A stretch of DNA of 64,000 nucleotides, from assembly GCA_036403155.1 (NCBI GenBank), contig DASWRM010000076.1, positions 1 to 64,000 of the forward strand, given 5' to 3'. The notes beneath the pieces are model-generated. The model ran no database searches. It was not told the origin of the DNA and saw only the letters and a program-made list of their open reading frames with translations. Position 1 is the first letter of the stretch, and each line of letters opens with the position of its first letter. The stretch is from Gaiellales bacterium (lineage in GTDB: Bacteria > Actinomycetota > Thermoleophilia > Gaiellales > JAICJC01). The position numbers and the translations under genes were made by a program. Shown in pieces: positions 1-64,000 of the stretch.

Positions 1-374
1 CGAACACGGCGACCGCGACCGGGTGGACGTCGGGCCGGTGTGCGAGCGCGGCGTCGATCTGCTTTCCGCGCCCCGGCGATGTCCTCGTCGGCGGAGGTGC
101 GCGGCCCCATGGCGAACACCGCGAACGGCATCCCGGCGAGCGCGGCGTGATGCCGCTTCAGAAGCCGCCTGGCATCCGGGTGTGCGCGCCCGGTGTAGAG
201 GGCCGCGCCGAGCACCACGCCGGCGTAGCGGCTGACATCGTCGACGTCGGCCGCCGGCGTCGCCTCGACCGCCCAGCCTCGCTCCCGAAGCCCGGTCGCG
301 ACCGCCTCCGCCACCTCGCGGGTCGAGCCATGCTTCGAGGCGTATGCGACGAGTATGGTGGGTAGCTCGTTCAT
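1..374 (-). CDS. flavodoxin-domain protein (HemG-like), C-terminus beyond the window
   Basis: The reverse strand reads from ATG at 374 and runs off the left edge, so only about 124 N-terminal residues are visible. They begin MNELPTILVAYASKHGSTRE, the FMN phosphate-binding loop of flavodoxins (T/S-x-x-G-x-T type, here SKHGST), followed by an alternating beta/alpha pattern and a LGAALYTGRAHPDARR segment typical of flavodoxin-domain proteins related to menaquinone-dependent protoporphyrinogen oxidase HemG. Such proteins carry FMN and act in electron transfer. An in-frame GTG lies three codons upstream (383) and could also be the start. Without the C-terminus I cannot tell a HemG-type oxidase from a general flavodoxin-like protein. 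Confidence 0.75.
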   Translation of the reverse strand, partial: MNELPTILVAYASKHGSTREVAEAVATGLRERGWAVEATPAADVDDVSRYAGVVLGAALYTGRAHPDARRLLKRHHAALAGMPFAVFAMGPRTSADEDIAGARKADRRRARTPARRPPGRGRRV

Positions 375-471
375 GATGTCCACATCGTCGCGCGTTCCGG
401 CGGCCGCGCGCATCGCGGTGCACGCCGTTCCGCGCTGCGGGAAGGCCGCAGCCCATGGCACACTCTGCGGC

Positions 472-894
472 GTGACCGTCCTGCGACGACACCGCCAGTG
501 GGCCATGCTGATCGCCGCCGCCGCCGGCGTGCTGATCGCCGCCGGAGCGATCAGCCTGACGATCGTCGAGAGCGTGTCGAAGGGGCCTGCGTACCAGGCT
601 GCCGTCTCGTACCTGCGAACCTCCGGCGACGCCGGCGTGGCGCGGCAGCAGCTGGGCGCGATCCTCGGGTTCGGGCTCGGGGTCACCGGCCCGGTGTCGG
701 AGTCCGGCAGCGGAGGCAACGCCCGGATCGCGTTCGACGTCCACGGCAACTGGCGCACGGGCCGCGTCACGTTCGACCTGGTCAAGCTCGGGCAGTCGTG
801 GGTCGTCACAGACGGCGTGCTGTCGGTCGACGGCGAGCAATTCCGTATGCCATGCACGCAACCGCACTCGCCTACGAGCTGCCGCGAGAGCTGA
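472..894 (+). CDS. small membrane-anchored Coa1-like protein
   Basis: A 140-residue protein starting at GTG 472, chosen because the hydrophobic segment follows at once; upstream codons in this frame read as non-coding. Residues about 9-31 form one transmembrane helix after a basic start (RRHRQW). The rest is a small alpha/beta domain with a pattern like the Coa1/Tim21-type fold: a helix with AYQAAVSYL, a glycine-rich G-x-G-V-T-G-P-V strand, then strands with the F-D-V-x-G-x-W motif. In bacteria such proteins have no established function. It overlaps the start of queA by 43 bases in another frame, so the two genes are probably co-transcribed. Family assignment is by pattern only. Confidence 0.6.
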   Translation: MTVLRRHRQWAMLIAAAAGVLIAAGAISLTIVESVSKGPAYQAAVSYLRTSGDAGVARQQLGAILGFGLGVTGPVSESGSGGNARIAFDVHGNWRTGRVTFDLVKLGQSWVVTDGVLSVDGEQFRMPCTQPHSPTSCRES

Positions 895-1859
895 TCGCCC
901 AGACGGCGGCGGAGCCGCGCGACAGCGCGCGGTTGCTGGTCTACGACCGCCGCACGGGGGCCATCCGCCATCGCATCTTCCGCGACCTGCCGGACGAGCT
1001 CGAGCCATCCGACCTGGTCGTGGTGAACGACACCCGGGTGCTGCCCGTGCGGCTGCGCGCCCGCCGCGCAACCGGCGGCGCGGCCGAGGTGCTCTTGCTC
1101 GAGCCCGCGCGCGAGGGGGGCTGGGAGGCGCTGGTCCGCCCGTACCGGCGGCTGCGGGAGGGGGAGCGGGTGGTCGCCGGGGGCCTGGCGGTGACGATTG
1201 CCCAGCGGCTCGGTGACGGGCGGGCGCGGGTCGAGCTCGGGGCCGAGGGATCGCTGGAGCAGGCGCTCGAGGCTGCGGGGGAGATGCCCTTGCCGCCCTA
1301 CATCACCGAGCCGCTCCGCGATCCGTCCCGCTATCAGACGGTGTACGCCCGGTCTGCGGGGTCCGCGGCGGCGCCGACGGCCGGCCTGCACTTCACCGAC
1401 GCCCTGTGGGAGCGTCTTCGCGAGCGCAACGAGGTCGTGGAGGTGACGCTCGACGTCGGACTGGACACCTTCCGGCCGCTCACGGCGGACGTCGTCGAGG
1501 AGCACCACATCCACTCGGAGCGGTACGCGGTGTCCGAGGCGGCCGCCGCGGCGGTCGAGTCGGCCCGGTCAGCCGGGCGGCGCGTGGTGGCCGTCGGCAC
1601 GACCACGGTGCGGGTGCTCGAGACGGTGTTCGGCGACCCTCGCGGAGAGCTCGAGGGGAGAACGCGGCTGCTGATCACGCCGGGACACCGCTTTCGCGCC
1701 ACCGGCGGGCTCGTGACGAACTTCCACCTGCCCCGCTCGACGCTGCTCGCCCTTGTCATGGCGTTCGCCGGGGAGCGGCAGACGCGCGACCTGTACCGTA
1801 CGGCGGTGGGCGAGCGCTACCGGTTCTACAGCTTCGGCGACGCGAGCCTGATCCTGTGA
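852..1859 (+). CDS. queA: S-adenosylmethionine:tRNA ribosyltransferase-isomerase
   Basis: QueA transfers and isomerises the ribosyl part of SAM onto preQ1 in tRNA to give epoxyqueuosine, in the cytoplasm. The 335-residue product has normal family length. Recognisable blocks are the N-terminal YELPRELIAQ and DSARLLVYDRRTG, VVNDTRVLPVRL, then PTAGLHFT, the VTLDVGLDTFRPL block and TNFHLPRSTLL near the end. The start at ATG 852 gives the standard N-terminus; the frame is open further upstream but reads as low-complexity arginine-rich sequence. The stop overlaps the GTG of tgt by 4 bases (GTGA), as expected for coupled translation within the queuosine pathway. Confidence 0.96.
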   Translation: MHATALAYELPRELIAQTAAEPRDSARLLVYDRRTGAIRHRIFRDLPDELEPSDLVVVNDTRVLPVRLRARRATGGAAEVLLLEPAREGGWEALVRPYRRLREGERVVAGGLAVTIAQRLGDGRARVELGAEGSLEQALEAAGEMPLPPYITEPLRDPSRYQTVYARSAGSAAAPTAGLHFTDALWERLRERNEVVEVTLDVGLDTFRPLTADVVEEHHIHSERYAVSEAAAAAVESARSAGRRVVAVGTTTVRVLETVFGDPRGELEGRTRLLITPGHRFRATGGLVTNFHLPRSTLLALVMAFAGERQTRDLYRTAVGERYRFYSFGDASLIL

Positions 1860-2974
1860 GCGTGGGGGAGTTCCGCATCGTGGCCCGCGACGGCGATGCG
1901 CGGGCGGGCGTGCTCGAGACGGCGCACGGGCCGGTGGAGACGCCCGTGTTCATGCCGGTCGGCACGAAGGCGACGGTGAAAGCGATGCTGCCCTCCGAGC
2001 TGCGCGACCTGGGCGCCCGGATCGTGCTCGGCAACACCTATCACCTGCATTTCCGCCCGGGCGAGGGGCTGATCGAGCGGCTCGGCGGCCTGCACCGCTT
2101 CATGGCCTGGGATCGTCCCATCCTGACCGACTCGGGCGGCTTCCAGGTGTTCTCGCTCCGCCACACCGCGGACCGGGTGGACGACGAGGGCGTCACGTTC
2201 CAGTCCGTCTACGACGGCTCACGGCACCGGTTCACGCCGGAGCTGGCGATGGAGGTGCAGCGGCGGCTCGGATCGGACATCGCAATGGCCTTCGACGAGT
2301 GCACGCGGGCCGATGTGACGCCGGAGCAGCTGGCGGCCGCGGTGCGGCGCACGTCGCTCTGGGCGCGACGCAGCCGGGAGGCGCCGCGCGCGGACGGCCA
2401 GCTGGTCTTCGGCATCGTGCAGGGGGCGACGGACATGGCGATGCGCGAGCAGAGCGCGGCCGACATCGTCTCGCTGGGTTTCGACGGCCACGCGATCGGC
2501 GGGCTGTCGGTCGGGGAGGAGCGGCGCGTGATGCTGGACACCGTGGCCGGGACGTCGGCGCTGCTGCCGGCCGACCGGCCTCGGTACTTCATGGGCATCG
2601 GCGATCCGGAGGGCCTGCTCGGCGTGATCGCGCGCGGCGTCGACATGTTCGACTGTGTCCTGCCCACCCGGCTCGGCCGCACCGGGAGCGCGCTGACGAG
2701 GGAGGGGCGCATCAACCTGCGCAATGCGCGCTTCGCCGACGATCCGCAGCCGCTGGTCGACGGCTGCAGCTGCCCCGCCTGCGCGGCATTCTCCCGGGCC
2801 TACATCCGGCACCTGATCACCCAGGACGAGATCGCGGGGCTGCGGCTGCTCACCCTCCACAACCTGCACTGGCTGATCGACCTGGTCCGCTCCGCCCGTC
2901 GGGCGATCGTCGATGGCCGGTTTGCGGCGTTCGCCGAGAGCGTGCGCACGGGTGACGCCGGAGCCGTCCTCTAG
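1856..2974 (+). CDS. tgt: queuine/preQ1 tRNA-guanine transglycosylase
   Basis: Tgt exchanges guanine-34 of GUN-anticodon tRNAs for preQ1, the substrate that QueA then modifies. The 372-residue length is normal. Visible motifs are GNTYHL, the catalytic-region DSGGFQVFSL, FDECT, the substrate-pocket GHAIGGLSVGE, the second aspartate region DMFDCVLPTRLGR, and the zinc site C-S-C-P-A-C with a histidine in the following LTLHNLHW helix. GTG 1856 overlaps the queA stop; a second in-frame GTG at 1862 is possible. Only 11 bp separate it from secDF, and no yajC lies between them although that order is common in bacteria. Confidence 0.96.
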   Translation: MSVGEFRIVARDGDARAGVLETAHGPVETPVFMPVGTKATVKAMLPSELRDLGARIVLGNTYHLHFRPGEGLIERLGGLHRFMAWDRPILTDSGGFQVFSLRHTADRVDDEGVTFQSVYDGSRHRFTPELAMEVQRRLGSDIAMAFDECTRADVTPEQLAAAVRRTSLWARRSREAPRADGQLVFGIVQGATDMAMREQSAADIVSLGFDGHAIGGLSVGEERRVMLDTVAGTSALLPADRPRYFMGIGDPEGLLGVIARGVDMFDCVLPTRLGRTGSALTREGRINLRNARFADDPQPLVDGCSCPACAAFSRAYIRHLITQDEIAGLRLLTLHNLHWLIDLVRSARRAIVDGRFAAFAESVRTGDAGAVL

Positions 2975-2985
2975 ACTGCGTCGCG

Positions 2986-5676
2986 GTGTCCGAGAAGCGG
3001 AAGAACCTGCTCATCCTGGGCGTTGTGGTCGTGCTGGTCGCCGGCTGTGCGGCGCTCATGGCCGTCCGGTCGTTCCGGCTCGGGCTCGACCTGCGGGGCG
3101 GCCTCGAGGTCGTGCTCGACGCGCGCCCGCTCCCCGGCCAGAAGGTGTCGCAGTCCGACCTGGACGCGTCGCGGTCCATCCTCGCCAAGCGCATCGACCC
3201 GAACGGGACGCTGAATCCCGAGATCCGCTCGTCGACGCATCCCGACCAGATCACGATCGAGGTGCCGGGGATCAAGGACCCGGCCGGAGCGGCGTCGCTG
3301 CTCGTCTCGAGCGGCCAGCTCCAGAGCTTTGACCTCTACCGCTTCCTGGACGACGCGTCGCAGGGAAGCTCGCAGTACACGGCCGCGCCGGCATCGTCGC
3401 TCTACGACCTGCTGGTCAAGCTGAAGCCGCGCGTCCAGGCGGACGTCACCGCTCACAAGGGCGTCGGCTCGTGGGCGCTGTTCGACGCGCGGCACCGGCA
3501 GCTCGGCAGGATCGAGCCGCAGAAGCAGCAGGTGCTCGAGGACTACAACCCGCAGAACCCGGTCGCCCCGCTCGACTCCCAGTGGCTCGGGATCCCGAGG
3601 GGCACCGAGGTGGTCTCGTGCGCGGCCTCGGTCGGGTGTCCCGGCTCCCTGGCCACCAGCGGCACGCTCTACTACCTGTTCGACCTCAACCAGAACGAGC
3701 AGGGCAACCCGTACGTGATCACCGGCGATCAGGTCTCCGCCGCGTCGGACACCGACCCGACCACCGGGCAGCCGATCGTGACGCTGACCTACAAGAACAA
3801 GGGCGGCGACGAGTTCACGAACATCTCCGCCCGCCTGGCGCAGGAGGCGATCGCCGCCCACCTGAACGACGGTGTGAACAACCCGCCCCGCGGGCTGCCC
3901 AACGCGATCGTGGTCGACAGCCGGCTGGTGGCGACGCCCGTCGTCGACCCTGACGAGAACCCGAACGGCATCGACGCGCGGCTGAACGGCAGCAGCGTGA
4001 TCAGCGGCCTGAGCAAGTCCGAGGCGGACCGGATCGCGCTCGAGATCCAGTCCGGGTCGCTGCCGATCAAGTTCACCGCGACGAGCTTCAACAACGTGTC
4101 GGCGACGCTCGGCAAGGACTCGCTGCGCAACGGCCTGATCGCGGGAGCCGCCGGCCTGGCGTTCGTGATGATCTTCCTGATCGCGTTCTATGGCTTCCTC
4201 GGCGTGATCGCGGACATCGCGCTGATCATCTACGGCGTCCTGCTCGCGGGCGTGGTGCTCGCCTGGCCCGTGACCATGACGCTGCCCGGCATCGCCGGCA
4301 CGATCCTCACGATCGGCGTCGCAGCCGACGCGAACATCGTGATCTTCGAGCGCATCAAGGAGGAGGTGCGCGCCGGGAAGACGATACGGACGGCGATCGC
4401 GACCGGCTACGCGCGCGGGTTCAGGACGATCATCGACGCGAACGTGGTCACGCTGATCGCCGCGGCGGTGCTGATCCTGGTCGCCACCTCCAGCGTCAAG
4501 GGCTTCGCGATCATGCTGTTCGTCGGCGTCTGCACGTCGATCTTCACGGCGGTGGTGGCGACGCGCGCCATGCTGGCGCTGCTCGCCGGATTCTCGTTCA
4601 TGTCCAGCCCGCGGGTGCTCGGCCAGATCGGCACGGGCGACCGCTGGAAGCGCTTCGACTTCATCGGCCGCACCAAGGTCTGGTTCGCCATCTCAGGCGT
4701 CTTCCTGGTGATCGGCGCGGTCAGCCTCGTCGGCCAGGGCCTGAACCGCGGCATCGACTTCACCGGCGGCAGCCAGTTCACGTTCAAGACGCCGACGGCG
4801 GTCAGCACGGCCAACGTGTCCAGCAGCTTCGCCGCAGCAGGGGTGAAGGACGCCGTCGTCCAGGGCGTCGGCGCCGCCAAGGGCGGCAACTACACGCAGT
4901 TCCAGGTGAAGTCGCACGCGCTGCCCGGGGGGGAGCAGAACGCCTTGATCACCAAGCTGGCGGGGCGCTACGGGATCGCGACGAACTCGATCAACTCGAA
5001 GAACGTCTCGTCGTCCTTCGGCCAGTCGGTGCTGGATCAGGCCTACCTGGCGATCGCCTTCTCGCTGCTGATCATCTTCATGTACGTGTCGTTCCGGTTC
5101 GAGTGGCGCTACTCGGTGCCCGTGATGGTCGCGCTGGCCCATGACATCCTGATCACGCTGGGGATCTACTCGCTGGCGCAGCGCGAGGTCACGGCCGACA
5201 CGGTGGCCGCGGTGCTGACGGTGCTCGGCTACTCGCTCTACGACACGGTGATCGTGTTCGACCGCGTGCGCGAGAACATCCCGATCCTCCGGCGGCTGTC
5301 GGCCAACGCGGTGGTCAACGAGTCTCTGGCCGAGACGATCACGCGCTCGCTGAACACGTCGGTCGTCACGCTGATCCCGGTCGTGCTGCTGTTCATCTTC
5401 GGCACGGGGTCGCTCACGGACTTCGCGTTCGCGCTGATCGTCGGCATCGCGTCCGGTGCCTACTCCTCGATCTTCATCGCCTCGCCGCTGCTCGCCATCC
5501 TGCTGGGGCGGGACCCGCAGTTCCGCGGCAGGGCCGTCGAAGCGCGTGTCGCCGGCTCGCCGATGCCGGCCACGGTCTCCGCCGAGCCGCAGCCCGTGGC
5601 CGCCGGTGACGCACCGGCGGAGCCGGCCGAGCGCGCGCGCCGCCGCCGCTCGAGGCCCCACGGCCGGCCGCGGTAG
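2986..5676 (+). CDS. secDF: fused protein translocase subunit SecDF
   Basis: An 896-residue single polypeptide joining SecD (about residues 1-535) and SecF (about 540-845). SecDF is the RND-type membrane partner of SecYEG that uses the proton gradient to pull secreted proteins outward. The SecD part shows TM1 at residues 5-25, the DLRGGLEVVL motif, a large extracytoplasmic P1 domain and a cluster of helices containing GVAADANIVIFERIKEE. The SecF part shows the GIDFTGGSQF motif and GYSLYDTVIVFDRVREN. The C-terminus is basic. GTG 2986 is 8 bases behind a TAGACT box at 2972-2977 that overlaps the tgt stop, so it may also be transcribed alone as a leaderless mRNA. Confidence 0.95.
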   Translation: MSEKRKNLLILGVVVVLVAGCAALMAVRSFRLGLDLRGGLEVVLDARPLPGQKVSQSDLDASRSILAKRIDPNGTLNPEIRSSTHPDQITIEVPGIKDPAGAASLLVSSGQLQSFDLYRFLDDASQGSSQYTAAPASSLYDLLVKLKPRVQADVTAHKGVGSWALFDARHRQLGRIEPQKQQVLEDYNPQNPVAPLDSQWLGIPRGTEVVSCAASVGCPGSLATSGTLYYLFDLNQNEQGNPYVITGDQVSAASDTDPTTGQPIVTLTYKNKGGDEFTNISARLAQEAIAAHLNDGVNNPPRGLPNAIVVDSRLVATPVVDPDENPNGIDARLNGSSVISGLSKSEADRIALEIQSGSLPIKFTATSFNNVSATLGKDSLRNGLIAGAAGLAFVMIFLIAFYGFLGVIADIALIIYGVLLAGVVLAWPVTMTLPGIAGTILTIGVAADANIVIFERIKEEVRAGKTIRTAIATGYARGFRTIIDANVVTLIAAAVLILVATSSVKGFAIMLFVGVCTSIFTAVVATRAMLALLAGFSFMSSPRVLGQIGTGDRWKRFDFIGRTKVWFAISGVFLVIGAVSLVGQGLNRGIDFTGGSQFTFKTPTAVSTANVSSSFAAAGVKDAVVQGVGAAKGGNYTQFQVKSHALPGGEQNALITKLAGRYGIATNSINSKNVSSSFGQSVLDQAYLAIAFSLLIIFMYVSFRFEWRYSVPVMVALAHDILITLGIYSLAQREVTADTVAAVLTVLGYSLYDTVIVFDRVRENIPILRRLSANAVVNESLAETITRSLNTSVVTLIPVVLLFIFGTGSLTDFAFALIVGIASGAYSSIFIASPLLAILLGRDPQFRGRAVEARVAGSPMPATVSAEPQPVAAGDAPAEPAERARRRRSRPHGRPR

Positions 5677-5737
5677 CGCCGAAGCTCCCCCGGACGGGTG
5701 TACCCGTCTGACCCCTGCCGGCCGATACGAACGTGAC

Positions 5738-6862
5738 ATGCGTCCGCGGTCCGACAGCTCGCAGCGGCGGTTCGACGATCTCATTGCCGTGATCGAATCG
5801 ACCCGTGCCCTGTCGTCGTCCGCCGACATTCCCGAGGCCATGTCGCTGTTCGCGCGGGAGCTGACGCTGCTGTTCGAGGCGAGCGCGTGCCTGATCTCCT
5901 CGTATGACGCCGAGTCGGACGCCGTCACCGATTGGGCGGCGCACGTGATCCCGCCCGCCACGCTGAACGTCGTGGCCGAGGACTATTCGCTGGCGGAGTA
6001 TCCGACCACGCAGCGGGTGCTGACCGAGCTCGTGTCCGCGGCGACCACCGTCGGTGACGGCGGCGACGCCGCCGAGCACGCATTCCTCGAGCAGATGGGA
6101 TTCAAGGCCAGCATGCTCACCCCGCTCGTGATGAACGGCAGGGCGGTCGGGCTGATCGAGCTGCTCGACACGCGCGCCCGCGCGTTCACCGAGGACGACA
6201 TCGAGTTCTGCCGGCTGATCTGCGACCACGCCGGGATCGTGCTCGGCACGGCGACGCTGGCGGAGCGGCTCGAGGAGCAGCACCTTGCGACCGTCGCCGC
6301 CCTCGCCGCTGCGCTGGAGGCCAAGGACGCGTACACGGGCAACCACGCCCAGACGATCGCCGAGTTCGCGGTCGCCGTCGGCGAGGAGCTCGGCCTGACC
6401 GGCCGTGAGCTGCGCGCGACGCGGATGGGCGCGCTCCTGCACGACGTCGGCAAGATCGGGATCCCCGAGTCGATCCTCAACAAGCCGGGCCCGCTGACGG
6501 ACGACGAGTTCACCGTCATGAAGCGCCACACCCTCATCGGCGCCGACATCATCGCCGGCATCCCGGGGATGGAGGAGGTCGTCTCGCTGGTGCGCTCGTC
6601 GCATGAGCGGTGGGACGGGCGCGGCTATCCCGACGGCCTGCAGGGCAACGAGGTGCCGCGCGGCGCCTACGTGATCGCCGTCTGCGATGCCTTCCACGCG
6701 ATGACCGAGGACCGGGTCTACCGCAAGGCGATGTCGTTCGAGGGCGCGTGCGAGGAGCTCCGTCGCTGCTCCGGGTCCCAGTTCATGCCTGCGGCGGTCG
6801 ACGCGCTGATCACGGTGGTCGAGCGGCGCGGCCGGCGCGTCCGCTACAGCCAGGCCGCCTGA
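5738..6862 (+). CDS. GAF and HD-GYP domain protein, putative cyclic-di-GMP phosphodiesterase
   Basis: A 374-residue cytoplasmic protein. Residues about 15-170 form a GAF-type sensory domain, and residues about 183-365 an HD-GYP domain. The catalytic HD pair is at 235-236 (HDVGKIGIP) and the family signature HERWDGRGYPDG at 289-300, with H264 and H289 as further likely metal ligands; all the key residues appear intact. HD-GYP proteins hydrolyse c-di-GMP to GMP or pGpG. No GGDEF domain occurs in the window, so its signalling partner is unknown. It stands alone between secDF and a convergent operon, ending 7 bases from the next gene's stop. Confidence 0.88.
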   Translation: MRPRSDSSQRRFDDLIAVIESTRALSSSADIPEAMSLFARELTLLFEASACLISSYDAESDAVTDWAAHVIPPATLNVVAEDYSLAEYPTTQRVLTELVSAATTVGDGGDAAEHAFLEQMGFKASMLTPLVMNGRAVGLIELLDTRARAFTEDDIEFCRLICDHAGIVLGTATLAERLEEQHLATVAALAAALEAKDAYTGNHAQTIAEFAVAVGEELGLTGRELRATRMGALLHDVGKIGIPESILNKPGPLTDDEFTVMKRHTLIGADIIAGIPGMEEVVSLVRSSHERWDGRGYPDGLQGNEVPRGAYVIAVCDAFHAMTEDRVYRKAMSFEGACEELRRCSGSQFMPAAVDALITVVERRGRRVRYSQAA

Positions 6863-6869
6863 GCCCCGT

Positions 6870-8129
6870 TCACCGCAGGACGGCGGTCGGCTCAGCCAGC
6901 ACGTCCTCGCAGGCGCACAGCTCGCCGCCGCGCGCCACGACCCAGTCGAGGATCCGTTCGTAGCAGCGATCCCACCCGCGCGCGTACGGCCCGGCGAAGC
7001 GGTCGTTGTGCCAGAGGATGGCGACCGTCCCGCCGATCTCGGCGACCCGCTCGAGCACCGCAACCGCCCGCAGGTACCCCTGGTCGGCGTCGAGACCGAG
7101 ATAGCGGCTGTCCGAGAGCGTGGCGTCCATCACCGCGAGCGGCAGCTCGACCAGATCGAACGCCCGGTCGTTTGGGAGGTCGTAGGGCCGGTAGGGGAAC
7201 GAGAACCCGCCGCGCAGCCCCGGCCGGTCGGCGTATCCGTGGCTCGAGTCGAGCGCAAAGCCCAGCCGCTCGAGCTCGGCAAACGTCCGGTGCGGGTCGT
7301 GGCGCAGGAAGTGGAAGCGCACGCTGCGCACCGGCGCGCCGGCCAGCGCCTGCAGCGCATCCCGCTCGGCGGACAGGCGGTCGGCGTGGTCGCTGGTCGT
7401 GTAGCTGGGGTGCAGCCCGATCTCGTCGCCCTGCGCGGCCAGCAGGTCGACCAGGCGGGCGCGGACGGCCCCGTATGCCGCGGCGTCCCCATCCAGGGGA
7501 TGGTGGTGCCCTGCGAGCAGGAAGTGGGTCGACCGGCCGCCGCGAGCGGCCTCGAGCTCGTGGATGCGGGCGAACGCCCAGTTCGGGTCGCGCCCGGTCA
7601 GCCGTGCGAGCGGGAGCAGGGCAAGGCCACGCGCCTCGCCGGCCAGGTCGGACCTGCGGCGCGCGCGTGCGGCGGCCTTCATCCGCGCCCCGGCCGCCAC
7701 CACCGACCGCGTGCTCGTCCAGCGCCGCGGCGTGTCGATGTCGTGCGTGAGCACCACCCGGAAGCGTCCACCGGGGCGCAGGCCGGTGGCGTCCGCAAAA
7801 CGGCGCAGCAGCCCGTCGACCGCGGGCTGCTCGGGATCGGCGAGGGCGTGTGCGGCCGTGAACCGGCCGTGGCGGTCGCGCGGAGCGCCCGGACGCTCCT
7901 CCCAGCGCGAGAGATGCCAGAAGGCGCTTGCGACCACGTCCTCGATTCCGTCGCCGAAGTCGAGCAGGCCGTCGGCGAGCGGACGCGGGGGAGCGGTGTC
8001 TCCACGCTCGAAGTACTCCCACGCGGCCTCGGAGCCGGGAAGCGCCGCCGACGGGTAGGCGATCGGGGTGGCCGGCGCGCCGCACGCGGACCGCAGCGTC
8101 GCGATCGCCCAGGCCGCCTTCGGGCTCAC
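6870..8129 (-). CDS. polysaccharide deacetylase-like protein
   Basis: A 419-residue protein, last gene of the leftward glycan operon. The N-terminal third resembles the domain that precedes the NodB-like fold in many uncharacterised actinobacterial deacetylase homologues (ASAFWHLSRWEER pattern). The catalytic-type region begins near residue 150 with VVLTHDIDTPRRW, whose H-D-I-D matches the Asp/His metal motif of carbohydrate esterase family 4. Later landmarks are HFLLAGHHHPLDG, DEIGLHPSYTT (second His motif) and a C-terminal AILWHNDRF. GTG 8129 overlaps the upstream gene's stop by 4 bp. Such proteins remove acetyl groups from surface polysaccharides; the substrate here is unknown. Confidence 0.8.
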   Translation of the reverse strand: MSPKAAWAIATLRSACGAPATPIAYPSAALPGSEAAWEYFERGDTAPPRPLADGLLDFGDGIEDVVASAFWHLSRWEERPGAPRDRHGRFTAAHALADPEQPAVDGLLRRFADATGLRPGGRFRVVLTHDIDTPRRWTSTRSVVAAGARMKAAARARRRSDLAGEARGLALLPLARLTGRDPNWAFARIHELEAARGGRSTHFLLAGHHHPLDGDAAAYGAVRARLVDLLAAQGDEIGLHPSYTTSDHADRLSAERDALQALAGAPVRSVRFHFLRHDPHRTFAELERLGFALDSSHGYADRPGLRGGFSFPYRPYDLPNDRAFDLVELPLAVMDATLSDSRYLGLDADQGYLRAVAVLERVAEIGGTVAILWHNDRFAGPYARGWDRCYERILDWVVARGGELCACEDVLAEPTAVLR

Positions 8130-9304
8130 CGCCCGCTCCGGAGCGCGCCGTAGATCTGGTGGATGCCCGGCATCGGATCGCGGAGCGACAGCACCGGCTC
8201 GGAGAACGGCGGCCGCAGCGGAGCGAGCGTTCTCCGGAGCCCCAGCCGCTCACGGCGGCTCTCCCGAAGGTGGCGGATGACGGCAACCCAACGGCGCCGC
8301 CCGGCCCGCTCGCTGGTGACCGGCTGGACGGGCATGCCGAGCGCGTCGCGATAGGCGATGGCGGTCAGGTCGACGCCGCAGTCTGCCGCAAGCGAGTGCC
8401 ACTGCCAGAGCCGCGCGTTCACCTCCATCAGACGCAGCGTGCCGTCGCGCGGGTCGCGCTTGTACTCGACCTGAGAGATGCCGTGGAAGCCCAGCTCGCG
8501 CAGCAGGCGCAGCGCGCCGTCCACCGCGTCGGCGTCCCAGCTCGCCTCACCCACCCGGCAGGTGCCGACGCCGGCCGGCGCCTGCAGCAGCTTGCGCCCG
8601 CAGAAGACGCCGAGTGCCCGCCCGGCCGCATCGACGAAGCTCCCGACCGTCCACAGGCAGTCGTCGCCGCCCGGAATCTTCTCCTGAAACATGGGAGCGA
8701 ACGGTTCTCCCAGACGGTAGGCCTCCACGAGCCGCTCCGCATCCTCAGCCTCGATCAGGGGCCGGCCGTACCGCGCTTTGAACCCGCTGCCCAGCGACGG
8801 CTTCATCACCGCCGGATACCGGATCCGACCGGCAGCCTCGCGTGCCTCCTCCTCGCTTGCCGGATGGAACGTCGGCGGCAACGGCACGCCGGCGCGCTCG
8901 GCCGCCTCGTACTGGTGGCGCTTGGCCTGGATCCGGTCGATCAGCGCATGCGGGCCGAACGGAAGCAGCAGGGTGTGCGGGGCATCGTTCACCGCGACCA
9001 GGTAGTCGTCATGGGTCGGGAACGCCACCGCCGGGCGGCCGATCGCCTCGCAGACGGCGGCGAGATGCTCCGCGAACGCCTCCCGCTCTCCCGGCGGTGG
9101 CCCCACGACCGGAACGGCCTGCCGCGATCGCAGGCCAAGCGCGCTTCGGCGGTGATCGACGGCCGCGACCGGTACCCCGATGCGGGCGAGGCTGCGGATG
9201 GCGGAGAGGCCGTTCACGTACGAGCATTCGAGGACGAGCGCGGGTGCGCGGCCTCCGTCGCCGAGCCGCGCCAGCCGTTCCCGGAGTGACCGGTCGAGCG
9301 CCAT
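8126..9304 (-). CDS. ATP-grasp domain protein, likely ligase of the glycan operon
   Basis: A 392-residue protein with the N-terminal pre-ATP-grasp segment (ALVLECSYVNGLSAIRSLAR) and an ATP-grasp core about residues 120-315: RIQAKRHQYEAAERAGVPLPPT, YPAVMKPSLGSGF, FQEKIPGGDD and the metal-binding LRLMEVNARLWQWH. This resembles the carbamoyl-phosphate-synthase-like and D-aspartate-ligase-like group, which joins amines to carboxylates with ATP. It lies between a sulfotransferase and a deacetylase homologue, suggesting it decorates or builds a surface polymer by forming an amide or peptide bond; that role is inference. Twenty bases separate it from the upstream sulfotransferase. Confidence 0.82.
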   Translation of the reverse strand: MALDRSLRERLARLGDGGRAPALVLECSYVNGLSAIRSLARIGVPVAAVDHRRSALGLRSRQAVPVVGPPPGEREAFAEHLAAVCEAIGRPAVAFPTHDDYLVAVNDAPHTLLLPFGPHALIDRIQAKRHQYEAAERAGVPLPPTFHPASEEEAREAAGRIRYPAVMKPSLGSGFKARYGRPLIEAEDAERLVEAYRLGEPFAPMFQEKIPGGDDCLWTVGSFVDAAGRALGVFCGRKLLQAPAGVGTCRVGEASWDADAVDGALRLLRELGFHGISQVEYKRDPRDGTLRLMEVNARLWQWHSLAADCGVDLTAIAYRDALGMPVQPVTSERAGRRRWVAVIRHLRESRRERLGLRRTLAPLRPPFSEPVLSLRDPMPGIHQIYGALRSGR

Positions 9305-9324
9305 TCAGCGCCGCGCCCGGACGC

Positions 9325-10143
9325 TCACTCCGGCCCTTGCCAGTGCATCGCCCGGCCGAGGCGCTCCTCGAGCGCGCGGTTCGGCCCCGCGTAGAACGCG
9401 CGCAGCTCGGCTCTCGTGCCGGCGTCCATGTCCGAGTAGCTGACCTGGTTTCGCGCCGGAAACCGGTCGCTTCTCGCATGGTGCTCGATGCCCAGGAAGT
9501 CGGTCACCTGCCGGTACACCGGGGCCGGGTCGGCGAACATGTCCTCGCTGCGCAGCACGAGCAGCCGCTCCGCGGGGACGTGCTGCCACCACCATTCGAG
9601 CTGCCGGAGGTAGAGCCCGCGCGTCCGATAGCTCTGGACGGCGTAGGCGTCGCCCCTGTACGCGGGATCGGCGAGCAGGCGCTCCTCCTCACCTGCAAGC
9701 CGCTCGTCCTCGGCCGCCAGTGCCTCCTCGAAGCCGAGCAGCTCCCGGCCGTTGCGCCGCGCCAGCTGGTAGTGCGAATACGCGCGCTCGACCGGGTCGC
9801 GGAGGATCGCCACCAGCCGCACGTGGGGAAGCATGGCGGCCACGCGGGCGGGAACGGCCGGTTGCGACAGGTAGTGCGTCGTACCCTCGCCGGTGATCAC
9901 CGCCGCGCCGATCCGCCGCGCGCGCGCCCGCATGTGCGCCCTCAACGGGAACAGCCGGCGGTAGAACGCCTGGCCGCGCAGGTGGTTCACGTCGAAGAAG
10001 TGCGGCTCCTTGTGGCTGGCGGGCATCACCTGCGGGTGCTCGCAGAGCATCGTGTAGAGCGAGGTCGACCCGCAGCGCTGGCCGCCCAGGATGAGGAAGT
10101 CCGGCAGCGCGCGGTGGTTTCTGGTCGCGGAGCGAAACCGCAT
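9325..10143 (-). CDS. PAPS-dependent sulfotransferase (Sulfotransfer_1 type)
   Basis: A 272-residue protein when started at ATG 10143. It has the 5'-phosphosulfate-binding loop FLILGGQRCGSTSLYTML near the N-terminus, the KEPHFFD motif of heparan-type sulfotransferases, the 3'-phosphate site AILRDPVERAYSHYQL, and a C-terminal PARNQVSYSDMD region. These enzymes move sulfate from PAPS to a sugar or lipid hydroxyl. An alternative start is ATG 10221, which adds 26 basic residues; neither has a clear Shine-Dalgarno site. It is the first gene of the leftward operon and faces a second sulfotransferase gene across a divergent promoter region. Confidence 0.85.
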   Translation of the reverse strand: MRFRSATRNHRALPDFLILGGQRCGSTSLYTMLCEHPQVMPASHKEPHFFDVNHLRGQAFYRRLFPLRAHMRARARRIGAAVITGEGTTHYLSQPAVPARVAAMLPHVRLVAILRDPVERAYSHYQLARRNGRELLGFEEALAAEDERLAGEEERLLADPAYRGDAYAVQSYRTRGLYLRQLEWWWQHVPAERLLVLRSEDMFADPAPVYRQVTDFLGIEHHARSDRFPARNQVSYSDMDAGTRAELRAFYAGPNRALEERLGRAMHWQGPE

Positions 10144-10359
10144 CCGTGCACGTTCGCCCACGCCGCGGCGCCGCTCGACTGCCGGCTGCAGATCGCTCAG
10201 TGGGCGCTGTTCGACGGCCATCGCAGCGGTATTCTGCCCGACCGCCCGGCGCGTCCCGGCAGCAGCCGTCGGTACCATTTCCGGCGACGTGGACACCCCG
10301 ACCGACGCCGACGTGCTCACACGCCGCCGTGGCGCTGCCGCTCGGGCCGGCGCGGCACG
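10144..10359. promoter_or_regulatory. divergent control region between the two glycan operons
   Basis: These 216 bp separate two head-to-head sulfotransferase genes. A TATTCT (10229-10234) and a TACCAT (10273-10278) hexamer on the plus strand could be -10 boxes. After the latter, a 24-codon frame (GTG 10289 to TGA 10363) ends in a GTGA overlap with the start of the rightward sulfotransferase, a layout like the pyrR leader ORF in this window. Whether it is translated is not shown by sequence alone. If the leftward gene starts at 10221 the region is shorter. Confidence 0.4.
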
Positions 10360-11211
10360 GTGACCGCAGCCCGACTGCTGTTCCTCGGGGGGCTCCACCG
10401 AAGCGGCACCACGATGCTCGCGCGCCTGCTCGCCGAGCATCCCGACGTCAGCGGGTTCGCGGACACCGGCGCACCGGCGGACGAGGGGCAGCATCTGCAG
10501 GACGTCTATCCCGTCATCGCGCATGGTCACCAGGCCGGGCGGTTCGCCGGCGTCCCGGAGGCGCACCTGACCGAGGGCTCGCCGCTCGTGACCGACGACA
10601 ACCGCCGGCGGCTGTGGGAGTCGTGGCGGTCGCACTGGGACGAGTCGCGCGCGGTGCTAGTCGAGAAATCGCCGCCGAACCTGCTTATGACCCGCTTCCT
10701 CCAGGCGATGTTCCCCGAGGCCGGTTTCGTCCTCGTGGTGCGCCACCCCATCGCCGTGTCCGCGGCGACGCAGAAGTGGAGCAGCACGCGGCCCCACCAG
10801 CTGCTTCGTCACTGGGAGGTCGCACACCGCACGCTGCGCGGCGACCTGCCGTGGCTGCGGCGGGCGATGCTGGTCCGGTATGAGCGGCTGGTGGCGGATC
10901 CGGACGCCGAGCTCGGCCGCGTGTTCAGGTTCGCGGGCGTCGGCGACCATGCCCCCGGCCGGCGCGTGGAGGGCGGGGTCAACCGCGACAACTTCGCGGA
11001 CGACCGCACCCCGCGGGCGGGCAGCAACCAGCGCTACTTCGAGCGCTGGGCGGAGCGCCGGCGATCGCCGCTGAAGCGTCTGTACCTCGACGTCGCCGAG
11101 CGCCGCGTCGCGCCGGAGGCTGCTCGCTTCGGCTACGCGATGCGGCCGCCCGGCGAACGGCCGCCGGGCGACCCGCTCGTCGCGGAGCTGCTCGAGGAGC
11201 GCGCCGCATGA
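10360..11211 (+). CDS. sulfotransferase family protein
   Basis: A 283-residue protein from GTG 10360. The P-loop-like FLGGLHRSGTTMLARLLAEHPD at the N-terminus is the 5'-phosphosulfate-binding motif, VEKSPPNLLM marks the region near the catalytic site, and VLVVRHPIAVSAATQKWS is the 3'-phosphate site; GSNQRYFERW near the C-terminus is also typical. It differs clearly from the sulfotransferase encoded divergently next to it, so the pair is not a recent duplication. The stop overlaps the flippase start by 4 bp (ATGA). Role: probable sulfation of an exported glycan precursor or glycolipid. Confidence 0.85.
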   Translation: MTAARLLFLGGLHRSGTTMLARLLAEHPDVSGFADTGAPADEGQHLQDVYPVIAHGHQAGRFAGVPEAHLTEGSPLVTDDNRRRLWESWRSHWDESRAVLVEKSPPNLLMTRFLQAMFPEAGFVLVVRHPIAVSAATQKWSSTRPHQLLRHWEVAHRTLRGDLPWLRRAMLVRYERLVADPDAELGRVFRFAGVGDHAPGRRVEGGVNRDNFADDRTPRAGSNQRYFERWAERRRSPLKRLYLDVAERRVAPEAARFGYAMRPPGERPPGDPLVAELLEERAA

Positions 11212-12692
11212 TGTCCGAGGGCCGCCGCATGCGGTCGCTCGCCGGCCAGTCGATGGTCTACGGCCTGGGCGGCATGATCGGCCGGTTCGCGGGGTTCTTC
11301 CTGGTGCCGGTCTACCTCCATGCCGCCGGCGCAAAGGCGTACGGCACCGTCGACCTGATGCTGTCGGCGGTGCTGCTCGCCTCGATCATGCTGCGGATGG
11401 GGATCGTGACGACGATGTCGCGCTTCACGCTCGGCGAGGCCGCCCCGGACTGGCGTCCCGTGATCCATACGATCTTCACCTTTGTGATGGCGGTGGCCAC
11501 GATCGGCGTGGTGATCGGCTTCCTGCTGCGCCACGAGATCGGGCACCTGCTCCAGGTGCACACGTCGATCGTGCTGGCCGGACTGTTCGGCCTGTGGATC
11601 AGCATGAACTACGACGTGATGGCGCGCGTCTACCGGATCGAGCGACGGGCCGCCGCGTGGGTGCGGTTCACCCTCCTGAACGTGCTCCTGACGACGGTGC
11701 TCACGCTCCTGCTGGTGCTCGTCTTCGATCAGGGCGCCCTCGGTCTGCTGGTCGGCAATTTCACGGGAACCGCGCTGGTCTACCTCGCGGTCGCGATCGC
11801 CCGGCGCCGGACGATCGGGGTGCGGCACTTCGACCGGCCGGTGCTGCGCGACCTGCTGACGTACTCGTTGCCGCTGATGCCGGCCAACATCGCGCTCTGG
11901 GCGCTGAACCTGGCCGATCGAATCCAGGTCCAGCGCCTGGCCGGGCACGAGGAGCTGGGCGTCTACTCCGTCGCCGCGCGCGTCGCCGTCCCGGTGCTCG
12001 TGCTGATGGGCGCCTTCCAGACGGCCTGGGCGCCGTTCGCGCACGACGTCCGCGGCCAGGAGGGCGACGAGCAGGCGAAGCGCACCTATGCGTCCGTGCT
12101 CTCGTACTGGTCGATCGTGATGGGATGGGGACTCGTCGCTGTCACGCTCACCGCGCCGCCGTACATCGGCTACGCGATGCCGGACAACGCGCGCAGCGCC
12201 ATCCCCGTGGTCGGCATGCTCGCGGGCGGCACGGTGCTCTACGGCGGCTACCTGATCGTGAACATCGGTGTGACGATCAGCAAGCGCACGCTGATGACGC
12301 CGCTCATCTGCATCGTCGCGGCGGCGGTCAACCTCGGGCTCAACTTCTGGGCGATCCCGCGGTGGGGCATCGTCGGCGCCGGCGCCACCACGGTGATCGG
12401 CTATGCGCTGCTGCTCTGGCTGGGCTGGCTGAATGCCGAGCGCAGCTACCCGGTGCCGTACCAGTGGTCGCGAGTGGCGCGGGTCGCGGCGATGGTGGTG
12501 GCGTTCATGGCGCTGTCCCAGTGGGTGATCCCCGACGTCGGCGTGCTGGCGGTGACCGTCCGCCTGCTGCTGGTCGCCGCGTTCCCGCTGGCGCTGATCC
12601 CGATCGGCGCGCTCACCCGCGGCGACCTGAGAAAGGGCCGGGGGATGGTGCTGTCCCGCTTCCGCCGGAGCGCCGTGGAGCCGGCCACGTGA
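11208..12692 (+). CDS. polysaccharide flippase (Wzx/MATE-like)
   Basis: A 494-residue integral membrane protein with about 12-14 hydrophobic helices spread over its whole length, starting with the SLAGQSMVYGLGGMIGRFAGF helix typical of Wzx-type polysaccharide biosynthesis proteins. Such proteins move lipid-linked saccharide units across the inner membrane. The gene overlaps its neighbours by 4 bp on both sides (ATGA before, GTGA after), placing it firmly in one operon with a sulfotransferase and a glycosyltransferase. The transported unit cannot be read from sequence. Confidence 0.88.
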   Translation: MMSEGRRMRSLAGQSMVYGLGGMIGRFAGFFLVPVYLHAAGAKAYGTVDLMLSAVLLASIMLRMGIVTTMSRFTLGEAAPDWRPVIHTIFTFVMAVATIGVVIGFLLRHEIGHLLQVHTSIVLAGLFGLWISMNYDVMARVYRIERRAAAWVRFTLLNVLLTTVLTLLLVLVFDQGALGLLVGNFTGTALVYLAVAIARRRTIGVRHFDRPVLRDLLTYSLPLMPANIALWALNLADRIQVQRLAGHEELGVYSVAARVAVPVLVLMGAFQTAWAPFAHDVRGQEGDEQAKRTYASVLSYWSIVMGWGLVAVTLTAPPYIGYAMPDNARSAIPVVGMLAGGTVLYGGYLIVNIGVTISKRTLMTPLICIVAAAVNLGLNFWAIPRWGIVGAGATTVIGYALLLWLGWLNAERSYPVPYQWSRVARVAAMVVAFMALSQWVIPDVGVLAVTVRLLLVAAFPLALIPIGALTRGDLRKGRGMVLSRFRRSAVEPAT

Positions 12693-13840
12693 GCGCTGCG
12701 CAGCCCCCGCTGCGCATCCTCGCTGTCGGGGATGCCCGGTCGATCCACACCCTGCGCTGGGCGCGGCGGCTGGTCGACCGGGGGCATGACGTCCACATCG
12801 TCTCCAACAGGGTCGGCGCAGACCCGCGCGAGACCGCCGGGATCGGCATCCACGACCTGCTGCGGCTCGATCCGCTCATGCGCGTGCCGCGGCTCCGGCG
12901 CGCCCGGTTCGGCCCCGCGATCCGCGGGCTCGCCCGCCGACTCGACGTCGACATCGTCCACGGCCACGGCATCACGCCCTTCGCGTACTGGGCCGCGCTC
13001 GCCGATGTCCACCCGTTCGTGGTCAGCCCCTGGGGGCGCGACGTGCTGGTGGACGCCCTCAAGGAGCCGGGGCGCAGCCGGGCGCTGCGGACGTGGCGGT
13101 CGGCCGACTTCCTCATGGTCAACTCCGGCGCGATCGCCGATGCCGCGGTCGCCGCGGGCGCAAACCCGACGCGGATCGCGCACATCATCTGGCACACGCA
13201 GCTGTCGGGATTCGGCCCCGAGCACGCGGATCCGTCCGGGCTGCGGGCGGAGCTGGGATGGCCCGAGGACGCGCTGATCGTGCTGTCGCTGCGCAACTTC
13301 CAGTCCCGAACGAACATCGACGTCCTGGTGCGCGCGTTCGCGCGGGTGGCGCCGTCGCATCCGACGGCGCGGCTGCTGCTGGCGGCGCGTGGCGGCGAGG
13401 CTCGCCCGCAGGTCGAGGCGGCGGTCGCGGCCTCCGGCATGGCTGACCGGATCCGCATCCACCGGGTCGACCCGGCCGGGCTGCCGCGGCTGGCAGCCTC
13501 CGGCGACATCGTCGTATCGATCGCGGACACCGACTCGTCCCCCTCATCGCTGCTCGAGGCCATGGCCAGCGGGAACCCGATGATCGGCGGCTGGTGCCCG
13601 TCGATCGACGAGTGGATCGCGCCGGGGGAGGGCGCCGAGATGGTGCAGCCGCGGGACGAGCAGGCGCTGGCCGCCGCACTGGCCCGCCTGCTGTCGGACG
13701 CGCCGCTGCGCGAGCGCTACGCGCAGCGCAACATCGAGACGGTGCGAGCGCGCGTCGCCGAGTCCGCACCGGCGATGGAGCAGCTCTACCGGCGGCTGAT
13801 CGCCGAGCATGCGGCGGGCTCGTCCAACCGGTCCTCGTAG
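12689..13840 (+). CDS. GT4-family glycosyltransferase
   Basis: A 383-residue GT-B fold protein. The N-terminal half begins ILAVGDARSIHTLRWARRLVDRGHDVHIVSN and contains VDIVHGHG and FVVSPWGRD; the C-terminal half has a LSLRNFQSRTNIDVLVRAFA nucleotide-sugar domain start and SSPSSLLEAMASGNPMIGG, where the glutamates form the E-x7-E-like motif of family GT4. It builds a glycan from nucleotide sugars on the cytoplasmic face of the membrane. It overlaps the flippase by GTGA and ends where the next gene's TAGACT box begins. Confidence 0.87.
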   Translation: MSAAQPPLRILAVGDARSIHTLRWARRLVDRGHDVHIVSNRVGADPRETAGIGIHDLLRLDPLMRVPRLRRARFGPAIRGLARRLDVDIVHGHGITPFAYWAALADVHPFVVSPWGRDVLVDALKEPGRSRALRTWRSADFLMVNSGAIADAAVAAGANPTRIAHIIWHTQLSGFGPEHADPSGLRAELGWPEDALIVLSLRNFQSRTNIDVLVRAFARVAPSHPTARLLLAARGGEARPQVEAAVAASGMADRIRIHRVDPAGLPRLAASGDIVVSIADTDSSPSSLLEAMASGNPMIGGWCPSIDEWIAPGEGAEMVQPRDEQALAAALARLLSDAPLRERYAQRNIETVRARVAESAPAMEQLYRRLIAEHAAGSSNRSS

Positions 13841-13849
13841 ACTGCGGAC

Positions 13850-15229
13850 ATGAGCTCCGCCAAGCGGCTGATGATCATCGGACTGGACTGCGCCGCCCCG
13901 GAGATCCTGTTCGACGACATGAAGGGCGAGCTGCCCGTCCTCAACCGGCTGATGGAGCAGGGCGTGTACGGGCCGCTCGAGTCCTGCGACCCGCCCATCA
14001 CCGTGCCCGCATGGTCGTGCATGATGAGCTCGAAGGACCCCGGCACCCTCGGGTTCTACGGCTTCCGCAACCGCAAGGACCACTCCTACGACGGCATGAC
14101 CTTCGCGACCGCGGAGAAGGTGAAGGAGGACAGGGTCTGGGACATCCTCTCGCGCGCCGGCAAGCACGTGGTCGTGCTGGGAGTGCCGCAGACGTTTCCC
14201 CCCAGCCGCGTGAACGGCGAGATGATCGGCTGCTTCCTGTCGCCCTCGACCGAATCGCGCTACACGTTCCCCGAGGAGCTCCGCGACGAGATCAGGGACG
14301 TGGTCGGCGAGTACATGGTCGACGTGCCGAACTTCCGCACCGACCAGAAGGACCGCATCCTGCGCGACATCAACGAGATGACGCGCCGCCGGTTCCAGCT
14401 GGCGCGCCATCTGCGCGACTCCCGCCCGTGGGACTTCTTCATGATGGTCGAGATGGGCCCCGACCGCCTGCACCACGGGTTCTGGCGCTACTACGACCCC
14501 AAGCACCCGGACTACGTCCCCGGGACCCCCTACGAGACGGCCTTCCGCGACTACTACCGCTACCTCGACGGCGAGATCGGGTCGCTGATCGAGGGGCTGG
14601 ACGACGACACGGCGCTGATGGTCGTGTCCGACCACGGTGCGCAGTCCATGTACGGCGGCATCCAGGTGAACGAGTGGCTCGTCCGCGAGGGCTACCTGAC
14701 GCTCCACGACCCGGATGCAACGGGACCGGTCAAGCCGGACATGATCGACTGGTCGCGGACGCGCGTGTGGGGCGACGGCGGCTACTACTCCCGCATCTTC
14801 CTGAACGTGCGCGGCCGCGAGCCGGAGGGGATCGTCGACCCCGCCGGCGTCGAGCCGCTGCGCGACGAGCTGATCGGAAAGCTCGAGGCGCTCGGCGACG
14901 AGCATGGAACTCCGATCGGGACGCGCGTCTTCCGCCCCGAGCAGCTCTACCACCACGTGAACGGCGTTCCGCCCGACCTCATCTGCTACTTCGGCAACCT
15001 CACCTGGCGCGCGATCGGATCGGTCGGGGACGGCCGCGTGCACGTGCGGGAGAACGACACCGGGCCGGACGACGCGAACCACGCCAAGTTCGGCATCTAC
15101 ATCTTCGACGGCCCCGGCATGCCGCAGACGCCGCCGAGCGGCGCGCAGCTGTTCGACATCGCGCCGACGGCGCTGGCGCTGCTCGGCCATCCTGTCCCCG
15201 CCGACATGCAGGGACGCAGCCTGATCTGA
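13850..15229 (+). CDS. alkaline-phosphatase-superfamily phosphohydrolase (type I phosphodiesterase-like)
   Basis: A 459-residue protein. Metal and catalytic motifs of the alkaline phosphatase superfamily are visible: IIGLDCAAPE near the N-terminus, the nucleophile region DPPITVPAWSCMMSSKDPG (Thr), MGPDRLHHGFW, and VVSDHGAQSM. No signal peptide is present. Homologues are annotated as predicted AlkP-superfamily phosphohydrolases or phosphomutases and often sit in glycan or lipid clusters. A TAGACT box (13838-13843) overlapping the glycosyltransferase stop, 6 bases before ATG, suggests a separate leaderless transcript. It shares one base (TGATG) with the following OsmC gene. Confidence 0.85.
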   Translation: MSSAKRLMIIGLDCAAPEILFDDMKGELPVLNRLMEQGVYGPLESCDPPITVPAWSCMMSSKDPGTLGFYGFRNRKDHSYDGMTFATAEKVKEDRVWDILSRAGKHVVVLGVPQTFPPSRVNGEMIGCFLSPSTESRYTFPEELRDEIRDVVGEYMVDVPNFRTDQKDRILRDINEMTRRRFQLARHLRDSRPWDFFMMVEMGPDRLHHGFWRYYDPKHPDYVPGTPYETAFRDYYRYLDGEIGSLIEGLDDDTALMVVSDHGAQSMYGGIQVNEWLVREGYLTLHDPDATGPVKPDMIDWSRTRVWGDGGYYSRIFLNVRGREPEGIVDPAGVEPLRDELIGKLEALGDEHGTPIGTRVFRPEQLYHHVNGVPPDLICYFGNLTWRAIGSVGDGRVHVRENDTGPDDANHAKFGIYIFDGPGMPQTPPSGAQLFDIAPTALALLGHPVPADMQGRSLI

Positions 15230-15732
15230 TGGATCTCCGTGCCCTTCAGGAGCCGCTGAAGGAGGGATACCGCAGCGATCCGGCAAGCGGGCGGATCACG
15301 CTGACGGCGACCGGCGCCTCCGCCGGCAGTCCCGTCGCGTGCTCGGTCGACCTCGGCCGCGCCGTCCAGGAGGCCCAGGCGCACGCGGGCGTCGGAGGGG
15401 AGGGGACCGGAGCATGCTCCGGGGATCTGCTGCTCGGAGCGCTGGCGGCGTGCGCGCAGATCACGTGCCAGATGGTGGCCGCCGCGATGGGGCTCGAGGT
15501 GGACGACATCGCCGTCACCGCCGAGGGCGACCTCGACCTGCTCGGCACGCTTGGCGTCGACCGCGAGGCGCCGGTCGGTTTCTCCGCGATCCGGCTGTCG
15601 TTCGCGGTCGATGCGCCCGGCGCAACAGCCGAGCAGCTCGCCGCGCTCCAGCGCAAGACCGAGCGATACTGCGTCGTCATGCAGACGCTGACCGCGCCAC
15701 CGCCGGTCACCACGTCCTGGGCGCAGGGCTGA
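15229..15732 (+). CDS. OsmC-family protein
   Basis: A 167-residue protein with the two conserved cysteines of OsmC/Ohr-type peroxidases: one in the helix GACSGDLLLGALAACAQITC and one in KTERYCVVMQTL near the C-terminus. OsmC proteins reduce organic hydroperoxides or act in sulfur-linked chemistry in the cytoplasm. The extra cysteines in the first helix (ACAQITC) make the exact pairing uncertain. ATG 15229 overlaps the preceding stop by one base, so the two are co-translated; the link to the phosphohydrolase is unexplained. Confidence 0.85.
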   Translation: MDLRALQEPLKEGYRSDPASGRITLTATGASAGSPVACSVDLGRAVQEAQAHAGVGGEGTGACSGDLLLGALAACAQITCQMVAAAMGLEVDDIAVTAEGDLDLLGTLGVDREAPVGFSAIRLSFAVDAPGATAEQLAALQRKTERYCVVMQTLTAPPPVTTSWAQG

Positions 15733-15834
15733 ACGGCCCCGAGCGCGGCTCCACCGAGCGTCCCGGGCGTGAGCGCAGGACGGCGAGGCCGGCACGTGCG
15801 CGGCCGGGCGGGACGCCGGGCCGCGGCTGACCGC

Positions 15835-15857
15835 CCGGGGTTCGACCCCGGTACGAT
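15835..15857 (+). promoter_or_regulatory. promoter of the ABC1 kinase gene with an inverted repeat in the spacer
   Basis: The -10 box TACGAT lies at 15852-15857, 7 bases before ATG 15865. Directly before it is a perfect inverted repeat, CCGGGG-TTCGA-CCCCGG (15835-15851), filling most of the spacer behind a CTGACC -35-like hexamer (15827-15832). A repeat in this position is where a repressor dimer would block RNA polymerase; the binding protein is unknown. Confidence 0.4.
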
Positions 15858-15864
15858 TTCCGGT

Positions 15865-17514
15865 ATGGCCACACGACTGAGCCGGCGTACGCAGGTCGCG
15901 CGTGTGCGGGAGATCGCCCAGATCGCCGCGCGGCACGGCTTCGGCTATGCGTTCGAGCGGCGCCCGCGCGGCGAGGACGACACGGTCGACCTCTCGATGG
16001 AAGCCCGCGGACGGCACCTCCGCGAGATGTTCGACGAGCTGGGGCCGACGTTCGTCAAGTTCGGCCAGCTGCTCTCGATCCGCCCCGACGTGATCCCTCC
16101 CGAGGTCATCAGCGAGCTGCGCCTCCTCCAGGACTCGGTCTCGCCGTTCCCGTACGAGGACGTCGAACGGGTGATCCGCACGGAGCTGAAGGGGGAGGTC
16201 GGCGACCTGTTCGCCCGCTTCGACCACGAGCCGATCGCGGCCGCGTCGATCGGCCAGGTGCACTTCGCGGAGCTTCACACCGGCCGCCAGGTGGCGGTCA
16301 AGGTGCAGCGCCCGAATGCGCGGCGGCAGATCGAGGCCGACATCGTGCTGCTCCGGCGCGTCGCGCGGACCGTCAAGAGCCGGGTCAAGCAGCTGGAGTT
16401 CGTCGACACCGTCGAGCTGGTCGACGAGTTCGCCCGGTCGATCACCCGCGAGCTCGACTACCGGATCGAGGCCCGGAACGCGGATGTCTTCCGCCGGACG
16501 TTCGAGGGCTCGCCGCGCGTGGTGATCCCCAAGGTGTACTGGACGTACTCGAGCGAGCGCGTCCTGACGCTGGAGCGGATCGAAGGCACCAAGCTCGGCG
16601 ACCTCGACCTATCGGCGCTCGAGCAGTCGGAGCGCCGCCGGATCGCGCACCTGATGGCCGAGATCTGGCTGGAGATGGTGTTCCGCCACGGGACCTTCCA
16701 CGCCGACCCCCATCCCGCGAACATCTTCCTGCTCGCCGACGGGAGGATGGGCCTGGTCGACTTCGGCATCACCGGCGCGCTCTCGCAGGTCGACATGCGG
16801 CGGCTGACACGGCTGTTCTTCGACGCGGTGAACGAGAACGTGGACGCGCTCCCCCGCCGCCTCCGCGACCTGGGAGTGCGTTTCAACAGCCAGCAGGAGG
16901 AGGAGTTCCGGCTCGAGCTGCGCGAGGTGTACTACCGCTACCACGGTGCTGCGCTCGGCGACATCGACCCCATCGAGATGATTCGCGAGGCCTTCACGCT
17001 GATCGCGCGCATGCACCTGCGGCTGCCGACGCGGTTCGCGCTGCTCGACAAGACGCTCGCCACGCTCGGCTCGGTGGGAGCGGAGATCTATCCGCAGTTC
17101 AACGTCTTCGACGTCGCCGAGCCCTACGCGGAGGAGCTGATGGCCGAGCAGCTGACGCCCTCGGCGCTGCTCGACCGGGGCAGGGACGAGCTCGTCAAGT
17201 ACGGCGGCCTGCTCCTGGAGCTGCCCTATCAGGTGCATGACACGCTGGAGCAGGTGCGCGACGGCGAGATCGAGGTGCAGTTCCGGCACAAGGGCCTCGA
17301 CGAGCTGATCGCCAAGGCGGACGTGGTCTTCAACCGGCTGGTGATCGCGATCGTGATGGCGGGGACGATCATCGGCTCGGCCCTGATCGGCGCGAACGCG
17401 TCCGGCGGGCCGCACCTGCTCGGCGTGCATGTGCTGACCTGGTTCGGCTTCCTGGTCGCCTCCGGGCTCGGTCTGCTGCTGGTCTGGTCGATCGTCCGCA
17501 GCGGCCGGCTGTAG
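15865..17514 (+). CDS. ABC1/UbiB-family atypical protein kinase
   Basis: A 549-residue protein. The family-defining KxGQ motif is in FVKFGQLLSIRPDVIP, followed by the alanine-rich loop AAASIGQVH, the lysine of VAVKVQRP, the catalytic HGTFHADPHPANIF and the metal-binding LVDFGITG. Two hydrophobic helices at the C-terminus (about residues 490-540) anchor it in the membrane. Members support quinone or lipid biosynthesis as ATPase-like kinases; this organism's quinone genes are not in the window. The ATG is 7 bases behind TACGAT. The stop nearly abuts the stop of the convergent ABC-F gene. Confidence 0.9.
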   Translation: MATRLSRRTQVARVREIAQIAARHGFGYAFERRPRGEDDTVDLSMEARGRHLREMFDELGPTFVKFGQLLSIRPDVIPPEVISELRLLQDSVSPFPYEDVERVIRTELKGEVGDLFARFDHEPIAAASIGQVHFAELHTGRQVAVKVQRPNARRQIEADIVLLRRVARTVKSRVKQLEFVDTVELVDEFARSITRELDYRIEARNADVFRRTFEGSPRVVIPKVYWTYSSERVLTLERIEGTKLGDLDLSALEQSERRRIAHLMAEIWLEMVFRHGTFHADPHPANIFLLADGRMGLVDFGITGALSQVDMRRLTRLFFDAVNENVDALPRRLRDLGVRFNSQQEEEFRLELREVYYRYHGAALGDIDPIEMIREAFTLIARMHLRLPTRFALLDKTLATLGSVGAEIYPQFNVFDVAEPYAEELMAEQLTPSALLDRGRDELVKYGGLLLELPYQVHDTLEQVRDGEIEVQFRHKGLDELIAKADVVFNRLVIAIVMAGTIIGSALIGANASGGPHLLGVHVLTWFGFLVASGLGLLLVWSIVRSGRL

Positions 17515-17516
17515 CG

Positions 17517-19136
17517 CTAGATCCTCCGCACCCGCACGCCCGCGTCGCGCACCTCCCAGAGCGTGTCGCAGGTGATGCCGCGGATGAACTCGCGGTCGTG
17601 CGAGACCGTGATGATGGTGCCGCGGAAGTCGTCGAGCGCTCGCTCGACGACATCGATCGAGGCGAAGTCGAGGTGGTTGGTCGGCTCGTCCAGCAGGAGC
17701 AGCTCGGCGCCGCCCATCACGAGCATCGCGATCAGCAGCCGCGAGCGCTCGCCGGCGCTGAGCGTGCCGAGCGGGCGGAACAGCTGCTCCTGCGAGAAGA
17801 GGAACCAGCCGAGCACCGCGCGCGCGTCGTGCTCGTGGCCGACCACCGAGCTGCGGTAGTGGTCGAGCACGGTGCGCTCGAGCGGCAGCCGGTCGTGGGT
17901 CTGGGGCAGCACGCCGACGGTCGCGTCGACAGAGACGGTGCCCGATCGCGCCGCCAGCTCGCCCGAGAGCAGCCGAAAGAGGGTCGACTTGCCGGCGCCG
18001 TTGCGCCCGGTGACCGCGATCCGCTGGCGTCCGCTGACCGTGAGCGAGACGCCGCGCAGGACGGGAGCACCGTCGTACGCCGCGTCGACGCGATCGAGCG
18101 CCACGAGACGCCGGCCGGGCCGAGAGACGCCCGACAGCTCGAGCGACAGCGTCGCGGCCTGCTCCGGGCGCTCGAGCCAGTCCATCGAGGCGATCTGGCG
18201 CTCGAGGCGCCCCTCCCGTGCCTTGGCCTTCCTGGCCACCTTCTTCGCATAGCGCTTCTGCTTGTCCGCGCCCGCCCCGCTGGCCGAGCGCTCGCTGCGC
18301 TGTGCCTGGTCGCGCGTGGCGGCGATGTCCGCCTCGATCCGCTTGCGGTACCGCTCCTGTGCCCGGTGCTCTTCGAGCCGGCGCTGGAAGCGGCGCTGCC
18401 GCTCCTCCCGGTAGGCGGTGTAGCCGCCCTCGTAGACGTCGATGCTGCGAGTCACCGGGTCGAGCTCGTAGATCGAGTGCACGGTGCGGTCGAGGAACCG
18501 GCGGTCGTGCGTGACGACGAGCAGCCCGCCCGCGAACGACCCGAGCCAGCCCTCGAGCCAGCGGATGCCGTCGATGTCGAGATGGTTGGTCGGCTCGTCG
18601 AGCAGCAGCACGGTCGGCCGCGAGAGCAGCACGCCGGCGAGCATCACGCGCGCGGCCTGACCTCCGGAAAGGTCGCCGAAGCGCGCGGCGTCGTCGAGAT
18701 CGGCGATGCCGATGTGCCTGCGCACCTCTTCCACCGTGTCACGAAACAGCCAGCCGTCGAGCGCGGCGAACCGCTCCTGCAGGCGGCCGTACTCGGCGAT
18801 CGCAGCGGCGTCGCCGGTCGTCATCGCGCGCTCGAGCTCCCGCAGCCGCCCGTCCAGCCGGTAGAGCTCGCCCGCGCTTCGGGCGAGATGCTCGCCAAGC
18901 GCGAGATGCGGGTCGGGCGGCTGCTGTGCCAGGTAGCCGACATGGTCGCGCGCGTCGACCTGCACGATGCCCGCGTCCGGCCGGTCGATCCCGGCGAGGA
19001 TGCGCAGGAGCGTCGACTTGCCCGAGCCGTTCGGCCCGACCAGGCCTACGCGGTCGCCGTCACCGAGGACGAAGGAAACGGCATCGAACAGAGGTTCGGC
19101 GTCGTGCGCCGCACGGAGCGAGTCTGCTTTCAGCAC
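17517..19136 (-). CDS. ABC-F family ATPase (ribosome-associated)
   Basis: A 539-residue soluble protein with two ABC domains and no membrane segment. Domain 1 has Walker A GPNGSGKST, signature LSGGQ and Walker B LLLDEPTNHLD; domain 2 has GRNGAGKST, LSAGE and a second LLLDEPTNHLD. The linker (about residues 235-310) is long, charged and coiled-coil-like, as in the P-site tRNA interaction motif of ABC-F proteins. These act on stalled ribosomes, in some cases giving antibiotic resistance. GTG 19136 has GAGGG upstream and a TATGCT -10-like box near 19164-19169 on the minus strand. The exact subfamily is not assignable by eye. Confidence 0.9.
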   Translation of the reverse strand: MLKADSLRAAHDAEPLFDAVSFVLGDGDRVGLVGPNGSGKSTLLRILAGIDRPDAGIVQVDARDHVGYLAQQPPDPHLALGEHLARSAGELYRLDGRLRELERAMTTGDAAAIAEYGRLQERFAALDGWLFRDTVEEVRRHIGIADLDDAARFGDLSGGQAARVMLAGVLLSRPTVLLLDEPTNHLDIDGIRWLEGWLGSFAGGLLVVTHDRRFLDRTVHSIYELDPVTRSIDVYEGGYTAYREERQRRFQRRLEEHRAQERYRKRIEADIAATRDQAQRSERSASGAGADKQKRYAKKVARKAKAREGRLERQIASMDWLERPEQAATLSLELSGVSRPGRRLVALDRVDAAYDGAPVLRGVSLTVSGRQRIAVTGRNGAGKSTLFRLLSGELAARSGTVSVDATVGVLPQTHDRLPLERTVLDHYRSSVVGHEHDARAVLGWFLFSQEQLFRPLGTLSAGERSRLLIAMLVMGGAELLLLDEPTNHLDFASIDVVERALDDFRGTIITVSHDREFIRGITCDTLWEVRDAGVRVRRI

Positions 19137-19269
19137 GGACCGTCATCCCTCGTCTGTGCAGAGCATAGCGCCTGATCAGGGCGCGGCAGGCGCGGCGCGG
19201 CGGCTTTCTGGCCTCGCCCACCGCACCTCTCGCCCAGGCCACGTCCGACCCCGTTCCTAGCATGGGAGC

Positions 19270-21639
19270 ATGGATGACCACGCTCCACGCTGGCTGATCA
19301 CGCCGTGTCCGGAGCGCGATGCCGTCGAACTGGCGGACGCCCTGGGCGTGCGCCGCACGACCGCGGAGGTGCTGCTCCGCCGCGGCTATTCCACGGCGGA
19401 GGCGGCGCGCGCGTTCCTCGATGCCGAAGGCCCGCGGCACGATCCGCTCGGCTTCGAGCAGATGGCGGCGGCGTGCGACCGGATCGCCGATGCCATCCGT
19501 GCGGGCGAGAAGATCTGCGTCCACGGCGACTACGACGCCGACGGCATCTGCGCGACCGCGCTGGCCGTGCTGGTGCTGCGGTCGCTGGGCGCCGAGGTCG
19601 GCTGGCACCTGCCGAGCCGCTTCGAGGAGGGGTACGGCGTCGGCGCCCAGGCGCTCGAGCGCCTGGCCGGCGAGGGGGTGGGGCTCGTGCTGACCGTCGA
19701 CTGCGGGATCACGGCCGCTGCGGAGGTGCGACGAGCGCGCGAGCTGGGGATGGACGTGATCGTCACCGATCACCACCGGCCGGGTGACGAGCTGCCCGAC
19801 TGCGTGCGCGTCTGCACGCGCCCATCCGGCTATGCGTTTCCCGAGCTGTGCGGCACCGGCGTCGTGCTGAAGCTTGCCGAGGCGCTGCTCGACAGGCTCG
19901 GCCGCGACCGTGCCGAGCTCGAGCCGCACCTCGACCTCGTGGCGCTCGCGACGGTTGCGGACGTCGTCCCGCTGGTGGACGAGAACCGGGCGCTGGTGCG
20001 TGCCGGTCTGCGCCGCATGGCGCGGACCGCCAAGCCCGGGCTGCGCGCCCTCATGGCCGCGGCGCGCATCGACCGTACGCGTGTCGCATCGTCTGACCTG
20101 GGGTTCCGGCTGGGACCGCGCATCAACGCGGCCGGCCGGCTGGGCCATCCCGGGGTGGCGCTGGAGCTGCTGCTGACCGCGGATCCGGAACGCGCTCGTG
20201 AGCTCGCCGGCAAGCTGGAGTCGCTCAACCGCCGCCGGCAGGCCGTCGAAGAGGAGATCCTCGAGTCGGCCGCCGCCCAGATCGAGGCCCGGGACGACGC
20301 CTGGCGGGACCGGCGGGCGTACGTGGCCGCCTCGCCCGACTGGCATGAGGGCGTGATCGGCATCGTCGCCTCGCGTCTGGTCGAGCGGTACGCCCGCCCG
20401 GTGGTGCTGATCGCCATCGGCGATGAGGGGGCGAAGGGCTCCGGGCGCAGCGTCCCCGCGTATGACCTGCACGCCGGGCTGTCGGCCTGCGCGCCGCACC
20501 TGGAGAAGTTCGGTGGCCATCGCGCCGCGGCCGGGCTGTCCATCGACCCGCACCGGATCGAGGCGTTCGCAGCCGCCCTGGCCGACCATGCGGGCGGCGT
20601 CCTGGCCGACGACGACCTGCGCCGGGCGCTGCACGTCGACGCGATCGTGGCGCCGTCGGAGCTCTCGCTGGAGCTGGCCGACGAGCTGGCCCGGCTCGAG
20701 CCCTGCGGGCTCGGGAATCCGGGTGTGACGCTGCTGGCGCCGGCCGCGTCGCTGGCCGCGGTCGAGACGATGAGCGATGGGAAGCACCTGCGCATGGCGG
20801 TCGAGCTGGGCGGCTTTCGGTGCCGCGCCGTCGGCTTCGGTCTGGGGCGGCGTGCCGCCCAGCTGCGAGCGCCGGGACGCCACGACGTCGCCTTCCGCCT
20901 GCAGCGCAACGAGTGGAACGGAACCGTCACGCCGCAGATGGTGATCCGCGACGTCTGCGCGCTGCCCGCGCAGCCTCCCGCGGCGGATCCGGCACGAGGG
21001 CACACTGCGGCGCAGGGGGCGCTGCTCGACGAGCGCGGCCGCGGCACCCAGATCGCGACGATCGCCCGCCTGCTCGCCGCGGGCGAGGACGTGCTGGTCG
21101 TCGTCGCGGAGCGGGTTCGGCGGATGGCGATGCTCTCGAGCGTCCTGCACCCCGTGCGGTTAGGTGACGCGGGGGTCGGCCTCGCGGAGTGGGCGGAGCT
21201 GCCGCGCGCCGCCGAAGGGTTCGCCGAGGTCGTCGTCCTCGATCCCCCGCCGGACGCCGAACGGCTGGCCCTGCTCTCCGAGCTCGAGTCGACGGCTCGC
21301 GTCCACGTGGTGTGGGGGCCGGCTGAGGTCGACTTCGCGCGGGCGGTGGCCGAGGCGCAGGAGCCGCTGCGGCCCGCGCTTGCCGCCGTCTGGCGGGCTG
21401 CGCGGGACGGAGTGACGCCGCTGCTCGCGCCTGACACCGTCGAGCGGTGCGCGCAGGTGCTGTCGGAGCTCGGCCTCGACCCGTCAACGCCCCCGGTGGG
21501 AAAGGTCGACCTCGAGGCGTCCCCGACCTACCGGCAGGCGCAGGAGCGATGCCGGTGCTCGCTCGAGTTCCTGGCCCGGCTGTCCGCGGGCGACGTGCCC
21601 CTGGTCGGCGACCGCGTCCCTGTTGCGGCGGCGGTCTAG
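19270..21639 (+). CDS. recJ: single-stranded-DNA-specific exonuclease RecJ
   Basis: A 789-residue member of the DHH superfamily. Motifs in order: VHGDYDADGICATA (motif I), VDCGI, the DHH-equivalent VTDHHRPGD (motif III), ATVADVVPL, and the DHHA1-type C-terminal segment with SGRSVPAYDLHAGL and FGGHRAAAGLS. These identify RecJ, the 5'-3' exonuclease of recombination and mismatch repair. The last 200 residues lie beyond the usual core and carry no motif I know. ATG is 6 bases behind TAGCAT (19258-19263). Confidence 0.93.
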   Translation: MDDHAPRWLITPCPERDAVELADALGVRRTTAEVLLRRGYSTAEAARAFLDAEGPRHDPLGFEQMAAACDRIADAIRAGEKICVHGDYDADGICATALAVLVLRSLGAEVGWHLPSRFEEGYGVGAQALERLAGEGVGLVLTVDCGITAAAEVRRARELGMDVIVTDHHRPGDELPDCVRVCTRPSGYAFPELCGTGVVLKLAEALLDRLGRDRAELEPHLDLVALATVADVVPLVDENRALVRAGLRRMARTAKPGLRALMAAARIDRTRVASSDLGFRLGPRINAAGRLGHPGVALELLLTADPERARELAGKLESLNRRRQAVEEEILESAAAQIEARDDAWRDRRAYVAASPDWHEGVIGIVASRLVERYARPVVLIAIGDEGAKGSGRSVPAYDLHAGLSACAPHLEKFGGHRAAAGLSIDPHRIEAFAAALADHAGGVLADDDLRRALHVDAIVAPSELSLELADELARLEPCGLGNPGVTLLAPAASLAAVETMSDGKHLRMAVELGGFRCRAVGFGLGRRAAQLRAPGRHDVAFRLQRNEWNGTVTPQMVIRDVCALPAQPPAADPARGHTAAQGALLDERGRGTQIATIARLLAAGEDVLVVVAERVRRMAMLSSVLHPVRLGDAGVGLAEWAELPRAAEGFAEVVVLDPPPDAERLALLSELESTARVHVVWGPAEVDFARAVAEAQEPLRPALAAVWRAARDGVTPLLAPDTVERCAQVLSELGLDPSTPPVGKVDLEASPTYRQAQERCRCSLEFLARLSAGDVPLVGDRVPVAAAV

Positions 21640-21686
21640 CCGCCGCCGACACAGGCGCCGAGTACCGCGATCACTACACTGTGAAC

Positions 21687-23903
21687 ATGGCAACCGTGCA
21701 GCGCAGCGCGGAGGCCGGGCGCCACGACCACCTGCTCCAGGAGCTGCTCGGCCAGGTCTCCGCGTACAACCCGAAGCTCGACACCGACCTGATACGCAGG
21801 GCGTTCGACTACGCCTGCGACCATCACGAGGGGCAGCTGCGCCAGAGCGGTGAGGCCTTCATCCACCATCCCTGGAGCGTCGCCCAGATCTGCGCGGGGA
21901 TGAAGCTCGACTCGGCGACCATTGCGGCAGCGTTGATGCACGACGTCGTCGAGGACACGTCGGCCGAGCTCGAGCACGTGCGCGAGGCGTTCGGCGACGA
22001 GGTGGCGCTGCTGGTCGAGGGTGTCACGAAGCTGTCCAAGATCAACTTCGCGAGCCGGGAGCAGGCGCAGGCCGAGAACTACCGGAAGATGATCATGGCG
22101 ATGGCGCAGGACGTGCGCGTCGTGCTGATCAAGCTCGCCGACCGTCTCCACAACATGCGCACCATCGACGCGCTGGCCAAGCAGAAGCAGACCGCCAAGG
22201 CGCGCGAGACGCTCGAGATCTACGCGCCGCTCGCGCACCGCCTGGGCATCCACTCGATCAAGTGGGAGCTCGAGGACCGCGCGTTCCAGACGCTGCATCC
22301 GCGCCGCTACGCCGAGATCGAGTCGATGGTCAACCAGCGCCGGGGCGACCGTGAGCGCTACGTCGAGGAGGCGTCGACGATCCTGTCCCGCGAGCTCGAG
22401 GAGACGGGCGTGCGCGCCGAGATCTCCGGACGGGCGAAGCACTACTACTCGATCTACGCGAAGATGGCGCAGGGCGGCAAGGAGTTCAACGAGATCTACG
22501 ACCTGACCGCGATGCGCGTGCTGGTCGACTCGGTCAAGGACTGCTACGGCGCCATCGGCGTCCTCCACTCGCTCTGGAAGCCGATGCCCGGGCGGTTCAA
22601 GGACTACGTCGCGATGCCCAAGTTCAACATGTACCAGTCGCTGCACACCACGGTGATCGGGCCGGAGGGAAAGCCGCTCGAGATCCAGGTGCGCACGCAG
22701 CTGATGCACCAGACGGCCGAGTACGGCATCGCCGCGCACTGGCTCTACAAGGACCGGTCCGGTGCGGCGAAGGGCGGCGGCTCGATCCCCTGGCTGTCGC
22801 AGCTCATGGACTGGCAGAACGACGCGCGCGATCCCAAGGAGTTCATGGAGACGCTGCGGGTCGACCTGTTCTCGGACGAGGTCTACGTGTTCACGCCCAA
22901 GGGTGAGGTCAAGAGCCTGCCCGCGGGCTCCACGCCGCTCGACTTCGCGTACGCCGTGCACACCGACGTCGGACACCGGTGCGTGGGCGCCAAGGTGAAC
23001 GGTCGCATCGTGCCGCTGCACTACACGCTGCACTCCGGCGACTTTGTCGAGGTCCTGACCTCGAAGCAGGAGCGAGGGCCCTCGCGGGACTGGCTCAACC
23101 TGGTGCAGAGCTCGCGCGCCCGCAACAAGATCCGGCAGTGGTTCAGTCAGCAGGCGCGCGAGGACCTCGAGCACAAGGGCCGGGAGTCGCTCCATCAGGC
23201 GTTCAAGTCCCACGGCCTGCCGCATCAGAAGGTGTCGGCCTCGCCGCTGCTGGCGGGGATCATCCGCGACATGGGCTTCAAGAAGGCCGACGACTTCTAC
23301 GTCGCCATCGGTGCCGGCAAGGTGCCCGTCGGCCAGATCGTGTCCAAGGTGCTCGGCAAGCTGAAGACGTCCGAGGTCGTCACTCCCGAGGCGGACTTCC
23401 TTGTCACGCGCCGTCCGCAGAAGCGGCCCTCGGCCTCGAGCACGTACGGCATCCAGGTGGAGGGAGCGGTCGACCAGGACGTGCTCGTGCGGATGGCGAA
23501 GTGCTGCACCCCCGTGCCCGGCGACGAGGTCGTCGGCTACATCTCCCTGGGCCGCGGCATCACCGTCCACCGCGAGGACTGCCCGAACGTGAAGGCGCTG
23601 CGCCGCAACCCGGAGCGGTTCACCGCGGTCAGCTGGGACGGCGAGGGCGCCGCCACCAACTCGTTCCGCGTGACCATCGCGCTGCAGTCCTGGGACCGCC
23701 CGCGGCTGCTCGAGGACGTCGCCCGCACGTTCGCCGAGTTCGGCTGCAACATCGTCGAGTACGGCGGCCACGTGGCCGACCAGATGGCGCGCAACTGGTA
23801 CACGGTCGAGGTGGGGGACACCAAGACGCTGCGCAGCCTGCTCTCGGCGCTGAAGAACATCGATGCCGTGTTCGACGCGTACCGGGTCACGCCGGGCGGC
23901 TGA
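21687..23903 (+). CDS. relA: bifunctional (p)ppGpp synthetase/hydrolase
   Basis: A 738-residue Rel enzyme with full domain set. The HD hydrolase (residues about 40-190) keeps HDVVEDT and LADRLHNMRT; the synthetase (about 225-370) has GRAKHYYSIYAKM, DLTAMRVLV and GRFKDYVAMPK; then TGS (VYVFTPKGEVKSLPAGSTPLDFAY) and a C-terminal ACT domain. Both activities should be intact. ATG 21687 follows TACACT (21675-21680) by 6 bases; an in-frame GTG at 21681 would lie too close to the box. It makes and degrades the stringent-response alarmone. Confidence 0.95.
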   Translation: MATVQRSAEAGRHDHLLQELLGQVSAYNPKLDTDLIRRAFDYACDHHEGQLRQSGEAFIHHPWSVAQICAGMKLDSATIAAALMHDVVEDTSAELEHVREAFGDEVALLVEGVTKLSKINFASREQAQAENYRKMIMAMAQDVRVVLIKLADRLHNMRTIDALAKQKQTAKARETLEIYAPLAHRLGIHSIKWELEDRAFQTLHPRRYAEIESMVNQRRGDRERYVEEASTILSRELEETGVRAEISGRAKHYYSIYAKMAQGGKEFNEIYDLTAMRVLVDSVKDCYGAIGVLHSLWKPMPGRFKDYVAMPKFNMYQSLHTTVIGPEGKPLEIQVRTQLMHQTAEYGIAAHWLYKDRSGAAKGGGSIPWLSQLMDWQNDARDPKEFMETLRVDLFSDEVYVFTPKGEVKSLPAGSTPLDFAYAVHTDVGHRCVGAKVNGRIVPLHYTLHSGDFVEVLTSKQERGPSRDWLNLVQSSRARNKIRQWFSQQAREDLEHKGRESLHQAFKSHGLPHQKVSASPLLAGIIRDMGFKKADDFYVAIGAGKVPVGQIVSKVLGKLKTSEVVTPEADFLVTRRPQKRPSASSTYGIQVEGAVDQDVLVRMAKCCTPVPGDEVVGYISLGRGITVHREDCPNVKALRRNPERFTAVSWDGEGAATNSFRVTIALQSWDRPRLLEDVARTFAEFGCNIVEYGGHVADQMARNWYTVEVGDTKTLRSLLSALKNIDAVFDAYRVTPGG

Positions 23904-23937
23904 CCTGCCCGCCGACGCCGTCTGTACACTCGGCGGC

Positions 23938-24423
23938 ATGGACGTGCTGCAGGGCGAGACCGTTGTATGGAAGGGCCATCCCAGCTGGAAGGCGCTGCTC
24001 GTCTACTACGTGAAGTGGACGATCGTGTCGCTGGTGCCGCTCGCGGTGTGGGTGGTGCTCGACCGCGCGATGGACAGCCCGCCGAGCGCGACGATCTTCG
24101 CCGCCGTGACGATCCTGGGGCTGATCCTCACCTATGCCATCGGGTGGATCAAGCGGTCGACGACGCGCTACACGGTGACCGACAGCCGCATCCACATCCG
24201 CACCGGGATCGTCTCTCGGCGCGAGCACTCGACGCAGCTGGTGCGCGTGCAGAACGTCAACGTCACGCAGTCGATCGTCCAGCGCCTGCTCGGCATCGGG
24301 AACGTCGACTGGGACACCGCCGGCACCGAGGAGACGGAGGCGGAGTTCCGGTTCGGCGGCATCGACGATCCGAGTGCGCTGGTCCGGGTGGTCGACGAGC
24401 GGCTGCACGCGATCGGCCATTGA
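23938..24423 (+). CDS. PH domain (bPH2/DUF304) membrane protein
   Basis: A 161-residue protein with two transmembrane helices (about residues 24-43 and 53-71) followed by a bacterial pleckstrin-homology domain: TTRYTVTDSRIHIRTGIVSRREHSTQLVRVQNV is the typical DUF304 core. The function of such membrane-bound bPH2 proteins is largely unknown. ATG is 7 bases behind TACACT (23925-23930). The stop overlaps the TTG start of the next gene. Confidence 0.85.
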   Translation: MDVLQGETVVWKGHPSWKALLVYYVKWTIVSLVPLAVWVVLDRAMDSPPSATIFAAVTILGLILTYAIGWIKRSTTRYTVTDSRIHIRTGIVSRREHSTQLVRVQNVNVTQSIVQRLLGIGNVDWDTAGTEETEAEFRFGGIDDPSALVRVVDERLHAIGH

Positions 24424-24773
24424 CCGACGGCTGGGCGGCGCAGGTTCGCAGTTTCGCCCTGCGCTTCCCGGAATCGCGGGAAGACCACCCGTTTGGCCCG
24501 GAGGCGCACGTGTTCAAGGTCGGCGGGGGCAGCCGGATGTTCGCGATCATGAGCGACGGGCCGCCCGTGCGCGTGACGCTCAAGCTGACACGCGAGGAGC
24601 GGGAGATCGCCCTGACGCTGCCGTTCGTGAGCGAGGCGCGCTACGTCGGCCGGTACGGGTGGATCACGGCGACCATCGAGGATGCCGACGGACTGGACGC
24701 GGCGCTCGAGTGGATCCGCGAGAGCTACTGGCTGCGGGCGCCGCAGGCGCTCAAGGAGTCGGCGTGGGAGTGA
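24420..24773 (+). CDS. MmcQ/YjbR-family protein
   Basis: A 117-residue protein with the YjbR fold pattern: FPESREDHPFGPEAHVFKVGG, then MFAIMSDGPPVRVTLKL, and the C-terminal IRESYWLRAP. The double-wing structure resembles DNA-binding folds, but no function is established. No ATG or GTG is available in frame before the conserved region; TTG 24420 gives a TTGA overlap with the preceding gene, matching the coupling used elsewhere here. Confidence 0.8.
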   Translation: MTDGWAAQVRSFALRFPESREDHPFGPEAHVFKVGGGSRMFAIMSDGPPVRVTLKLTREEREIALTLPFVSEARYVGRYGWITATIEDADGLDAALEWIRESYWLRAPQALKESAWE

Positions 24774-24785
24774 CGGAGTCGATCC

Positions 24786-25283
24786 TCACGGCTCCCACGG
24801 CTCGCCGCCGGTATCCCAGCCGACCAGGCAGTACGGGCTGATCAGCTCCGCAAGCTGCTCCAGGAACTGACGGTCGCCCTCGCCGAACGCGGCCGGCGCG
24901 TCCGAGTCGATGTCGATCTCGGCGACGACGATGTCCTCGTAGCTGATCGGCACCACGATCTCGGAGCGCGTGGACGCGAAGCAGGCCAGATAGCGGGGGT
25001 CGGCGCCCACGTCGTCGACGATCTCGGTCACGCCGCTGGCCGCGGCGGCACCGCAGACGCCCTGCCCGACAGGGATCCGGACGTGCTCGGTCGCGTGCGG
25101 GCCGTTCCACGGGCCGAGCTGCAGCTCCTCGCCCTCGACGAAGTAGATGCCGACCCACGAGTAGCGGTCGAAGCGGTCGTGGAGCAGGTCGACCACCTGG
25201 CGCAGGATGTCGTCGGAGTCCTGCTCGTGCCGGAGGATGCGGCGGACGTCGGCGAGCGCGGCGGCGAACTGCGCCTGGCTCAC
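24786..25283 (-). CDS. GAF-domain protein related to free methionine-(R)-sulfoxide reductase
   Basis: A 165-residue GAF-domain protein. The segment YSWVGIYFVEGEELQLGPW, then GQGVCG, DVGADPRYLACF and SEIVVPI follows the pattern of fRMsr (YebR/MsrC). The cysteines of GVCG and of the ACF motif (the position of the catalytic Cys in the E. coli enzyme) are present, but the first cysteine, usually in an A-C-x-R-I block, is replaced (ATEHVRI). Reductase activity is therefore plausible with a two-cysteine cycle but unproven. GTG 25283 overlaps the thioesterase stop by GTGA; it is the third gene of a leftward operon. Confidence 0.75.
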   Translation of the reverse strand: MSQAQFAAALADVRRILRHEQDSDDILRQVVDLLHDRFDRYSWVGIYFVEGEELQLGPWNGPHATEHVRIPVGQGVCGAAAASGVTEIVDDVGADPRYLACFASTRSEIVVPISYEDIVVAEIDIDSDAPAAFGEGDRQFLEQLAELISPYCLVGWDTGGEPWEP

Positions 25284-25720
25284 GGCTCCAGCTCCCCTTC
25301 GAACGCTGCGATCGCGTCCCGCACCCGCCACTCCACGGGCACCGGGCGGCGCTCGGACAGGTCGACCGAGACGAGCGTCTGCGTGGCACCGACCAGGCGC
25401 TCGTCCGTCGCGACGTTGTAGGCCTCGAACTCCCAGGCGACGCTGGTGGTGCCGAGCCGACGCACGCGCACGAACACCTCGAGCTCGTCGTCGAAGCGTG
25501 CGGGAGCGAGGTACTCGACGTGCTGGGCGCGCATGACGAACTCGGGGTCTGCCGGCTCGCGGACGAGCACACCGAGGTCGCGCATGTATTCGACACGGGC
25601 GCGGTCGAAGTACGGCATGTAGCGGCCGTAGTAGACGATGCCCTGGGCGTCGGTCTCGTCGAACCCGACCCGCGTGCGGTACGCGTAGCGGAACGGCGGG
25701 CGGCGGTCGGTCTGCGGCAT
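25280..25720 (-). CDS. acyl-CoA thioesterase, hotdog fold (4HBT/YbgC-like)
   Basis: A 146-residue single-hotdog protein. The catalytic-type motif VGFDETDAQGIVYYGRYMPYFDRARVEYMRDLG is the 4-hydroxybenzoyl-CoA/YbgC thioesterase signature with Asp in place and the following G-x-V-Y-x-x-x-Y pattern. It hydrolyses acyl-CoA or acyl-ACP thioesters; chain preference is unknown. It shares one base with the upstream phosphohexomutase stop (TGATG) and overlaps the GAF gene by 4. Confidence 0.87.
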   Translation of the reverse strand: MPQTDRRPPFRYAYRTRVGFDETDAQGIVYYGRYMPYFDRARVEYMRDLGVLVREPADPEFVMRAQHVEYLAPARFDDELEVFVRVRRLGTTSVAWEFEAYNVATDERLVGATQTLVSVDLSERRPVPVEWRVRDAIAAFEGELEP

Positions 25721-27066
25721 CAGCCGCGGATCACGGCGAGCACCTCGTCTCGCCGCTGCTCCATGGTGTCCTGCGCCAGCGCCTCGAGGTTCAACCGCAG
25801 CAGCGGCTCGGTGTTGGACGGGCGGACGTTGAAGTGCCAGTCGTCGAACTCGAACGAGATGCCGTCGAGATGCGACACGCGCGCGGCACCCGGCGCGTAG
25901 CGCTCCTTCAGCTCCTGGAGCTTCAGCGGCACGTCGCCGACGGTCGAGTTGATCTCGCCGGAGATGTGGTAGCGGTCACGGTAGGGCTGCAGCAGCTCGG
26001 AGAGGCGCATGCCGCTGCGGGAGATCAGCTCGAGCATCACGAGCGCCGGGACGATGCCCGTGTCGGAGTAGTAGAAGTCGCGAAAGTAGTAGTGGCCCGA
26101 GACCTCGCCTGCGAAGACCGCCTCCTCCTTCCGTAGGCGGGCCTTGATGAACGCGTGGCCGACACGGTTCTCGAGCGCGGTGCCGCCGCACTCGGCAACG
26201 GTGTCGCGCACGGCCCAGGACGCTCGCAGGTCGTAGAGGATCGTCGCGCCGGGGTGCTGCCCGAGCACCGAGCGGGCGATCAGGGCGGTGATCAGGTCAC
26301 CGGGGACGAACTCGCCGGTGTCGTCGATGAAGAAGCAGCGGTCGGCATCGCCGTCCCAGGCGATGCCGAGGTCGGCGCCCTCGCGGATGACCTGCTCGAT
26401 GATGAACTGGCGGTTCTCCTCCAGCAGCGGGTTCGGCTCGCCGTTCGGAAACGCGCCGTCCGGGTCGAGATGGTGGGGGATCGCCTCGATCGGCAGCCGC
26501 TCCAACAGCGCGCCGACCATCGGGCCGGCCATGCCGTTCGTGCCGTCGAGCACCACGCGCAGCGGCCGAACGGCGGCCGGGTCGATGAAGCGCAGGACGC
26601 GCTCGTGGTACCCGTCGTAGACGTCCCGCTCGGTGATCTCGCCTGGGGCGGCGGGCGCGGGCGGCGGGCCGTCCTCGGCGAAGCGCTTGATCTGGTCGAG
26701 CCCGGAGTCGCCACCGACCGGCTTGGCCCCCCGGCGGACGATCTTCATGCCGTTGTATGCGCGCGGGTTGTGCGACGCGGTGACCTGGATCCCGCCGTCG
26801 TAGCCGTACTCGCCGACGGCGAAGTACAGCATCTCCGTGCCGATCTCGCCCAGGTTGACAACGTTCGCGCCCTGCTCCGCGGCGCCGCGTGCCGCCGCCG
26901 CGGCCAGCTCCGGGGAGGTCAGTCGCATGTCGTGGCCGATCGCCATGGTGGCGGGCTCGAAAGCGGCCACGTAGGCACGGCCGAGTCGATACGCTCCGTC
27001 GGCGTCGAGCTCGTCGGGCACGATCCCCCGCACGTCGTACGCCTTGAACACGGAGGAACTGAGCAT
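25720..27066 (-). CDS. phosphomannomutase/phosphoglucomutase
   Basis: A 448-residue alpha-D-phosphohexomutase. The phosphoserine loop TASHNPRAYNGMKIV, the metal loop WDGDADRCFF, the sugar loop GEVSGHYYF and the phosphate-binding RPSNTEPLLRLN are all present in the normal order and spacing. It interconverts hexose 6- and 1-phosphates for nucleotide-sugar supply, which may feed the glycan island. ATG 27066 is 7 bases behind TATCAT on the minus strand (plus 27074-27079), overlapping the start of the divergent GNAT gene. Confidence 0.93.
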   Translation of the reverse strand: MLSSSVFKAYDVRGIVPDELDADGAYRLGRAYVAAFEPATMAIGHDMRLTSPELAAAAARGAAEQGANVVNLGEIGTEMLYFAVGEYGYDGGIQVTASHNPRAYNGMKIVRRGAKPVGGDSGLDQIKRFAEDGPPPAPAAPGEITERDVYDGYHERVLRFIDPAAVRPLRVVLDGTNGMAGPMVGALLERLPIEAIPHHLDPDGAFPNGEPNPLLEENRQFIIEQVIREGADLGIAWDGDADRCFFIDDTGEFVPGDLITALIARSVLGQHPGATILYDLRASWAVRDTVAECGGTALENRVGHAFIKARLRKEEAVFAGEVSGHYYFRDFYYSDTGIVPALVMLELISRSGMRLSELLQPYRDRYHISGEINSTVGDVPLKLQELKERYAPGAARVSHLDGISFEFDDWHFNVRPSNTEPLLRLNLEALAQDTMEQRRDEVLAVIRG

Positions 27067-27073
27067 CGCGGCG

Positions 27074-27595
27074 ATGATAGAGCAGGTCGAACTGCGACCG
27101 GCGCGGGTCGAGGACGCCGAGGCGCTGGCATCGCTGTATGCGGCGCAGCGGGAATTCCTGGCGCCGTTCGACCCGGTCAGGCCGGACGGGTTCTACACGG
27201 TCGCGGGCCAGCGGTTGGAGCTGGAACAGGCGGTTGCCCACTCGCATGCCGACCTCCGGCACCGCTTCGTGATCGTGGCGGATGGGCGGATCGTCGGGAC
27301 GCTCGGCATCAGCAACATCGTGCGCGGGCAGTTCCAGAGCGCGAACCTCGGCTACTTCGTCGCGGAGGAGGTGAACCGCCGGGGGGTCGCGACGCACGCC
27401 GTCGGGCTCGCGGTCGAGCTGGCCTTTACGGCGCTCGGCCTGCACAGGCTCGAGGCGGGCACGCTGGTAGACAATGTCGCGTCGCAGCGCGTCCTCGAGA
27501 AGAACGGGTTCGAGCGCATCGGGCTCGCGCCGAACTACCTGCGCATCGCCGGGGACTGGCGGGATCACGTGCTGTTCCAGCGGGTGGCCGAATGA
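27074..27595 (+). CDS. GNAT acetyltransferase, RimJ/RimL type
   Basis: A 173-residue N-acetyltransferase starting MIEQVELRPARVEDAEALASL. The acetyl-CoA-binding region NRRGVATHAVGLAVELAFTALGLHRLEAGTLVDN and the VLEKNGFERIGLAPNYLRIAGDWRDH tail match ribosomal-protein-alanine acetyltransferase homologues. ATG 27074 leaves only 7 bases to the divergent phosphohexomutase; an in-frame TTG at 27044 is the other option, so the start is uncertain. The stop overlaps the next GNAT gene by ATGA. Confidence 0.82.
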   Translation: MIEQVELRPARVEDAEALASLYAAQREFLAPFDPVRPDGFYTVAGQRLELEQAVAHSHADLRHRFVIVADGRIVGTLGISNIVRGQFQSANLGYFVAEEVNRRGVATHAVGLAVELAFTALGLHRLEAGTLVDNVASQRVLEKNGFERIGLAPNYLRIAGDWRDHVLFQRVAE

Positions 27596-28059
27596 CGGTC
27601 GTGCTGCGGCCGATGCGGCCGGAGGAGTTCGACGCGTTCGCGGAGCGCGGCCGGATCGGCTACGTGGAGCAGATGGTCGAGTTCGGCGGCATGGAGCGGT
27701 CGGCCGCGGACGCGAAGGCGGTGCGGGATTATGCGGCGACGCTGCCGGAGGGGCTCGACAGCCCGGGACACTGGATCATGGTCGCCGAGAATGCCGGGCG
27801 GCGCGTGGGAGTGGTGTGGTTCGCGGAGCGGGTGCTGGACGGCCGCACCGTCGGGTTCCTGTACGAGATCGAGATCGAGGAGGCGGAGCGCGGGCGCGGC
27901 TACGGACGCGCCGCCATGGAGGCGTTCGAGCGGGAGGCGTCGCGCCGGGGCCTGACGCGTCTCGAGCTGAACGTGTTCGGTGGCAACGCCATCGCCCGCT
28001 CGCTCTACCGGTCGCTCGGATGGCAGGAGACCTCGGTGCACATGGCAAAGCAGGTGTGA
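27592..28059 (+). CDS. GNAT acetyltransferase
   Basis: A 155-residue protein with VVLRPMRPEEFDAFAERG at the N-terminus and the acetyl-CoA loop EAERGRGYGRAAMEAFEREASRRGLTRLELNVFGGNAIARSLYRSLGW (Q/R-x-x-G-x-G/A type). It belongs to the general GNAT fold; the acceptor is unknown. It is not closely similar to the preceding GNAT. The gene ends at the edge of the GTGAC-rich stretch. Confidence 0.85.
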   Translation: MTVVLRPMRPEEFDAFAERGRIGYVEQMVEFGGMERSAADAKAVRDYAATLPEGLDSPGHWIMVAENAGRRVGVVWFAERVLDGRTVGFLYEIEIEEAERGRGYGRAAMEAFEREASRRGLTRLELNVFGGNAIARSLYRSLGWQETSVHMAKQV

Positions 28060-28356
28060 GATGGCTGCCGGTCGCGGAATCTCGTGACCGCAGCGTGACG
28101 CTCATCCACGCGCGTGTGAGGTTCGGGCGTCACGCCCGCGCAACGGGGCGGTCACACCCACGCGCCCGGTGACCAAGTCGTATCCAGGCGCCGCGCCGAT
28201 GCTGGTACGCACACGTGACAAAGGGCCGCATCGTTACGCCGCCCCCAATTCTTGGAGACCAAGCCGTGGGCGGTGGGGGTGACCCCGGCGTTGGGTGCCC
28301 GTGACGGTCCGGCCCGGTCGATCTGCGGTGACGGATACGTGACGCATCCGTGACGC
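28060..28356. repeat. non-coding stretch with eleven GTGAC motifs
   Basis: These 297 bp lie between the 3' ends of two convergent genes. I see no gene in them. GTGAC occurs on the plus strand at 28084, 28095, 28169, 28215, 28279, 28301, 28328, 28339 and 28350, and on the minus strand at 28129-28133 and 28151-28155. Less than one would be expected by chance at this base composition. Steps of exactly 11 bp (28084/28095; 28328/28339/28350) and 22 bp (28129/28151; 28279/28301) put sites on the same DNA face. The last three 11-mers share GTGACGSW-type sequence. No hairpin with a T-run stands out. Confidence 0.65.
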
Positions 28357-28839
28357 TCAGCCGGCCGGCCACGCGGCGCGCACCTTCTCGAGCGTCCGCG
28401 AGAGGTGCTCCGGCATCACGCGCGTGTCGGCCAGCACGGGCATGAAGTTCGTGTCGCCGTTCCATCTCGGCACGACGTGCAGGTGGAGGTGCCCCTCGAC
28501 GCCCGCACCGGCCACCCGGCCCAGGTTCATGCCGCAGTTGTGCCCGTGCGGCTCCATGGCGCGGGCGAGCGCCGCGATCCCGTCGGCCATCAGCTGCCAC
28601 ATCTCCGACCGCTCGTCTGCGTCCAGCTCGCCTGGCGTCGCCAGATGCCGGTAGGGCGCGACCATCAGGTGGCCGTTCGCGTACGGGTACAGGTTCAGCA
28701 CGACGAACGCCCTCTCGCCACGGTGCACGATCAGCGCGTCGTCGTCGGACTGTCCCGGCTTCTCACAGAAGATGCAGGCGTCGCCGCCGCCCGACTCGAT
28801 GTACTCCAGGCGCCACGGCGCCCACAGCCGCTCGGCCAT
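28357..28839 (-). CDS. HIT-family hydrolase (AP4A phosphorylase-like)
   Basis: A 160-residue histidine-triad protein. The catalytic triad is in EGHLHLHVVPRWNGD (H-x-H-x-H), with the zinc-type CIFCEKP near residue 22 and the NLYPYANGHLMVAPYRH block. Actinobacterial members of this type cleave diadenosine tetraphosphate. Its start overlaps the corA stop by one base (TGATG), so both are expressed together. Confidence 0.9.
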   Translation of the reverse strand: MAERLWAPWRLEYIESGGGDACIFCEKPGQSDDDALIVHRGERAFVVLNLYPYANGHLMVAPYRHLATPGELDADERSEMWQLMADGIAALARAMEPHGHNCGMNLGRVAGAGVEGHLHLHVVPRWNGDTNFMPVLADTRVMPEHLSRTLEKVRAAWPAG

Positions 28840-29837
28840 CAGATCCAGCGCTTCAGGCGGAAGTACCCGAGCATGATGGCCGCGATCGCGATCATGCCGA
28901 TCACGACGTCATAGAACCCGTGCGCCGCACCCCGGAACGGGATGTGCGAGAAGTTCATCCCGTAGATGCCCGAGATCAGCGTCAGCGGCAGCATGATCAC
29001 GCTGAACACGGTCAGGACGCGAAGGATGTCGTTCTGCTTGTGCGCGATCACCGTCTCGTTCGTCTGCTCGAGCGCCTCGACGACCTCCTTGTAGTTGTCG
29101 AGCTGGTCCCAGATGCGCTCGGACGAGTCGACGATGTCGTCGAAGTAGACCTCGAGATCCTCGGACAGGTACCGGGTGCGGGAGCGCTCCAGCAGCCGCA
29201 GCGTCGAACGCTCCGGCTTGATGATCTTGCGGTACGCGATGATCTCCTGCTTCACGTTGGAGATGTCGCGCGCCACGTCCTCGCTGCGCTCCTCCCAGAT
29301 CGCATTCTGGAGCCGGTCGAGCTTGAACCCGATCTTGTCCAGGATCGGGAAGCAGTAGTCGAAGGACTCGGACAGGATCTCGTAGAGCAGGTAGCCCGAG
29401 CCCTTCGAGAAGTACTCCTCGCGCAGCTCCTCGCTGTTCGACAGCCGGGTGAACAGCCGGCCGACCGGCTTCAGCGGGTGGTTCGGGAGCGTGATCACGT
29501 AGTCCTGGCCGACGAAGACGTTCAGCTCCGCGGCGTTCAGGCGTCCGATCGCCTTGTCGAAGCGCGGCAGGTGCAGCACCATGAACAGGTACTCGTCGTA
29601 CTCGTCGATCTTCGGCCGCTGCCGCGTCGAGAGCACGTCCTCGAGGTCGAGCTCGTGGAAGTCGAAGTGCTCGCCCAGGTAGGCCGTCTCGATGGCCGTG
29701 GGCGACTCGATGTTCAGCCAGCGGACGCCGGCGAACTCGAGCTCAGCAACCTGCGGCTCGGTCCGTGCGACGTCCTGCCGCTGCGCGGAGCGCGGCCGCC
29801 TGCGGACTGTCCTCGGGATCCGGCGCAGGTTCGGCAT
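28839..29837 (-). CDS. corA: CorA-family magnesium/divalent cation transporter
   Basis: A 332-residue CorA homologue: a cytoplasmic alpha/beta domain with a long helix (residues about 1-265), then two C-terminal transmembrane helices with the YGMNF selectivity motif between them and the basic tail RLKRWI. It takes up Mg2+ (or Co2+/Ni2+) as a pentamer. ATG 29837 is the only standard start compatible with full length; it has no Shine-Dalgarno sequence and is about 35 bases downstream of the likely transcript start. It lies inside a separate 40-codon ORF that begins at the leaderless start, which suggests that corA translation is subordinate to that ORF. The first 25 residues are very arginine-rich. 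Confidence 0.92.
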   Translation of the reverse strand: MPNLRRIPRTVRRRPRSAQRQDVARTEPQVAELEFAGVRWLNIESPTAIETAYLGEHFDFHELDLEDVLSTRQRPKIDEYDEYLFMVLHLPRFDKAIGRLNAAELNVFVGQDYVITLPNHPLKPVGRLFTRLSNSEELREEYFSKGSGYLLYEILSESFDYCFPILDKIGFKLDRLQNAIWEERSEDVARDISNVKQEIIAYRKIIKPERSTLRLLERSRTRYLSEDLEVYFDDIVDSSERIWDQLDNYKEVVEALEQTNETVIAHKQNDILRVLTVFSVIMLPLTLISGIYGMNFSHIPFRGAAHGFYDVVIGMIAIAAIMLGYFRLKRWI

Positions 29838-29865
29838 CGGGCATCACTGTCGTCGTCACGGGCAT
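29743..29865 (-). CDS. candidate 40-codon regulatory ORF upstream of and overlapping corA
   Basis: On the minus strand TACACT (plus 29872-29877) is followed after 6 bases by ATG 29865, the geometry of the leaderless starts in this window. The frame runs 40 codons in a different frame from corA. Residues 9-21 read PDAEPAPDPEDSP, dense in Asp, Glu and Pro, and the corA ATG (29837) lies under codons 10-11. Acidic/proline nascent peptides are known to destabilise ribosomes at low Mg2+ (MgtL of E. coli and Salmonella). A sensor role is inference; alternatively the segment could be joined to corA by frameshifting, or be untranslated. Confidence 0.45.
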   Translation of the reverse strand: MPVTTTVMPDAEPAPDPEDSPQAAALRAAAGRRTDRAAGC

Positions 29866-29871
29866 GGGGCA

Positions 29872-29877
29872 AGTGTA
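29872..29877 (-). promoter_or_regulatory. -10 box of the corA transcription unit
   Basis: TACACT on the minus strand, 6 bases before the ATG of the upstream ORF and about 34 bases before the corA ATG. It is the only clear TANNNT box in the 134 bp between corA and the divergent LOG gene on this strand; the LOG gene has its own TAGTGT box at 29958-29963 on the plus strand. Confidence 0.55.
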
Positions 29878-29971
29878 CCTGGGTTGGCATGTTCGGTGCA
29901 GCGCGGGCGGTGCCTGTGCCGCCGTCCCATGTATCGGCACATCGGGGCCCCCGCCTGTAGTGTGCCCGCCG

Positions 29972-30709
29972 ATGGCAGAGCAGTCCACGAGGCGCGCGGG
30001 CACCGCCGACGAGCACCTCCTGCAGCGTCAGGACGCCACGTTCCTGCACACGGATCCATGGCGGATCCACCGCATCACCGCGGAGTTCGTGACGGGGTTC
30101 GACCGGCTCGCGGAGGTGGGGCTCGCCGTCGCGGTGTTCGGCTCGGCGCGCACGCCGCCCGACCATCCGATGTACGGCGCCGCCCGCGAGACGGCGGCCG
30201 CGCTCGTCAAGGCCGGCTTCGGCGTGATCACCGGCGGCGGGCCCGGGATCATGGAGGCCGCGAACCGGGGGGCATCGGAGGCCGGCGGCGTCTCGATCGG
30301 CTGCAACATCGAGCTCCCGCACGAGCAGCACGAGAACAGCTTCGCGACCCTGTCGCTCGAGTTCCGGTACTTCTTCGTGCGAAAGACGATGTTCGTCAAG
30401 TACTCGGAGGCGTTCGTCGTCTTCCCCGGCGGCTTCGGCACGCTCGACGAGCTGTTCGAGGCGATCACGCTCGTGCAGACGGGAAAGATCCACCGCTTCC
30501 CCGTCGTGCTGTACGGCGCCTCCTACTGGAGCGGCTTGCTGGCGTGGCTGCGCGAGCACGTCGAGGACGCCGGGAACATCACCGCAGACGAGCTGGAGCT
30601 GGCGCAGATCGCCGATTCGCCTCAGGAGGTGGCTCGCATCGTCGCCGACTGCACGAGCGGGCGGTGCGAGCACGACTACCACCCGGCGCCCGCCGCGCAG
30701 CCGGTCTAG
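29972..30709 (+). CDS. LOG-family protein (TIGR00730), putative nucleotide phosphoribohydrolase
   Basis: A 245-residue Rossmann-type protein. The family motifs VITGGGPGIMEAANRGA and VVFPGGFGTLDELFEAIT (PGGxGTxxE) are intact. LOG proteins cleave cytokinin riboside monophosphates or other nucleoside monophosphates to base and ribose phosphate; in many bacteria the real substrate is unknown. ATG 29972 was chosen because it is 8 bases behind TAGTGT; the frame is open further upstream. Its stop overlaps the stop of the convergent DUF3137 gene by 4 bases. Confidence 0.9.
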   Translation: MAEQSTRRAGTADEHLLQRQDATFLHTDPWRIHRITAEFVTGFDRLAEVGLAVAVFGSARTPPDHPMYGAARETAAALVKAGFGVITGGGPGIMEAANRGASEAGGVSIGCNIELPHEQHENSFATLSLEFRYFFVRKTMFVKYSEAFVVFPGGFGTLDELFEAITLVQTGKIHRFPVVLYGASYWSGLLAWLREHVEDAGNITADELELAQIADSPQEVARIVADCTSGRCEHDYHPAPAAQPV

Positions 30710-31587
30710 CGCATCGCCGCGACGGCGCTGTGCAGAGCGGTCGTCAGTCCCGTCACCGCCGCCACACGCTGCTCGATCTCCTCGAGGTCCTCGACGTCGT
30801 ACTGGTCGCCCCAGACGTAGGCGAGGGCGCCCCGCTCGTACTGGAACGTCGTCTGCGGGAACTCGTCACCGATCAGCCGCACGAGCAACGCGGGGGTGAA
30901 GACGCGCAGCACAGCCATCTGGTCGGCGGCGTCGTCCACGGTCAGCGAGAACCGGCGGTTGAACTCCACGCTCTCTGTCTCCACCTGACGGCTCGGGCCG
31001 AACGCCGCCTGCAGCTTCGCCAGGAACCCGATGCCGCGGTCGGCCAGCTGCATCGTCGTGATGCCGTCGAGCGCGCCGACCTCGAGCCGCAGCACCGTGT
31101 GACGGTGCTTGACCTCCTCGGTGTAGGTCTCGGTGCGCGTGTTTCCACTGCCGTCGCTGACCGTGCGGGTGCGCGTCTCGAACGTGGAGTACGTGAAGTT
31201 GAAGATGCGCCCGGAGACGCCGCACATCGGCCCCTCGAACCCGTCCGCCGCCTCCATCCGCTGCTTGTCCCGGCAGAACCCGACATCGTCGGGAAGCGGT
31301 GGCGACGGCTCGTAGCGCCAGCCATGCTCGGCGGCCCACTGCTCCATCACCTGGGCCTTTGCGGCCGCGGACGCCTTGGCGCGAAGGTACAGGTAGTACG
31401 CCGCCGGCCCGGCCACGGCGACCGCCGCGCCGAGTGCGATCACGACCGGCGAGACCGCGATGCCAACGGCTGCCGCGACGATGCCGGGCACGGCCGCCAG
31501 GAGCAGCGTGCGCCGGTAGCCCGGACGGCCGGTCAACTCGGCCATGCGGGCGTCACGCGCGGCGCGGTATCGCTCCCTGCTCGTCAT
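30706..31587 (-). CDS. DUF3137-like membrane protein
   Basis: A 293-residue protein with a basic N-terminus, two adjacent hydrophobic helices (about residues 26-70), and a soluble domain containing the GRIFNFTYSTFETRTRTVSDGSGNTRTETYTEEV stretch of alternating polar strands. This layout resembles DUF3137/DUF3239-type proteins, whose function is unknown. It is the last gene of a leftward operon and overlaps the SanA-like gene by ATGA. Confidence 0.6.
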   Translation of the reverse strand: MTSRERYRAARDARMAELTGRPGYRRTLLLAAVPGIVAAAVGIAVSPVVIALGAAVAVAGPAAYYLYLRAKASAAAKAQVMEQWAAEHGWRYEPSPPLPDDVGFCRDKQRMEAADGFEGPMCGVSGRIFNFTYSTFETRTRTVSDGSGNTRTETYTEEVKHRHTVLRLEVGALDGITTMQLADRGIGFLAKLQAAFGPSRQVETESVEFNRRFSLTVDDAADQMAVLRVFTPALLVRLIGDEFPQTTFQYERGALAYVWGDQYDVEDLEEIEQRVAAVTGLTTALHSAVAAMR

Positions 31588-32246
31588 GCCGCCGGCTCTA
31601 GGTTGAGATGCTCATGCCGTCCCAGCAGGGGCTTCGGGCTGGTCACGTCGGCGTCCCACACGGCTTTCACATCGGCAAACACCTCGCGAGCCTGATAGTG
31701 GATCATCTTGCCCGTGGGGACGCGGCCCCAGTCGCGCACCCCGAGGCCGTCGGCCTCGATGCCGACTGCGCGGCACAGGTAGACGGCCCGGGGGAGGTGG
31801 TAGCGCTGCGTCACGACCTCCGCGCTGTGGACGCCGAAGATGTGCCGCGCCCGGTAGCACGAGTCGTAGGTGTCGAACCCGGCGTAGTCGAGCGTGATCG
31901 CGCCCGCCGGCACCCCCTGCGAGCGGGCGTAGGCGCGCATCGCGCCCGGCTCGTCGTGGCTGCGGACGTGGTTGTCGCCCGACAGCAGCAACCCGTCCAC
32001 CTTGCCGGCGCGGTAGAGCGAGATCGCGGCGTCCAGGCGGTCGCGCAGGAACCAGGTGACCTGGCCGTCACGGGTCAGGCCCGCTCCCAGCACCAGAGCG
32101 ACCTGATGATGGCGGTGGACGGCCGCCGCGCTGTCGCTGAGATCCCCAGAGGTGTCGAGGTGGACGATCACGAGCGGCGTGAGCAGCAGCGCAAGGCAGA
32201 CCGCGACCGCGGACATGGCGATGACGAGGCGCCGGCGCGTGACCAT
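31584..32246 (-). CDS. SanA/YdcF-like (DUF218) envelope protein
   Basis: A 220-residue protein with an N-terminal membrane anchor (residues about 6-28) and a DUF218 domain: VALVLGAGL, FLRDRLDAAISLYRAGKVDGLLLSGDN, ITLDYAGFDTYDSCYRA and VVTQRYHLPRAVYLC. SanA-type proteins are linked to the cell-envelope barrier in enterobacteria. ATG 32246 is preferred over the in-frame ATG 32282 because TACAGT (plus 32253-32258) ends 6 bases before it, the leaderless geometry used across the window. Confidence 0.85.
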   Translation of the reverse strand: MVTRRRLVIAMSAVAVCLALLLTPLVIVHLDTSGDLSDSAAAVHRHHQVALVLGAGLTRDGQVTWFLRDRLDAAISLYRAGKVDGLLLSGDNHVRSHDEPGAMRAYARSQGVPAGAITLDYAGFDTYDSCYRARHIFGVHSAEVVTQRYHLPRAVYLCRAVGIEADGLGVRDWGRVPTGKMIHYQAREVFADVKAVWDADVTSPKPLLGRHEHLNLEPAA

Positions 32247-32288
32247 GAGCCGACTGTACCGGCGCGACCGGTCGGCCGGCATGGCGTG

Positions 32289-34241
32289 TCACTGGGTCAG
32301 GACGAGCTCACAGTATGTCGGGTCGTTCGGGTCGCACGGCTGTGTGGCAGGCGCGTTGTCGACGTGGCTCACGTACTTGATGAAGTGGCCCACCATCGTG
32401 CCGGCCGGCGTCTGGTCGTCACCGGCGCACGGATCCCCGTTGTTCCCCTGGCCGCCCCAGCCGGTCACGTAGAACGCCGCGAATCCCGTGACGGGGAGGG
32501 TGTCGTTCCCCGAGCCGGCGAACGACCCGAACGGCACGCGGAAGATCGTGAGTATCCGCGGGTCGCCGTCGGGGATGTTCGGGAAGCTGCTCCAGTGGCT
32601 CGGGTTCGCACATCCGGCGGTGTTCCCGGTGCGGGTGCTCATCCCGTCGGAGAGCTGGCTGGGCGAGACCGTGGCGGTCTGCAGGGTGACGCACTGCCAC
32701 GGCTGGGCGGGGAACGCGTTCTGCTTGGGACATGGGAACCAGGGTGCGGCGAACCCGTTCGGTGCGTAGCCGACGTTGCAGCCCGACGCCAGCTCGGTCT
32801 TGAAGTTCGAGATGGCGGGGTCGCAGTCCAGCGCCCGCGTGTGCGAGGTCGTGCCCTGGATGTCGAGGGTGAACAGCGGCGACGAGACGCTGGTTGCGAC
32901 CTGGAGCGACGGCAGGACGCCGATCTGCACCGAGAACGTGTGCTGCCCGGCGGCCATCGAATCGACGGTGCCGCCGTTCTCGACGAACTCCGCCAGCTCC
33001 ACCGGATCCTCCGGCCCGACGAGCATCCGCTGCACCGGCTGCGAGCCGAAAGCCATGTCCGTCGCATGGCAGGCGTTGCCACTCCCGGTGCAGGGCTTGT
33101 ATGTGCCGGTGAGGGTGAACGCGCGGAGCCCGCGGGTGGGCGAGGGCACGGACCCGGTCCACTGATTGACGTTCGCGTTGCACGGCGCCGTGCAGGTGAG
33201 CGTCGCGCCCGCTGCCGCGATGGCCACGTTGGGCACCGGGTTGCGCCGCAGATCGGTGCCCGCGCTTCCGGTGTCGATGTTCGCGACGAGCACCGGAGAG
33301 CAGGCGCCCGTGGTGAAGTTCGGGTCCGGGGAGCACGTGCCCGCAGAGAGGTAGGCGCTGCGCACGATCGGGGAGGACAGGCTGCCGGCACCGCCGTTCG
33401 GGGCGTACGCGCGGATGTACGGGAGTCCGGTGTAGGTGCCGCCGTTGTCGTGGTAGCAGACGACGCCGGTCTGGCCGCAGATCGTCGCAGCGCTCCCGGC
33501 GATCGAGAAGCTCGTCTGCGAGAGCGCGATCACGGCGCTCAGCTGGTCGCCCGCCGCGACCGTCCGCGTGAACGGCGTCGAGGCGTTGTCCCACTGCACG
33601 AGGTTCCCGGCCGGCCCGCGCTTCGTCAGGTAGCCGGCGTCGAGCCGCGCGCCGGTCGCGTCGTCGACGAGGACGGCGGCCGCGTACTGGGGGTCGGATT
33701 CCTCATAGCCGACGGGCAGCAGCCCCTGACCGACGTCGGGCGTCAGGATCTCCGCCCGGGCGTGGGCGTGGATGGTCGGATTGGCGAGGCCCGCCAGGTC
33801 CGCAACCTTGATGAACCAGGGCGCATCGTCCTCGGTCAGCTGTGCGTCGACCCAGTCGGTGCCGCAGGGGGCGCCCGCGGTGCCCGGTGCCGCCCCGTCG
33901 TTGAGGACGACGTGGACGTTCGCCGACGGCACGCCGCCGACCTGAGGGTTGTACGGGGCACCGGGATTGGTCGCCGACGGGCCGGCGTATCGGAGCGCTT
34001 CGGAGTAGATGGCGCTGTCCACGCTCGTCGTGCAGGGGAACGAGAACATGCCCCCGCCCGACAGCACTGCCGCGTCGGCCTGCAGCTGCAGGTGTCGCTT
34101 GTGCTCCCACCAGTTGCCCACGTCCACGACGAACGACATGAGCATCAGCGCGACGGGGAGGAAGACGGCGACCAGCACGAGCACGCCGCCGCGCTCGTCT
34201 CGCGCGTTGGGCGCGCTCCGATCGCGTCGATGCACCGTCAT
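32289..34241 (-). CDS. TadE/G-like pilus-assembly-type secreted protein, orphan
   Basis: A 650-residue protein. Residues about 16-60 (ERGGVLVLVAVFLPVALMLMSFVVDVGNWWEHKRHLQLQADAAVL split by one hydrophobic helix) match the TadE/TadG N-terminal region that anchors Flp-pilus pseudopilin-like proteins. The remaining 580 residues are an extracytoplasmic domain rich in Ser, Thr, Gly, Asn and about 20 cysteines, so a disulfide-bonded, beta-rich surface protein is likely. No tadA, tadB, tadC or flp gene is in the window. ATG 34241 was chosen because the membrane segment follows directly; the open frame upstream is arginine-rich and not protein-like. Confidence 0.7.
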   Translation of the reverse strand: MTVHRRDRSAPNARDERGGVLVLVAVFLPVALMLMSFVVDVGNWWEHKRHLQLQADAAVLSGGGMFSFPCTTSVDSAIYSEALRYAGPSATNPGAPYNPQVGGVPSANVHVVLNDGAAPGTAGAPCGTDWVDAQLTEDDAPWFIKVADLAGLANPTIHAHARAEILTPDVGQGLLPVGYEESDPQYAAAVLVDDATGARLDAGYLTKRGPAGNLVQWDNASTPFTRTVAAGDQLSAVIALSQTSFSIAGSAATICGQTGVVCYHDNGGTYTGLPYIRAYAPNGGAGSLSSPIVRSAYLSAGTCSPDPNFTTGACSPVLVANIDTGSAGTDLRRNPVPNVAIAAAGATLTCTAPCNANVNQWTGSVPSPTRGLRAFTLTGTYKPCTGSGNACHATDMAFGSQPVQRMLVGPEDPVELAEFVENGGTVDSMAAGQHTFSVQIGVLPSLQVATSVSSPLFTLDIQGTTSHTRALDCDPAISNFKTELASGCNVGYAPNGFAAPWFPCPKQNAFPAQPWQCVTLQTATVSPSQLSDGMSTRTGNTAGCANPSHWSSFPNIPDGDPRILTIFRVPFGSFAGSGNDTLPVTGFAAFYVTGWGGQGNNGDPCAGDDQTPAGTMVGHFIKYVSHVDNAPATQPCDPNDPTYCELVLTQ

Positions 34242-34524
34242 TCCAGCCAGACCCTCGGTCGTGGAGCCCGGTTGCTGCCCGGGCACGGGGTGGAGCCTCC
34301 GCACTCTGTCTATCGCGCCGACCCGGCGCCGCGTTACAGTCCACTTGGCGATGCACCAACGTGGTCGGTGGCTGGCTCGGCCACCGTGGCGCCCACCGTC
34401 GGCGATGTCCGACCGCACCCGACGTCATCCAGGACCCGAGCCGGTGAACCGGGAGATTGCTCACGACGCGGCGAAGCGGCGATACTTCGCGCACCTGCGT
34501 CTACCACTGGGGAGGACAATCGGC
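34242..34524. other. intergenic region with a leader hairpin
   Basis: These 283 bp separate the leftward TadG-like gene from a rightward small gene. On the TadG side a perfect hairpin GCCCGG-7 nt-CCGGGC lies at 34266-34284 and would be in that gene's 5' leader. On the other side a GATACTT element near 34471-34477 could be the -10 of the small gene, which has the strong Shine-Dalgarno GGAGGA at 34511-34516. I see no further gene. Confidence 0.4.
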
Positions 34525-34680
34525 ATGGCTGATCGCAGAATCGGCGGAGTCACCGTCGGCGGCATCATCGTGATCGTGGGAATCCTGCTGGCGCTCTTCG
34601 TCAGCATCATCCTCGGAGTCATCGTCGCGCTCGTCGGTCTGATCGCGTTCGGCGGGTTCGTGCGGGGCAGGTGGTACTGA
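34525..34680 (+). CDS. 51-residue glycine-rich membrane peptide
   Basis: A very small protein with a textbook ribosome-binding site: GGAGGA ends 8 bases before ATG 34525. After MADRRIGGV the sequence is one long hydrophobic stretch, VGGIIVIVGILLALFVSIIL and a second GVIVALVGLIAFGG, then GRWY, so it should form two tightly packed transmembrane helices. I do not recognise a family. It precedes another small gene and is not obviously linked to the divergent TadG-like gene. Confidence 0.6.
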   Translation: MADRRIGGVTVGGIIVIVGILLALFVSIILGVIVALVGLIAFGGFVRGRWY

Positions 34681-34740
34681 TCTGAGCCCATGGCTTGTGC
34701 CATATCGGTGCCGCCGGCCGCATTTCGATAGGATCGCCGC

Positions 34741-34917
34741 GTGCTGAAGTCACTGCTCCAGCGGTTCCGTGACCGGCGGCGCCGACGCCGGGACGCTGAG
34801 GCGGCGGAAATCGCCGGCCTGAGCGCCTCCGACCGCCAGGCGATGCACTCCGCCGCGAACCGGTCGGCCAAGCCCAGCCGGCCTGAGGACGTGGGGTCGT
34901 CGGGCGGATTCCTCTAG
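34741..34917 (+). CDS. 58-residue basic protein of unknown function
   Basis: GTG 34741 begins a 58-codon frame 6 bases after the -10 box TAGGAT (34729-34734), the leaderless geometry of this window. The product starts VLKSLLQRFRDRRRRRRDAE, continues with EIAGLSASDRQAMHSAANRS and ends DVGSSGGFL. The amphipathic basic start followed by a helical segment suggests a small nucleic-acid- or membrane-associated protein. The frame has the high third-position G+C of real genes here. No family recognised. Confidence 0.5.
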   Translation: MLKSLLQRFRDRRRRRRDAEAAEIAGLSASDRQAMHSAANRSAKPSRPEDVGSSGGFL

Positions 34918-35161
34918 ACCGAACGGGGGCGTGGCCTCGCAGCCCAGCAGGCGGGGGCCGGGGCGTCGTCCTGACCCCACCTCCCGGGAACGCCTGACCA
35001 CGTTCGCGGTTTCCGTGTTTTCTGTACGGCAACCGCCCCCGCATGGCGTCCGCTAGCCCGGGCAACCAGGGAACCGCGATGGCGCCGGTTACGGCGCCGG
35101 CACCGGGGGTATCCGGCGGGCGTGCGCAGGGTGGGCCTGCGCCGACACAGCGGAGGTTCGG
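34918..35161 (+). ncRNA. structured 5' leader upstream of a secreted protein
   Basis: The 244 bp before ATG 35162 contain three strong hairpins: one at 35006-35036 (GCGGTT..AACCGC with an inner CCGT/ACGG and one mismatch), GGCGCCG-GTTA-CGGCGCC at 35081-35098, and GCGCAGG-GTGGG-CCTGCGC at 35123-35141. Single-stranded GGGAACC (35069-35075) and GGGGGTATCC (35105-35114) flank the second hairpin, vaguely recalling the core of ydaO-type riboswitches, though the consensus is not met. GGAGG (35152-35156) is the ribosome-binding site. Pairing GCCCG (35056-35060) with CGGGC (35117-35121) could close a multi-hairpin domain. The transcript start is not clear. Confidence 0.4.
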
Positions 35162-35674
35162 ATGAAACGGCTCCTTACGGCTCTCATGGTGGCGATGGCG
35201 ATGGGGGCGTTCGCGGCAAGCGCCTCGGCTGCGCCGCAGTCGATGGCCAGCGGTGGTGGCCAGACCCACGACAGCGCAAGCTTCGGGTTCAACGCCAAGG
35301 ACAACGAGAGCGGCAGCTTCAACTATGTCGGCAACACGCAGTACGCGGTGACGATCAACGGGACGGCGATCCCGGTCGGCTCGAAGTTCATAGGGCACTG
35401 CTTCAGCTATACGCACGTGAACTTTGTCAGCACCACGGAGGCCCGCTTGTTCGCGCGGTGTCGCGGGTTCTTCTTCGTGAACGGTGGCCCGCCGATCCGC
35501 GGCGTGGTGTACCTGCAGGCGCACGTGATCGACAACGGCGAGCCCGGTGTCAACGACCGCGCATGCATCGCGTGGGGCACGCACTCCTCGCCCGGTAGGG
35601 GTGACGAGGGGCTGTTCGTGCGTGACTGCGGCCGCGTCCAGGCCGGCAACATCCAGGTAAAGCCAGCAAGCTAG
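35162..35674 (+). CDS. secreted protein of unknown function
   Basis: A 170-residue exported protein. MKRLLTALMVAMAMGAFAASASAAP is a standard Sec signal peptide with an ASA-A cleavage site near residue 23 (segment at residues 1-24). The mature part starts with a glycine/serine-rich run, then a beta-rich domain with GFNAKDNESGSFNYVGN, reminiscent of a short secreted domain common in Thermoleophilia extracellular proteins; four cysteines could form two disulfides. The ribosome-binding site GGAGG is 5 bases before ATG. Its expression is probably controlled through the long structured leader. Confidence 0.75.
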   Translation: MKRLLTALMVAMAMGAFAASASAAPQSMASGGGQTHDSASFGFNAKDNESGSFNYVGNTQYAVTINGTAIPVGSKFIGHCFSYTHVNFVSTTEARLFARCRGFFFVNGGPPIRGVVYLQAHVIDNGEPGVNDRACIAWGTHSSPGRGDEGLFVRDCGRVQAGNIQVKPAS

Positions 35675-35710
35675 TGGGTTGAGCACACACCTGCGCGACG
35701 CCTGACGTTG

Positions 35711-35771
35711 TCCGGGCCTCCCGCCAGCCTTCTGGGATGTCGAAGTCCCGAGATTGCGAGGGAGGCCCGGA
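35711..35771. repeat. 12-bp inverted repeat beside the tRNA-Arg gene
   Basis: TCCGGGCCTCCC (35711-35722) is repeated in inverted orientation as GGGAGGCCCGGA (35760-35771), with a 37-nt loop that itself contains GGGA..TCCC (734-737 and 746-749 of the 35 kb block). It lies 36 bp after the secreted-protein stop and 115 bp beyond the 3' end of the tRNA. There is no T-run, so it is not a classical intrinsic terminator. It may be a terminator, a processing structure or a remnant of a small mobile element. Confidence 0.55.
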
Positions 35772-35885
35772 TGATGCAGGGTGTTGCCGCCCACTCGGAT
35801 GCGGTCATCCCTGGAGTCGCGATGCCGGGTTGTGCGCCTGGCGAGGCGGAGGGCATGTCGCCGCTCGTCTCGCTTCGTCGTGTGA

Positions 35886-35958
35886 TGCGCCTGGTAGGAA
35901 TCGAACCTACGGCCTTGCGCTCCGGAGGCGCACGCTCTATCCCCTGAGCTACAGGCGC
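35886..35958 (-). tRNA. tRNA-Arg(CCG)
   Basis: The reverse strand folds as a complete 73-nt tRNA. The acceptor stem is GCGCCTG paired with CAGGCGC; the D-arm is GCTC-AGGGGATA-GAGC; the anticodon arm is TGCGC-CTCCGGA-GCGCA, giving anticodon CCG (reads CGG, arginine); the T-arm is GTAGG-TTCGAAT-CCTAC. The discriminator base is A and the 3' CCA is not encoded. It is transcribed opposite to the flanking genes. There is no sign of an integrated element at its 3' end in the window beyond the inverted repeat. Confidence 0.97.
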
Positions 35959-36016
35959 GGGGGAGGGAGTGTATCGCCCGCTCGCACCCGGCCGCTCATC
36001 CGGTACGCTCGCCTGC

Positions 36017-37039
36017 GTGGACCTGACCGCACGCGTCTTCACCGTCGAGCTCGCCGAGCCGTTCGTCATCTCCCGCAGCACGACGGACAAGGAAGACATC
36101 GTCCAGGTGGCGATCACCCACGCCGGCGTCACCGGGTACGGCGAGGGGGCACCGGACGAGCGCTACGGCGAGAGCTGTGACAGCGCGATGGCCTTCTTCG
36201 AGCGGGCCGCGCCGCTGCTCGGGAACGATCCCTTCGCGCTCGAGGCGATCTTCGCCAGGCTGGGCGAGCTGCCCGGTCAGATGGCCGCCACGTGTGCGGT
36301 CGACGGCGCGCTGCACGACCTCGTCGGCAAGCTCTGCAACCAGCCGCTCTGGCGCCTCTTCGGCCTCGACCCCGCGCCTCCGCCCACCTCGTACACGATC
36401 AGCATCGACACCATCGAGGGCACCGCGGACAGAGCCCGCCGCGCCGCGCACTTCCATGCGCTCAAGATCAAGGTGGGAGGGCCGGGCGACCTCGACCGCG
36501 TGCGCGCCGTTCGTGAGCAGGCCCCCGACGCCCTGATCCGGGTCGACGCGAACGAGGCGTGGACGGTCGACGTCACGCGTGAGATCAGCCCCGAGCTCGC
36601 ACGGCTCGGCGTCGAGCTGATCGAGCAGCCGCTGCACGCAGACCAGGTCGACGGCTACCGGGAGCTTCACGCCCCCGGCCTGCCGATCCCGATCGTGCTG
36701 GACGAGAGCGTCCACACGTTGCCGGATGTCGGCCGGGCCGGCGGCCTCGCGGACGGGATCAACATCAAGCTGACGAAGTCGGGCGGCATCCGGGAGGCCC
36801 ACCGGATGATCCACGCGGCCCGCGCGCTCGGACTGAAGGTGATGCTCGGGTGCATGAACGAGTCGTCGCTCGGCATCGCGGCCGCCGTGCAGCTGTCCCC
36901 GCTCGTGGACGTCGTCGACCTCGACGGCCATCTGCTGAACGCCAACGACGCCTTCACCGGCCTCGGCTTCGTCGAGGGCGCCGTGGTGCCCTCCGACCTC
37001 CCCGGCCTCGGCGTGACACCGCTGGACCGCTGGCCGTGA
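36017..37039 (+). CDS. dipeptide epimerase / DgcA-like enolase-superfamily enzyme
   Basis: A 340-residue muconate-lactonizing-type enolase-superfamily enzyme. The catalytic lysine motif is HALKIKVGG, metal ligands are in RVDANEAW, VELIEQP and IVLDES, the second lysine is in NIKLTKSGG, and GCMNESSLGIAAAV plus VVDLDGH match the signature of L-Ala-D/L-Glu epimerases. Close relatives next to a DUF1611 gene have been named DgcA (N-acetyl-D-glutamate racemase). GTG 36017 is 7 bases behind TACGCT. It is the first gene of a four-gene set with peptidases; GTGA overlap with the next gene. Confidence 0.85.
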   Translation: MDLTARVFTVELAEPFVISRSTTDKEDIVQVAITHAGVTGYGEGAPDERYGESCDSAMAFFERAAPLLGNDPFALEAIFARLGELPGQMAATCAVDGALHDLVGKLCNQPLWRLFGLDPAPPPTSYTISIDTIEGTADRARRAAHFHALKIKVGGPGDLDRVRAVREQAPDALIRVDANEAWTVDVTREISPELARLGVELIEQPLHADQVDGYRELHAPGLPIPIVLDESVHTLPDVGRAGGLADGINIKLTKSGGIREAHRMIHAARALGLKVMLGCMNESSLGIAAAVQLSPLVDVVDLDGHLLNANDAFTGLGFVEGAVVPSDLPGLGVTPLDRWP

Positions 37040-38079
37040 CCCGGATCGCGATCCTCGCTGAGGGCGGCTTCGGCGAGCACGACGCCAAGACCGCGACGGG
37101 CGTCCTGCGCTACAGCCCGCATGACGTGGTCGCGGTGATCGACTCCACGCGCGCCGGTACACGGGTGCGCGACCACATCGCCGGGCTCAAGCTCGACGTG
37201 CCGATCGTGGCGGGCATCGAAGAGGCGCTGCCGCTCGACCCGACCACCCTGCTGATCGGCATTGCACCGGCGGGCGGCAAGCTGCCCGCGGCATGGCGCG
37301 AGACCATCCTCCGCGCCATAGACGCGGGACTCGGCATCGAGAGCGGGCTGCACGACTTCCTCGGCGACGACCCGGACCTTGCAGCGGCGGCCGAGGCACG
37401 CGGCGTGGAGATCCGCGACCTGCGCCGCGCGCCGGCCGGCCTGAACGTGCCCACGGGCGAGAACCTCACTGTGGACGCCCACGTCGTGGCGACGGTCGGC
37501 TCGGACTGCAGCCTCGGCAAGATGACGGTCTGCCTGGAGCTCGACCGCGCGGCGCGCGACCGTGGCCTGCCCAGCGCGTTCGTCCCCACCGGGCAGACGG
37601 GCATCGCCATCGCCGGCTGGGGCATCGCGGTCGACGAGGTCGTGTCGGACTACGTCGCCGGCGCCAGCGAGCAGCTGCTGCTCGAGGGCCGGCGCCGCGC
37701 CGGGACGGGGGCGCTGCTGTGGATCGAGGGGCAGGGCTCGATCAGCCATCCGAGCTACTCGGGCGTCACGCTCGGGCTGCTGCACGGATCCGCACCGCAC
37801 GCGCTGATCCTCGTGCACGAGCCGGGCCGCACGCATCTCGACATGCCGGACGGGCCGCCGATCCCGCCGCTGCCGCAGCTGATCGAGGACTACGAGCGGA
37901 TGGCTCGCTACGTGCGGGCAGCCCGAGTCGTCGCCGTGTCACTGAAGACGAACCGCCTGACGCCGGAGCAGGCGGCCGCCGCGATCTCGGCAACGGAGCG
38001 CGAGACAGGCCTCCCCGCGGACGATCCGGTGCGAAACGGTGGCGGCAAGCTGCTCGACGCCATCCTCGCTGCGCGATGA
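37036..38079 (+). CDS. DUF1611 (DgcN-like) protein
   Basis: A 347-residue protein with the two-part DUF1611 architecture: an N-terminal Rossmann-like half (RIAILAEGGFGEHDAKTATGVLRY, LLIGIAPAGGKLP) and a C-terminal P-loop-like half with VGSDCSLGKMTVCLELDRAA, FVPTGQTGIAIAGWGI and IEGQGSISHPSYSGVT. Proteins of this family paired with a dipeptide-epimerase homologue have been described as DgcN, an N-acetyltransferase for D-glutamate. The overlap by GTGA with the epimerase gene supports a joint function. Which D-amino acid or peptide is handled here is not known. Confidence 0.82.
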   Translation: MTRIAILAEGGFGEHDAKTATGVLRYSPHDVVAVIDSTRAGTRVRDHIAGLKLDVPIVAGIEEALPLDPTTLLIGIAPAGGKLPAAWRETILRAIDAGLGIESGLHDFLGDDPDLAAAAEARGVEIRDLRRAPAGLNVPTGENLTVDAHVVATVGSDCSLGKMTVCLELDRAARDRGLPSAFVPTGQTGIAIAGWGIAVDEVVSDYVAGASEQLLLEGRRRAGTGALLWIEGQGSISHPSYSGVTLGLLHGSAPHALILVHEPGRTHLDMPDGPPIPPLPQLIEDYERMARYVRAARVVAVSLKTNRLTPEQAAAAISATERETGLPADDPVRNGGGKLLDAILAAR

Positions 38080-38106
38080 AGGGCATGCCGCGGTAACCTG
38101 CCCGGC

Positions 38107-39207
38107 GTGTCCGATCCGCGCCTGGAATCGCTTGCCGAGCTGATCTGCGGCTATTCGCTTGACGTCCAGGCGGATGAGATCATCAGGATCACCGGTCCCG
38201 CCTCCGCACACGAGTTCATCGCGGCGATCACGCGCCAGGTCACCCGGCGCGGCGGCATGCCGATGCTGCGCCCGTCGTTTCCGGCGGTCGAGGCCGCGAT
38301 CCTGTCGCGCGGGTCCGACGAGCAGCTGACCACGGTCACCGAGATCGACCGTCTGGACGCCGAGGTGCCGCGCAAGACGCTGACGATCTGGGCAGACGAG
38401 AACACGCGCTACATGAGCGAGGTGCCGCCCGACCGCCAGGCGCTGTGGAGCCGGGCCCGGCGCGAGATCAGCGACCGCTTCTTCGACCGGCTCGCCCGCG
38501 GCGAGATCGGCTGGTGCGGCGTCACGCTTCCCACGCAGGGCTTCGCGCAGGATGCCGGCATGTCGCTGGCCGAGTTCGAGGACTTCGTGTTCGGCGCCGG
38601 CCACGTGAACGACCCCGACCCCGTCGCATTCTGGCGCGGGCAGTCGCAGCGCCAGGCGGCCGTGATCGAGCGCCTGTCCGGCATCTCGGAGCTGCGGATC
38701 GTCGCGGAGGACACGGACCTCACGCTCGACGTGTCCGGGCGTCCCTGGATCAACGCCGACGGGCACGAGAACTTTCCCGACGGCGAGGTGTTCACGAGCC
38801 CGCACCACGAGCGGACGAGCGGCCACATCACGTTCAGCTTCGATGCGACCTACCACGGCCGCGAGTTCGGCGGCGTCCGGCTCTGGTTCGAGGACGGGCG
38901 CGTCGTCCGCCACGAGGCGGCTCGGGGCGAGGAGTTCCTGGCGGGGATGCTGGACATGGACGAGGGCTCCAGGTTCCTCGGCGAGGTGGCGTTCGGCATG
39001 AACGACGACATCCAGCGCGCGACGCAGAACGTCGCATTCGACGAGAAGATCGGCGGCACGGCCCACGTCGCGCTGGGCGCCGCCTTCCCCGAGGCGGGCG
39101 GCACCAACCGCTCGTCCCTGCACTGGGACATCGTCCGCGACCTGCGGCAGGGCGGCGAGGTCTACGGCGACGGCCAGCTGATCGGGCGGGACGGGGCGTT
39201 CCTGTGA
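38107..39207 (+). CDS. M29-family metallo-aminopeptidase
   Basis: A 366-residue thermophilic-type aminopeptidase. The cocatalytic metal ligands of family M29 are visible in order: Glu of FPDGEVFTSP, Glu of FLGEVAFGMN, His of GTAHVALG, and the His/Asp pair of SLHWDIV. These enzymes remove N-terminal residues from peptides in the cytoplasm. GTG 38107 is 7 bases behind TAACCT (38094-38099), so it can be transcribed independently of the two genes before it. It is followed with a GTGA overlap by a second, divergent copy. Confidence 0.9.
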   Translation: MSDPRLESLAELICGYSLDVQADEIIRITGPASAHEFIAAITRQVTRRGGMPMLRPSFPAVEAAILSRGSDEQLTTVTEIDRLDAEVPRKTLTIWADENTRYMSEVPPDRQALWSRARREISDRFFDRLARGEIGWCGVTLPTQGFAQDAGMSLAEFEDFVFGAGHVNDPDPVAFWRGQSQRQAAVIERLSGISELRIVAEDTDLTLDVSGRPWINADGHENFPDGEVFTSPHHERTSGHITFSFDATYHGREFGGVRLWFEDGRVVRHEAARGEEFLAGMLDMDEGSRFLGEVAFGMNDDIQRATQNVAFDEKIGGTAHVALGAAFPEAGGTNRSSLHWDIVRDLRQGGEVYGDGQLIGRDGAFL

Positions 39208-40340
39208 TCGACCCCCGCGTCCAGCGGCTTGCCCGCGTCGTGTGCCAGCACTCGCTCGCCGCGCGCGCCGGCGAGGTGATGCTGATCGAGGCGCCCGCGG
39301 TCGCCGAGCCGCTGGTGGTGGAGCTGGTGAAGGCTGCACTCGAAGCCGGCGCCATCCCGCGCGTGCGGGTCGCGACGGAGGGCGCGCAGCTCGCGTTCCT
39401 CAGCGAGGCGTCAGACGAGCAGCTGCGGACGATCCTGCCGTCCGCGATGCCGGAGATGCAGTCGATCGACCTGCGCGTGGCAATCCACGCGTCGGCCAAC
39501 ACGCGCGAGCTCTCGGGCGTCGACCCGGCGCGCACGGCGGCGGTGCAGCAGTCGCGCAAGCCGCTCATGGACACATACATGCGCCGGTCGGCGGCGGGGG
39601 AGCTGCGCTGGTGCGTGACCGCATTCCCGTGCCAGGCGTTCGCGCAGGACGCCGACATGTCGCTCGAGGCGTACGAGGAGTTCGTGTACGGGGCCGGCTG
39701 GCTGCACCTCGACGACCCGGTGGCCGCGTGGAGCCGGTTCGCCGACACGTTGCGCGGCGTCGCCGAGCGCCTTGCGGGCGTCCGCGAGCTGCGCGTCGTC
39801 GGCGAGGACACCGACCTGACCGTGGGCGTCGAGGGGCGCCGCTGGATCCCGTGTCACGGCGACCGCAACTTCCCGGACGGCGAGGTGTTCACCGGGCCGG
39901 TCGAGACGGCGACCAGCGGGGACGTCCGCTTCTCGTTCCCGGCCATCTTCGGCGGACGCGAGGTGCAGGACGTACGGCTGCGGTTCGAGGGCGGGCGGGT
40001 CGTTCGCAGCGAGGCGGCCGGCGGCGGCGAGCTGCTCCGGCAGATGCTCGCGATCGACGACGGCGCTTCGATCCTCGGCGAGTTCGCGATCGGGACGAAC
40101 TACGCGGTCGAGCGGTTCAGCAAGCAGATCCTGTTCGACGAGAAGATCGGCGGGACCTGCCACATGGCGGTCGGCGCCGGCTATCCCGAGACCGGGAGCA
40201 CGAACACGTCCGGGTTGCACTGGGACATGGTGTGCGACCTGCGGACGGGCGGCGAGATCTATGCCGACGGGGAGCTGATCCACCGCGACGGGCGCTTCCT
40301 CCCGGAGTTCGCGCCGGACCTCAGCCCGCCGGCCGCATGA
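39204..40340 (+). CDS. second M29-family metallo-aminopeptidase
   Basis: A 378-residue paralogue of the preceding gene, with all metal ligands kept: Glu of FPDGEVFTGP, Glu of ILGEFAIGTN, His of GTCHMAVG and His/Asp of GLHWDMV. The two proteins are alike in layout but clearly diverged, so they are an old tandem duplication and may form a heteromer or split substrates. Its 3' end overlaps the convergent dihydropteroate-synthase-like gene by 20 bases. Confidence 0.9.
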   Translation: MIDPRVQRLARVVCQHSLAARAGEVMLIEAPAVAEPLVVELVKAALEAGAIPRVRVATEGAQLAFLSEASDEQLRTILPSAMPEMQSIDLRVAIHASANTRELSGVDPARTAAVQQSRKPLMDTYMRRSAAGELRWCVTAFPCQAFAQDADMSLEAYEEFVYGAGWLHLDDPVAAWSRFADTLRGVAERLAGVRELRVVGEDTDLTVGVEGRRWIPCHGDRNFPDGEVFTGPVETATSGDVRFSFPAIFGGREVQDVRLRFEGGRVVRSEAAGGGELLRQMLAIDDGASILGEFAIGTNYAVERFSKQILFDEKIGGTCHMAVGAGYPETGSTNTSGLHWDMVCDLRTGGEIYADGELIHRDGRFLPEFAPDLSPPAA

Positions 40341-41148
40341 GCGCGGCCATCCGGGCGATGTTGGCCATGAACGGTAGATCGTGCACGCGCAGGATCTGCA
40401 CGCCCAGGTAGGCGGCGACCGCCACGACAGCGGCGGTGCCCTCGAGGTTCGACTCAGGGAGGTCGAGCGGCTCCGCGGTCACCTCCTTGTGCGAGCAGGC
40501 GAGCAGGAGCGGGTAGCCGAGCCCGAGCAGGCCGGGGAGCGCGCGCAGCGTCTCCAGGTCGCTCGTCGTCGACTTGCCGAACCCGAGCCCGGGATCGACC
40601 ACCAGTGCGTGGGGATCGATCCCGGCCGCCACCGCGCGCGCGGCGCGCTGCTCGAGGAAGGCGGCGATCTCCCGCGGTGAGATGTCATACCGCCCGCCCT
40701 GCACCTGCTTGGGTGCGATGCCGAGGTGCGTGACCACGATGCCGCCCTTGCGCTCCGCGACCGCGGGCGCCAGATCGGGGTCGCTGAGCCCGGTGTGGTC
40801 GTTGATGATGTCCGCCCCCGCGTCGAGCACAGCCGCGGCCACATCGGCGCGGTAGGTGTCGACCGAGATGATGGCCTGGCACCCGGCGCCACGGATGCCC
40901 TCGAGCACCGGGAGCACGCGTGCGGCCTCCTCCTGCGCGGTCAGGACGACCCCCGGCTGGGCCGTCATGCCGCCGACGTCGATCACGGTCGCCCCGTTCT
41001 CGACCAGCTGGAGCGAGCGCCGCACGGCGGCGTCCGGCGTGGCCGTCGAGCCGCCGTCGTAGAACGAGTCCGGGGTCACGTTGACGATGCCCATGAGGTG
41101 GGGGGTGGGCCGGGCGGGAAGGGCCCGTGTGCGCAGCTGCAGCAGCAT
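40321..41148 (-). CDS. folP: dihydropteroate synthase homologue with altered loop residues
   Basis: A 275-residue TIM-barrel protein of the pterin-binding family. HLMGIVNVTPDSFYDGG, IISVDTYRADVAAA, DIINDHTG, VVDPGLGFGK and the C-terminal ILRVHDL match dihydropteroate synthase. Two usually invariant blocks differ: GG-E-S-T-R-P-G reads GGMTAQPG, losing the Thr-Arg pair that contacts p-aminobenzoate, and S-R-K reads SHK. Pterin contacts are largely kept. It may be a catalytically altered or substrate-shifted enzyme; whether a standard folP exists elsewhere is unknown. ATG 41148 is 6 bases behind TAGGCT on the minus strand (plus 41155-41160). Confidence 0.78.
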   Translation of the reverse strand: MLLQLRTRALPARPTPHLMGIVNVTPDSFYDGGSTATPDAAVRRSLQLVENGATVIDVGGMTAQPGVVLTAQEEAARVLPVLEGIRGAGCQAIISVDTYRADVAAAVLDAGADIINDHTGLSDPDLAPAVAERKGGIVVTHLGIAPKQVQGGRYDISPREIAAFLEQRAARAVAAGIDPHALVVDPGLGFGKSTTSDLETLRALPGLLGLGYPLLLACSHKEVTAEPLDLPESNLEGTAAVVAVAAYLGVQILRVHDLPFMANIARMAALMRPAG

Positions 41149-41194
41149 CCGCTCAGCCTAGACTGGCCCCGCGCGGCCGTCGGCAGCGAATGTC

Positions 41195-41223
41195 TTGACA
41201 CCGAACACGCGTTCGTCTACACT
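41195..41223 (+). promoter_or_regulatory. sigma-70-type promoter of the LysM gene
   Basis: TTGACA (41195-41200) and TACACT (41218-41223) are separated by exactly 17 bp, one of the best promoters in the window. The ATG follows the -10 box by 7 bases, giving a leaderless transcript. A LexA-type box fills the spacer and a second one covers the transcription start. Confidence 0.85.
41202..41215. promoter_or_regulatory. LexA (SOS) box 1
   Basis: CGAACACGCGTTCG is a perfect CGAAC-N4-GTTCG inverted repeat, the consensus of LexA boxes in Gram-positive bacteria and mycobacteria. It lies between the -35 and -10 elements, where LexA binding would block RNA polymerase. Confidence 0.8.
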
Positions 41224-41237
41224 CGAACGCATGTTCG
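41224..41237. promoter_or_regulatory. LexA (SOS) box 2
   Basis: CGAACGCATGTTCG is a second perfect CGAAC-N4-GTTCG repeat. Its centre is 22 bp (two helical turns) from box 1, and its N4 and right arm contain the ATG of the LysM gene, so the operator is partly inside the coding sequence. Confidence 0.8.
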
Positions 41238-41497
41238 CCTCAACCACACGACCCAGACTGACCGTGGCAGCGGCTGCCGCGGTCCTCGCCCTGGCCACGA
41301 TGCTGGGGTTCGCGTCGCCGTCGCCCGGCGCGGCCACGCCGGAGAGCTACCGCGTCAAGCCGGGAGACACGCTGTGGTCGATCGCCGCGACCCACGGAAG
41401 TGGGGGCGACGTCCGCGCAGCCGTCTACTCCATCCGGTCAGCCAACCATCTCAGCGGCGCGACGATCGTGCCGGGTCAGACGCTGGTGGTGCCATGA
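41231..41497 (+). CDS. YneA-like LysM protein, probable SOS-induced division suppressor
   Basis: An 88-residue protein: a basic start, one membrane segment (about residues 11-31, AAAAAVLALATMLGFAS), a short linker and a LysM domain (about 40-88; YRVKPGDTLWSIAA and IVPGQTLVVP). Size and order equal those of YneA, which halts septation after DNA damage in Bacillus and relatives and is repressed by LexA. Two LexA boxes over its promoter support the same role here, although no lexA lies beside it. The start is ATG 41231. It overlaps the next small gene by ATGA. Confidence 0.8.
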   Translation: MFASTTRPRLTVAAAAAVLALATMLGFASPSPGAATPESYRVKPGDTLWSIAATHGSGGDVRAAVYSIRSANHLSGATIVPGQTLVVP

Positions 41498-41688
41498 GCC
41501 AGTCGAACGTCATCTCACTCGACGAGCGGCGCGCCCTCCATCGCCCGGCCTACGGACCGGTGCATGCGCCGACACTGCGGATCGTTCGGCCGGACGACCC
41601 ACCGCCGGGCCGCGTGTTCACGCTCGAGGTCTTCCTGGCCCGGGCCCGCACGGTGATGAGCGAGCCGCACAGCGACCTCGCGTCGTAG
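41494..41688 (+). CDS. 64-residue partner protein of the SOS LysM gene
   Basis: A soluble 64-residue protein coupled by an ATGA overlap to the YneA-like gene, so it should share its DNA-damage control. It starts MSQSNVISLDERRALHRPAY, has a central proline-rich stretch (IVRPDDPPPGRVF) and a short helix VFLARARTVM. I do not recognise a family, and no membrane segment or cysteine is present. Coupling suggests a regulator or binding partner of the LysM protein. Confidence 0.6.
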   Translation: MSQSNVISLDERRALHRPAYGPVHAPTLRIVRPDDPPPGRVFTLEVFLARARTVMSEPHSDLAS

Positions 41689-41691
41689 CAC

Positions 41692-41726
41692 GGTGAAAAA
41701 AAGGTGCCAGGCACCTTTTTTTCACC
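41692..41726. terminator. 35-bp palindrome, bidirectional intrinsic-terminator type
   Basis: Two 17-base arms, GGTGAAAAAAAGGTGCC (41692-41708) and its exact reverse complement (41710-41726), flank one base. The A7-GC-rich core-T7 layout forms an intrinsic terminator on either strand. It starts 3 bases after the stop of the SOS operon, and its A/T runs stand out against the GC-rich surroundings. On the plus strand it would end the SOS transcript before the RNase Z promoter. Confidence 0.8.
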
Positions 41727-41763
41727 CGCCGCCCATGACCGCACCCGCCCTAAGATCTTCTGC

Positions 41764-42741
41764 ATGGATCTGGACGTGCTGTTTCTCGGCACGGCGGGCG
41801 CGGTGCCGACGGCGCAGCGTGCGCCGGCCGGCTTCCTCGTGCGCCGTGGCGGCGAGCGGCTCCTCGTCGACTGCGGGGAGGGCACGCAGCGGCAGATGCT
41901 GCGCTCCTCCGCCGGCCTGGCGGACATCGACCTCGCCCTCGTCACCCACTTCCATGCCGACCACGTGCTCGGGCTGCCCGGCCTCCTGAAGACGCTGTCG
42001 CTGCGCTCCCGGGAGGCCCCCCTGACGATCTACGGCCCTGCCGGCCTGCGCGCCCTGATGGGCTCACTCGACCGCGTCATCGGCCGCCTGTCCTTCCCGG
42101 TGACGCTGACGGAGCTCGCCGGCGGCGAGACGGTCGAGCGCGACGGATACCGGATCGAGCCGTTCACGACCGTGCACGGCGTGTCCAGCCTCGGGTACGC
42201 CCTCTGCGAGGAGATGCGGCCGGGCCGCTTCGACATGGACACCGCTACCGAGCTCGGGGTGCCGTTCGGCCCGCTGTGCGGCGCCCTCCAGCGTGGTGAA
42301 GCGGTGACGCTGGACGACGGGACAGTCGTCGCGCCGCAGCAGGTGGTCGGCCCGGCCCGGCCCGGGCGGCGGGTCGTGTTCTCGGGCGACACACGGCCCT
42401 GCGCCGGGACGCGCGAGGCGGCCGCCGGCGCCGATCTGCTCATCCACGAGGCGACGTTCCTCGACGAGGAGCGCCGGCGCGCTCGCGACACGGGGCACAG
42501 CACCGCCGCCGAGGCGGCGCAGCTCGCGGTCGACGCCCAGGTGTCGATGCTCGCGCTGACACACCTCTCGACGCGCTACACCGGCGGCCAGATCCGCCGG
42601 GAGGCGCGCTCGCTGTTCGAGCAGACGGTCGTCCCGCGCGACTTCGACTGGATCGAGGTGCCGCTCGCCGAACGCGGCCAGCCGCGGCTCGTGCGGGCCG
42701 ACGGCGAGCAGGAGGCCCCGGTGCCGGCGCCGGCCGGCTGA
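41764..42741 (+). CDS. rnz: ribonuclease Z
   Basis: A 325-residue metallo-beta-lactamase-fold enzyme that trims tRNA 3' ends. The zinc motif THFHADHVLGLPG, the exosite-like APLTIYGPAGLRALM, VVFSGDTRPC, LLIHEATFLDE with the TGHSTAAEAAQLA signature, and LTHLSTRY are all in place. ATG 41764 is 7 bases behind TAAGAT (41751-41756). The tRNA gene visible here lacks an encoded CCA, which fits use of RNase Z. It overlaps the next gene by one base. Confidence 0.93.
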   Translation: MDLDVLFLGTAGAVPTAQRAPAGFLVRRGGERLLVDCGEGTQRQMLRSSAGLADIDLALVTHFHADHVLGLPGLLKTLSLRSREAPLTIYGPAGLRALMGSLDRVIGRLSFPVTLTELAGGETVERDGYRIEPFTTVHGVSSLGYALCEEMRPGRFDMDTATELGVPFGPLCGALQRGEAVTLDDGTVVAPQQVVGPARPGRRVVFSGDTRPCAGTREAAAGADLLIHEATFLDEERRRARDTGHSTAAEAAQLAVDAQVSMLALTHLSTRYTGGQIRREARSLFEQTVVPRDFDWIEVPLAERGQPRLVRADGEQEAPVPAPAG

Positions 42742-43487
42742 TGGACTTCGCCCCGCTGGCGTCGCGCTACGACGAGCTGCGCCCGGCGGGTGAGACGTGG
42801 ACCGAGCTGGCGGATCTGACGCTTGTTGCACTCGGGCCGGCGCGCCGGCTGCTCGACGTCGGTTGCGGCACCGGCCGGTTCGCCGCCCATGCCGCCGAGC
42901 GACTGGGCGCGCGGGTCTGGGGAGTCGATCCCTCGCCGGACATGCTCGCTCACGCCCGCGCACGTCGCGTTCGCGGAGCGGGGTGGAAGCTCGCGAGCGC
43001 AGAGCGGCTGCCATTCAAGGACGGCTGGTTCGACGCCGTCCATGCCCACCTCGTCCTGCACGTCGTCGACGACCTTCCCGCCGCCCTTTCCGAGATGGCT
43101 CGTGTCCTGGCTCCCGGCGGCCGGTGCGCCGTCGTGACGTTTCGGCCCGAGCACTTCCAGCGGTTCCACCTGAACGCCTACTTCCCGTCGGTTCGCCACA
43201 TCGACGAGGCGCGCTTTCCCCAGCCCGTGCGGATCGCGGAGATGCTCGCCACGATCGGCCTCGAGCAGGTCGAGGTGCAGACGGTGGCCCAGCGCCTCGC
43301 TCTCGACCCGGCACAGGTGCTCGACCGCGTCCGGGGGCGGTACATCTCGACGCTGCACCTGATCCCCGACGACGAGTACCGCTCGGGCGTCGAGCGGCTC
43401 GAACGCGATCTGGACGGCCGGCGGGATCCCGTGTCCGCCGAGCTGCTGTGGGCGCTGGTCAGCGCGCAGCGTCCAGCACCGCGGTGA
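42741..43487 (+). CDS. class I SAM-dependent methyltransferase
   Basis: A 248-residue protein with the SAM-binding motif LLDVGCGTGRFAAHAAERLG, an acidic residue at the end of strand 2 (VWGVDPSPDML), the FDAVHAHLVLHVVDD motif and the LAPGGRCAVVTF post-motif. It fits the Methyltransf_11 group, whose substrates include small molecules such as quinones. It is coupled to rnz (TGATG), and its 3' end overlaps the convergent gene by 29 bases. Confidence 0.88.
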   Translation: MDFAPLASRYDELRPAGETWTELADLTLVALGPARRLLDVGCGTGRFAAHAAERLGARVWGVDPSPDMLAHARARRVRGAGWKLASAERLPFKDGWFDAVHAHLVLHVVDDLPAALSEMARVLAPGGRCAVVTFRPEHFQRFHLNAYFPSVRHIDEARFPQPVRIAEMLATIGLEQVEVQTVAQRLALDPAQVLDRVRGRYISTLHLIPDDEYRSGVERLERDLDGRRDPVSAELLWALVSAQRPAPR

Positions 43488-44043
43488 TGCCGGCCGCAAA
43501 GGCGGCACCGCCGCCGTTCGCGGGGTGGCGGACGTACACGGCCCGCTCGCCCGCGACGCTCTCGGCGATCCGGCCGACGGCCACGATCAGGCGGGGATGC
43601 AGCAGCTCGAGCAGGCGCTCCGCGAACACCGCGCCGGCGGCCACCTCGGACACCGTGGGGCGCCGGTTGCTGAGCGGGCGGCCGGAGTGGTGCGGATGGT
43701 GGGGAACGGTGTTCCACAGCACCACGCGGCGCTCGGCGCCCAGCCCGTCCAGGACGCGGTGGACGATCGTGCCGGACGGCTCGCTCCAGCCGTTCGGGCG
43801 ATCGCTGGTCGTGCGGTACGGAGGCCCCCAGCGGAGCAGGTCACGCTCACTCGTGAACGCGATCCCCGACCAGCGCATGCCCTGGTATCCGGCCGCTTCG
43901 CCGAGCGCGACGACGTCCGCCCCGGCCCGCTCCTCGAGATAGCGCCGCAGGTTCGCGAGCCGCACCGCCCCGTCGTCTCCCGCGTACTGGTTGAACGCCG
44001 TGCCGATCGCGGCGGAGCGGAGGTCGGCGAGCAGGTCGTCCAT
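43459..44043 (-). CDS. uracil-DNA-glycosylase-fold protein
   Basis: A 194-residue protein with the UDG-superfamily layout: VVALGEAAGYQGMRWSGIAFTSERD corresponds to the G-E-x-P-G water-activating loop and the aromatic-pocket loop, VVLWNTVPHHPH is the central strand, and LIVAVGRIAESV precedes the C-terminal RHPANGG (position of the H-P/S-x-S loop). The activating residues are not the standard ones, so base excision activity is uncertain; the group is described as uracil-DNA glycosylase-like. ATG 44043 lies 9 bases behind TACGAT on the minus strand (plus 44053-44058). Confidence 0.75.
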   Translation of the reverse strand: MDDLLADLRSAAIGTAFNQYAGDDGAVRLANLRRYLEERAGADVVALGEAAGYQGMRWSGIAFTSERDLLRWGPPYRTTSDRPNGWSEPSGTIVHRVLDGLGAERRVVLWNTVPHHPHHSGRPLSNRRPTVSEVAAGAVFAERLLELLHPRLIVAVGRIAESVAGERAVYVRHPANGGGAAFAAGITAVLDAAR

Positions 44044-44076
44044 CGGCGCGCCATCGTACTGGTCTAACGTGCGTGT

Positions 44077-44835
44077 GTGGACGACCAGCATCGCAGGCGC
44101 GCCCGCTCGTTCGGGGACGTCGCAGAGGCATACCAGCAGGCGCGTCCGACGTATCCGCCGCATGCCGTGCAGTGGGTGCTCGACCAGGCGCCGGGCCGTG
44201 ACGTGCTCGACCTCGCCGCCGGGACCGGCAAGCTGACCCGGGTGATCGCCGAAACGGGTGCGACCGTCACCGCCGTCGAGCCGCTCGACGAGATGCGCGC
44301 ACAGCTGCAGCATGCCTATCCGAACGTCACCGCCCTCGCGGGGAGCGCGGAGCAGATCCCGCTCGACGACGACAGCGTCGACGCTGTCCTGGTCGGGCAG
44401 GCATTCCACTGGTTCGAGGTCGAGCGCGCGCTGGACGAGATCGATCGCGTGCTGCGCCCGGGCGGTGTGCTGGGCCTGCTCTGGAACATCCGCGACGACT
44501 CGATCGGCTGGGTGGCCGAGCTCTCGGCCTCGCTCGCACTCGGCCGCGACCTACTGTCGCAGGTGGACGGCTCGGACTGGGCGCCGATCGCGGCGCATCC
44601 TCGCTTCGCGGAGCCCGAGCGGCGGGACTTCCCCAACCCCACCGCCTTCGACGCAGGCCGGCTCGTGACCTGGGCCGCCTCGACCAGCCACTTCGCCACC
44701 ATGGAGGCGGAGGAGCGGGAATCCGGTCTCGAGCAGGTCCGCGAGTTTGCGATGCGGCACCCCGGCCTCGGGGACGACGACCACTTCACGATGCCCTTCG
44801 TGACCGTTACCCTCCGGGCGCGCACTCGGCGCTGA
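44077..44835 (+). CDS. class I SAM-dependent methyltransferase (second)
   Basis: A 252-residue protein of the Methyltransf_11 group: FGDVAEAYQQARPTYPPHAVQWV, motif I VLDLAAGTGKLTRVIAE, DAVLVGQAFHWFEVERALDEI and LRPGGVLGLLWNIRDD. The QAFHWF block is typical of trans-aconitate-methyltransferase-like and related enzymes. GTG 44077 is 6 bases behind TAACGT (44065-44070). It is transcribed divergently from the UDG-like gene and ends just before the pyr promoter. Confidence 0.88.
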   Translation: MDDQHRRRARSFGDVAEAYQQARPTYPPHAVQWVLDQAPGRDVLDLAAGTGKLTRVIAETGATVTAVEPLDEMRAQLQHAYPNVTALAGSAEQIPLDDDSVDAVLVGQAFHWFEVERALDEIDRVLRPGGVLGLLWNIRDDSIGWVAELSASLALGRDLLSQVDGSDWAPIAAHPRFAEPERRDFPNPTAFDAGRLVTWAASTSHFATMEAEERESGLEQVREFAMRHPGLGDDDHFTMPFVTVTLRARTRR

Positions 44836-44861
44836 GCGACCCGGCCGTCCGCGGCACCTGA

Positions 44862-44985
44862 TACGCTGTGATTCGGCTCGAGCACTCAGAGAGCCGGCCT
44901 TTCCACCCCTTTAATCCGCGGCCTGCGAGCCCGGGAAGGAGTCGATGATGATCTGCGCCTGCCAACCGACGCTCCCCGCCCGCGG
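44862..44985 (+). promoter_or_regulatory. pyr operon promoter and PyrR-binding-type leader
   Basis: The -10 box TACGCT (44862-44867) starts a leader of about 110 nt. It holds the CCTTTAA block (44908-44914), the loop CCTGCGAG (44922-44929), matching the PyrR-binding consensus CCNGNGAG on a short stem, and a Shine-Dalgarno AAGGAG (44936-44941) right behind it. No T-run terminator is present, so control is probably translational, as shown for PyrR in Mycobacterium smegmatis. UMP-bound PyrR would stabilise the stem and hide the ribosome site. Confidence 0.7.
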
Positions 44986-44989
44986 GTGA
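44945..44989 (+). CDS. candidate 14-codon leader peptide of the pyr operon
   Basis: The only strong Shine-Dalgarno of the leader (AAGGAG) stands before ATG 44945, not before pyrR. That ATG opens a 14-codon frame, MMICACQPTLPARG, whose TGA overlaps the GTG of pyrR (GTGA). Ribosomes would therefore load at the leader frame and re-initiate at pyrR, letting the PyrR-bound stem control the operon through the short frame. Translation is inferred from position alone. Confidence 0.4.
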   Translation: MMICACQPTLPARG

Positions 44990-45534
44990 GCGCCCCCGAG
45001 ATCACCGGGCGCGTCCTGCTCGACGAGGCCGACCTGCAGCGCACGCTGCGTCGGATCGCGCACGAGATCGTCGAGAAGCACCCCGACCTGCACGAGCTGG
45101 CGCTCGTCGGCATCCACACCCGCGGCGTCTTCCTGGCCGAGCGGCTGGCCGGCCTGATCGAGCAGTTCACCGGCACGCCTGTTCCGACCGGCGCGCTCGA
45201 CATCTCCTTCTACCGCGACGACGTGCGCGTGCATCCGCATCCCGTGGTCAAGGCGACGCGCCTCGAGTTCGACCTCGACGAGCGCTCGATCGTGCTGGTG
45301 GACGACGTGCTGTTCACCGGCCGCACGATCCGCAGCGCCATCGAGGCGCTGTTCGGTTTCGGCCGGCCGGACCGCGTGCAGCTCGCCGTGCTGGTCGACC
45401 GTGGCCACCGCGAGCTGCCCATCCGCCCCGACTACGTCGGCAAGAACCTGCCCACGTCGCGCGGCGAGCGCGTGAACGTCCAGCTGTCCGAGGTCGACGA
45501 GATCGACCGAATCGTCCTGCTCACCGCCGAATAG
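44986..45534 (+). CDS. pyrR: bifunctional pyr operon regulator / uracil phosphoribosyltransferase
   Basis: A 182-residue PyrR with the phosphoribosyltransferase signature IVLVDDVLFTGRTIRSA, the N-terminal RTLRRIAHEIVEKH and the IHTRGVFLAERLA loop. The C-terminal VLVDRGHRELPIRPDYVGKNLPTS is the conserved end of PyrR. It binds pyr mRNA when UMP is high and has a weak uracil phosphoribosyltransferase activity. It heads the operon; 14 bases separate it from pyrB. Confidence 0.95.
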   Translation: MSAPEITGRVLLDEADLQRTLRRIAHEIVEKHPDLHELALVGIHTRGVFLAERLAGLIEQFTGTPVPTGALDISFYRDDVRVHPHPVVKATRLEFDLDERSIVLVDDVLFTGRTIRSAIEALFGFGRPDRVQLAVLVDRGHRELPIRPDYVGKNLPTSRGERVNVQLSEVDEIDRIVLLTAE

Positions 45535-45548
45535 GAGCCCCCAGAACC

Positions 45549-46544
45549 GTGGATCTGTACCCGCCCACAGGACTCGCCCGGCGCCGCCACCTGCTCTCGA
45601 TCGGCGACCTCGACCGGGCCGACGTCGAGCGCATCCTGGAGACCGCCGAGGGCTTCGAGTCGGTCATGCACCGGGACGTCAAGAAGGTGCCGACGCTGCG
45701 CGGCCGCACCGTCATGAACGTCTTCTTCGAGTCGTCCACCCGTACGTCCAGCTCCTTCGAGCTGGCGGCCAAGCGCCTCTCGGCGGACACCGTCAACCTG
45801 AAGGCGTCGGGCTCGAGCGTCGACAAGGGCGAGTCGCTCAAGGACACGATCCTCACGCTCTCGGCATACGACCCCGACGTGATCGTGATCCGCCATCCGC
45901 AGGCCGGGGCGCCGGCGCTCGTCACGCGCCACACCGACGCCCACGTGATCAACGCCGGCGACGGCAAGCACCAGCATCCGACGCAGAGCCTGCTCGACCT
46001 CTACACGATCCGCAAAGCGCTTGGGCAGGTCGACGGGCTGCAGGTCGCCATCGTCGGCGACGTCCTGCACTCCCGGGTCGCGCGGTCGAACATCCAGGCG
46101 CTGCGCCTGCTCGGGGCCGATGTGCGGCTGGTGGGGCCGCCGGCCCTGATCCCGCGGGACGTCGTCGCGATGGGGGTCACCGTGTCGCACGACATCCGCG
46201 ACATCGCGGAGGTCGACGTGGTGTATGTGCTTCGCATGCAGCGCGAGCGCATGCTCGAGGGCGCGAACTACGTGCCCTCACTCGCCGAGTACTCGGCGCT
46301 CTGGGGCGTCACCGCCGACCGCATCCGTCCCAGCCAGCTGGTCATGCACCCCGGGCCGATCAACCGCGGCGTCGAGATCGCCGCGGACGTCGCCGACAGC
46401 GCGAGCTCACGGATCGTCGACCAGGTGCGGGCCGGCCTCGTCACGCGGATGGCGGTGCTCTACGACCTGCTGACCGAGCCGACGACGCACGGTGGTCAGG
46501 CGGCCCTGCGCGCCGTCGAGCCGGCCGGGCAGGAGGTGGCCTGA
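45549..46544 (+). CDS. pyrB: aspartate carbamoyltransferase catalytic chain
   Basis: A 331-residue enzyme joining carbamoyl phosphate and aspartate. The carbamoyl-phosphate motif FFESSTRTSSSFE, the GDGKHQHPTQSLLDL block, VGDVLHSRVARSN and the C-terminal HPGPINRGVE are all standard. It starts at GTG 45549 behind an AGGAG site (45535-45539). No regulatory chain gene pyrI is present, as usual in this operon type. It shares one base with pyrC. Confidence 0.96.
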   Translation: MDLYPPTGLARRRHLLSIGDLDRADVERILETAEGFESVMHRDVKKVPTLRGRTVMNVFFESSTRTSSSFELAAKRLSADTVNLKASGSSVDKGESLKDTILTLSAYDPDVIVIRHPQAGAPALVTRHTDAHVINAGDGKHQHPTQSLLDLYTIRKALGQVDGLQVAIVGDVLHSRVARSNIQALRLLGADVRLVGPPALIPRDVVAMGVTVSHDIRDIAEVDVVYVLRMQRERMLEGANYVPSLAEYSALWGVTADRIRPSQLVMHPGPINRGVEIAADVADSASSRIVDQVRAGLVTRMAVLYDLLTEPTTHGGQAALRAVEPAGQEVA

Positions 46545-47862
46545 TGCGGCTGACACAGCGTGAGGCGCCTCCCGCGGACCTGCTGATCACCGGGGCGCGG
46601 CTGGTCGACGGCGCAAGCGGCCTCGAGGGTGTCCAGCTCGACGTGCGGATCGTCGAGGGGCGGATCGCCGAGATCGGCCCCTCCCTGACGGCTGAGGGCG
46701 TCGAGACCGTCGAGGCGGACGGGTTGACGATGACCCCCGGCCTCGTCGATCCCCACGTCCACCTCCGCACGCCGGGGGACGAGGACGAGGAGGACATCGC
46801 ATCGGGCACGCGCGCCGCGGCTGCCGGCGGGTTCGTGACCATCCTGGCCATGCCGAACACCACCCCCGTGGTCGACTCGGCCGCGGTGCTGAACGGCCTG
46901 GTCACACGCGCGGCCGAGCAGGCGGTGGTCGGCACCGGGTTCTTTGCGGCCATCACGCTCGGCCTCGAGGGCCGGCAGCTCGTCGACATGGCGGATCTGG
47001 CGGCGCGCGGCGCCGTCGGCTTCTCCGACGACGGGCGGCCGGTGGAGCGGGCCGGCATGCTGCGCCGCGCGCTGCAGTACAGCGCCGTGACCGGGCTGAA
47101 GCTGTCGCTGCACGAGGAGGACCTGTCGCTGACCGCCGGCGCCCAGATGCACGAGGGCGCGGTGTCGGCCGAGCTGGGGCTGCACGGCTACCCGAGCATC
47201 GGTGAGAGCGTCATGGTCGGCCGTGACCTGCAGATCGCGCGCTACGAGGGAGCGCCGCTGCACCTCTGCCACATCTCCGCCGCCGAATCGGTCGCGGAGG
47301 TGCGCCGCGCCAAGGAGCTCGGGGTGGAGGTGACGGCCGAGGTTTCGCCCCACCACCTGTGCCTGACCGACGAGCTGGTGCGCGACCTCGACCCGTCGGT
47401 CAGCAAGATGAGCCCGCCGCTGCGCTCGGCGGCCGACCGGGCGGCGCTGATCGAAGCGCTCGCGGACGGCACGCTCGACTGCGTCGCCACCGACCACGCG
47501 CCCCACCACGCGCACGAGAAGGAGGTGCCGTTCGAGGCGGCGCCGAACGGGGTGATCGGTCTCGAGACGGCCTTCGCGGCGCTCTACACGGAGCTCGTCC
47601 AGCCGGGCCTGGTGCCGCTTGCGACGGTGGTCGAGCGGATGTCGCGCGGGCCGGCCGCCGCGTTCGGGCTGCCGGTGCCGGCGCTGCGCGCCGGTGAGCC
47701 CGCGAACCTGACACTCTGGAACCTCTCGGAGCGGTGGCTGGTGGGGCCGCCGTACGCATCACGATCGCGCAACTGCGCGTTCGCCGGCCGGATGCTGCAG
47801 GCGCGCTGCACGCTCACCGTCGCCGGGGGGTCCGTGGCCCACCGGATGGCCGAGGTGGCGCG

Positions 47863-47866
<4 letters not shown>
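46544..47866 (+). CDS. pyrC: dihydroorotase
   Basis: A 440-residue type I dihydroorotase of the amidohydrolase superfamily. The metal motif DPHVHLRTPGDED, the GGFVTILAMPNTTP block, GLKLSLHEED, the His of LHLCHISA and the catalytic Asp in CVATDHAPH are visible. It closes carbamoyl-aspartate to dihydroorotate. At the position of the usual carboxylated lysine the sequence reads GLKLSLHEE, so metal-site details differ slightly among types. Overlaps carA by GTGA. Confidence 0.95.
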
Positions 47867-48958
<1,092 letters not shown>

Positions 48959-48972
<14 letters not shown>

Positions 48973-51900
48973 GGACATCTCCACGGTGGCCGTGATCGGC
49001 TCCGGGCCGATCGTGATCGGCCAGGCATGCGAGTTCGACTACTCCGGCACGCAGGCGCTCCGCGTCCTGCGGGAGGAGGGGTACCGCACGGTGCTGATCA
49101 ACTCCAACCCTGCCACGATCATGACCGATCCCGGCTGGGCCGACCGCACGTACCTCGAGCCGCTCGACCTGGACGGCGTGAGGGCGGTGCTGGAGGCCGA
49201 GCGCCCGGACGCGTTGCTGCCCACGCTCGGCGGCCAGACGGCGCTCAACCTCGCCTCGCTCCTGTCGGAGGCGGGCGTGCTCGACGAGCTCGGGATCGAG
49301 CTGATCGGGGCGTCGTACGACGCCATCCACTGCGCCGAGGACCGGGAGTCGTTCGCCAGGACGATGGACGCGATCGGGCTTCGCGTCCCGCACAGCACGA
49401 TCGCCCACACGCTCGACGAGGCGCACGCGGCGCTCTCCGGCAGCCTGCAGCTTCCGGTGGTCATCCGCCCGGCGTTCACGCTTGGCGGGCAGGGTGGCGG
49501 GTTCGCCCGGACCCCCGAGCAGTTCGACGAGATCGTCCGGCGGGGGCTGCGGGAGAGCCCGATCACCCAGATCCTGCTCGAGGAGTCGGTCGCCGGCTGG
49601 GGCGAGTTCGAGCTGGAGGTGATCCGCGACCGGAATGACAACGTGGTGGTGATCTGCTCGATCGAGAACATCGACCCGATGGGGGTGCACACCGGCGACT
49701 CGGTGACCGTCGCGCCGGCCCAGACGCTGACCGACCGCGAGTATCAGGTGCTCAGGGACGCCTCCGCGGCCGTCATCCGGGCGGTGGGCGTCGAGACGGG
49801 CGGGTCGAACGTGCAGTTCGCCCTCAATCGCGAGACGGGCGAGCTGGTCGTGATCGAGATGAACCCGCGCGTCTCGCGCAGCTCGGCGCTGGCCTCGAAG
49901 GCGACGGGATACCCGATCGCGAAGGTGGCGACCAAGCTGGCCGTTGGCTACACCCTGGACGAGATCCCGAACGACATCACCGGCACGACCCCCGCGTCGT
50001 TCGAGCCGGCGCTCGACTACGTGGTCGTCAAGCTGCCGCGGTTCGCGTTCGAGAAGTTCCCGGGCGCCGACGCCGAGCTGACGACGCAGATGAAGTCGGT
50101 GGGCGAGGCGATGGGCATCGGCCGCACCTTCTGCGAGGCGTGGGGGAAAGCCATGCGAAGCCGCGAGCTGGACGGCACCAGCCGGCCGTCGGGCAGCGTG
50201 GCCAAAGGCAGCTGGGACAGGTTCGACGTGATCGCAGCCCGGCTGTCCGAGGGCGAGACGCCGCAGGCCCTGGCCGACGAGTCACACGTGCATCTGTGGT
50301 TCGTCGAGGAATGGGCCCGCGTGACGGAGGCGGAGCGCGGCCTGAGGGGATCGCCCCTCGAGGGCATCTCGCCGGGAGAGTGGCGGCGATCCAAGCGGCT
50401 CGGCATCGCGGACGCGCGCATCGCCGAGCTGACCGGCACCGCCGAGCGCGACGTCCGCCGCACCCGCCGTGCGGCTGGCGTGCGGCCGGTGTTCAAGGCG
50501 GTCGACAGCTGCGCGGCCGAGGTCGAGGCGCAGGCGCCCTACTACTACTCGGCCTACGAGATGGAGGACGAGCTGCGCCGCGGCGACCGCGAGAGCGTCG
50601 TCATCCTCGGCGCCGGGCCCAATCGCATCGGGCAGGGCATCGAGTTCGACTACTGCTGCGTCCAGGCCGCGCAGACCTATCGCGGGCTCGGCTACGACGC
50701 GGTGATGGTCAACTGCAACCCGGAGACCGTGTCGACCGACGCCGACTCCTCGGACCGCCTGTACTTCGAGCCGCTGACGGTGGAGGACGTGCTCGAGGTG
50801 ATCGAGCGCGAGCAGCCGGTCGGCGTGGTCGCGCAGTTCGGCGGCCAGACGCCGCTGCGCCTGGCACGCCGGCTGGAGGAGGAGGGCGTCACGCTGCTCG
50901 GCACACCGTTCGAGGCGATCGACATCGCGGAGGACCGGGAGCGGTTCGGCACGGTGCTCGAAGAGCTGGGGCTCGAGGCGCCGGCATGGGGCATCGCGAA
51001 CGATGTCGACGATGCCGCGCGCATCGCGCAGTCGATCGGCTACCCCGTGCTCGTGCGGCCGTCGTACGTGCTCGGCGGCCGCGAGATGCGGATCTGCTAC
51101 GACGAGTCAATGCTGCGCGCGCGGCCGGTGCAGCCGGGGTCGCTGGTCGACCGCTTCGTCGAGGACGCGATCGAGGTCGACGTCGATGCCGTCTGCGACG
51201 GCAGCCGGGCATGGATCGGCGCGGTCATGCAGCACGTCGAGGAGGCCGGCGTTCACTCCGGGGATTCGGCCTGCGTGATCCCGACGCTCTCGCTCGGCGA
51301 CGAGGTCGAGCGCGAGATCCGCGACCAGACCCGGGCCATCGCCATCGCCCTCGGCGTGCGCGGCCTGATCAACGTGCAGTTCGCGGTGCAGGGGTCCCGC
51401 GTCTTCGTGATCGAGGCCAACCCGCGCGCATCGCGGACGGTGCCGTTCGTCGCCAAGGCGACGGGACGCAACCTGGTGGAGGCGGCCTGCCGGGCAGCGC
51501 TCGGCCTTCCGGTCGATCTGGCCGAGGAGCCGCCCGACCACATCAGCGTCAAGGCCGCCGTGCTGCCGTTCCAGCGGTTCGTCGGCGCCGACCCGGCGCT
51601 TGGCCCGGAGATGCGCTCCACCGGCGAGGTGATGGGCATCGGGCCTGACTTCCCGACCGCGTTCGCAAAGGCCGAGCGCGCCGCCGGGCGTCCGCTCCCC
51701 GTGGAGGGCCGGGTGTTCCTGTCCGTCCGCGACGCCGACAAGGCCGCCGCGACGATGCTCGCGGCGCTGCTGCAGTCACTCGGCTTCGACCTGATCGCGA
51801 CGGCGGGCACGGCGCTCGCGCTCCAACGGATCGGCATCCCGGTCGAGACCGTTCGCAAGGTCACCCAGGGGTCGCCGAACGTCGTCGACCTGATCCGCGA

Positions 51901-52117
51901 GTCCTCGATCAACCTGATCATCAACACGCCGTTCGGCCGCGGCGCGCGCACCGACGGGTACGAGATTCGCGAGGCGGCGATCCGGCATCAGATCCCGTGC
52001 ATCACGACGCTCGCCGGAGCCTCGGCGGTGGTGCAGGCGATCGCACAGGCGCGAGCCGTTGCGCCGATCGCCCTCCAGGATCTTCATGCCGCGGCCGAAA
52101 CGCATGCAGCTCGCTAG
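48959..52117 (+). CDS. carB: carbamoyl-phosphate synthase large subunit
   Basis: A 1052-residue protein with two homologous ATP-grasp halves. The first begins [24 protein letters not shown] and the second [24 protein letters not shown]; both keep the ATP and metal sites ([20 protein letters not shown] and [20 protein letters not shown]), and the C-terminal MGS-like allosteric domain follows residue 930. The start is TTG 48959, giving LPRREDIST, which matches the usual N-terminus and has GGAGG 6 bases upstream inside carA. Confidence 0.96.
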
Positions 52118-52829
52118 CCGCACGCTCCCGGTCTCGCGGGTCGAGGCGGTCGGCTCCTACACGCTGGTCGTGCTGCAGAACGACGGCGGCGACACCGGCG
52201 TTCCCGGGCAGTTCTTCATGCTTCGGGCACAGCCCGAGCCGGCGGCGGCGTACCTGCCACGGGCGCTTTCCGCCGCGTGGGCGGACGACGACGAGATCGC
52301 CTTCCTGATGGACGTGCGCGGCGCGGGAACCACCTCGCTGGTCACGGCGTCCGAGGTGACCGTGACTGGCCCGCTCGGCCACGGCTTTCCGCCCGCCGAC
52401 GGCCCGGCGATCCTGGTCGGCGGCGGGATCGGGGCGGCGATCCTGCCGTGGCTCGTGCGGACGCTTCCCGGTCCCGTCACGACCGTGCTCGGCTTTCGCC
52501 AGGAGTCGCAGGCCGTATGCGCAGCGCTGGTCGACCCCGACGCCACGGTCGTGCTCGAGCCGACCTACGTGACAGAGCCACTCGCGCGCCTGCTTCCGGC
52601 CGAGGCGACCGTCTATGCGTGCGGCCCCGATCCCATGCTGAAGGCGGTCGCGGCGCTCTGCGCCGAGCATGGGGCTCGGTGCCTGCTGGCCATGGAGGCC
52701 GCGATGGCGTGCGGGTTCGGTGCGTGCTACGGCTGTGCAGTCGAGCTCGACGGGGTCTGGAAACGGTTGTGCATCGAAGGCCCGGTGGTCGAGGCGGAGC
52801 GCATCCTGGCGGGGCGCGCCGGTGGCTAG
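52086..52829 (+). CDS. pyrK: dihydroorotate dehydrogenase B electron-transfer subunit
   Basis: A 247-residue FAD and [2Fe-2S] protein. The N-terminal ferredoxin-reductase-like FAD domain carries PGQFFMLR, the NAD domain [12 protein letters not shown] and YACGPDPML, and the cluster ligands are in the C-terminal [15 protein letters not shown] pattern. It passes electrons from PyrD to NAD+. Start ATG 52086 lies inside carB behind AGGA; ATG 52104 is possible. It overlaps pyrD by 8 bases. Confidence 0.93.
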
Positions 52830-53760
52830 CCCGCTCGCTGTCCGGTTCTGCGGCATCGACCTGGCGCATCCGATCGTGAACGGCTCCGGGACGCTGGACG
52901 CGCTGGCGGCCGGGACGCTGGGCGTGTCGGCGTTCGTCACCAAGACCGTGACGCTGCGGCCTCGCGCCGGGAACCCGCCGCAGCGGATCGGCGAGACGCC
53001 CGCCGGAATGGTCAACTCCATCGGTCTGGCGAATCCGGGCCTGGAGCGGTTCTGCGAGCAGGACCTGCCGCGGCTGGCGGGCCTCGGCGTGCCGGTCATC
53101 GTCAGCCTTGGGGGCTGGAGCCGCGAGGAATACGCGACGGCGGTGCGGCGCGTCGGAGCTGACCCCGCCGTCGCGGCCGTCGAGCTGAACGTCTCGTGCC
53201 CGAACGTCGACACCGGCTGCATATCGATCGGCACCGACCCGGCCGAGACGCGAGCGCTGCTCGAGCGCTGCCGCGCGGAGACGGACGCGCCGCTGCTCGC
53301 CAAGCTGACCCCCAGCGTGGCCGACGTGTCCGCGGTCGCCCTGGCCGCCGCGGAGGGCGGCGCTGACGGGCTGGTGCTGATCAACACCGTTCGCGGCATG
53401 GCGATCGATCGCAGCACCCTGCGCCCGCTGCTCGGCGGCGGTGGCGGCGGGCTTTCCGGCCCGGCCATCAAGCCCGTCGCCCTGCACGCGGTGTATCACG
53501 CCCGCGAGGTCACCGGGTTGCCCATCATCGGGCTGGGCGGCGTGCAATCCGCGCAGGACTGCGTCGAATTCGCGGCCGCCGGAGCCTCGGTCGTGGGTGT
53601 CGGCACCGCGCTCTTCCGCGACCCGGGACTGGTGGCACGGGTGGTCGCCGATTTGCCCGCCGTGCTCGCCGGCCACGGCGTTTCCACCCTTGACGACATC
53701 GTCGGAAGCGCGCACCAGGGCCAACCTAAGGCTGTACTCGAGGTTGATGGACGGGGTTGA
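52822..53760 (+). CDS. pyrD: dihydroorotate dehydrogenase, catalytic subunit (class 1B)
   Basis: A 312-residue FMN barrel. NGSGTLDALA, FVTKTVTLRPRAGNPPQRI, MVNSIGLANPG, the ELNVSCPNVD active-site region and LINTVRG..GGLSGPAIKPVAL match class 1B enzymes, which work with PyrK. It makes orotate. Nothing for the last two UMP steps (pyrE, pyrF) follows; a terminator-like hairpin comes 2 bases after the stop. Confidence 0.95.
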   Translation: MASPLAVRFCGIDLAHPIVNGSGTLDALAAGTLGVSAFVTKTVTLRPRAGNPPQRIGETPAGMVNSIGLANPGLERFCEQDLPRLAGLGVPVIVSLGGWSREEYATAVRRVGADPAVAAVELNVSCPNVDTGCISIGTDPAETRALLERCRAETDAPLLAKLTPSVADVSAVALAAAEGGADGLVLINTVRGMAIDRSTLRPLLGGGGGGLSGPAIKPVALHAVYHAREVTGLPIIGLGGVQSAQDCVEFAAAGASVVGVGTALFRDPGLVARVVADLPAVLAGHGVSTLDDIVGSAHQGQPKAVLEVDGRG

Positions 53761-53762
53761 GA

Positions 53763-53784
53763 AAACCGCCTATTTTGGCGGTTT
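53763..53784 (+). terminator. hairpin terminator after the pyr operon
   Basis: AAACCGCC (53763-53770) and GGCGGTTT (53777-53784) form an 8-bp stem with a 6-nt loop (TATTTT), just after pyrD. The 3' T-run is only three bases, all in the stem, so termination may be partial. Confidence 0.6.
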
Positions 53785-53792
53785 GATGCCCC

Positions 53793-53820
53793 TTGCGCGG
53801 GGGGCCAGCCGTGGTATCAT
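53793..53820 (+). promoter_or_regulatory. promoter of mihF
   Basis: TTGCGC (53793-53798) and TATCAT (53815-53820) are spaced by 16 bp, directly after the pyr terminator. The ATG of mihF is 11 bases downstream of the -10, so the transcript has at most a very short leader. Confidence 0.6.
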
Positions 53821-53831
53821 CGCCCCGCACG

Positions 53832-54155
53832 ATGCCCCAGCTCCTCTCGCAGGCCCCCTCCCGTTCCCTCGACCAGCGACTCGACGCTCTCGACCGAGCG
53901 AACCGGATTCGGGTGCAGCGGGCGCAGCTCAAGCGCGCGCTCAAGGCCGGCGGGACGACCTTCGACCAGATCCTGCTCGACCCGCCCGACTACGTGCTCA
54001 CCGCGAAGGTGTACGACATGCTGCTGGCGGTGCCGCGGCTCGGCCGCGTGCGCGCGGGCCGGCTCCTCACCCAGTGCCGCATCAGCCAGTCGAAGACGAT
54101 CGGCGGGCTGTCCGAGCGGCAGCGCGGCGAGCTGGTCGAGCTCTTCAACTCCTGA
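53832..54155 (+). CDS. mihF: integration host factor, actinobacterial type (mIHF)
   Basis: A 107-residue basic DNA-binding protein unrelated to IHF of proteobacteria. RIRVQRAQLKRALKAG, then [22 protein letters not shown] with the helix-two-turn-helix G-x-x-x-A..L pattern, is the diagnostic actinobacterial block. It organises the nucleoid and bends DNA. Position before gmk is conserved in Actinomycetota. ATG 53832 is taken; a frame upstream to 53793 has no promoter room. Confidence 0.93.
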   Translation: MPQLLSQAPSRSLDQRLDALDRANRIRVQRAQLKRALKAGGTTFDQILLDPPDYVLTAKVYDMLLAVPRLGRVRAGRLLTQCRISQSKTIGGLSERQRGELVELFNS

Positions 54156-54171
54156 GCGCCGGGGGCACCGC

Positions 54172-54744
54172 GTGACCGGCCGGCGAGGGGGCCGGCTGTT
54201 CGTCGTCTCCGGGCCGTCCGGGGTCGGCAAGGGCACGTTGATCGCACGCGCGCGCGAAGCCGTGCCGGATCTCGAGCTGGCGACATCCGCGACCACGCGG
54301 CCCGTCCGCCCCGGTGAGCTGGACGGGCGGGAGTACCACTTCCTCACGGCGGAGGAGTTCGACGCCCGGGTGCGGCAGGGCGAGTTCCTCGAGCATGTAG
54401 AATTCGCCGGCAACCGGTACGGCACGCTGCGCAGCGAGGTCGACCGGCGGCTGGCCGACGGCTCGAGCGTGATACTCGAGATCGACGTGCCGGGCGCCCG
54501 GGCGATCGAGCGGCACATGCCGGACGCGGTGCTGGTGTTCATCGCACCACCGGACGTCGCTGACCTCGAGACGCGCCTGACCGCGCGGGGGACGAACTCC
54601 CCCGAGGACATCGCCACCCGGCTGCGGATCGCCAGGGCCGAGCTGGACGCGCGCGACGGTTTCGCGCACGTGATCGTGAACGACGACGTCGACAGAGCCG
54701 CTGCGGAGCTGACAGAGCTGATCCGCGCCGCGCTCGCCGAGTGA
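54172..54744 (+). CDS. gmk: guanylate kinase
   Basis: A 190-residue enzyme that phosphorylates GMP. The P-loop VSGPSGVGKGTL, the TTRPVRPGELDGREYHFL GMP-binding block, FLEHVEFAGNRYGT and ILEIDVPGA are standard. It starts at GTG 54172, 16 bases after mihF. Confidence 0.96.
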   Translation: MTGRRGGRLFVVSGPSGVGKGTLIARAREAVPDLELATSATTRPVRPGELDGREYHFLTAEEFDARVRQGEFLEHVEFAGNRYGTLRSEVDRRLADGSSVILEIDVPGARAIERHMPDAVLVFIAPPDVADLETRLTARGTNSPEDIATRLRIARAELDARDGFAHVIVNDDVDRAAAELTELIRAALAE

Positions 54745-54754
54745 GGAGAAGGCC

Positions 54755-55009
54755 ATGATCTATCCCAAGGTCGATGTGCTGCTCGAGCATGTGGACAGCA
54801 AGTACGCGCTCGTGATCGCCGCCGCCAAGCGCGCCCGGCAGATCAACGACTACCACCACCAGCTGGGCGAGGGCAGCTTCGAGGGCTTCGCGCCACCGCT
54901 GATCGAGTCGCGCTCCAAGAACTTCCTGACGATGGCGCTCGAGGAGATCGCCGAGGGCAAGCTGGAGGTCTCGACGTCCGACGCGAACGCCCGCGAGACC
55001 TCGCGCTGA
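54755..55009 (+). CDS. rpoZ: RNA polymerase omega subunit
   Basis: An 84-residue omega subunit: the SKYALVIAAAKRARQIND helix is the family core, with KNFLTMALEEIAEGKL at the end. It supports assembly of RNA polymerase. A GAGGAGAAGG ribosome site precedes ATG 54755. Confidence 0.94.
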   Translation: MIYPKVDVLLEHVDSKYALVIAAAKRARQINDYHHQLGEGSFEGFAPPLIESRSKNFLTMALEEIAEGKLEVSTSDANARETSR

Positions 55010-55069
55010 CCCACCCGGGCGTCACCGACTCGTTACCGTAGGGCGGTCTCCCGGCCCTACACTTCCGCA

Positions 55070-56269
55070 ATGATCATGGTGGGGGTGAGCGGGGGCGTCG
55101 CGGCGTACAAGACCTGTGAGCTCGTTCGGCTGCTGATCCGCGCGGGCCGCACCGTGCAGGTCGTGATGACGCCCGACGCCGAGCGGTTCGTCGGCCCCAC
55201 GACGTTCGCGGCGCTCTCGCGCCGCCCGGTCCTGACCGATGCGTCTGCGGACGTGTTCCCGCACCTCGAGGCGTCGCGCGATGCCGAGCTGTTCTGCATC
55301 GCCCCCACGAGCGCCACCACGCTGGCCCGCATCGCACGCGGCGAGGCGCCCAACGTGCTGACCCAGTCCGTTCTCGCCTTCCGGGGCCCGCTGCTCGTCG
55401 CACCGGCGATGAACCCGCGCATGTGGTCGGCGGGCGCCACCCGGGACAACGTCGACCTGCTGCGCGCCCGCGGCGTCGAGCTGATCGGCCCCGAGGCGGG
55501 GGAGATGGCCGAGGGCGAGCACGGGAGCGGACGGATGTCGGAGCCCGAACAGATCGCGACGCGGATCGAGCAGCGGCTGACGGCTCTGCACGCACTGGAC
55601 GGCAGGCGGGTGCTCGTCACCGCCGGCGGCACCCGCGAGCCGCTCGACTCGGTGCGGTACCTGGGGAACCGCTCCAGCGGTCGCATGGGGGTCGCCGTCG
55701 CCGACGAGGCCGCCCGGCGGGGCGCGGCCGTGACGTTGGTGCTCGCGGCGGCGACGGCCTCCCCATCCGCGCCGATGCGCACGGTGCGCGTGGAGACGGC
55801 GGCGCAGCTCCGCGATGCGACGATGGCCGAGTCCGCGGACGCCGACGTGGTCGTCATGTCGGCCGCCGTGGCCGACTACCGGCCGGCCGCACCGGTGGAC
55901 GGGAAGCGGGCCAAGGACGGGGCGGGCTGGACGGTCGAGCTCGAGCCGACCGCCGACATCCTGGCCGAGCTGGGGGCGCAGTCACGCCCGGGCCGGCTGC
56001 TGATCGGCTTTGCGGCCGAGCACGGCGACGGAGCGGTCGAGCGCGCCCGCGCGAAGCTCGACCGCAAGGCGGCCGATATGGTCGTGGTGAACGACATCAG
56101 CCGTAGCGACATCGGGTTCGACAGCGATCTCAACGAAATCGTGCTTGTGACGTCCAAGGGTGACACGCTGATCTCACGACGTTCCAAGCAGGCGTGCGCG
56201 GCGGCCATCCTGGACTGGGTTGCGAACCAGCCGGCGGCCGTATCCGTAGAGCAGCGTACGACGGTCTGA
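55070..56269 (+). CDS. coaBC: phosphopantothenoylcysteine decarboxylase / phosphopantothenate-cysteine ligase
   Basis: A 399-residue fusion. The CoaC half has VGVSGGVAAYKTCELVR, the histidine of FPHLEASRD, the ALLVAPAMNPRMW-type PAMN loop and the GSGRM segment; the CoaB half (from about residue 180) has VLVTAGGTREPLDSVRYLGNRSSGRMG and MSAAVADYRP. Together they make 4'-phosphopantetheine for coenzyme A. ATG 55070 is 6 bases behind TACACT (55058-55063). Confidence 0.95.
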   Translation: MIMVGVSGGVAAYKTCELVRLLIRAGRTVQVVMTPDAERFVGPTTFAALSRRPVLTDASADVFPHLEASRDAELFCIAPTSATTLARIARGEAPNVLTQSVLAFRGPLLVAPAMNPRMWSAGATRDNVDLLRARGVELIGPEAGEMAEGEHGSGRMSEPEQIATRIEQRLTALHALDGRRVLVTAGGTREPLDSVRYLGNRSSGRMGVAVADEAARRGAAVTLVLAAATASPSAPMRTVRVETAAQLRDATMAESADADVVVMSAAVADYRPAAPVDGKRAKDGAGWTVELEPTADILAELGAQSRPGRLLIGFAAEHGDGAVERARAKLDRKAADMVVVNDISRSDIGFDSDLNEIVLVTSKGDTLISRRSKQACAAAILDWVANQPAAVSVEQRTTV

Positions 56270-56284
56270 CGAGAGGACACTTCT

Positions 56285-57262
56285 GTGGGAGCACACGAAC
56301 TGCACGACACGACGCCGTCCCGGGCGATCGCGGCCGCCGCCGACACCGCGCGCCGCGTGATCGACAACGTCGCGCATGTCATCCATGCGCCCGAGAACCT
56401 GCTGGAGCGGTGCGTGCTGGCCATGCTGTGCGAGGGCCACGCCATCCTCGAGGACTTTCCGGGCGTCGGCAAGACGATGCTGGCCAAGTCGCTCGCACGG
56501 TCGCTCGACTGCGAGTTCGCCCGCATCCAGGCGACGCCGGACCTGCTCCCATCAGACATCACGGGAGTCAACGTCTACAACCTGCAGGCGAACGAGTTCG
56601 AGTTCCGGCCTGGGCCGGTGTTCGCGAACCTGGTGCTCGTGGACGAGATCAACCGCGCCAGCCCCAAGACGCAGTCGGCGCTGCTCGAGTGCATGCAGGA
56701 GGGGCAGGTGACGGTCGACGGCGCCACCCACCGCCTCGCGCGGCCGTTCATGGTGATCGCCACGCAGAACCCGATCGAATACGAGGGCACCTTCCCGCTG
56801 CCCGAGGCCCAGCTCGACCGTTTCACGATGCGGCTGCACCTCGGCTATCCGTCCATCGCCGAGGAGGCCCGGATGCTCGCCGAGCACGCCGCGTCCGAGC
56901 CGCTGGAACGCCTCGAGCCGGTCGCGTCCGCCGCCGACCTCGAGACCGCGATCGAGGCGGTCAAGCAGGTGTACGTCGAGGACAGCCTCAACCGCTACGT
57001 GGTCGCCATCCTCCGCCAGACCCGCGCGGACTCCCGTCTCGCCCTCGGCACGAGCCCCCGCGCGGGCATCGCGCTGCTGCGGGTTGCCAAGGCGTATGCG
57101 GTGATGCGCGGGCGCGAGTACGTGATCCCGGCCGACGTCAAGGACGTGGCCTCGGACGTGCTCGCCCACCGCGTGATCCTGGCGGCGGACGCCCGCACGG
57201 GCGGGGCCGAGGCCGTGGATTTGATCAGGGAGGCGGTCGAGCGCACGCCGGTGCCGGTCTAG
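56285..57262 (+). CDS. MoxR-family AAA+ ATPase
   Basis: A 325-residue ATPase with Walker A in EDFPGVGKTMLAKSLAR, Walker B in LVLVDEINRASPKTQSALLECMQEGQV and sensor ATQNPIEYEGTFPLPEAQLDRF. MoxR proteins act as chaperones that mature or insert metal-enzyme or membrane complexes together with a DUF58 protein, as found directly downstream. The start is GTG 56285 behind GAGGACA. Confidence 0.92.
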   Translation: MGAHELHDTTPSRAIAAAADTARRVIDNVAHVIHAPENLLERCVLAMLCEGHAILEDFPGVGKTMLAKSLARSLDCEFARIQATPDLLPSDITGVNVYNLQANEFEFRPGPVFANLVLVDEINRASPKTQSALLECMQEGQVTVDGATHRLARPFMVIATQNPIEYEGTFPLPEAQLDRFTMRLHLGYPSIAEEARMLAEHAASEPLERLEPVASAADLETAIEAVKQVYVEDSLNRYVVAILRQTRADSRLALGTSPRAGIALLRVAKAYAVMRGREYVIPADVKDVASDVLAHRVILAADARTGGAEAVDLIREAVERTPVPV

Positions 57263-57275
57263 GCATGGAGGATCG

Positions 57276-58511
57276 ATGACCAGCCGCGGCACTGGACTGC
57301 TCCTGCTCGCCTGCGGCCTCTACATCGCGTCCTGGGGCTTCGGCACCACCGCGATGTACCCGGTGGCGGTGGGCCTGTTCGCCGCGCCCCTGCTGGCCTG
57401 GCTGTGGGTGCGGCTGACCGCGCGTCCGACCAACCTGCGGCGACGGACCGGGCACCGGGAGCTCGTCGAGGGCGGCCGCGTGGTCGTCGAGGTGTCCGTG
57501 CGCGGTGAAGGCGGCCTGCTGCCGGCACGGGCGACGATGGTGGAGCAGGTGGGCGACATCGGCGTGCAGGAGGTGCCGCTCCGCCACCGCGGCCATGCGC
57601 TGACGGGCCGCTACGTGATCGATCCCGCGCCACGCGGGCGCTACACGCTGGCGGCCGCAGAGCTGCGGGTGGACGATCCGCTCGGCCTGGCCGAGTCGCG
57701 CACGCCGCTCGAGCGGTCGGACACGCTGCTCGTCTACCCCCGCGTCCACGCCCTCGACGGGCTCTTCACCGACTCGGGCACCGCCGGGGGCGACGAGGGC
57801 CGCGCGCTGCTCCACCGTACGGCCGGCTACGACCTCCATTCGATCAGGGACTTCCAGCAGGGCGAGAGCCTGCGCCGCGTGCACTGGCGATCGACCGCCA
57901 AGCGCCGGAAGCTCATGGTCAAGGAACTGACGGAGCTGCCGCGGGACGAGTCCGCGGTGCTGCTCGACTGCGACCGCACGGCCGAGGTGGGCGCACCCGG
58001 GTCGAGTAGCTTCGACGCCCAGGTGCGCGCGGCGGCCTCGCTGTTGAACCGCATGATCGAGGCGGGCCAGCGGTGCTCCCTCGTGATTCATGGCAGCACC
58101 CGCCGCCGGATCCGGATCCAGGCCGGCGGCGGCGACTGGGGCACGGCGCTCGCCGCGCTCGCCGCCGTGCGGGCGGACGCGCACCGCCCGCTGGCGGCGA
58201 TGCTGACCGACGCACTCGGCGCGGCCGGAGCGGCCGAGGCGATCGACGCCGCCCGGCTGTACATCGTCACGGCCGCGATCAACCCCCAGATGGCGAGCCG
58301 TGTCCTCGCGCTGCGCTCCGCACGGCGGGACGCCGCGGTGGTGTGGATCGACGCACCCTCGTTCGCAGGCGTCGACCGCATGCCCGGAAGCGCCGACGCG
58401 GCCGCGCTGCAGCTCGTCTCCGCCGGCGTGCCGGTCGCCAGGCTGGCGGCGGACGGCGACGTCGGCGAGGTGCTCTCCTCGGCGATGGCACGGAAGGCGC
58501 TGCGTGGCTGA
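57276..58511 (+). CDS. DUF58 domain protein
   Basis: A 411-residue membrane-anchored protein. Two hydrophobic helices (residues about 4-45) are followed by a beta-rich region and the DUF58 signature DLHSIRDFQQGESLRRVHW with STAKRRKLMVKE, then a von Willebrand A-like half. It is the standard partner of MoxR. The ribosome site GGAGGA precedes ATG 57276. The next gene overlaps by 8 bases. Confidence 0.9.
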   Translation: MTSRGTGLLLLACGLYIASWGFGTTAMYPVAVGLFAAPLLAWLWVRLTARPTNLRRRTGHRELVEGGRVVVEVSVRGEGGLLPARATMVEQVGDIGVQEVPLRHRGHALTGRYVIDPAPRGRYTLAAAELRVDDPLGLAESRTPLERSDTLLVYPRVHALDGLFTDSGTAGGDEGRALLHRTAGYDLHSIRDFQQGESLRRVHWRSTAKRRKLMVKELTELPRDESAVLLDCDRTAEVGAPGSSSFDAQVRAAASLLNRMIEAGQRCSLVIHGSTRRRIRIQAGGGDWGTALAALAAVRADAHRPLAAMLTDALGAAGAAEAIDAARLYIVTAAINPQMASRVLALRSARRDAAVVWIDAPSFAGVDRMPGSADAAALQLVSAGVPVARLAADGDVGEVLSSAMARKALRG

Positions 58512-60783
58512 GCGCCTGGTCGTCGTCGCGGCGGTGGCCGTCTTCAGCGCATGGCACTGGCAGCGCCTGGAGCGGCCGGGGATCTCGGCGGCCGAGATGG
58601 CGCTGCTGATCCTGCTCGCCGTGGTTCCCGCGGTGCTGCTCGTGCGCGGCAGGTGGCTGGCCGGCGCCACGGCGGGGGTGGCAGCGCTCGGCCTCGCGGT
58701 CTGGCGCGCCTTCGGCTACCTGCCGTGGGACCGCGGGCACGCCGCCTACCCGGTGCGTCTGGCATCGGGCATCGAGGACGGCGCCAAGGCCTGGTTCGAC
58801 ACCATCACGCCGTTCGATCCAGGCCGGTTCTCCCAGACCGACGGCCTGGTGCAGCTGTCGTTCGTGCTGCTGCTCGCGGTGTTCGCCTGGCTGCTGCTCG
58901 ACGGCCGGTTCGCCCTGACCGCCGTCGCGGGCGCCTTCGCGCTGTTCTCGATCCCGAGCACGGCGGTGGGGATGGGGGAACGCGGACTGCGCGCAGCGAT
59001 CTTCCTCGTGCTCGCGCTGGCGATCCTCGCGGTCTGCCAGCGGCGTGTGCCGATCGGAGGCTCGGCCCTCGGCCAGCTGGGGGCGCTCGCGGCCGCGACC
59101 GTCGTGGCCGGGGTGATCGTCGGCTCGGCGCCGGGCGTCGCGAAGGGCGCGTTCTTCGACTGGCGGCACTGGAACCCGCTGGCCGGAGATGGCCCCCGCC
59201 TGAGCGTCGGCTACGTCTGGAACGAGACGTTCGGCCCGCTGCACTTCCCCCGGACGCCGACGACGATGTTCACGGTGTCCTCGATCGACCCGCACTACTG
59301 GAAGGCGGGCGTGCTGACGAGGTTCGACGGCACGACGTGGGTCGAGCAGCCGGCCATCCAGCAGCCGTTCCACCAGAGCGACAGCGTTGCCGCGGCACCC
59401 TCCATGCTTCCGCCGAACGCGCAACAGCATCTGCGGAAGAAGGACGTCGTCGAGGTCGGCGTCAAGGTGGACGGGCTCGCCGACGAGCACATCATCGCGA
59501 CCGGCCAGCCGATGCGTTTCGATCTCACCTCCGGCCGGATCGACGGGAACCTGACGACCGACGATACGGTGCTGACGAGCGCGGATCTGCCCCGGGATGC
59601 CACCTACACCGTCCACGCGTACTCGCCGAATCCGACCTTCAAGCAGCTGTCCGACGCCGGCACGAGCTTCCCCGCGGGCATCGTCGACGACGTCGTCGTG
59701 AACGGCGGGCAGATACCGGTGTGGGGGAGCGGCTCCCGGTCGGTCAAGGTGCCGATCGACCCGAGCCTCGTTGCGGCGGCCAACCGCGTCTGGCACGCAT
59801 CCGGCGCGGACGAGCGGTCGCTGACGGAGTACGGCGCCGTCGCCTCCGTCGAGTCGTACTTCCACGGCAAGGGCTTCCACTACGACCAGACGCCGCCCCG
59901 CGGGAGCGGCCCGGTGCTGGCCGACTTCATGCTGCGCTCCCACAGCGGGTACTGCCAGATGTTCTCCGGCGCGATGGCGCTCGTGCTGCGGCTGCACGGC
60001 ATTCCGGCACGGGTGGCGTTCGGCTTCACCGAGGGCCACGAGACGACCAGCGGCGACTACAAGGTGCTCGACCGCGACGCACACGCGTGGGTCGAGGCGT
60101 ACTTCCCAGGCTACGGATGGATGCCGTTCGAGCCGACACCCACCCGGCGGCTGCCGGCGCAGACGTCGACCACGAACGCGAACTGGCAGCAGTTCGTCGG
60201 CGATCTGCGCAGCGCCCAGACCGGGCACCTGTCCAAGCAGCTGCAACGGCTGCTGCCGTCCGACCCGACGAAGGGACGCGGCGACACCGTCCCGTCGAAG
60301 CGCGGGCATGGGCGCGGGGGATCCGGCCCGGTGACCGCCGCGCCGGCCCGCGGGCACACGAGCTTCTTCCTGTGGGCGGTCTCGGCGTCCCTGGTGCTCG
60401 TGCTGGTGCTCGCGGCCGTCAAGCTTGCAGCTGTCAAGTGGCGCTACCTGCGGCGCGGGCCGCGGGGCCAGGCGTCCGCCGCCTACCACGAGCTCTCGAC
60501 GTACATGGGGGATCAGGGAGTGGCCGTGCCGGCCAATGCGACGTTCGAGGAGCTTGCGCGGATCGTCGACCACACCTGGGGCGTCGACGCGACCGACCTG
60601 GCCACTGCCGGAAGCGCCGCGCGGTATGCACCCCCCGGCGTCGCTCGCCAGGCCGGTCGCCAGGTGCGGCCGGCGCTTCGCCGGATCCGCCGCGAGCTGC
60701 GCTCGACGCTCAGCCTCCGAGAGCGGGCCGTGGGCGCGCTGCGGCTGCGTTCGATGCTCGCCCAGACGACGCATTTCGAGTGA
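58504..60783 (+). CDS. membrane-bound transglutaminase-like protein
   Basis: A 759-residue protein: about six helices in the first 215 residues, an extracytoplasmic region with the transglutaminase/protease-like core (catalytic Cys in SGYCQMFSGAMALVLRLHGIPAR near residue 485, His in DAHAWVEAYFPGYGW, with Asp nearby), one helix near 620-645 and a cytoplasmic C-terminal part typical of DUF4129. It completes the MoxR-DUF58-transglutaminase trio, whose substrate is unknown. GTG 58504 overlaps DUF58. Confidence 0.88.
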   Translation: MAERLVVVAAVAVFSAWHWQRLERPGISAAEMALLILLAVVPAVLLVRGRWLAGATAGVAALGLAVWRAFGYLPWDRGHAAYPVRLASGIEDGAKAWFDTITPFDPGRFSQTDGLVQLSFVLLLAVFAWLLLDGRFALTAVAGAFALFSIPSTAVGMGERGLRAAIFLVLALAILAVCQRRVPIGGSALGQLGALAAATVVAGVIVGSAPGVAKGAFFDWRHWNPLAGDGPRLSVGYVWNETFGPLHFPRTPTTMFTVSSIDPHYWKAGVLTRFDGTTWVEQPAIQQPFHQSDSVAAAPSMLPPNAQQHLRKKDVVEVGVKVDGLADEHIIATGQPMRFDLTSGRIDGNLTTDDTVLTSADLPRDATYTVHAYSPNPTFKQLSDAGTSFPAGIVDDVVVNGGQIPVWGSGSRSVKVPIDPSLVAAANRVWHASGADERSLTEYGAVASVESYFHGKGFHYDQTPPRGSGPVLADFMLRSHSGYCQMFSGAMALVLRLHGIPARVAFGFTEGHETTSGDYKVLDRDAHAWVEAYFPGYGWMPFEPTPTRRLPAQTSTTNANWQQFVGDLRSAQTGHLSKQLQRLLPSDPTKGRGDTVPSKRGHGRGGSGPVTAAPARGHTSFFLWAVSASLVLVLVLAAVKLAAVKWRYLRRGPRGQASAAYHELSTYMGDQGVAVPANATFEELARIVDHTWGVDATDLATAGSAARYAPPGVARQAGRQVRPALRRIRRELRSTLSLRERAVGALRLRSMLAQTTHFE

Positions 60784-60868
60784 CCGGCGCGGGCTGCGGG
60801 GGTATTTGCCCGCGTAGCTATCGTGAAGACGGGGTCCGATCCGACCGATGATTCCGGGAAGGCAGCAG

Positions 60869-61231
60869 ATGCACCACGACGAGAACACCTACGACCTGTT
60901 CCAGCGGGGGCGGGCGCATCTCGGGCGCGGCGACAACGCGCAGGCGATGGTGTCGCTCGAGAAGGCGAAGCGCCGCGAGCCGGACAAGACGTCGATCCGC
61001 GAAGCGCTCGGCCTGGCGTATCTGCGCCTGCATCGCTACCGCGAGGCGGCGGCGGAGTTCGAGTACATCCTGGACGCCGCGCCGGCGGACGACTACGCGC
61101 ACTACTGCATGGGCCGGTGCCTGACGCGGATGGGGGAGGACGGCCTGGCGGCGGGGCATTACAAGATGGCGCTGTGGCTGCGCCCCGACGTCGACTACTA
61201 CCGCGAAGCGGTCGACCGGCTCTCGGCCTGA
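60869..61231 (+). CDS. tetratricopeptide-repeat protein
   Basis: A 120-residue protein with about three TPR units: NTYDLFQRGRAHLGRGDNAQAM, SIREALGLAYLRLHRYREAAAEFEYIL and DYAHYCMGRCLTRMGEDGLAAGHYKMAL. It is likely a small adaptor that binds a partner protein. ATG 60869 is chosen for the GGGAAGG site 6 bases upstream; ATG 60848 would add 7 residues. A TAGCTAT element near 60814 may be its -10. Confidence 0.8.
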   Translation: MHHDENTYDLFQRGRAHLGRGDNAQAMVSLEKAKRREPDKTSIREALGLAYLRLHRYREAAAEFEYILDAAPADDYAHYCMGRCLTRMGEDGLAAGHYKMALWLRPDVDYYREAVDRLSA

Positions 61232-61295
61232 CGGCGGCCGGCTCCTCCCGCAACCACGCAACGGGGGCGTGGCGAGAGCGTGACGCCGGCCGGCT

Positions 61296-61333
61296 CGGGC
61301 TCAGAGCCCTTTTCGGGCCGAAAGCGGACGCTG
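61296..61333. repeat. 38-bp direct repeat, copy 1, with terminator-like hairpin
   Basis: This copy matches the one at 61405-61442 in 35 of 38 positions. Each begins with GGGCT-CAG/CTG-AGCCC (5-bp stem) followed by TTTT, an intrinsic-terminator form, and then AAAGCGGACGCTG. The pair lies in the 220 bp between the convergent TPR and dtd genes, which otherwise hold nothing I can identify. Confidence 0.6.
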
Positions 61334-61404
61334 GAGGGGCCACGGCGCAACATCCGCGCCGCGTCGTGCACCGCCGCGCAACGATTCCGCACCTGCGGCC
61401 GACA

Positions 61405-61442
61405 CGGGCTCTGAGCCCTTTTCCGGCCCAAAGCGGACGCTG
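61405..61442. repeat. 38-bp direct repeat, copy 2, with terminator-like hairpin
   Basis: Second copy, 109 bp after the first, differing at three bases; one change (A to T) falls in the hairpin loop and the two others are G-to-C changes in the following GGCC block. Weak similarity extends upstream of both copies around a CGCAAC element, so the duplicated unit may have been near 110 bp. Confidence 0.6.
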
Positions 61443-61451
61443 CGGCCGCGA

Positions 61452-61898
61452 TCAGTGTCCGCCGTCGTCGATCCAGATCGTGACCGGGCCGTCGTTCACC
61501 AGCGCGACCCGCATGTGCGCGCCGAAGCGGCCGGTCTGCACCGGCAGCCCGAGCGTGCGCAGCTCGTCCGCGACGGTGTCGACGAGCTGCTGGGCGAGCC
61601 CCGCCTCAGCCGCTCCCGTGAGCCCGGGCCGGTTGCCGCGCGAAACGTCGGCGTAGAGGGTGAACTGGGATACCACAAGCACCTCGCCGCCTGTATCCGC
61701 GACCGAGCGGTTCATGCGCCCCCGGTCGTCGGCGAAGATCCGCAGCCGCGCGATCTTCCCGGCCACCCGGCGCGCGCCCCGCTCGTCGTCGCCGGCACCC
61801 GCGGCGACCAGCACCAGCAGCCCTGCCCCGATCGCTGCTATCCGCTCGCCGTCCACCTCGACAGAGGCCTCGGCAACCCGCTGCAGCAGCGCCCGCAT
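61452..61898 (-). CDS. dtd: D-aminoacyl-tRNA deacylase
   Basis: A 148-residue DTD that removes D-amino acids wrongly attached to tRNA. The start MRALLQRVAEASVEVDGE, the catalytic SQFTLYADVSRGNRPG (S-Q-x-T) and the C-terminal NDGPVTIWID (GPVT) motif are diagnostic. ATG 61898 gives the family N-terminus; a GTG at 61913 is possible. Divergent from rimP-nusA. Confidence 0.93.
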   Translation of the reverse strand: MRALLQRVAEASVEVDGERIAAIGAGLLVLVAAGAGDDERGARRVAGKIARLRIFADDRGRMNRSVADTGGEVLVVSQFTLYADVSRGNRPGLTGAAEAGLAQQLVDTVADELRTLGLPVQTGRFGAHMRVALVNDGPVTIWIDDGGH

Positions 61899-61934
61899 GC
61901 CGTCCCGTTTCACCCCCTGCGGGGAAGTCCCTGC

Positions 61935-62031
61935 TATTCTTCCGGTCTCTGTCAGTGTGAGAGGGCGGGCCGAGCAGGTGGGTGCGAACCCACTTTTTTT
62001 TCGCCCTCATGGCCATATCGAGGAGGTGCAG
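61935..62031 (+). promoter_or_regulatory. promoter and structured leader of rimP-nusA-ylxR
   Basis: TATTCT (61935-61940) is the likely -10; no good -35 stands at 17 bp. The leader of about 85 nt has an outer stem GAGGGCG (61961-61967) with CGCCCTC (62002-62008) that encloses a terminator-like hairpin and its T-run, then the strong ribosome site GGAGGT (62021-62026) 5 bases before ATG 62032. Leaders with such structures control rimP-nusA in other bacteria. Confidence 0.55.
61978..62001 (+). terminator. intrinsic terminator (attenuator candidate) in the rimP leader
   Basis: GTGGGT (61978-61983), loop GCGA (a GNRA tetraloop) and ACCCAC (61988-61993) form a 6-bp stem followed by eight T (61994-62001). 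It lies between promoter and rimP, so it can only act on the operon it precedes. Confidence 0.65.
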
Positions 62032-62475
62032 ATGGGACGCTCAGCAGAGCTGGCGCAGCAGATCGAGACCACCCTCCGGGACCGGATTCCGGAGGTCGAA
62101 GTGCTGCTCGCGGAGCAGCCCACGCCCGGACTCGTCCGCGTCACCATCGACCGCCCCGGCGGTGCCGTGGATCTCGACCTCTGCGAGCGCGTGACGCGCG
62201 AGCTGTCGGCGATCCGCGCGCGGTACGCACTCGAGGTGTCCTCGCCGGGCATCGAGCGGCCGCTGGTCACTCCGGAGCACTACCGGCGCGCGGTCGGCAG
62301 CCGCGTGCACGTGCGGACGGAGCGGCCGGTCGACGGCCGCAAGCAGTTCACTGGCACGTTGATCGACGCAAGGAACGACGAGATCGAGATCGACCTCGAC
62401 GGCGAGCGCGCGAGCCTGCCCTACGCGGCGATCCGCCGCGGGAATCTGGTCGCGCAGGTGGGAGGCACCCGGTGA
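62032..62475 (+). CDS. rimP: ribosome maturation factor RimP
   Basis: A 147-residue 30S maturation factor. The VRVTIDRPGGAVDLDLCERVTRELS block and LEVSSPGIERPLVTPEHYRR are the family core, followed by the C-terminal SH3-like barrel (FTGTLIDARNDEIEIDLDGE). Overlaps nusA by GTGA. Confidence 0.94.
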   Translation: MGRSAELAQQIETTLRDRIPEVEVLLAEQPTPGLVRVTIDRPGGAVDLDLCERVTRELSAIRARYALEVSSPGIERPLVTPEHYRRAVGSRVHVRTERPVDGRKQFTGTLIDARNDEIEIDLDGERASLPYAAIRRGNLVAQVGGTR

Positions 62476-63755
62476 GCAAGGAACTCTTGGAGGGCGTGAA
62501 GCTGCTCGAGAAGGAGCGCGGGATCGAGGCGGAGACGCTGCTGTCCGCGATCGAGGAGGCGCTGCTCGCGGCATACAAGAAGATGCCCGACGCACGCCAT
62601 CCCGTCCGCGTCGATCTCGACCGCGAGTCCGGCGACTACGTCGTGTGGTCGGTGGCGCCCGAGGCCTGGGAGTCGTATCTCGAGGCGCACCCGCACCACC
62701 GTCCGGTCGAGCCGGCGGAGGACGAGGTCGTCGAGACGCCGCCGATGGACGGCGAGCAGCCGGCCGAGGAGGAGCCCGAGCCCGAGATCGAGTGGGACTG
62801 GTTCCAGCCCTCGCACATGGTCGACGTCACACCCGAGGGCTTCAGCCGGATCGCCGGCCAGACCGCCAAGCAGGTGCTGCGCCAGCGCATTCACGAGGCG
62901 GAGCGCTCGATCATGTACGACGAGTACGCCGACCGCGTCGGCGAGATCGTCACCGGCATCGTCCAGCAGGACGACAACCGCTACGCGTTCGTCGATCTCG
63001 GCAAGATGGAGGCGATCCTGCCCGGCTCCGAGAAGGTGCCGGGAGAGCGCTACGAGCAGGGCAGCCGCATCAAGGCCGTCATCATCGAGGTGCGCTCGGA
63101 GGGCAAGGGGCCGCAGGTCGTGCTGTCGCGCCGCAGCGACGAGCTGATCCGCCAGCTGTTCGAGCTGGAGGTGCCCGAGATCGCCGACGGCCTGGTCACG
63201 ATCCGCGCGGTTGCCCGCGAGCCCGGCTACCGGGCGAAGATCGCGGTCGAATCGCGCGTCCAGGGCGTCGACCCGGTCGGCGCCTGCGTCGGCCCGCGCG
63301 GGTCGCGCGTCCGTATGGTCGTGTCCGAGCTGCGGGGCGAGAAGATCGACATCATCCCGTACAACGACGAGCCCGCGCGCTTCGTCGCGAAGGCGCTCGC
63401 GCCCGCGAAGGTGCGCGAGGTGTACGTGGACGACGACGCCCAGCAGGCGACGGTGGTCGTGCCCGACGGGGAGCTCTCGCTCGCCATCGGCAAGGAGGGG
63501 CTGAACGCCCGCCTGGCCCACCGGCTGACCGGTTGGCGCATCGACATCGTGTCCGAGACGGAGCACTACGCCGAGGCCGAGGACGTGCCGTACACGGGCG
63601 CCGAGGGCGAGGACGACGAGTTCCCCGGCCGCTGCATCGCGGTCACCTCGTCGGGCAAGCGGTGCCCGAACCAGGCGCTGGACGGCAGCCGCTACTGCGG
63701 CGTGCCGGCGCACCGCGAGCTGGCGGCCAAGGAGGAGGGAGCAGCCGCGTCGTAG
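62472..63755 (+). CDS. nusA: transcription termination/antitermination factor NusA with a C-terminal zinc-finger-like tail
   Basis: A 427-residue NusA: N-terminal RNA-polymerase-binding domain (about 1-135, with an acidic insertion at about 78-107), S1 domain (about 150-220; [17 protein letters not shown]), and KH1/KH2 (about 225-365; [21 protein letters not shown] and [21 protein letters not shown]). After residue 380 comes an extra segment with C388, C398, C409 and H414 ([24 protein letters not shown]), resembling the small C-x9-C-x10-C-x4-H finger seen in DUF5763-like proteins. This tail is not part of standard NusA and may add RNA or protein contacts. Confidence 0.93.
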
Positions 63756-64000
63756 GCGACCCGATCAGGCAGTGCGCCGGCTGCGGCCGGCGCCGCCCGA
63801 AGGCAGATCTGGTGCGGTTCACGGTTGCGGGCAGCACGATCGTGGCCGATGCCACCGGACGTCTGCCGGGGCGCGGCGCCTACCTGTGCCCGGACCGGAG
63901 CTGTCTCCGCCAGGCGCTCAAGCGCGGCGCGCTCCCCCGGCGCCTGCGAGCGGCCGCGGGGGCGGCGAACGGACTCGAGGATTGGCTCGCTCGTGAAGGC
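63752..64000 (+). CDS. ylxR: YlxR (DUF448) RNA-binding protein, C-terminus beyond the window
   Basis: The frame after nusA reads QCAGCGRRRPKADLVRFTV, then GRGAYLCPDRSCLRQALKRG, the YlxR signature with the C-x-x-C pair, and is still open at the window edge. No ATG, GTG or TTG lies in frame before the CxxC motif; the position where other genes here have a 4-bp GTGA/ATGA overlap reads GTAG, making GTA 63752 the apparent start. This is either a non-standard start codon or a base error. YlxR sits between nusA and infB in most bacteria. Confidence 0.75.

What the first reader, a model, noticed from the sequence alone, without database searches (positions are those of the whole stretch)
29743..29877. 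Acidic/proline-rich ORF at the leaderless start of corA: possible Mg2+-sensing leader
Seen: TACACT, 6 bases, then ATG 29865 opens a 40-codon frame with residues 9-21 PDAEPAPDPEDSP; the corA ATG (29837) lies under codons 10-11 in another frame and has no Shine-Dalgarno. Known: in enterobacteria, the short ORF mgtL with an acidic/proline peptide destabilises ribosomes at low Mg2+ and switches on a Mg2+ transporter, and corL precedes corA in Salmonella. Inference: ribosomes translating this ORF cover the corA start at normal Mg2+ and are released when Mg2+ falls, or they re-initiate on corA. I know of no such description in this phylum.
Basis: partly seen in the sequence, partly recalled or inferred. 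Interest (0 to 1): 0.78.

Follow-up and report, generated by a model that had tools for sequence, protein, structure and literature searches.

The report
Overlapping leader peptides on magnesium-transport genes
In a whole class of soil and water bacteria (Thermoleophilia), the gene for the magnesium channel CorA starts inside another short gene that encodes an acidic, proline-containing peptide, and a second cation-transport gene carries the same kind of short gene, which suggests that the ribosome itself is used as a magnesium sensor; the short genes are strongly conserved, but the magnesium response has not been shown.

Summary
Across 144 distinct Thermoleophilia corA loci, an out-of-frame ORF begins 5-10 nt after a promoter-like -10 box and runs over the corA start in 103, against 0 and 1 in the other frames. 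It stops within 36 codons inside corA in 138/144; synonymous recoding predicts about 19. Upstream of corA it evolves as coding sequence. In 85 loci it carries [DE][DE]P followed, two codons on, by a rare A/T-ending codon (AGT, AGA or ATA in 83). A related acidic-Pro-AGT module sits in a uORF before a second cation gene (CNNM/CorC family), also in the window's own genome. There the uORF's stop overlaps the gene's start; in corA it lies well past the start.

Best explanation: this run makes ribosomes fall off when Mg2+ is low, which frees or feeds the corA start (importer on) and uncouples CNNM (exporter off). Conservation, coding selection and the two-gene distribution are shown; Mg2+ response, drop-off and reinitiation are inferred. 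It works like MgtL/CorL/MgtQ, but no homology or RNA switch was found. Caveat: in the window's own family the acidic-Pro run lies at and past the corA start, its prolines largely a by-product of CorA's frame.

The parts
29872..29877 (-). predicted -10 box TACACT, 6 nt before the uORF ATG (leaderless spacing)
   Evidence: box-to-start spacing has its mode at 7 nt (61 of 116 loci), boxes TAGAAT/TACACT/TAACCT/TAGACT/TACAAT; not experimentally shown
29743..29865 (-). leader uORF, 40 codons plus TGA, overlapping the corA start out of frame
   Evidence: conserved position, frame and stop; coding-type substitutions upstream of corA
29803..29841 (-). acidic/proline run PDAEPAPDPEDSP (uORF codons 9-21)
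   Evidence: sequence; acidity above, proline below expectation from corA synonymous recoding (all loci)
29806..29808 (-). ultra-rare AGT codon after P-E-D in the uORF; with the rare corA codons AGG (29811-29813) and ACA (29808-29810) kept in all four family members
   Evidence: AGT is 0.7% of Ser codons in corA bodies
28839..29837 (-). corA, start ATG 29837, no Shine-Dalgarno; TIGR00383 CorA, PF01544
   Evidence: start supported by relatives
29743..29747 (-). uORF stop TGA made with the rare corA Ala codon GCT (corA codon 31)
   Evidence: 138 of 144 loci stop within 36 codons against 18.7 expected; GCT gives the T in 74, CCT in 45; GCT is 2.1% of Ala codons
28357..28839 (-). HIT-domain gene, start overlapping the corA stop (TGATG); likely same operon
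29972..30709 (+). divergent LOG/lysine decarboxylase-like gene (context only)

Best explanation
The 40-codon ORF is a regulatory leader (uORF) of corA, made from a leaderless mRNA that begins at or next to its start codon. Ribosomes load at the 5' end and translate the uORF across the corA start in another frame. If they stay on, they run past the corA start and are released at a stop codon kept inside corA, so corA is little translated. The peptide carries an N-terminal acidic/proline run followed, in most relatives, by an ultra-rare A/T-ending codon. That codon usually begins 7 nt before the corA start, so a ribosome paused there would cover the start. I propose that when Mg2+ is low such ribosomes pause and fall apart, as in the intrinsic ribosome destabilisation of MgtL. 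The corA start is then cleared, or the released subunit re-initiates on it a few bases downstream, and the Mg2+ channel is made. A related module, placed in a uORF whose stop overlaps the start of the CNNM/CorC-family gene, would act the other way: completed uORF translation (high Mg2+) feeds the exporter and drop-off (low Mg2+) starves it. SHOWN by sequence: conservation, frame, stop, rare codon and presence on both genes. INFERRED: transcription start, pausing, drop-off, Mg2+ dependence, reinitiation, and the export role of this CNNM protein.
For: Leaderless-type start open to the corA start in 103/144 loci against 0 and 1 in the other frames; motif [DE][DE]P[LFP][SRI] in 77/144 against 0 and 1. 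uORF stop within 36 codons in 138/144, 18.7 expected under synonymous recoding; 15% in same-frame gene-body controls. Upstream of corA, changed codons between sister pairs are synonymous in 65 of 197 in the uORF frame against 46 of 393 in the other two frames (Fisher p = 1.5e-9); codon position 3 takes 149 of 343 changes (p = 1.2e-4). Codon 2 after [DE][DE]P is AGT 66, AGA 15, ATA 2, CGT 1, CCA 1 of 85, and stays AGT in the 8 loci where its distance to corA differs, so it is tied to the uORF rather than to the corA start. At least 3 D/E in a 10-residue window near the N-terminus: 88% of uORFs against 0 and 20% of the other frames. Second gene: pattern hits lead to a CNNM gene; of 50 CNNM loci fetched by protein similarity, 29 have the acidic-Pro-Ser module after a -10 box, the Ser codon being AGT in 27; the window's genome has MSDEPPSTTSA*, its TGA overlapping the CNNM ATG. 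Literature: MgtL/CorL (PMC11552253), MgtQ Asp2/Glu5 (PMC8092293), N-terminal D/E abort translation (PMC9718836), drop-off followed by reinitiation (PMC8934632), corC induced by high Mg2+ and containing an IRD sequence (PMC12421838), 5' AUG/GUG suffices for leaderless translation in mycobacteria (PMC9094748).
Against: No expression, transcription-start or Mg2+ data exist for these organisms. In the window's own family the DDPL-AGT module upstream of corA is absent; its PDPED-AGT run lies past the start, so reinitiation there would need backward movement. The prolines in the overlap are below expectation. One clade (f5, MPxVPC...) has few early acidic residues and a possible Shine-Dalgarno for corA (by eye), so the acidic signal is not universal. 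AGT and AGC should be read by the same tRNA, so slow decoding at AGT is assumed. Synonymous divergence in the overlap is only slightly reduced (4-fold sites 0.274 against 0.318 in the body). The CNNM module is absent in some families (f3).
Confidence: 0.58

Rival explanations
1. The uORF only tunes corA: leaderless ribosomes occlude the corA start at all Mg2+ levels, or the uORF reports general translation capacity. The acidic residues have no sensing role.
For: Accounts for the fixed frame, leaderless start and selected stop, and for clades with few acidic residues. The amino-acid pattern in the overlap is partly dictated by CorA.
Against: Does not explain the conserved DDP plus rare codon, nor the recurrence of a related module on a second cation-homeostasis gene with a different stop placement.
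Confidence: 0.2
2. Programmed +1 frameshifting: ribosomes slip at the rare codon (CTC AGT resembles known +1 sites with a slow A-site codon, from my own knowledge) from the uORF into the corA frame, making an N-terminally extended CorA.
For: corA lies in the +1 frame of the uORF; the rare codon is nearly invariant; the unshifted frame has a selected stop.
Against: corA start codons are only ATG (127) or GTG (17) (the start-picking rule required ATG/GTG/TTG, which biases this count). L195 and L219 have an in-frame TAG between the rare codon and the corA start. The codon before the rare codon varies and would re-pair poorly. In the CNNM uORFs the rare codon is followed in frame by a stop at the gene start, with no frameshift needed.
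Confidence: 0.09
3. Initiation-route switch: leaderless uORFs need intact 70S ribosomes, and low Mg2+ favours free subunits, so uORF initiation falls and corA initiation by 30S rises; the peptide sequence matters little.
For: Leaderless mRNAs are bound mostly by 70S (PMC9031893); 70S dissociation at low Mg2+ is reported (abstract of PMC10046523).
Against: Does not explain selection on the peptide and on the rare codon, and corA lacks a Shine-Dalgarno in most loci.
Confidence: 0.08
4. The conserved block is a DNA operator or RNA element near the start rather than a peptide.
For: AGTACC recurs in front of both genes, with an unusually fixed T or A.
Against: Variation sits at third codon positions of the uORF frame (CCN with all four bases); distance to the -10 box and to corA varies; no structure beyond composition in the corA leader (mean z -0.06; z -0.15 in the window) and no relevant Rfam match.
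Confidence: 0.05

Closest known systems
MgtL, leader peptide of mgtA (Salmonella, E. coli)
   Same: Short ORF with N-terminal acidic and proline residues before a Mg2+ transporter; ribosome destabilisation at low Mg2+ switches the gene on (described in PMC11552253 and PMC12421838)
   Different: There: a long structured leader, a separate uORF and Rho control. Here: leaderless, overlapping the transporter start out of frame, no RNA structure found, a rare codon fixed after the acidic-Pro run
CorL, leader peptide of corA (Salmonella, E. coli; PMC11552253)
   Same: uORF before corA; uORF translation and corA expression are inversely related
   Different: CorL starts with a Shine-Dalgarno inside a structured leader with Rho termination and is reported to have few acidic/Pro residues; different phylum, no resemblance noted
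MgtQ, uORF before mgtB (Salmonella; PMC8092293)
   Same: Asp2/Glu5 in a short uORF lower its own translation and raise that of the downstream Mg2+ transporter
   Different: Acts through alternative stem-loops in an intergenic region; not overlapping, not leaderless
corC (YbeX) and YoaL-mgpA (Salmonella/E. coli; PMC12421838)
   Same: CorC-domain genes induced by high Mg2+; corC begins with an IRD sequence; YoaL is a leader overlapping the mgpA upstream region, needed for full MgpA translation
   Different: In corC the IRD is in the protein's own N-terminus; here it is in a separate uORF whose stop overlaps the CNNM start
Polycysteine leaderless sORF attenuators of mycobacteria (Canestrari 2020, known to me only through PMC9094748 and PMC9031893)
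   Same: Leaderless regulatory short ORFs before a gene in Actinomycetota
   Different: Cysteine codons sense cysteine; no acidic/Pro run, not linked to Mg2+

Membership tests
MgtL/CorL-type Mg2+ leader peptides | short ORF immediately upstream of a Mg2+ transporter gene | tested here: met
   CorA by TIGR00383 above cut-off
MgtL/CorL-type Mg2+ leader peptides | N-terminal acidic/proline residues | tested here: met
   at least 3 D/E in a 10-residue window near the N-terminus in 88% of uORFs; weak in clade f5
MgtL/CorL-type Mg2+ leader peptides | long structured leader with alternative hairpins | tested here: not met
   uORF starts 19-58 nt (one at 73) before corA; folding z about 0
MgtL/CorL-type Mg2+ leader peptides | Mg2+-dependent expression of the downstream gene; ribosome destabilisation | not testable with these tools
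   needs reporters and in vitro translation
Rfam RNA families (Mg2+ riboswitches and others in release 15) | covariance-model match at the corA leader | tested here: not met
   only a chance match inside corA, below gathering score; whether the gammaproteobacterial corA motif of PMC6429828 is in this release was not checked
Leaderless regulatory sORFs of Actinomycetota | start codon at the transcript 5' end | tested here: inconclusive
   -10 box spacing fits; no transcription start mapped
Leaderless polycysteine attenuators | run of cysteine codons | tested here: not met
   peptides
+1 programmed frameshifting | downstream frame open from the shift site into the main ORF, no own start needed | tested here: not met
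   two loci have a TAG in between; corA keeps ATG/GTG; not excluded in the other 83

The most novel reading that the evidence does not exclude
A class-wide translational Mg2+ switch in which one kind of nascent-peptide sensor (acidic-Pro plus a rare AGT-type codon) controls a Mg2+ importer and a CNNM/CorC-type exporter in opposite directions, the sign being set only by where the uORF ends: inside corA (completion turns it off, drop-off turns it on) or on the CNNM start (completion turns it on).
Probability: 0.45. Interest if true: 0.88.

Novelty: new variant of a known kind. Interest (0 to 1): 0.8.

Why it matters
If true, sensing Mg2+ through ribosome stability is not an enterobacterial peculiarity but has a second form in Actinomycetota, built into leaderless mRNAs with no RNA switch. 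It would link an importer and a presumed exporter by one rule, give a simple drop-off/reinitiation geometry that can be tested in a reporter, and give a reason for a near-invariant rare codon. It also shows that overlapping leaderless uORFs, which automatic annotation can miss, may be under strong selection over a whole class.

Tried and rejected
Frameshifted or misassembled CorA N-terminus: rejected, since relatives keep both frames. Chance ORF in GC-rich DNA: rejected. RNA switch: no structure beyond composition, no relevant Rfam match. Overlap-wide synonymous constraint: weak, not used as support. Proline richness of the overlap as a selected trait: rejected. MgtE leader as a further test: the genome has no MgtE. 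Second CorA-family gene of the genome: no similar leader seen by eye (L089). CorA relatives outside the class: ordinary AT-rich leaders, no such uORF seen. Reading the 2020 mycobacterial polycysteine paper: not held. The CNNM loci L333-L361 were found with a pattern that already contains AGT, so they were not counted in the codon statistics (27/29 comes from homology-fetched loci).

Full report
Check of the observation. On the minus strand TACACT (29877-29872) is followed after 6 nt by ATG 29865, which opens MPVTTTVMPDAEPAPDPEDSPQAAALRAAAGRRTDRAAGC and stops at 29745-29743. corA (PF01544, TIGR00383 above cut-off) starts at ATG 29837 in another frame without a Shine-Dalgarno. Relatives align from CorA residue 1, with a conserved M[PA][NS]LP-type start, so that start is well supported.

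Conservation. The window lies in G000, which groups with records labelled Thermoleophilia. I collected 154 corA loci of the class, 144 of them non-identical around the start. The same out-of-frame ORF covers the corA start nearly everywhere. A start codon 5-10 nt after a TAnnnT-type box, open to the corA start, is found in the uORF frame in 103 of 144 loci and in the other two frames in 0 and 1. With wider spacing rules it is 116, and most of the remaining 28 still show the ORF by eye. Box-to-start spacing has a sharp mode at 7 nt, as expected for leaderless transcripts; the uORF starts 19-58 nt before corA (one at 73) and has a median length of 37 codons.

Selection on the stop. In 138 of 144 loci the uORF ends within 36 codons of the corA start. 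Synonymous recoding of corA with its own codon usage predicts 18.7, and the same frame elsewhere in the gene closes that early in 15% of positions. The T of the stop is supplied mainly by GCT (74 loci) and CCT (45), GCT being 2.1% of Ala codons. The window uses GCT at corA codon 31.

Selection on the peptide. In the 30 nt before corA, sister genomes differ at uORF codon positions 1, 2 and 3 in 100, 94 and 149 cases (p = 1.2e-4). Changed codons are synonymous in 65 of 197 in the uORF frame against 46 of 393 in the other frames (p = 1.5e-9). The commonest peptide is M....DDPLST/DAEPAP, where the slash marks the corA start. In 69 loci selected for the motif, the Pro codon there uses all four third bases (selection on the motif biases the first two positions). 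In the window's own family the relevant run is PDPED followed by AGT, kept in four of four members together with rare AGG and ACA codons in corA, a small sample.

The rare codon. In all 85 loci with [DE][DE]P in the last 14 uORF codons, the second codon after P ends in A or T: AGT 66, AGA 15, ATA 2, CGT 1, CCA 1. AGT, AGA and ATA are 0.7%, 0.2% and 0.2% of their synonymous sets in corA bodies. It begins 7 nt before the corA start in 77 loci; in the 8 loci with another distance it is still AGT, so it belongs to the uORF. A ribosome with this codon in its A site would cover the corA start (inference from known footprint size).

A second gene. Searching 81 genomes of the order with GAYGANCCNCTCAGTNC gave 27 hits: 25 are corA uORFs, one lies inside a gene, and one (L252) lies before a CNNM/CorC-type gene. 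Orthologues of that gene, fetched by protein similarity, have a short uORF after a TATACT-type box with D-[DE]-x-P-P-S(AGT)-T. Of 50 such loci 29 match an acidic-Pro-Ser pattern, with Ser as AGT in 27. An independent pattern search (which includes AGT by design) gave 29 hits in 101 genomes; 28 are before CNNM genes and the other has no CNNM match on its short flank. The uORF's stop typically overlaps the CNNM start as GTGA or ATGA. In the window's genome it reads MSDEPPSTTSA* with ATGA overlap. A distant family has it as well (L363). The CNNM protein scores below NCBIfam cut-offs for PaeA and CorC, so its exact function is open.

Mechanism. Known systems show that acidic/Pro uORFs weaken ribosomes at low Mg2+ and raise expression of Mg2+ transporters (MgtL, CorL, MgtQ: PMC11552253, PMC8092293), that acidic N-termini abort translation (PMC9718836), that drop-off can be followed by reinitiation (PMC8934632), and that Salmonella corC is induced by high Mg2+ and begins with an IRD sequence (PMC12421838). 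The simplest joint reading is one sensor with two placements. In corA, completion carries ribosomes past the start and drop-off happens next to it. In CNNM, completion delivers ribosomes to the start and drop-off prevents that. The predicted outputs, importer on and exporter off at low Mg2+, make physiological sense. None of the Mg2+ steps has been tested here.

Alternatives. +1 frameshifting is disfavoured by a TAG between the rare codon and corA in L195 and L219 and by the kept start codon. An RNA element or operator is disfavoured by the codon-phase pattern and by the absence of structure. Plain occlusion without sensing remains possible, particularly for clades such as f5 with few acidic residues.

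Range. CorA relatives in other classes of the phylum sampled here (40-44% identity, AT-rich genomes) have ordinary leaders. Within the class the corA uORF is found in several families, while the CNNM module is missing in some (f3). Literature searches found no description of either, within an open-access library only.

Verdict. A real, class-wide overlapping leader peptide of corA, part of what looks like a two-gene Mg2+ response. The existence and selection of the uORF are near certain; the Mg2+ mechanism is the best available reading, at somewhat better than even odds.

Noticed in passing
L249 279-373 (-); L251 1188-1274 (+): SAM riboswitch (RF00162) next to corA in one family of the class, apparently read away from corA by a divergent gene.
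   Followed up: partly
window 28839: The corA stop overlaps the start of a HIT-domain gene (TGATG), suggesting an operon.
   Followed up: no
L195, L219: The usual corA start has become a short ORF MQGL* whose TAG lies directly at or 3 nt before a new corA ATG, possibly a stop-restart variant.
   Followed up: partly
G000:C37 (L001/L089): The genome has a second, distant CorA-family protein and no MgtE match.
   Followed up: partly
L296, L281, L300 and similar, just before the CNNM start: The 3' part of many CNNM uORFs reads CGCCCC...GGGGCG, a possible hairpin around the CNNM start; not folded.
   Followed up: no
corA codons before the uORF stop, all loci: A/T-ending codons make up 21% of corA codons within the overlap, 8% just after the uORF stop and 5% in the body.
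   Followed up: no
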